22,538 nucleotides of DNA from a virus. A program made the translations under genes and the position numbers. This document shows positions 1-22,538 of the stretch, one piece after another (within the stretch, counting starts at the first letter, position 1; each line of letters opens with the position of its first letter). The DNA lies in the IMG/VR virus record IMGVR_UViG_3300047557_002201, positions 1 through 22,538 of that record. One strand, written 5' to 3'. Below the pieces are notes generated by a model. The model saw only the letters and a program-made list of their open reading frames with translations. It was not told where the DNA came from and searched no databases.

Positions 1-1
1 C

Positions 2-937
2 AGCTATCTGCGCCGTCTGGCCCCGAACCGCGATCCCATCGAGCAGAAAGCCGAAATGATTGCTTCTGCCATGGCCAAAGTGGTAGCCAACGACCTCGAA
101 AAAATGGTCTGGTACTCCAACCTGCTTGGCCCCTCTATCGCTGAAGCAGACTACCTCAACAACGGTTCTGGTTCTACCACCAACCGCATTAAAGACGCTA
201 CCTTCAGCCTGTTCAACGGCGTTCTGGCTGCGTCTGATGCCGCTGGCAGCACCGTCCTGACCTTCGACGCCAACAACAGCGCCGACATTCAGGCCATCAT
301 GCACAACATCATCAAGAAGTTGCCTGCTGACTATCGCAAAGAGAAAGAAGAACTGCGCTTTTACGTTCCTTCCAACGTGGAAGAAAACCTGCGTAGCTAC
401 CTGAAACTGCGTGATACCGCCGTCGGTGACATCAGCCTGACAGAAGATAATCAGATCATGTTCCGTGGCATTCTGGTCGTCTCCTGCCCCCTGTTTGATG
501 TGAACCCCCTCGTCACCGAGCACATCACACTGACCGGCACAACCGCTGTTCCCCTGAAATACGACAACCTGCCCAGCAGCGCCAACGTATTTGTGAACGC
601 CTCCACCCTTGCTGCCACCCCTGCGGCTCCCTTCATCTCTGGTGTGGACTACACCCTGAACGCCACCAACGGCACTATCGCTCGCATTAGCGGCGGTGGT
701 ATCAGCGACGGCGCTACAGTGAAAGTGACCTATCAGGTACTGCCCAGCATCTACCTGACCAAGCGTTCCAACTTCCTCGTAGCCATCGGTGTTAATGACA
801 TGGATCTCAGCACCCAGTGGTTCGCTGATGAAGGCGTCTGGAAAATCGTGGGCCGTACCCGTGTTGACTTCAAATTCGTCAAACAGGGTTGGGTTGCTCG
901 CGCCATCAACGTCCAAGACGCAGTGGCGGCATCCTAA
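2..937 (+). CDS. major capsid protein, 5' truncated
   Basis: The reading frame is open from base 2 with no stop, so the true start lies upstream; 311 residues are visible. The stretch around residues 98-160 (a helix with KKLPADYR, then FYVPSNVEE, a helix ending YLKLRDTAVGD, then FRGILVVSCP) has the pattern of HK97-fold capsid subunits, where a 'P-domain' helix is followed by a short strand giving the local 'GipVv..P' signature. The C-terminus (FLVAIGVNDMD, then RTRVDFKFVKQGWVARAIN) is also typical. Residues about 173-248 look like an extra Ig-like or beta-sandwich module (DYTLNATNGTIARI followed by DGATVKVTYQV) inserted between the P-domain and the C-terminal strands; it may be surface-exposed. 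The position directly upstream of the neck genes agrees. It should form the icosahedral shell. The family assignment is from motif reading only. Confidence 0.82.
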   Translation, partial: SYLRRLAPNRDPIEQKAEMIASAMAKVVANDLEKMVWYSNLLGPSIAEADYLNNGSGSTTNRIKDATFSLFNGVLAASDAAGSTVLTFDANNSADIQAIMHNIIKKLPADYRKEKEELRFYVPSNVEENLRSYLKLRDTAVGDISLTEDNQIMFRGILVVSCPLFDVNPLVTEHITLTGTTAVPLKYDNLPSSANVFVNASTLAATPAAPFISGVDYTLNATNGTIARISGGGISDGATVKVTYQVLPSIYLTKRSNFLVAIGVNDMDLSTQWFADEGVWKIVGRTRVDFKFVKQGWVARAINVQDAVAAS

Positions 938-1206
938 TGTTTAACGTCAGCCTGATCGGCGGCCCTATCAGTGGGACTGCCTACCGTGAAGAATACCTTC
1001 CCGGCCGGGTTTACACCTACGGGGCAGAGGATGCCGAGTACGTTGAGTTCTTGGCGTCCAAAGGCCGGTTTGTGATCCAGCGGATCAACAAACAAGAGCC
1101 CGAGGCCCCGCAGGCTGACATTGAACCCGCGCCAGCCGCACCGGTCGCCGAAAAAGCACCGGAAGCACCAGCCGCCAAGGCACAACCGAAGGCAAAGAAG
1201 AAATAA
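937..1206 (+). CDS. small capsid-neck protein with P/A/K-rich tail
   Basis: This 89-residue protein starts at the ATG that overlaps the capsid stop (TAATG), which I prefer over an in-frame start at 889 because translational coupling is the rule in this operon. Residues 1-50 look like a small folded unit with a GRVYTYG turn and a helix (EYVEFLASKGRFVIQ). Residues 52-89 are a low-complexity proline, alanine, glutamate and lysine stretch ending in KAKKK. Small proteins of this layout commonly sit between the capsid gene and the first connector gene of siphoviruses and are usually unassigned; a role in head completion or as a capsid accessory protein is inferred from position only. The basic, disordered tail could contact DNA or capsid, which is speculation. 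Confidence 0.75.
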   Translation: MFNVSLIGGPISGTAYREEYLPGRVYTYGAEDAEYVEFLASKGRFVIQRINKQEPEAPQADIEPAPAAPVAEKAPEAPAAKAQPKAKKK

Positions 1207-1207
1207 C

Positions 1208-1885
1208 ATGGCGTATATCACCATCTCAGACCTGCGCGCCGAAGGCGTGTCTGCTGTGACCTATCCTGATCCAGTGGTTCAGGACGCGATTGATTTTGCT
1301 CAGGAGACGGTTGAAACCGTCACCCTGAAATATTTCGAGCCGCGCACAGACACACGCTACTTTGACGGGACAGGTCATGAGATTCTGAAGCTAGACATGC
1401 CGATAGTCACACTCACCAAAGTAGAATGGCAGCAGTTCGGAGCTTCAGACTGGATTGATAGAACCCTGACAGACTTCAAAGCCTACAACCGTGTGCCGCA
1501 GGATCACTACTATCCCAAGTTGGCGATCTTCCGCAGCAGCAGTTACGACATCGAGTCCCGGACGTTCGGTTATTTCCCCGAGGGAACGCTGAACGTCCGT
1601 GTCACGGGTCAATGGGGCTGGTTAGAGAAGAACGCCAGCGGGGCATTGGTGACACCGAAGCAGATCCAGAAAGCCTGCAAGATTCTTGCCGTGGTCTGGA
1701 TGGATCAGATCGGCGATGGCTCACTGTTGGCCGTCCTGCGTTCCTATGGATTGATTGAGGAAAAGACAGACCGGCATAGTTATAAACTGAACGCCGGATT
1801 GACACAGGGCGGCCTGACAGGCATCCCCATGGTTGATATGCTTCTGTCGAAATTCATCTCACTGAACCAGGTCACATTTGTATGA
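1208..1885 (+). CDS. head-tail connector protein (gp6/gp15-like)
   Basis: This 225-residue protein starts at ATG 1208, one base after the preceding stop; an upstream in-frame start at 1121 would overlap the previous gene by 86 nt and is rejected. The N-terminus (MAYITISDLRAEGV, then a helix DAIDFAQETVETVTLKYFEP) matches the general plan of connector proteins of the HK97 gp6 and SPP1 gp15 group: an opening 'it..dLra.G' followed by two helices that pack on the portal. A beta segment (LDMPIVTLTKVEW) and a helical C-terminus (QIQKACKILAVVWMDQIGDGS) follow. It is longer than the roughly 100-residue minimal family. It would form a ring under the portal to extend the exit channel. Its place after the capsid gene supports this; the exact family is inferred. 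Confidence 0.65.
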   Translation: MAYITISDLRAEGVSAVTYPDPVVQDAIDFAQETVETVTLKYFEPRTDTRYFDGTGHEILKLDMPIVTLTKVEWQQFGASDWIDRTLTDFKAYNRVPQDHYYPKLAIFRSSSYDIESRTFGYFPEGTLNVRVTGQWGWLEKNASGALVTPKQIQKACKILAVVWMDQIGDGSLLAVLRSYGLIEEKTDRHSYKLNAGLTQGGLTGIPMVDMLLSKFISLNQVTFV

Positions 1886-2610
1886 GTTATCAGGCGTTGG
1901 CCGCCAGCGGCGCGGCAGTTACAGTAAAGCCCACAGACCTGATCTCCAGCATTGCCGGAGAGCCGTTTGAGCTTTACGTCACCGATGTGAAACCGTTGCC
2001 AGTCGGCGGAGTAGTGCCTACCCTGATGGCCACCGAGCAGGCGGTCATTTCGCCTGTGACCTATTCCGGCGGCACAGTGACCCCCGGTACAAGCAACACC
2101 TTCAAATCTCAGGTTCACTTCTTCAAGACCCGCCGTCACGGTGAGGACAGGATACCCGATGGCCCTGAGACCCGGGGCTATCTGATCGTGCGCTCTGCCG
2201 ATGCGGGTATCACCTCAAAACTGCTTGAGATCAGTTTCGCCGATGTCCTGAGCGGCAAGGCGTTTCTGAATAATTATGCCTTCGCCCGTGTGAGTGTGGC
2301 CTATTCAGGCGGTGATCCTGACGCCGGTGATCCCGGTGTGGCCACGCCTACCAGTACAGCGATTCCCTATCTTGACATTGACCTGTCAGAACAGTACGAG
2401 GATGACGGCCCGACTCGCAACAAGGTCGGCGACGCCCTTATACTGGTGGATCGCTCGGCTGTGTCCAAAGCGCAATTAGAATCAGCGGAGTACTTCACAG
2501 TGACACCTCAGGGCGAAAGCGCTCAGAGATACGTCCTGTGGAATACTCGGGGCGTCCGTACACTGAAAACCTTTCAGTACGCAATCTATCTCCAGAGGCA
2601 AAAGCAATGA
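1882..2610 (+). CDS. probable head closure or neck protein
   Basis: This 242-residue protein overlaps the connector gene by ATGA. It is beta-rich, with residues 40-110 showing strands such as YLIVRSADAG and later VGDALILVDR followed by YFTVTPQGES. That last pattern, a 'kvGD.i..d...y.V..p' strand-turn-strand, resembles the small barrel of head closure proteins of the SPP1 gp16 group, although this protein is about twice as long as that family. A short Gly/Asp/Pro linker (residues about 138-155) separates two halves. Between the connector and the tail terminator, a head closure ring is the expected next product, so position and fold hints agree. I see no enzymatic motif. Confidence in the gene is high, in the function modest. 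Confidence 0.55.
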   Translation: MSYQALAASGAAVTVKPTDLISSIAGEPFELYVTDVKPLPVGGVVPTLMATEQAVISPVTYSGGTVTPGTSNTFKSQVHFFKTRRHGEDRIPDGPETRGYLIVRSADAGITSKLLEISFADVLSGKAFLNNYAFARVSVAYSGGDPDAGDPGVATPTSTAIPYLDIDLSEQYEDDGPTRNKVGDALILVDRSAVSKAQLESAEYFTVTPQGESAQRYVLWNTRGVRTLKTFQYAIYLQRQKQ

Positions 2611-3101
2611 GCTTGCAGGCATGGCCGGACGCCATTCAGAATTCCTGCACAAGCTTTAATGCGCGCCTGCGCACCATTGCCACCGCCATTAGCGGTACGC
2701 TCGGGGCAACTGTCCAGTTTTATCCGCACGGACAGCGGCCCGCAGTACCGGCTTACCCGTATTTGTCAGCGTGGTTTCTGAATACCGGAGACTGGGATTC
2801 AGCCCGCCGCAAACTTTTGACGCGAATCCAGTTAGATGTCTACACAACTGGAAGTCAGCTCGGCCAGGCTCAACGGATAGCGGGACTGGTGTTTAAGAAT
2901 TTCGGTTTTGACCCTGTGCTGTCCGTCATGGGCTGCAACGTGTCGCAAACCGATTATGAAGCAGCGAAGGCCATTCCTCCCCGGACGGCCCTCCCCTTGC
3001 ATGACATGCAGTTGGAGATTCAGAACGGTTGGGAATCCCAGCCTGACGAAGATCCGGCCGTTAGTCATCTTTTTACCAATCTGAATTTATATTTTGAATA
3101 G
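2607..3101 (+). CDS. probable tail terminator (tail completion) protein
   Basis: This 164-residue protein starts at ATG 2607, overlapping the previous stop as ATGA; an in-frame start at 2538 would intrude 73 nt into the upstream gene and is not needed. The layout, a helix (residues 5-25), a PAYPYLSAWF strand, then RKLLTRIQLDVYTT followed by a helix with AQRIAGLVF and a final strand (HDMQLEIQNGWE), resembles tail terminators of the lambda gpU and SPP1 gp17 type, in which an alpha-beta-alpha subunit caps the tail tube as a hexamer. It directly precedes the tail tube gene, the classic site for this protein. A role in stopping tube growth and joining tail to head is inferred from fold pattern and position. 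Confidence 0.6.
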   Translation: MSLQAWPDAIQNSCTSFNARLRTIATAISGTLGATVQFYPHGQRPAVPAYPYLSAWFLNTGDWDSARRKLLTRIQLDVYTTGSQLGQAQRIAGLVFKNFGFDPVLSVMGCNVSQTDYEAAKAIPPRTALPLHDMQLEIQNGWESQPDEDPAVSHLFTNLNLYFE

Positions 3102-3113
3102 GAGTTCAAACCC

Positions 3114-3941
3114 ATGTCTACTCTAAGACCTGACCTGTACGGCGGGCAGAAAATGCCCTCCAAAACATCGAATACCGAGCTGCGCGTTCAGAACCCTGAC
3201 GCTGGTCTGGCTTACGATTCCGCTGAATACCAGATCGTCGGTAACGTCGTTCCCGGCACTCTGGCTTTCCAGCCTACTACTGCACAGGTAGAAGTTAAGC
3301 ACGGCACAACGGCTGTGACCCATGAGCGCCACATGTCTGAGCGTTCCGCAGGTTTCACCGCTTCCGTGAACGAATCCAGCTCCATCCTGATGGCTCTGGC
3401 AAACATGTCCAGCATTGCCCCTGTGTTCACACAGGCCACCACTGGTTTCACACAGGCCACCATCAGCGCCGCCGCCACTGCCCTTCAGATGACTCTGAGC
3501 AGTGCTACCGGCCTGACCACCGATGATCTGGTTTATACCGTATTCAACGAAGGTCAGCTGACCGAGTTCACCGAAGAAAAATATGTTCGCAGCATCAGCG
3601 GCAACGTCGTTACCCTGCGTAACCCGTTCTCCAAAGCTCCTGCGGCAAACCAGATTCTGAAGCGCGCCACTGAGATCAGCCAGATCGAAGGCGGTTCTGA
3701 CTTCAAAGAGCGTCATTTCAACATCAAGACCAGTGCTGACGACCAGTCCGTACACGTCCTGAACTACCCCTCTGCCATCGTCACCGGTGCCACCAACAAA
3801 AAAGGCAGCAACGGCGAAGTCATGGGCATGGATCTGACGGTCGCAGCCAACGCCACCGAGTACACCGGCACCGGCGTTTCTGTTCCTAAGTTCTCTACTG
3901 AGCACTTCATTCCCCGGAACATTGCAAAGGCACTGAGCTAA
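3114..3941 (+). CDS. major tail tube protein with inserted beta domain
   Basis: This 275-residue protein has a Shine-Dalgarno AGGAG at 3100-3104 and ATG 3114, one of the few genes here not overlapping its neighbour, as fits high expression. Codon choice is strongly biased toward major codons (CTG, GGT, AAC, ACC), like the capsid gene. The tube-like part is residues 1-110 and 186-275, with many alternating Thr/Ser/Val strands (AGFTASVNESSSILMAL). Residues about 115-185 form a distinct module (LQMTLSSATGL, then YVRSISGNVVTLRNPF) that recurs in other proteins of this window. The product would polymerise as hexameric rings around the tape measure. No contractile sheath gene lies beside it, which supports siphovirus morphology. 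The call rests on position, size, composition and the downstream frameshifted chaperone. Confidence 0.75.
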   Translation: MSTLRPDLYGGQKMPSKTSNTELRVQNPDAGLAYDSAEYQIVGNVVPGTLAFQPTTAQVEVKHGTTAVTHERHMSERSAGFTASVNESSSILMALANMSSIAPVFTQATTGFTQATISAAATALQMTLSSATGLTTDDLVYTVFNEGQLTEFTEEKYVRSISGNVVTLRNPFSKAPAANQILKRATEISQIEGGSDFKERHFNIKTSADDQSVHVLNYPSAIVTGATNKKGSNGEVMGMDLTVAANATEYTGTGVSVPKFSTEHFIPRNIAKALS

Positions 3942-3944
3942 TTT

Positions 3945-4391
3945 ATGGGGCAGCGTTTTGAAACGCTGTTCCCTGATTTCGCCTCACTGATGCCTCAGGA
4001 CGGTAGTGTAGAAACCATACAGGACTACACTTACCGTCCTGACTGCAATCTGAGGATCGGAACAGCAGCGCCGATCACGCGCAAAGTACTGAGAATAGAG
4101 CGGTTCAATCAGAACGACCCGTTAGCAGTCCCGCCGCCATTGGGATTATGGAAGGGGCTTTTCCTTCGGATTCCCTGCACCAACGGCTACGGGTACAGAT
4201 TTATTTCCAGAGTGGCCGGAAATATAATAGAATTAGATAGCAGCCTGAACTCAGACCCGATTCCGGGGCATACCGGCGTTCGGATCGTGACCGGGTACGC
4301 ACAGCACTACATTGATATGAGGATATTTGACCTTTGGGAGAAGGGCAAATTAGAAATCAAAAACGGGAGATACTATAAACTAGATGTCTGA
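3945..4391 (+). CDS. hypothetical tail-module beta protein
   Basis: This 148-residue protein starts four bases after the tube stop and overlaps the chaperone gene by 8 nt. I do not recognise the family. Residues about 45-115 contain a strand-rich unit (KVLRIERF, then FISRVAGNIIELDSSLNSDPIPGHTGVRIV) that fits the same small beta module seen in the tube protein: a hydrophobic strand pair, a 'v.GN.ieLd..l' turn, and a final strand after a Pro/Gly loop. It ends in an Asp/Trp/Lys-rich helix and strand (IFDLWEKGKLEIKNGRYYKL). A minor tail or tube-associated protein is plausible from its place between tube and chaperone genes, but no function can be assigned. Confidence 0.7.
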   Translation: MGQRFETLFPDFASLMPQDGSVETIQDYTYRPDCNLRIGTAAPITRKVLRIERFNQNDPLAVPPPLGLWKGLFLRIPCTNGYGYRFISRVAGNIIELDSSLNSDPIPGHTGVRIVTGYAQHYIDMRIFDLWEKGKLEIKNGRYYKLDV

Positions 4392-5265
4392 ATTAAAAGA
4401 TGAAACGCTAACAAAAGCCTACAACGCGCTTGCCGCCTTGCAGAGCGAAATGTCACAGGGAGAACTGGACGCGCTTTTCAGTCGGTTGATGGCCAGCCCG
4501 GAGCGGATGCGGGAAGAACTCAAGGCCGAAGTGATTGAGGAGATCAGGAGTGATCTACAGATTGATGAAGATCCGTTCCCCTGTGATTTTTACACGGAGT
4601 CCGATCAGACCGTTGTGCTTGGCATGGGTAAGCATGAGCGTCAAATTAAGATTCGATACCTGAATATTGAGGACGCCACACGGTTATCTGCACACATCCC
4701 GGACGTGATCCGCTATGTGTACAACAAGGGGCCTTCACTGCTCAACAACCTGAGCTTTGAAACCCTGATCAATGACGTGCTTATGCATGGCCTGCGTGAC
4801 ACAAGCAACGGCAAGCCGACCAAGTTTATGATTAAACTGTACGAGGAGTTGGCCGCTTGTCTGTCTACGCCTGACAACTACGTGACGGCAGGATTTCTCC
4901 GCGCCTGTCAGCCTGCACAGATTATCAATGCCATCAAAAGGCTGGTGTCTGTGAACCAAAGTTTTTTTATCGATCTGTGGCACGAAGTGCCTGGGAGTAT
5001 CCGCACCTTAGTGGATACGAATTTTGGGAGGATTATGAGGACTATAAAGAATCTCGGGCAGAAGGTCTCGGCGTCAGTGGCGGCGCTGGATTCTGCTGGT
5101 GGGATCAGCAGTGGTGGTACGACGAATGGATCGATCTCATTGCCGAAGAATACGGATTCGGATTCAGGGAAATCCAAAGCCTCAACCTCGTCGAAGCCTT
5201 CCGCCTCAAAACGGCGATCAACCGGCGCAAAGACCGCACCGGCTACGTCGAATGGAGGGCGCTAG
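4384..5265 (+). CDS. tail assembly chaperone, short form (G-type)
   Basis: This 293-residue product is read without frameshifting. Residues 1-195 are mostly helical and acidic (AYNALAALQSEMSQGELDAL, then RMREELKAEVIEEIRSDLQ), with a beta strand block (QTVVLGMGKHERQIKIRYLN) and helices up to the slippery site. After residue 195 the zero frame continues with about 45 helical residues, then a Ser/Thr/Gly/Lys-rich tail (residues about 238-293) with no predicted fold. In lambda-like phages the short protein, analogous to gpG, coats the tape measure and is made in large excess over the fused form. Position between the tube and tape measure genes is the expected one. The role is inferred from gene order and the frameshift signal rather than sequence identity. 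Confidence 0.8.
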   Translation: MSELKDETLTKAYNALAALQSEMSQGELDALFSRLMASPERMREELKAEVIEEIRSDLQIDEDPFPCDFYTESDQTVVLGMGKHERQIKIRYLNIEDATRLSAHIPDVIRYVYNKGPSLLNNLSFETLINDVLMHGLRDTSNGKPTKFMIKLYEELAACLSTPDNYVTAGFLRACQPAQIINAIKRLVSVNQSFFIDLWHEVPGSIRTLVDTNFGRIMRTIKNLGQKVSASVAALDSAGGISSGGTTNGSISLPKNTDSDSGKSKASTSSKPSASKRRSTGAKTAPATSNGGR

Positions 5266-5393
5266 AGGATGCACAGAGCGGAGAAGATAAGCCAACCAAA
5301 GACCGCAAGAGCAAGCGTATCCTTAAACAGGCATACGCCAGCGCTGAGAACTTCTCCGCCTATATCCGGGGGCATTGTGGGTATGCGGACTGA
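4384..5393 (+). CDS. tail assembly chaperone, -1 frameshift fusion (GT-type)
   Basis: Ribosomes that slip -1 at 4962-4968 read residues 1-195 in the first frame, then continue from codon 4968-4970 to the stop at 5391-5393, giving 336 residues. The added 141 residues are a folded, aromatic-rich domain (EYPHLSGYEFWEDYEDY, then WWDQQWWYDEWIDLIAEEYGFGFREI) and a basic helix (AFRLKTAINRRKDRTGY). In lambda the T part recruits the tube protein to the tape measure-chaperone complex, and the ratio of short to fused product matters for assembly. The downstream frame has only an internal GTG (4977) with no ribosome binding site, so independent translation is unlikely. The stop overlaps the next start (TGATG at 5391-5395), which supports the frame being translated. 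Coordinates span both parts; the join duplicates base 4968. Confidence 0.85.
4962..4968 (+). other. programmed -1 ribosomal frameshift heptamer
   Basis: Seven consecutive T read T TTT TTT in the chaperone frame (codons AGT TTT TTT). This is the canonical X XXY YYZ arrangement in which both P- and A-site tRNAs can re-pair one base back. The following -1 frame is open to 5393 and encodes an aromatic-rich domain expected for the T part of a tail chaperone. Confidence 0.88.
4979..4991 (+). promoter_or_regulatory. possible frameshift-stimulating hairpin
   Basis: A perfect five-base-pair stem (GGCAC pairing with GTGCC) closes a GAA triloop, starting 10 nt after the slippery heptamer. Stimulatory stems or pseudoknots normally start 5-9 nt downstream, so the spacing is slightly long and the stem short. 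It may pair further as a pseudoknot; I could not establish that by eye. Confidence 0.4.
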
Positions 5394-6094
5394 TGCTTAA
5401 AATAGTCAACCGCATACCTGCAATCCCCCTGATACCTGAAACCCTGAAAGAGCCCATCCGTAACCCGTGGCAAACACAGGTTTACGCCATGCTCAGGCCG
5501 TGGCATCCGCTGTTCAAATTCAGCGTGGTGCATGAGGACGACGCCGGGCGGTTTGTGTTCAGGATTGAACTGCAAAGCGTTACCGCCAACGGGAAGAACA
5601 CCATTGACGAGTTCAAATCGGCCTTTATCCTTGGCTCCTTCCCGTGGGGCGTGTACACCGACAGCAATCAAAGGCTGGTAGATTTTGAGGACTATTTGTT
5701 TAGTGTGCTTCAGAGCTTCATCTTTGACGTGTTGGGCTTCAACCAGTCCAAGGCCATGAACGCCTTCCCTCTGCTGACAGACGGCGCTGTGAATTGGCCC
5801 ATGGTCACAGAGTACCTGAAGATGGCTACCAATGTTCTGTCCCCGTGGTTTGACCGGGCCACGTCTATCCAGAACGGCAGGCTACACTTTGTCCTGTCGC
5901 AGACCAAAACAGGCTGGTTCGTCAACCGCCAGAGCCCCGGTCACCCGTTCGACCCGGTGGATCTGGCTGGATTCCCCGTGGCTGAGATTGAGGCAGAGTG
6001 CGCCGAGACGGGAAGCAAGGCTGAGGCCATGCTGAAACAGTACATCAAAGACCGTGTAACCAACGCGCTGTATGCGATCAGGTTCAAAGTATGA
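5393..6094 (+). CDS. hypothetical tail-module protein
   Basis: This 233-residue protein begins at ATG 5393, which overlaps the frameshift product's stop as TGATG; a TTG start at 5375 is possible but lies inside the upstream gene and is less likely. I do not recognise it. The N-terminus is proline-rich (IPAIPLIPETLKEPIRNPW), followed by strand-rich sequence (FKFSVVHEDDAGRFVFRIELQ) and a hydrophobic helix (FSVLQSFIFDVLGF). Tryptophan and proline content is high, there is no signal peptide and no obvious transmembrane span. The C-terminus ends in an amphipathic helix (KAEAMLKQYIKDRVTNALYA). Genes of unknown role between the chaperone and tape measure genes are uncommon in lambda-type tails; a minor tail component is the neutral guess. 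Confidence 0.75.
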   Translation: MLKIVNRIPAIPLIPETLKEPIRNPWQTQVYAMLRPWHPLFKFSVVHEDDAGRFVFRIELQSVTANGKNTIDEFKSAFILGSFPWGVYTDSNQRLVDFEDYLFSVLQSFIFDVLGFNQSKAMNAFPLLTDGAVNWPMVTEYLKMATNVLSPWFDRATSIQNGRLHFVLSQTKTGWFVNRQSPGHPFDPVDLAGFPVAEIEAECAETGSKAEAMLKQYIKDRVTNALYAIRFKV

Positions 6095-6444
6095 GTTTCA
6101 AAAGCCCCAAGGACGATATTATTGGTGAATTAAAAGCCATGATGCGCGAGGCCAATACAGGCCGGGCCTATATCACCATCTCGAACGACACGTTTTATAC
6201 CGGATTCGTGGAATTTGGTACGTCCAGAATGGAACCCCGCGCCATGGTGCGCCGCGCCACGCCTGCTATCGAAAAATGGATGGATGCGGAACTCAAAAAG
6301 ATAGAATTTCCGACCATCGGCGAGATTGAAAAGCTACTCGACAACCTGAAAGACGTGGCTTTGAACGAGATCAAGATCAGAACTCCTGTCAAAACAGGAC
6401 TTTTACGCCGTTCATGGGAAGCAGAAGGGCCTTTCTATGGCTAA
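6091..6444 (+). CDS. HK97 gp10-like tail protein, motifs in reversed order
   Basis: This 117-residue protein overlaps its upstream neighbour as ATGA. It carries both hallmarks of the HK97 gp10 family: a 'yvEFGT' strand with a following Pro-rich segment (residues 36-57, FYTGFVEFGTSRMEPRAMVR) and 'tPVkTGlLrrS' (residues 98-108). In the usual family the PVxTGxLR motif comes first and the VEFGT motif after it. Here the order is inverted, joined by a helix (residues 57-95), which looks like a circular permutation of the fold. Family members act as head-tail joining or tail-completion components and usually lie before the tube gene. Here the gene is after the chaperone pair, so its role may have diverged. 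Confidence 0.6.
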   Translation: MSFKSPKDDIIGELKAMMREANTGRAYITISNDTFYTGFVEFGTSRMEPRAMVRRATPAIEKWMDAELKKIEFPTIGEIEKLLDNLKDVALNEIKIRTPVKTGLLRRSWEAEGPFYG

Positions 6445-7561
6445 AACCCTGTCAGTGTGCATGATTGTAAAGAATGAGGCGGCATTTATTGATGCCGCGA
6501 TCAAAAGTGTGGGAGAGATTGCTGATCAGGTGGTTGTGGTAGACACAGGCTCCACTGATGGCACACAAGAGATAGCCCGTTCTGCCGGTGCTGAGGTGTT
6601 CTCCCTACCTTGGCCCGGCAGTTTTGCGGCCTCCAGAAACGAAAGTATCTCACATGCTACTGGAGATTGGATTTTGATACTGGACGCCGATGAGAAACTG
6701 CACAAAAACTCAGTGCAAAGCCTGCGATACCTGGTTAATTCAGCGCCAGCCGCCCTGATTGAGCTTAAGATTATCAATTACATGGACGATCTACAGGCAC
6801 AGACAGCCTCAGAGCACTATTCTGTTCGGTTATTTCCCAATCACTACGGCCTGTCCTTCACAGGCCGGATTCATGAGCAGTTGGTCGCGCCTCAGGGCGT
6901 GGAGATCCCCCGGCAGTGGTGCAGAGACATCGCCATTGAGCATTACGGCTACCGGCCCAGCGTGGTTAAAGAGCGCAACAAGAGCGAGCGCAATCTGGAT
7001 CTGCTGTTGCAGTGCATCAAAGATGAGCCCGAGAATCCGTTTCATCATTTCAATCTGGCTCAGACCCTGAGCGTATTAGACCATCAGGACGATGCCATCA
7101 GCGCGCTACAGCAAGCCCTGTTTCTGGCCGGTGGGCAAGGCCCCGCATGGGAGGCCGTGGCGTGGATTCAGTTGTTTTCCCTGTTGCTCACGCATCGAGG
7201 CGTTGAGGCTGCCGTCCCCATTCTGGAGCAATGCCCCGAGGATTGCAAAGCCAACCCTGACTACTGGATCGCATTGGCACAGTTCGAGATTGCCTCAGGG
7301 AACGCTCTGAAGGCCATCAATGCCTTTCGCACAGCCGCAGAGTACAAACACCTGCCGATAATGACAAATAGCAGAATAGACCGCTCCAGCGTGACGTGGA
7401 AGCCCTATTTTGGCATCGCAAATGTTTACCTTGCAATGGGAGATCTTGAAACCGCTTATCTTTACCTGATACAGGCCCTTCGGGAGTGCCCGAACAATCC
7501 TGTTGTTAAACAGCAGTACACCGACCTGCGGCAACTGCTTAAGCCCATTGTTGGAGGATAA
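6437..7561 (+). CDS. family 2 glycosyltransferase with C-terminal TPR repeats
   Basis: This 374-residue protein has a GT-A glycosyltransferase domain in residues 1 to about 190: the opening strand LSVCMIVKNEA, the nucleotide-binding DTGSTDGT (residues 36-43), a RNES segment (67-70), and the metal-binding DADE (83-86). These are the hallmarks of the GT2 subgroup that includes SunS and WaaE-like enzymes. Residues about 195-365 are helical repeats of TPR type (HHFNLAQTLSVLDHQDDAISALQQAL, then PYFGIANVYLAMGDLETAYLYLIQAL), which usually bind a protein partner or substrate. There is no signal peptide, so it acts in the cytoplasm. It overlaps the gp10-like gene by 8 nt and ends two bases before the tape measure gene, so it is co-expressed with tail assembly. 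Sugar transfer to a virion protein is a reasonable hypothesis; host cell-surface modification is the alternative. Confidence 0.85.
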   Translation: MAKTLSVCMIVKNEAAFIDAAIKSVGEIADQVVVVDTGSTDGTQEIARSAGAEVFSLPWPGSFAASRNESISHATGDWILILDADEKLHKNSVQSLRYLVNSAPAALIELKIINYMDDLQAQTASEHYSVRLFPNHYGLSFTGRIHEQLVAPQGVEIPRQWCRDIAIEHYGYRPSVVKERNKSERNLDLLLQCIKDEPENPFHHFNLAQTLSVLDHQDDAISALQQALFLAGGQGPAWEAVAWIQLFSLLLTHRGVEAAVPILEQCPEDCKANPDYWIALAQFEIASGNALKAINAFRTAAEYKHLPIMTNSRIDRSSVTWKPYFGIANVYLAMGDLETAYLYLIQALRECPNNPVVKQQYTDLRQLLKPIVGG

Positions 7562-7563
7562 CC

Positions 7564-10500
7564 ATGGCTGATAAACGATTTACATGGGAATTCGGCTTAA
7601 ACGCCGATGACATGCGCTCTGCTCTGAAAGAAGTCATCGCGGCTATTAACGTGATGGACAATACCCTGAAAGAATTTTCCAAGACCATTCAAGCCTCCTT
7701 CGGTGGTGTGAAGGCCGGAGCCGCTGCGGCAACCACTGAGACTACCAAGTTTAACCAATCCCTGAAGAAATCCTTCTCAGACCTGAACAAAGATATTGAA
7801 ACTATCAATAAAAATATCCGTCAGGCCGACATGACCAAGTGGGAGAAGGCCGCCGACAACTACGGGACAAAGCTAGAGGCTGCGCGCAAGACCCTTGAGA
7901 ACCTGACCAGAGAATCAGAGAAACTGACACTCACAGAAGAAGAACGCGAGCGTATCAGTAAACGCCTTGCTGACGCGCAGGAGAAAGTAAACAAACTCCA
8001 GCAGGCACAGGCCGGAGCATCAGCGCTGGCACAGCAGAAAAAAGACGCGCAGGAATTGGCGCGGATAGAGAAAGAACGCGCAGACCAACAGAAGAAATCC
8101 GCCGCTGAAGCTGCCAAGGCTGCGCGTGAGGCTGCCGCAGAGCAGAAAAAGGCCGCAAGCGAGGCCGCCAGAGCCGCCAAGCAAGCCGCCGCAGAGCAGG
8201 CCCGAGCCGCCAAAGACGCCGAAAAGGTTATGAACTCCTTGACTGCCGCCATGGACAAGGCTGCACAGGAGCAGTTACGGGCAGTTGAGAAATACGAGCG
8301 TGGGCTTGACAAGGCTTTCAACACCATTGAGAAAGACATCGAGAATATTACCAAATCCATGCGGCAGGCGGATATGTCCCGCTGGGAGAAGATGGCCGAC
8401 AACTACGCCATGAAGCTCCAGAAGGGCAAAGACGCCATTGAGGAATTGAGAAAGAAAGCCCAGGATCTCAACACCACAGAAGAACAGCGCATTGCCATCA
8501 ACGAAAAGATCGCCAGAGCACAGGAACGCTTAATTGAGCTAGAGAAGAAACAGGGCGAGGCTGTGGCGTTAGCCAAGCAAAAAGACGCCGCTGAAGCCAC
8601 GCGCAAAGCCTATGCAGACCTGAAGGGCTCCATGCAGGAGATCGGCATGATCGGAGCGGCTGTCAGTGGTGTAACCATTGGTCTGATCAGTTCCTCTGCC
8701 AAAGAATTTGCTGATTTTGAAAGCAAACTCACAGCGTTCAAGGCTGTCTCAGGGGCCACGGCTGAGGAAGTTGGCAAGTTCAAAGAGCTTGCGCGTGATA
8801 TGTCGCAGTTCGGCAAAAGCAGCACCGAAGTCGCCGCGCTCGGGGTGGAGTTCGCCAAAGCTGGTCTGAGTGCCGCAGAGATTGAGAAGGCTGTCAAGAG
8901 CGTGACCGTAGCATCAGTGGCTACACAGGAAAGCCTGCAAGACGTGGGCATGACGGTTGACGCTGTGCGCTCACAGTTTGGCCTGACTGCAGATGACTTT
9001 GACCGAGTGTCCAACGGGCTGGTACTGGCTGCCAATGAATCCAAGATCGGATTCAATGATCTGGCTGAATCGTATAAGTATGTAGGCTCCACGGCAAAGA
9101 ACACCAATCAGAGTATTGAGACAATCAATTCATTATTAGTCATTCTCGGCAACGAAGGTATTAAGGGCTCACAGGCCGGTAACGGCCTCCAGAACGCCTT
9201 GCTCAGACTGACAGATCCAAAGGTGCGCGAAGCCCTGAAAAAGATTGGTGTGGACGCCGTGGATGCCAATGGCAACGTGCGCAAGTTCACTGACGTGATC
9301 GTAGACCTGCAGAAGTCCATGCGTGGCATGAGTCAGGCTGATACAGCGGCGTTCCTGAAGAAGAACTTCGGCGAGGTTGCGCTTGTTCCGGTACTGTCTC
9401 TGATGTCGAAAACAGAGAAGCAGATCCGCGAAACCGAAAAGACCATGATGAATTGGGGCGGTGCTCAGGACAAGGTTGCTGAAGGTATGCAATCTGGCTT
9501 GCTGTTTACGTTTGGCCAGATGCAAGCATCTGTACAGGTAGCCAAGCAAGTCTTTGTTGAGCAGTTAGCACCTGCGCTGGAGGTATTGGCGAAGGTGGTC
9601 AAAGGCGCTGCTGATGCGTTTGTAGGACTTCCGAAGCCCCTGCAATGGGTTGTGGCCAACGGTGTGCTGGTAGTTGGGGCTCTGGCTGCGATCACTACTG
9701 GTGTGGTTGCCTTGGCCTTTGCGGCTAATAGTGGCGTGACCGCACTCGGAAGCATGAGCGGGGCCTTGCTGACACTGTTAGGAAAAGCGCCAGCCGCCGC
9801 AGCGGGGACAGCGGGTTTATCTGCCGCTCTTGGCAATATTGGTGGGGCGGCTAAACTGTTGCCGGGCCTGTTGGCGAGTGCAGGTTCAACCATTGGCGGT
9901 TTGGTATCGTCAATAGTCTCATTCCTTGGGCCGTTGATTGCCATTCCTACCGCGCTGTATTTCGCGTGGAAGTACAACCTCGGCGGATTCAGAGACATCA
10001 TGCTGCCGTTCCTTGACATGTTCAGAGTCACCTTTGAGCAGATGACCGGCATCACGCTTGGTTTTCAGGAGGTCTGGACAGCGGTCTGGGAGGCCACGAA
10101 AGATACGCTGTATGCAGTTGTGGCCGTCATTGATAACGTCCTGCGTGGGCTGTTCACAACCATTGACGCGATCTTTAGAATGATCGCAGATCTGGTATTT
10201 CGCAACTGGTCAAACCTGTGGGAGACCGTGTCAGGCATCACCGCAGCAGGTTCTAACGCAGTCCTAAAAACCTTTGGCTCGTTCTTTTCAAAGATGCAGG
10301 CCATGTTTGATCTGGCATGGCGTGGGGCCGCCGAGGTAGTTGCAGGGGCGTGGGACATCATGACAAATCCCAAGAACGCCGCCAACGGAATCAAACGTAT
10401 GGAGGGCGGGTTGAATCTGCTCAAGAAGTCATTCCTTGGCATGGGGGCTGTGATCTCTGAATCCTTCCAGGGCAGTGTGGCTGCTATTCAGACCAGTGCG

Positions 10501-13500
10501 GCCAACCTGACGCAGCAAGGCAAGAACATCATCAACTTTAATGACGAGGTTGAGAAGCGCGTCCAGAAAGCTAAAGGCAAACCCACGACAGCCGCAGCGC
10601 CAGCCGCACAGGCGCCAACCAAAACGGTTGATCTTGGGGGCGAGAAAGCCAAGAAAGACAAGGAAGCACAAGACAAAGAGCTTGCACAGCTTGATGACTT
10701 TATCCAGAAGATCTTTGAGAAATACGGCACTCTGGAAGAACAAAAGAAAGCCTCTCTGCAAAGTCTGTCAGAGATTGACAAGACCGCTGAATCTGCTTTC
10801 ATCACTATGCCCACGCTGCTGCTTGAGAGCGCCAAGATCACAGAACAGGCCGCACAGACCACGGGGCAATGTTACGCTGCCTTCGCTCGAGCTTTGCGTA
10901 AGGCTGAGGAGAACGCAGGGATTCTCGACAAGACCGGTAAAGTACTTCAGAACCAGAAATCCATCTGGGCCGACATTCGCGATAGTGAGAGCGCAGCGGC
11001 GTACATGTTCAAATCCGTGGCGGATCGGGCGGTACAGCGTGGAATCCTTGAGAAGTATCAACCCAAGAACCTGGGCGAGATTCAAGAGGGTGGGATTGTG
11101 GTGTTCCCACAGAACTACCTGCCCGGCCATGGCGCGGGGCACATCGGCACAACCGGCAAAGGTGGTGTTGAGTATTCAGATATAACCAATGCTGTGCTGC
11201 AACGTGCGCCGCAACTGCTGAACGTGGCGAGCTTCTATCGCTTCAAAGGCGGCGTGGACAGCAAGCAGAAGCAAGAGCTTGAAAAGGCAGTTGCTGAACT
11301 GAACAATCAGATGATCGCAGAGCTTGAAAAAGGCATGGACATCTTCAAATCAGACGCCGCACAGAAAAAACTTGCAGACACCATCAACAACGTCAAGAAA
11401 AAGAGCGCCTCTGAAGCGCTCAAAATGAGTGCTGACGCCAGAAAAGAGCAAGAGAAAAACCTTCAGGCGCAGATTGATTCAGCAGCCAAGTTCCTCGATG
11501 ACTTCGGCAAGATGATTGACGACAAATCAAAATCAATCACAGATGCACTGAAGGCTATCACCGGAGAAGCGTTCAAAGCCAATATTGGCGCTGCAAATGT
11601 GTCTCTGTTGAGCATTTTCGACCAGATCAAGAACTCCGATGAGACGCTTTTGAGCTTAAACGCCAAGCTCAAAGCCGCCAGTGAAGCCCTTGCGGATCTT
11701 CAGAGTAGCGCCGGTGGCAAGGCCACAGAACAGCAGCAGGCTCAGATTAACCAACTGCTTGCGACAGAAGTGCAACTGAGAAAAGAGGCGCTTGGTTATC
11801 AGGAGGCCATGTACGGAATCACCAAAGATAACAAAAAAGCCCTTGAAGAAGAAGCGGCACGTCAGAAAGAAATGGCGGATCTGGAGAAAGAACGCGCAGC
11901 CCTGCGGGAGCAGTTGTTCACAGCCTCCAGTCAGAAAGAGCGCCAACAGATCTACGCTACGCTGGATATGGTTCAGATTCGCTATGAGGAACTGAGCAAA
12001 GCCTCCAAAGAGTCACAGGGCTTGCTGACCGCGCAGGTTATTCAGAGCGCTGGTGAAATGTTTGACGCCACAAACGAGCAGGCGGTTAAGCAAACCAAAG
12101 CGGCCCAGGATCGCTACAAGGCCCTGATCGGGAATCAGGAGAAACTGTCACAGGTTGCCAGAGATTACAACATTGATCAGTTGGCCGCAGACATGCAACT
12201 GACAGATTATCAGAAAGAGCAGTTAGAACTGCTGTTAAAAATCACACGGCAAGAGGACATCAGAGCGGCAAAGAGCAGAATCAGCGCCAAGGAAGCCGAG
12301 AATCTGAAGAACCAACTATCCACCGCAGCAGGTCTGATCACAGCCTTTACATCAGGCTTTGGTGAGATTGGCTCCTTCCTTGGACAAGCCGCCGGGTTTG
12401 TCTCTGAGACTGGATCAGCGTTCGCTGACATTGGGAAGGCCAGCGCAGACATTACGGCAGGGGGTGGCGTTGCTGACCTTGCAGCCCTCTTCGCAGACCC
12501 AACCGGAGCGACAGCGCTTCTGACCATTGCCAAGAAGGGACTTGAATTGATTGGGCAGGCATTGGGCGATGCGTTCAAAGCTATTGGTGGCAATGAGAAG
12601 TTCTATAGCGACATGTTCAACCGCCGCGCCAATATCGCCAGAGAAAAAGAGATTGAACTACAGAAAGACCTGATTGAAATTCGCAGGCAGGCCGGTAAAC
12701 TTACTCTGGACGATGAGATTGAGTTGATCAATCAAGAGGCAGATCTTACACAGGCAAGAATATTTCAGAGATACCAAGACCTGAAGCGCACAGGCATCAA
12801 AGGCACCGGATTCCTCGGGATGCAAACCCTTGATGACATTCAGGCTTATCGCACTGAATTAGAAGGGCTAGAAAAAGAACAGTTCGATAATGCAATAAAA
12901 CGTCAGCGAGATTCACAAGAAGCAAGAATAAGAGATGTTGAGCGCACCAGAGAGCGGTTGTATTCGATTGACGACATGTACTATGAGCGTCAGGCATTAC
13001 TGGCCGAGCAGACCGCAGATAAACTGGACGATATTGACGCTGACTTCTACCAATCCCGCTATGAGATCTTCCGTGAGTTTGAAGATGCCAAGCGGGAATC
13101 CCCTGACCTGACCTATGAACTGGAGTTGACCCGCAACGCCAAGCTGGTTGCTTTGGATAAGCGGATCGCACAGGAGCGCTTAGAGGCCAGAGTAGAGGCA
13201 GAGAAAGAAGCGATTGAAGCCAGGTATGCCCATCTGGAGGCTGTGCTTGCCATCGAGGGCCAGACGTGGGAATCCTCCCTGAAAGCACAGGAATTAGCCA
13301 GAGACAAAGAGGCTGCGCTGATTGAGCAGGACATGCGCCTGTATGCTGTGAACAGCCTTGAGTACCAGCGCCTTGAACAGCAAAAGGCCGATGCGGTGAA
13401 TAAAGCCAATGCGGAAATCGCCAAAAGTATCGCAGCCATGCGCCGGGAGCGCGAGGTGGAGTTGAGAAATCTGTCCATCGGCATCCGACAACTACAGGCC

Positions 13501-15087
13501 GAGATCACAGAAAACGCATCAGGTCTATTTGAGGCCGGAGCGCAGCAGGGCTTCTTTGATATTGCTGAAGAAGAAAACTCCCGCATCGCCGATGCGCGTG
13601 AGAAGTACGAGAACGCTGAAGAAGTGGTCACTCAGATCCGCCTGTTCTACGCCAAGAAGCGCGAGCGGGAAACAAAGCGCATCTTTGACGAGGGCCTTCA
13701 GGCTTTCCGCGAGGCCTACGGAAAAGATCAGGAGAAACTGCTTGACCGTCAGACCGCGCCGCTAAATCGGATTATCAGCAAAGAAGAAAAGCGCATCAAG
13801 GCCATTCAGACCCAGAATGCAGAACTTGAGCGCCAGAACGCCCTGATTGATGAACGGTTCAACAAAGAGCAGGAGCGCTTTGACCTTGAAGATCAGCGCA
13901 TGTTCCGCGAGTCTCTGGCCGGGGTTGACCTGACTGGAGGGCTTCAGGCCGGGATTGAGTATCTGGCCAATGAGAGCATTATCAATGGTACGGTGATTGA
14001 CCGCAGTTCACGCGAAAGCCAGTTGCGCGGGCTGTCTGAACTGTTGGACATTCAGCAGCAGGACGCCGAGAGCAAATTAAAGCTAGAGGAAATCAGTCAG
14101 GAGGCATATAACGCCGAACTGATCAGAATTACCCTGATGCGCGCCAAGGTCACGCAGGAGCAGTTGGCAGACGTTGAGAATGAGAAAGAGAAATCAGACC
14201 TGACAGCCAAGTTCGCTGAACTATACACCACCTACCAGAAACAGCAGAAAGAAGCGATTGAGGATCGGCGCAAGACTGAGACCGCAGCCAATGATGAAAC
14301 AATCCTCAGCAACAACCGCCTGCGCTCCGAGGCAGAGGCTACGATCAACCTCCAGAAGGCCAAGATTGACGAACTCAAATTGGCCTACGATGAGAAGATG
14401 ACAGCCATTGATAATCAGTTGGCAAAAGCCTCCATGACCACAACAAACTGGCTTGATTCCCTGTCAAAGATTGCTCCCACGCTGGCAACTCAGGTTCAGT
14501 CTGCGATCAGTAGCATTGCCCAGATCAGAAATGAATTTGGCAAGCCTATCACGCTGAATGTACAAGGCACAAGCTCAACCGGAGGCCAGACCATGACGGA
14601 AGCCGGATCGCTGATCACTTCCGGGGGCTACGCTCAGAGCAGCACTGTCCAGAGCAGAGATCGCAAGATGGTTGACGCCTACGGTTCATTCTCCATTCAG
14701 GGGCCAGATGGCCGGTGGTATCTCTCTACCACACAAATGGAGGCAGCCAACCTGATTAACAAGACTCTGCCCAATATTATCGGTGGCCTGCGTGGCTACG
14801 CCGAAGGCGGGGTGATCCCTGACCAGTTCACCAACGATAGCGCTATTATCCGGGCCTCTGCCGGTGAGCGGGTGCTACAGGCCGGGTTTAACAAACGCAT
14901 GGAGAACATGCTAAACTTTTTCGAGGCCCCCAAAGGTGGATTCGGCGGGCAATCGGTTATGATTAATGTAGACGTCAGTTCAGACGTGGATCTGAACAAG
15001 CTCGAAACCGTCTTTGATAAGCATCTCCGCAAGCGCGAAACGCTGGGCGTTCGCAAGTGGGGCATCAATTCAATAAGTAGGAATTAA
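7564..15087 (+). CDS. tape measure protein with embedded cysteine peptidase domain
   Basis: This 2507-residue protein starts at ATG 7564 behind a strong GGAGG (7553-7557). Residues 1-350 are coiled-coil with an Ala/Lys-rich stretch and an internal duplication (copies at about 71-166 and 252-347). Residues about 385-612 match the TP901-type phage tail tape measure domain (FESKLTAFKAVSGAT, then LQNALLRLTDP and KKNFGEVALVPVL). Residues 690-803 are hydrophobic, the membrane-active part expected of such proteins. A papain-fold peptidase-like domain lies at about 1095-1230 (Cys1103, His1193). A second hydrophobic Gly/Ala segment (about 1590-1680) and a very long charged coiled coil (about 1690-2300) follow. 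The C-terminus has YAEGGVIP and SAGERVLQ, as tape measures do. It sets tail length, passes out at infection and probably helps open the cell wall. Confidence 0.95.
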   Translation: MADKRFTWEFGLNADDMRSALKEVIAAINVMDNTLKEFSKTIQASFGGVKAGAAAATTETTKFNQSLKKSFSDLNKDIETINKNIRQADMTKWEKAADNYGTKLEAARKTLENLTRESEKLTLTEEERERISKRLADAQEKVNKLQQAQAGASALAQQKKDAQELARIEKERADQQKKSAAEAAKAAREAAAEQKKAASEAARAAKQAAAEQARAAKDAEKVMNSLTAAMDKAAQEQLRAVEKYERGLDKAFNTIEKDIENITKSMRQADMSRWEKMADNYAMKLQKGKDAIEELRKKAQDLNTTEEQRIAINEKIARAQERLIELEKKQGEAVALAKQKDAAEATRKAYADLKGSMQEIGMIGAAVSGVTIGLISSSAKEFADFESKLTAFKAVSGATAEEVGKFKELARDMSQFGKSSTEVAALGVEFAKAGLSAAEIEKAVKSVTVASVATQESLQDVGMTVDAVRSQFGLTADDFDRVSNGLVLAANESKIGFNDLAESYKYVGSTAKNTNQSIETINSLLVILGNEGIKGSQAGNGLQNALLRLTDPKVREALKKIGVDAVDANGNVRKFTDVIVDLQKSMRGMSQADTAAFLKKNFGEVALVPVLSLMSKTEKQIRETEKTMMNWGGAQDKVAEGMQSGLLFTFGQMQASVQVAKQVFVEQLAPALEVLAKVVKGAADAFVGLPKPLQWVVANGVLVVGALAAITTGVVALAFAANSGVTALGSMSGALLTLLGKAPAAAAGTAGLSAALGNIGGAAKLLPGLLASAGSTIGGLVSSIVSFLGPLIAIPTALYFAWKYNLGGFRDIMLPFLDMFRVTFEQMTGITLGFQEVWTAVWEATKDTLYAVVAVIDNVLRGLFTTIDAIFRMIADLVFRNWSNLWETVSGITAAGSNAVLKTFGSFFSKMQAMFDLAWRGAAEVVAGAWDIMTNPKNAANGIKRMEGGLNLLKKSFLGMGAVISESFQGSVAAIQTSAANLTQQGKNIINFNDEVEKRVQKAKGKPTTAAAPAAQAPTKTVDLGGEKAKKDKEAQDKELAQLDDFIQKIFEKYGTLEEQKKASLQSLSEIDKTAESAFITMPTLLLESAKITEQAAQTTGQCYAAFARALRKAEENAGILDKTGKVLQNQKSIWADIRDSESAAAYMFKSVADRAVQRGILEKYQPKNLGEIQEGGIVVFPQNYLPGHGAGHIGTTGKGGVEYSDITNAVLQRAPQLLNVASFYRFKGGVDSKQKQELEKAVAELNNQMIAELEKGMDIFKSDAAQKKLADTINNVKKKSASEALKMSADARKEQEKNLQAQIDSAAKFLDDFGKMIDDKSKSITDALKAITGEAFKANIGAANVSLLSIFDQIKNSDETLLSLNAKLKAASEALADLQSSAGGKATEQQQAQINQLLATEVQLRKEALGYQEAMYGITKDNKKALEEEAARQKEMADLEKERAALREQLFTASSQKERQQIYATLDMVQIRYEELSKASKESQGLLTAQVIQSAGEMFDATNEQAVKQTKAAQDRYKALIGNQEKLSQVARDYNIDQLAADMQLTDYQKEQLELLLKITRQEDIRAAKSRISAKEAENLKNQLSTAAGLITAFTSGFGEIGSFLGQAAGFVSETGSAFADIGKASADITAGGGVADLAALFADPTGATALLTIAKKGLELIGQALGDAFKAIGGNEKFYSDMFNRRANIAREKEIELQKDLIEIRRQAGKLTLDDEIELINQEADLTQARIFQRYQDLKRTGIKGTGFLGMQTLDDIQAYRTELEGLEKEQFDNAIKRQRDSQEARIRDVERTRERLYSIDDMYYERQALLAEQTADKLDDIDADFYQSRYEIFREFEDAKRESPDLTYELELTRNAKLVALDKRIAQERLEARVEAEKEAIEARYAHLEAVLAIEGQTWESSLKAQELARDKEAALIEQDMRLYAVNSLEYQRLEQQKADAVNKANAEIAKSIAAMRREREVELRNLSIGIRQLQAEITENASGLFEAGAQQGFFDIAEEENSRIADAREKYENAEEVVTQIRLFYAKKRERETKRIFDEGLQAFREAYGKDQEKLLDRQTAPLNRIISKEEKRIKAIQTQNAELERQNALIDERFNKEQERFDLEDQRMFRESLAGVDLTGGLQAGIEYLANESIINGTVIDRSSRESQLRGLSELLDIQQQDAESKLKLEEISQEAYNAELIRITLMRAKVTQEQLADVENEKEKSDLTAKFAELYTTYQKQQKEAIEDRRKTETAANDETILSNNRLRSEAEATINLQKAKIDELKLAYDEKMTAIDNQLAKASMTTTNWLDSLSKIAPTLATQVQSAISSIAQIRNEFGKPITLNVQGTSSTGGQTMTEAGSLITSGGYAQSSTVQSRDRKMVDAYGSFSIQGPDGRWYLSTTQMEAANLINKTLPNIIGGLRGYAEGGVIPDQFTNDSAIIRASAGERVLQAGFNKRMENMLNFFEAPKGGFGGQSVMINVDVSSDVDLNKLETVFDKHLRKRETLGVRKWGINSISRN
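7774..8060 (+). repeat. tape measure internal duplication, copy 1
   Basis: Codons here align without a gap to 8317-8603 at a constant offset of 543 nt (181 residues). About 45% of roughly 94 residues are identical; the best-kept core is RQADM, W-E-K, ADNY and K-L in both copies. Confidence 0.8.
8317..8603 (+). repeat. tape measure internal duplication, copy 2
   Basis: Second copy of the coiled-coil unit at 7774-8060. DNA identity has decayed much more than the protein core (RQADMSRWEK versus RQADMTKWEK), so the duplication is old and under selection at the protein level. Confidence 0.8.
10846..11250 (+). other. NlpC/P60- or CHAP-like peptidase domain inside the tape measure
   Basis: The segment reads TTGQCYAAFARALRKA, placing Cys1103 at the start of a helix, followed about 75 residues later by EIQEGGIVVFPQNYLPG and GAGHIGTT with His1193. 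That is the order of the papain-like NlpC/P60 and CHAP families: nucleophilic Cys at a helix N-terminus, a 'pGDivvf' strand (here EGGIVVF), then a 'GHvGi' strand with the catalytic His. The Cys-His spacing of 90 is longer than usual because of an inserted helical region. The third polar residue may be in GGVEYSD. These families cut peptide bonds in peptidoglycan. Tape measures of other phages are known to carry wall-degrading domains. Assignment is by motif reading. Confidence 0.6.
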
Positions 15088-15089
15088 AC

Positions 15090-16025
15090 ATGAGACAAGA
15101 TGAAGGATTAGCCCTGATTGGAACGTGGCGGGGATGGGCGCATGACATCCCTGCCCACAGCCGTGGGGCGGGATTGCTTGACCTGTTGGCTGAGGTGAAA
15201 CTGCGCAGACCAAATTACGCGCACGGCGTACCTGCGCTCGACAGGCTGATGCACCAATGCCTGAAGCACACCAGCCGCTTTGACCTGTTGACTTTTACGG
15301 GGACGGCAAAGGAGTTTGCACAGATGATCGCGACCTTCTCTCCCGAGGCGCAGTACTCACTTGAGCTTCTGCGCTCCCTGCGGGTGGAGCGGTTGTTCAG
15401 TTTGCTGAATCAGGGTGTGCTCGGCTGGCGGGCACAGGAAGCCTGGTATCAGCACAATAAGATCACTGACAACTTCACAACCACTTTCAGCAAGATTCTA
15501 CGCGGCATCAACGGTGTGAACGAAACCCTTGAGGTGCAAAGCATTGTGATCGGTGCAGGGTATTCCGTTCCGGCCAGCACACAGACCGCGCTAGACAATC
15601 AGATCGGCGGGGCAAAGACGCCTGATGATTCAATCTACACCGGCTATCAAACCACGTTCCTGACAAGCTTTATCACCAGTGAAAACAACGGCCTCAGCAC
15701 AACCGTTTCGGCGGTCACGTCCTCAAGTCAGTTCGACCTGACATCAGTCACGGGGTTGGCCATCGGGGATCGTGTTGAGATCAACGACCAGAAGCGCACC
15801 GTGGCTAACCTGAGCGGGTCAACCGTCACGCTGGACGAAGCCCTGACAGCCGCGCCAACCATTGGCGATGTGTTCCTCCAGATCTGGGGTGAAACCGGCC
15901 TGCTGATCAACGGTGATTCAGTGCTGGGCACCCGCAGCCGTGTTGCTGACGGTGGATATGCCAAGGATAACACCAAAGCGATCTTTGTTGAGTCTGCGAT
16001 CACAGTCAAGATTGTAGGGCAGTAG
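15090..16025 (+). CDS. probable distal tail or baseplate protein
   Basis: This 311-residue protein starts two bases after the tape measure stop, with AGGAA at 15079-15083 as ribosome binding site. The gene after the tape measure usually encodes the distal tail protein in siphoviruses. The N-terminal 150 residues are helical and Leu/Arg-rich (LLDLLAEVKLRRP, then SLELLRSLRVERLFSLLNQGVLGW), which is not the beta fold of classic distal tail proteins, so the analogy is positional. Residues about 200-270 contain the recurring small beta module (FDLTSVTGLAIGDRVEI, then VANLSGSTVTLDEALTAAP). The end (KAIFVESAITVKIVGQ) is a beta strand pair. I do not recognise the family. A minor tail or baseplate role is likely from position. 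Confidence 0.6.
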   Translation: MRQDEGLALIGTWRGWAHDIPAHSRGAGLLDLLAEVKLRRPNYAHGVPALDRLMHQCLKHTSRFDLLTFTGTAKEFAQMIATFSPEAQYSLELLRSLRVERLFSLLNQGVLGWRAQEAWYQHNKITDNFTTTFSKILRGINGVNETLEVQSIVIGAGYSVPASTQTALDNQIGGAKTPDDSIYTGYQTTFLTSFITSENNGLSTTVSAVTSSSQFDLTSVTGLAIGDRVEINDQKRTVANLSGSTVTLDEALTAAPTIGDVFLQIWGETGLLINGDSVLGTRSRVADGGYAKDNTKAIFVESAITVKIVGQ

Positions 16026-16028
16026 GCT

Positions 16029-17732
16029 ATGGCCTCCATCTGTTCGATCACATCAGACGATCTTGGGATTCTCTACAATCCCGAGGACGATCCCGGCTTT
16101 ATCAATGCCGCGTATCAGGAGCCTATCAAACAGCCTGCGGTGTGGGCACAGTTCAAAATCTATGTAGGCAATACCCCGTACGAGTTTAACCGCCATGTGG
16201 TCAGCCAGTCCTACGCCGACGAACTGATCTGGGGGACCCGTGGCAGTTGTAAATTTGAGATTGACGATAACAACAATCTCAAATTCAACCTGCCGTTCAT
16301 GCCGACACGCTTTCAGAAGGTTCGGATCTACGACCTGACAGGCTCAACCTGTATCGGCCATTGGTATATCCGCAACGTGATCGGGCGTGAGTACGGTGAG
16401 CGCAGGGCTGACGGGACTTATATGCGTTTGATTGAGATCGAATGTGAGGATGCTTGGAGTCTGATGGACGCTCGGGTTTATTCCGAGACCTACCAGAACC
16501 GGCCCGCCGGATATATCCTCGCCGATGCGGTGACTCGGGCCGGGCTCGATGCCTCGCAGATTGACACCACAGCAGGGCCTACGCTTGAGCAGTTCGCTGT
16601 CAATAACGACTATCCATCAGCCGTGGCAGAGCGCATTATGTCCCTGCTGGATTGGACGTACTGGATTGACGTGCAGTATGATCCGCCTCGGGTATTGGCA
16701 GGTTCCAAAGATTCAGAACTGACACGGGCCAATCTGGAGATCACAGAGGATAATATCTGGAAGATCTTCGCCGATCTTGACATTCACCCGGCGGCGGAGG
16801 ACTACGCCAATGAGGTTTACCTGCAATACCAGCGCAAGTACAACAAGGGGTCTATTAGCGTTGAAAATGGAACAAATGTGGTACTGGGATATACCGGAAA
16901 CGAGGACTGGTATCAGTTAAATAACGCCGATGGCCTTGAGTTGGAGATTGTCAGCACCGGGGCAGTGTACCGGGTTCAGAAGAACAACTCGACAACCACG
17001 GGCACAAACGAGTTAATTCTGAGCAACAACTACGCTGAATCAACAGATGATAACGTCACATATATCATTCGCGGGGCAAAGATCCCGATTCGGCGCAGGA
17101 ATGATGAAGCCATCATGCGGCTGAAAGCCATTCAGGGCGGTGACGGTGTGCGCAGCAAGGTGATCGTGAGAGACGATGCGGCCTATACCTATGCCGAAGC
17201 AGCCCTGATTGCCAATTTTGAACTGTCTCTGTATTCTCGGGAATACTACCGGGGCAGCGGCACGGTGGCCACAAGCTACAACGCAGACTGGATTCACTTC
17301 TACCCCGGCAAGACTCTCCCGTTTAATCTACCTGTGTCGAAAAAGATTGTAACCAACGTCCGCATGGAGTCTATTCGTAGGGCAGACATTGGCTCCCCGC
17401 AGGAGTTTGTGGACGGGCGCAAGATGTTCGCGCTTTCTGTTGAAATCACCTTCACGCCGTCAATCTACACCGATTATGAGCAAATCCGGGCGCTGTTCAG
17501 GGCTTCACGCAAACAGGAGCGGGTGAACGATACCTATGTCACGGATGCCAATTTTTACGAAAACTTTCTCGCAGTCAAAACCTGCGTGCATATCATACCG
17601 CCGATCAGTACTGAATTATCAGAGCTTGAGGTCGATAACACAGCGGCCCTGCTAGAGTTTCCGGCGGAAATCGGCTATACTGATTATAGCTATGCATACC
17701 ATCCCGGCTATGTGTCGGTAACTGCTGGATAG
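16029..17732 (+). CDS. baseplate hub-like minor tail protein
   Basis: This 567-residue protein follows the previous stop by three bases. The first 200 residues show the pattern of tail hub proteins (gp27/gpD/Tal N-terminal fold): strand pairs with ELIWGTRGSCKFEID, a 'GhWYIRnV' strand, LIEIECEDAWSLMDARVYSETY, then a helix of the 'agyIlaDaVtrAGL' type, and later PSAVAERIMSLLDWTYW. Residues about 276-353 hold an extra beta unit (GAVYRVQKNN, then NELILSNNY) ahead of IPIRRR, after which the hub-like strands resume (YPGKTLPFNLPVSKKIVTNVRMESI). A hub of three such subunits caps the tube and carries fibres. The last 60 residues are Tyr-rich and may attach the adaptor encoded next. Confidence is moderate because the fold was recognised by pattern only. 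Confidence 0.6.
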   Translation: MASICSITSDDLGILYNPEDDPGFINAAYQEPIKQPAVWAQFKIYVGNTPYEFNRHVVSQSYADELIWGTRGSCKFEIDDNNNLKFNLPFMPTRFQKVRIYDLTGSTCIGHWYIRNVIGREYGERRADGTYMRLIEIECEDAWSLMDARVYSETYQNRPAGYILADAVTRAGLDASQIDTTAGPTLEQFAVNNDYPSAVAERIMSLLDWTYWIDVQYDPPRVLAGSKDSELTRANLEITEDNIWKIFADLDIHPAAEDYANEVYLQYQRKYNKGSISVENGTNVVLGYTGNEDWYQLNNADGLELEIVSTGAVYRVQKNNSTTTGTNELILSNNYAESTDDNVTYIIRGAKIPIRRRNDEAIMRLKAIQGGDGVRSKVIVRDDAAYTYAEAALIANFELSLYSREYYRGSGTVATSYNADWIHFYPGKTLPFNLPVSKKIVTNVRMESIRRADIGSPQEFVDGRKMFALSVEITFTPSIYTDYEQIRALFRASRKQERVNDTYVTDANFYENFLAVKTCVHIIPPISTELSELEVDNTAALLEFPAEIGYTDYSYAYHPGYVSVTAG

Positions 17733-17741
17733 GAAACACAC

Positions 17742-18617
17742 ATGACATTTACTACTTGGGGACAATCGGCGACACACAGCACCACAGTGCTGGCCAGTCC
17801 TGCACCAACAACAACAAGCTGCACCGTGGCCGCTATTGGCACAGTTCGTGTCGGCATGTCGGTCTTTATTGATGTCTCCGGCACACCTGAACAGACCGCA
17901 ATCACAGGCATTACCGGGGCAAACGTCACATTCAGCCCGGCCCTGTCCGGGGCTCCCGATGTGGGCGGGGATTTCATCAGTTATCACCAGCCGCTGACTA
18001 ATACCAAACTGAACGGCGGCGCACTCTGGAAAGCCACAGACACGGCCGATCTCGCCGCTACTTCTGTAACCAATATGGCTGATGGTACGCTGGCTTATGT
18101 GCCGGAGGCCGGAGTGTATCGCTATGATTCAGGGGCCTCTGACACAGCAAACGGATTTACTGTGATTCAGCCTTCAGTTGGCGCAGGACGATGGATTCTA
18201 AAGACACCAGAGGGCGGCGGTGAAGGCAGCGCAGAAGAATCCGTATCAGAATTAACAATGTCAATTCAGGACGTTGAACAGTCTGTCGTCAATGTTCAAG
18301 ACCAAATCTTAAGAGCACCTCAAATCTATACATTTACTGAATTTAGAAGCGCGATATCAGTTGCGGCAACTTCTTTTGATTTTGAGTATTTCACATTATC
18401 AGAATCAGGCATAAATTTTGATAGACCAGACGCTGTATTTATTTATCCTCCTATCGGCGCTGATGTAAACCTTATTTTCACTCCTGCCTATTGGAAAGCT
18501 CAGAATGTGGTTGCGTTCAAAGCATACAATCCAACAGCAGGAGCTTTAAGTATTCCCGGGGGCAGATGGTCTATTGTTGTTTTAAGAGATACTTACTGGA
18601 GAGGTTTATATGCCTAG
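17742..18617 (+). CDS. tail fibre or tip adaptor protein, mosaic
   Basis: This 291-residue protein has an AGGAAA ribosome binding site at 17731-17736. Residues about 10-80 are the small beta module that recurs in this window (SCTVAAIGTVRVGMSVFID, then ITGITGANVTFSPALSGAP). Residues about 90-160 match a module common in phage fibres, with GALWKATDTADLAA, MADGTLAYVPEAGVYRYD and GRWILKTP. A Gly/Glu linker (GGGEGSAEES) follows, and then a short helix (VEQSVVNVQDQIL) and a new beta domain. The base composition changes at this linker (near 18230) from GC-rich to AT-rich codons (ATA, AGA, TTA), so the C-terminal 120 residues look imported. It probably links hub and adhesin or contacts the host. It overlaps the next gene by 8 nt. 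Confidence 0.7.
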   Translation: MTFTTWGQSATHSTTVLASPAPTTTSCTVAAIGTVRVGMSVFIDVSGTPEQTAITGITGANVTFSPALSGAPDVGGDFISYHQPLTNTKLNGGALWKATDTADLAATSVTNMADGTLAYVPEAGVYRYDSGASDTANGFTVIQPSVGAGRWILKTPEGGGEGSAEESVSELTMSIQDVEQSVVNVQDQILRAPQIYTFTEFRSAISVAATSFDFEYFTLSESGINFDRPDAVFIYPPIGADVNLIFTPAYWKAQNVVAFKAYNPTAGALSIPGGRWSIVVLRDTYWRGLYA

Positions 18618-19680
18618 TTTATCCGCAATAGGAATGAGAACAGCCCTGCTATCAGGCCAATATACAGCAGGAACATTTGAGACAGCACTTGCTACAGCCG
18701 CCAACGCAGGGTATTTTACTGAGCTTTGCAATACCTATGGATCGGCAGACATTCTTGTGAATAGCAGCACAGCACTCCCTGTTATTGTTGGCTCAAGCAC
18801 AGCAAGAACAATCGCTACAAATGCACCAACATTTTTAAGAGCTTGTGCCAACAGCAGTTACGCCACAGAACAACTTGTTACCACAACAAACGGAGCCAAT
18901 TTATTTGCGCTTGTTCTTCGTGATAATACAGGCGGAAAATTTTCACACTGGCGTGACATCACCACAAATTACAACAGAATTAAATCATGGGTAAACGCAT
19001 CAGGCTCAAAACTGAAAAGCCAAACATTCACAAGCTCAGGAACATGGACAAAACCAACCACGCTTTTAGCAATGTCTATTTTTGCTGTAGCAGGCGGCGG
19101 TAAAGGATCTCAGGATGATTACGGCGGCGGCGCAGGTGGCGGCGAAATTGAGTGTGTCAATGTAGCGTCTGGATCTTTGCCCGGTTCAAATCAGACTGTA
19201 ACCATTGGCGCTGGATCAACAAGCACAGCATCATCAGGCGGTGATACAACTGTTGGAACGCTAATAACCGCATCAGGTGGCGGATCGTCCTCCACTGCAA
19301 CTGGCGGCACTGGTGGCGGAACAACCGCCAACGGTGGGTATATTGCTTTTACAGAATGGAAAACACCATTAACAGCAGCGTTTCAGTGCGTCAATGCTGC
19401 TCAAAAGGGTGGGAATGGAGCCTCTGGCGCAGCGTCTACATGGCTCCCGGGGTCAGATGGTTTGCCCGGATCTGGCGGAAACCCCGCTTATAATGCAACT
19501 GCTCTTGTTTTATCTACAGGCGGCAAGGCTTATGGCGGCGGCGGAGGCTCTGGTGAGAACGGATCAAGCGCCGGAGGCGCAGCCGCAGCAAACACAGGCG
19601 GCGGCGGCGGCGGTGGAACTGGAGCTGCTGGCGGCAATGGCGGTTCAGGAATCGCTGTTATTTATTGGTTAGAGGGCTAA
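18230..19680 (+). other. AT-rich receptor-binding cassette, likely exchanged
   Basis: From about 18230 codons shift to AT-rich choices (many TTA, ATA, AGA, ACA, GCA) until about 19080, after which the glycine codons raise GC but A-rich codons remain. The genes on both sides, from the capsid to 18220 and from 19684 onward, use GC-richer CTG/GCC/GGC codons. The left edge lies at the Gly/Glu linker of the fibre adaptor, a sensible recombination joint. No repeats or integrase sequences flank it. This was judged by eye, without a calculation. Confidence 0.6.
18610..19680 (+). CDS. glycine-rich tail fibre adhesin
   Basis: This 356-residue protein starts at ATG 18610 behind GGAGAGG (18598-18604). 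Residues 1-130 are an unrecognised Ala/Thr-rich domain in AT-rich codons. From FTSSGTWTKPTT (about residue 142) the sequence becomes the glycine-rich domain found in many fibre and adhesin proteins: short hydrophobic strands (MSIFAVAGGGKG) alternate with Gly runs (GGGAGGGE, GGTGGGTTANGG, TGGGGGGGTGAAGGNGGSG) and the chain closes with IAVIYWLEG. Such Gly runs form polyglycine-II helices in T-even gp38-type adhesins, with loops between them binding the receptor. The loops containing EWKTPL and STWLPGSDGLPGSG would be the variable receptor-contacting parts. It is the best candidate for host recognition in this window. Confidence 0.75.
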   Translation: MPSLSAIGMRTALLSGQYTAGTFETALATAANAGYFTELCNTYGSADILVNSSTALPVIVGSSTARTIATNAPTFLRACANSSYATEQLVTTTNGANLFALVLRDNTGGKFSHWRDITTNYNRIKSWVNASGSKLKSQTFTSSGTWTKPTTLLAMSIFAVAGGGKGSQDDYGGGAGGGEIECVNVASGSLPGSNQTVTIGAGSTSTASSGGDTTVGTLITASGGGSSSTATGGTGGGTTANGGYIAFTEWKTPLTAAFQCVNAAQKGGNGASGAASTWLPGSDGLPGSGGNPAYNATALVLSTGGKAYGGGGGSGENGSSAGGAAAANTGGGGGGGTGAAGGNGGSGIAVIYWLEG

Positions 19681-19683
19681 ACC

Positions 19684-20559
19684 ATGCTCGATCCATACAA
19701 AGGCATAGACGATCAAGTTTACCTGAAAGCCGCGCAGCGGCAGTATGGGTCTGATACGGTGCTGTGGCCCAACGCAGGCCATGCCTACCAATGGCATGCC
19801 AAACGTCCTGCTAATGAACAGCGGTATCCGATCAGCCTGCAAGCCTATTCTGACTCACTCTACAGCCAGAATTGGCGCATAACCATGGCTGAGGGAGTGG
19901 ACAAGTACGCATGGCGATGGCTCAACACGTTCTCGCTTGATTGGGCTGTCCTGCCCGTGATGTTTGTCGCTGCTGATGTGATCTGGGAGGTGCAGGCGGT
20001 CAAGGAAGCTGCTGCAAGGTGGGCGAGAAACCTGGAATGGACTGCCGACTGGTACGCCTCCAAGTTAGACGGCAAACGGTTCAGAGTGTGCAAGCCACAA
20101 GTGATCGGTGATCGTGGCACAGCGGCAGATATTCAGAAGCTCTATCTCTCCAGCATGGCCCCTGATAAGCGGTTCCTCCCGTGGGAAACATGCCACAAGA
20201 ATTACAACACCGCCATGGCCGGGCGTGTCAACGCCAACCTGATCTATGCGATCACTCACTACGCAGGCCCACAGGCAGACTGGGACTATGCTGCAGCAGG
20301 TGGCGGCCCGTATCTGTTTGTCTCCAGTTTTGCAACGCTTCACGATCTCCAGAACTTCTATTCTCTCACCGATCCCAGAAAACAAACACTCGCCTATGCC
20401 ATTGCTCACGAAATCGGGCATTGCTTTGGCTTGGGGCATACAGAATCTCAACTCGCAGCAGATTGGCAGCAATCAATTATGCAGGCGGCACGTCCTCCAG
20501 CGGCGATTCTTGCGGACTATGAGCGCAAGCGCCTGCTAAATAATCCATTCTTCTCATGA
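19684..20559 (+). CDS. metzincin-type zinc metalloprotease
   Basis: This 291-residue protein carries the extended zinc site HEIGHCFGLGH at residues 242-252 (His242, catalytic Glu243, His246, Gly249, His252), the HExxHxxGxxH signature of the metzincin clan. Fourteen residues on, QSIMQ supplies the Met-turn with Met266. Together these make a metzincin likely rather than a chance HExxH. The 240 residues before it have no recognised domain; CKPQV (around residue 138) loosely recalls a cysteine switch, but this is weak. A signal peptide is absent, so the protein acts in the cytoplasm or as a virion part. It lies between the adhesin and the holin cassette and follows the fibre gene after only three bases. 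It may process virion proteins or cut a host surface protein. Which family within the clan is unknown. Confidence 0.8.
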   Translation: MLDPYKGIDDQVYLKAAQRQYGSDTVLWPNAGHAYQWHAKRPANEQRYPISLQAYSDSLYSQNWRITMAEGVDKYAWRWLNTFSLDWAVLPVMFVAADVIWEVQAVKEAAARWARNLEWTADWYASKLDGKRFRVCKPQVIGDRGTAADIQKLYLSSMAPDKRFLPWETCHKNYNTAMAGRVNANLIYAITHYAGPQADWDYAAAGGGPYLFVSSFATLHDLQNFYSLTDPRKQTLAYAIAHEIGHCFGLGHTESQLAADWQQSIMQAARPPAAILADYERKRLLNNPFFS

Positions 20560-20568
20560 GGTACTACT

Positions 20569-20874
20569 ATGAATTTCCCAGAACAAATGACAGCACAGGC
20601 CGTTACAGCCCTTCAGGCCATTGTCAGCAAAGAGGTTAACCGTGTTGAATCCACCCTTAAAGGCACCAGCGGCGAAGACAAAAAAAATATCGTTAAGATC
20701 AGTGTGGTTAAGATTCTCGAAATCGTGTACGATCTTGCTGATCACTCCCTCAACTGCCCGGCGCTTGTGGATACAGTGGCAAAAGAAACCCTGATCCCAA
20801 TTATTGCAGACCTGATTGACGAATCAGTGAAAAACTTCAATCTGTTCGGCTGGATTGAGAACAATGGCCTTTGA
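20569..20874 (+). CDS. small helical protein of the lysis region
   Basis: This 101-residue protein has GAGG at 20558-20561 and ATG 20569. It is almost all helix, with an Ala/Gln-rich start (MTAQAVTALQAIVSKEVNRVES) and a Leu/Ile-rich middle (NIVKISVVKILEIVYDLADHS), then another helix (DTVAKETLIPIIADLIDESVK). It has no clear transmembrane span and no enzymatic motif. It overlaps the holin gene by 11 nt, and its constant pairing with the holin suggests a helper or regulatory role, such as modulation of lysis timing. That is only an inference from position. Confidence 0.7.
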   Translation: MNFPEQMTAQAVTALQAIVSKEVNRVESTLKGTSGEDKKNIVKISVVKILEIVYDLADHSLNCPALVDTVAKETLIPIIADLIDESVKNFNLFGWIENNGL

Positions 20875-21196
20875 TTGGAAGGATATGCTGGAAATGGCCC
20901 GCTGTGGGGCCTTTGCCTTAATTGGATCTGTGGCAAGGACGCTTGCTGACAATCTGGGCAAAGACAAGACTAAGACCGCACTGGTGGCCCTGATGGTGGC
21001 CAATGGCGCTGTCTCCGGGTTCTGTGGCATGATGGTTTTCCCTCTGAGTAAGATCATGCACTTAGACCCTTATTGGACGATGTTTCTTTCTGGCATGGCC
21101 GGGTGGATGGGCGGAAATTTCCTGACCATTCTTGAGCAGCGAGTCGTATCAAAACTCGGAGGAAAAGCCGATGTCAGCCCTGATAATCCTAGTTGA
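20864..21196 (+). CDS. LydA-like holin
   Basis: This 110-residue protein starts at ATG 20864; the TTG at 20855 would add three residues and is less likely. Three membrane segments are visible: residues about 12-28 (RCGAFALIGSVARTLA), 35-58 (TALVALMVANGAVSGFCGMMVF) and 68-90 (YWTMFLSGMAGWMGGNFLTIL), followed by a charged tail (EQRVVSKLGGKADVSPDNPS). The third segment, with its Gly-Trp and a following 'leqR' motif, resembles the LydA-type holin family. Holins gather in the inner membrane and open at a set time so that the endolysin can reach the wall. It overlaps the upstream gene by 11 nt and the next small gene by 26 nt, so the three are translated together. Confidence 0.7.
   Translation: MAFDWKDMLEMARCGAFALIGSVARTLADNLGKDKTKTALVALMVANGAVSGFCGMMVFPLSKIMHLDPYWTMFLSGMAGWMGGNFLTILEQRVVSKLGGKADVSPDNPS
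21158..21162 (+). promoter_or_regulatory. GGAGG ribosome binding site for the 53-residue gene
   Basis: A perfect GGAGG lies 8 nt before ATG 21171, inside the end of the holin gene. It fixes the start at 21171 instead of the longer in-frame start at 21132. Confidence 0.7.
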
Positions 21197-21332
21197 ATTT
21201 CTGGCCTCGACAAAACTGATGTATGACATACACGGTTGTGACTGTAAGATCCTGAATCGTGTGCGGGTCACGGCTGTATTGCTGATGACTGCACACGCCT
21301 GTACTTTGATAACGAAAGGTGTTCTCCCATGA
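21171..21332 (+). CDS. small membrane protein after the holin
   Basis: This 53-residue protein has two hydrophobic segments, residues 2-13 (SALIILVEFLAST) and about 30-46 (VRVTAVLLMTAHACTLITK), with three Cys (in GCDCK and AHACT). It overlaps the holin gene by 26 nt and the next gene by four (ATGA). The strong GGAGG supports expression. I do not recognise it. A second holin, an antiholin or another lysis accessory would fit its size, topology and position; a spanin is less likely because no lipobox or long periplasmic coiled coil is visible. It is too short for many gene finders. Confidence 0.65.
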   Translation: MSALIILVEFLASTKLMYDIHGCDCKILNRVRVTAVLLMTAHACTLITKGVLP

Positions 21333-21829
21333 TTGACGGTTCTCAGCACGTTTTTTTCTCCGAAGATGCCGACGGTGCGACGTTCAGCGCCAACGGTGAT
21401 TATTCCGCAGCCCTGACACGGTTCTCGCTCCGGCCTGCGGCCACAGATAGCTATTTTATCGACCTGATCACGGTCTGTATTAAAGACGACGACAGTGATT
21501 ATAACCTGTACGGCAATCTTCCCGCATTGACCAACGGCGTTAAATTGGCGCTTGAGCGCGTTGATGGCAGCACGATTGAAACCCTCGGCTATCTGATGGA
21601 CGGCCTTGCAATCAAACAAACAGATGACTGGTGCAAAGTCAGTGAGCCGATCCCCCTGAACGATGCCACGGGCGCAACCCGGGCAAGCACGATCTTCCTG
21701 AAGTTCGAGCGTCCTATTGTCCTCCGTGGTGACAAGGGCGATCAGTTGTCGTTCCTTCTCAATGACGACCTGAGCGGGCTGGTGGATCATACCTTTGTGG
21801 CCCGTGTTCACAAACAGATCTGCATGTAG
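21329..21829 (+). CDS. hypothetical beta-rich protein, possible virion decoration
   Basis: This 166-residue protein starts at ATG 21329 overlapping the previous stop. It is strand-rich with alternating hydrophobic residues (YFIDLITVCIKDDDSD, then GVKLALERVDGSTIETLGYLMDG, and HTFVARVHKQI) and lacks membrane spans or a signal peptide. Many Asp residues suggest a soluble, possibly calcium-stabilised fold. The family is not recognised. It could be a virion surface protein or a part of a late accessory complex; its placement after the small membrane protein and before the candidate wall-acting protein does not decide between them. Confidence 0.7.
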   Translation: MIDGSQHVFFSEDADGATFSANGDYSAALTRFSLRPAATDSYFIDLITVCIKDDDSDYNLYGNLPALTNGVKLALERVDGSTIETLGYLMDGLAIKQTDDWCKVSEPIPLNDATGATRASTIFLKFERPIVLRGDKGDQLSFLLNDDLSGLVDHTFVARVHKQICM

Positions 21830-21835
21830 GCTGAC

Positions 21836-22538
21836 ATGATCACAGCACAAGAAGCAAAAGCTAAACTGAAGCAGATTGACGCCGGTATCCGGCCTGAGGT
21901 TGAGCAGTTGGCCGGGCGGATTCTGGACAAGCAAGAGACGCTGAACGTGGATAACCACGACAACACCGAACAGGCCAAGCGCCTGACGCTGTTCATTGAG
22001 CGCAGACTGGCACAGCCTCATCTGAACTATATGCCTGCTGATCAGGTCAACGGCGTCTGGGGCGGATCTCTCACTGATGCGCTCGAGGCGGTAGCCAAGC
22101 GGTACAACTTGGCGTTTGACGCTGACCATCCTGCCATCGGCGGCGACCTGCTCCGGGCTATTCTTGACGGCAGTAAGGCTGCTGAGGCCCCTGTCACTCC
22201 GGCCAACACCTATGCCTGGTTGAAAGCTCAGGTTCTGGCCGCTGGTCACAAATGGGACTCCGACCAGATGCGCTTTAACGTGGTCGGTATCCGTGGCTAT
22301 ATGGTTCCGGGGGGCAGAGTCCCCAATGACGGAAACCTGTGGAATGACGTGATCTTTCTCGCATGGATTGACGACAAGGGCGCAGAGCGCATCAAAGCCT
22401 ATCCCGCCACGGTTGACCCGGGCCGGTACTATTACAGCACACGCCCGATCAACCCCAAGGGCTGCGCTCACCTGATGCCCGGCCAGTACAGTTATCAAAA
22501 GGGCAGCCACAACGGACACCCGGCCTTTGTACAGGCCG
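21836..22538 (+). CDS. candidate wall-acting or virion protein, 3' truncated
   Basis: The gene starts at ATG 21836, six bases after the previous stop, and is open to the end of the window (234 codons). Residues about 1-65 are helical. Residues about 70-115 contain VNGVWGGSLTDALEAVAKRY, which resembles the 'dGvwG..t..Al' pattern of peptidoglycan-binding domains. From about residue 150 a beta domain shows spaced conserved-looking residues (VGIRGY, NLWNDVIFLAWID, YPATVDPGRYYYS, LMPGQYSYQKGSHNG) that recall a domain I have met in phage proteins but cannot name. The location behind the holin makes an endolysin or wall-binding protein plausible. No classical lysozyme, amidase or peptidase motif is seen, so the function stays unproven. 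Confidence 0.55.
   Translation, partial: MITAQEAKAKLKQIDAGIRPEVEQLAGRILDKQETLNVDNHDNTEQAKRLTLFIERRLAQPHLNYMPADQVNGVWGGSLTDALEAVAKRYNLAFDADHPAIGGDLLRAILDGSKAAEAPVTPANTYAWLKAQVLAAGHKWDSDQMRFNVVGIRGYMVPGGRVPNDGNLWNDVIFLAWIDDKGAERIKAYPATVDPGRYYYSTRPINPKGCAHLMPGQYSYQKGSHNGHPAFVQA

Follow-up and report, generated by a model that had tools for sequence, protein, structure and literature searches.

Sequence comparison places the protein encoded at positions 19,684 to 20,559 of a 22.5-kb virus record among the metzincins, outside the assigned families of this clan and grouped with two planctomycete proteins. The three proteins appear to constitute a small metzincin family, and the presence of this family in a phage appears to be new. 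The window, i.e., the whole stretch of DNA that was analyzed (22,538 nucleotides), carries in this order a partial capsid gene and the genes for head-tail proteins, tape measure, tail proteins, fibre, metzincin and lysis. Our best guess, and a tentative one, is that the protein would be an endopeptidase that travels with the tail beside the fibre and cuts the host envelope at adsorption.

Zinc site, domain layout and family placement

The following features were assigned to the open reading frame and its product, with the basis given in brackets:

19684..20559, + strand: metzincin-type zinc peptidase ORF, 291 aa, without signal peptide (full-length bacterial homologues)
19696..19941, + strand: aa 5-86, two tandem repeats of ~38 aa, A..QYG...Y.W, putative binding region (bacterial profile score)
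19942..20358, + strand: aa 87-225, first part of the catalytic domain, ahead of the zinc helix (bacterial profile score)
20407..20439, + strand: aa 242-252, zinc site HEIGHCFGLGH with the ligands His242, His246 and His252, catalytic Glu243, and Gly249 (direct sequence)
20473..20481, + strand: aa 264-266, Met-turn SIM with Met266 (direct sequence)
20491..20556, + strand: aa 270-291, conserved C-terminal tail [RK]PP.AIL...E...LL..PFF after the Met-turn (three-protein alignment)

Only one codon lies between an in-frame stop and the ATG of this reading frame, so that a longer N-terminus is impossible, and the best 15-residue hydropathy mean within the first 62 residues is negative. Because the N-terminus is not hydrophobic and no longer start is possible, the protein has no signal peptide, in agreement with the sequence-only reading. 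That reading had also described the zinc site and a SIM Met-turn 14 residues further on. Both were found at the respective residues (Met266 follows His252 by 14 residues, the Met-turn being assigned by sequence only). In an alignment of the phage protein with its two bacterial homologues (n = 3), H242, E243, H246, Gly249 and H252 as well as the SIMQ sequence were invariant. When the phage protein was shuffled, the HExxHxxGxxH pattern occurred once in 200,000 shuffles. The proposed identity as a member of the metzincin clan, MA(M), was borne out by the motif, the Met-turn spacing, weak matches to Pfam and PDB entries and the full-length homologues with the same site. AlphaFold models of the phage protein as a single sequence (pLDDT 34) and of aa 87-291 together with 17 viral-contig and bacterial metzincins (pLDDT 47) were both too weak to judge the zinc-site geometry; Foldseek and VIA-align, applied to the low-confidence model with pLDDT 47, gave no usable match, which speaks neither for nor against the fold.

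A 240-residue N-terminal region had previously been described as unrecognised. Comparison with the bacterial homologues divided this region into the repeats (aa 5-86) and the beginning of the catalytic domain (aa 87-225). Using profiles of only the two bacterial proteins, and with the best score of 2000 shuffles given in brackets, the repeats scored 22.5 bits (10.5), aa 87-225 scored 49.2 bits (6.2), aa 226-291 scored 53.1 bits (13.0) and the whole catalytic domain scored 101 bits (6.1). By this comparison aa 87-291 is the entire catalytic domain, and only aa 5-86 is a separate repeat region. A separate unrecognised domain of 240 residues was rejected because aa 87-225 are homologous to the bacterial catalytic domain. 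Both phage repeats resemble the bacterial repeats, repeat 1 scoring well above shuffles against them, whereas the likeness of the two phage repeats to each other did not exceed that of shuffles; as judged by these scores, the phage repeats are diverged from one another. Searched on its own, the repeat region had no counterpart in Pfam or in any further protein from 199 planctomycete genomes, and no PDB match was convincing.

Among the Pfam models, Reprolysin_3 (PF13582) matched the phage protein barely above its cut-off (E = 1.3e-4, 22.9 bits versus 22.4) and remained below it for the two bacterial homologues (15.1 and 13.1 bits). The zinc-site region weakly matched the reprolysin-like families PF13582, PF13688 and PF13583 as well as ADAMTS-5, with the likeness lying mainly around the zinc site, and sequence matches in the PDB were marginal (ADAMTS-5, 3b8z, E = 0.02; archaemetzincin; similar proteins). 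The residue following the third zinc histidine is Glu in astacins (M12A), Asp in reprolysins/adamalysins (M12B) and Pro in serralysins (M10B). None of these is present in the phage protein, where Thr253 occupies this position (Thr and Ser in the bacterial homologues). The matrixin model (M10A, Pfam Peptidase_M10) reached 19.2 bits, under its cut-off of 24, the archaemetzincin models (M54) reached 13.2 bits versus a cut-off of 24.4 (PF07998) and 16.2 versus 145 (NF033823), and other metzincin Pfam models matched weakly. No family for the phage metzincin was found in the PHROGs.

Planctomycete homologues and metzincins of other viruses

A six-frame search of planctomycete genomes revealed one protein whose match spans the full catalytic region (E = 5e-26, 36% identity), and a follow-up profile search added a second full-length homologue from the same planctomycete order. 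The full-length protein was present in only two genomes, the search covering 10 genomes of the order, 29 of the class and 392 sampled from the phylum Planctomycetota. No match was obtained in 195 Verrucomicrobiota genomes, and 198 Bacteroidota genomes yielded one partial match (E = 1.7e-5). With a further planctomycete metzincin (L035), a profile comparison aligned 42 columns only, and the zinc site lay outside them; this comparison was left out of the assessment.

The two homologues, L044 (413 aa) and L045 (375 aa), are 33% and 31% identical to the phage protein over its entire length and have in common with it the order of two N-terminal repeats, catalytic domain, SIMQ Met-turn and PP.AIL...PFF end. 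In contrast, a hydrophobic signal-like N-terminus and a dockerin-like GDIDGSGIIDISDP segment are found in the bacterial proteins only, and of six cysteines common to both bacterial copies the phage copy retains one (at aa 170). Because of the signal-like N-termini and the dockerin-like segment, an extracellular origin of the family is probable. That the phage protein has neither a signal peptide nor five of the conserved cysteines fits its folding in the reducing cytoplasm; we infer that it would fold there and reach its substrate via the virion or at lysis. The bacterial genes have a chromosomal setting with creatininase and ARPP-1 as neighbours. Since nothing prophage-like was seen around either of them, a prophage origin of the bacterial copies was rejected. 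Homologues of which one kind has secretion features and the other lacks them offer a direct way of asking how a secreted protease became a phage protein.

The sequence-only reading had regarded the combination of zinc site and Met-turn as rare for a phage. This view was abandoned, as the pattern HExGHxxGLGH was found in at least 120 stretches in viral contigs, with a plausible downstream Met in many of the 80 that were examined among those listed; viral contigs commonly encode HExxHxxGxxH proteins. The metzincins of other viral contigs (L002-L006, L054-L133) are likewise HExxHxxGxxH peptidases, some of them beside tail genes, but they resemble the phage protein around the zinc site only. Among the matches listed, none of the scored viral metzincins gave an alignment extending to the repeats or C-terminal tail, and none belonged to the repeat-metzincin family. 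Their neighbours varied and included tail fibre, tail, portal, head-tail adaptor and head maturation protease genes as well as sigma factors. L064 and several others adjoin tail or tail-fibre genes, and no general link between viral metzincins and fibre genes was seen among the neighbours surveyed. No close relatives of the phage protein were found in the IMG/VR, phage and plasmid collections; the tblastn search stayed empty with E values of up to 10 allowed, which makes it a weak negative.

A separate viral matrixin-like family was observed in these contigs (L002, 1462-2139; L004, 7434-8732; L006, 7734-8417). Its signature is SW.PGA..G.S...T...I..A...WQ..C.VQF, and in L002 and L006 the genes lie near phage structural or packaging genes.

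Gene neighbourhood and candidate roles

The metzincin gene is flanked by the following genes:

18610..19680, + strand: upstream Gly-rich tail-fibre protein (phrog_863 tail fiber assembly, E = 5.6e-12; Pfam Gly_rich_2, E = 1.5e-11)
20569..20874, + strand: downstream small protein (weak PHROG matches only)
20855..21196, + strand: holin, LydA / superfamily III (phrog_785, E = 8.5e-17; PF16083, E = 1.3e-11)
21836..22538, + strand: probable endolysin, running past the contig end (phrog_3000, unknown function, E = 1e-13; phrog_33083 endolysin, E = 9e-4)

The gene starts 3 nt past the fibre stop, directly after the fibre gene as had been proposed, and ends 9 nt ahead of the next ORF. Its GC3 of 0.595 matches that of the phage backbone (~0.6). 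The two genes upstream (17742-19680) have a GC3 of 0.42 and 0.36, and this base composition suggests a swapped fibre module.

According to the adsorption reading, the metzincin would be made late, in the cytoplasm, together with the tail and lysis proteins. Placed beside the fibre, it would ride on the tail and act at adsorption; the two N-terminal repeats may bind a component of the cell surface, and the metzincin domain would cut a host envelope protein. The distance of 3 nt to the fibre gene and the existence of viral metzincins adjoining tail or tail-fibre genes speak for a virion-borne protein; the gene is, however, nearly as close to the holin genes, and no virion-anchoring domain was found in the protein. 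As the repeats are common to the secreted bacterial protein, they are not phage-specific attachment parts. Holins can release cytoplasmic proteins, and an accessory function in lysis is a close rival in our analysis, though a rather doubtful one when taken by itself. The metzincin would stay cytoplasmic up to holin opening and would then cut envelope proteins, aiding lysis or virion release. Its gene shares a run with those of the holin and the probable endolysin, and although the protein has no signal peptide, a holin could free it from the cytoplasm. The nearest tested precedent is the phage-derived Mtz-Tim of Listeria, where mtz-tim follows the holin and lysin genes and, when expressed, raised the sensitivity to phage lysis (PMC8235301). 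Mtz, likened here by description, is likewise a metzincin tied to phage lysis genes. Unlike the phage protein, however, it is secreted and works with the TIMP-like lipoprotein Tim (PMC8235301). No partner was recognised beside the phage metzincin: PHROG and Pfam searches of the neighbours gave no match to a TIMP-like lipoprotein, Tim being known here by description. Moreover, the metzincin gene abuts the fibre gene, ahead of the small ORF and the holin. The adsorption reading was slightly favoured over lysis because the metzincin gene is so tightly coupled to that of the fibre and because the homologues are probably extracellular. Its furthest extension, in which a virion-borne repeat-metzincin would open a protein-rich bacterial envelope at adsorption as a protein-cutting equivalent of a tail-spike depolymerase, has a low probability. 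The cutting of host sugars by phages is well known; to our knowledge, and in the literature that we found, the cutting of host surface proteins by phages is hardly documented.

Two further roles have to be weighed against tail-borne or lysis-associated action. Virion processing, an option raised by the sequence-only reading, would mean cleavage of a head, tail or fibre protein in the course of assembly. It would agree with a cytoplasmic product of a late gene adjoining the fibre gene, and maturation of the fibre by cleavage is conceivable. This option lost ground through L174 (1317-2573), a 4.8-kb viral contig whose capsid protein is 86% identical to that of the window. Ahead of its capsid gene, L174 carries a gene for an XkdF-type prohead protease (PF14550, E = 5e-12); the phage contig itself starts inside the capsid gene, and the region upstream of it lies outside the sequence. 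As a relative with so similar a capsid has its own prohead protease, a prohead role is unlikely. Moreover, the repeats are common to a probably extracellular bacterial protein and not to an assembly factor, and virion processing as a whole was considered improbable. About as improbable is the role of recently acquired cargo (a moron) without a function in the lytic cycle, either a protease serving the lysogen or a degenerating passenger. The absence of relatives from the viral, phage and plasmid collections and the patchy bacterial distribution would be in line with such an acquisition. On the other hand, the GC3 equals that of the phage backbone, at ~33% identity every catalytic residue is retained, as is the C-terminal tail, and the gene is tightly packed within the late gene run.

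Some further observations concern the structural genes of the window. The C-terminal part of the capsid protein (2-937) matches tail-tube / Ig-like models (NF052337, phrog_807). The region 4384-5393 probably encodes a pair of tail assembly chaperones with a -1 frameshift: a TTTTTTT heptamer (4962-4968) has the phase required, and from this point the -1 frame stays open into the ORF ending at 5393. The tape measure is of the TP901 type (TIGR01760), and just ahead of it, within the tail module, a family 2 glycosyltransferase is fused to TPR repeats (6437-7561).
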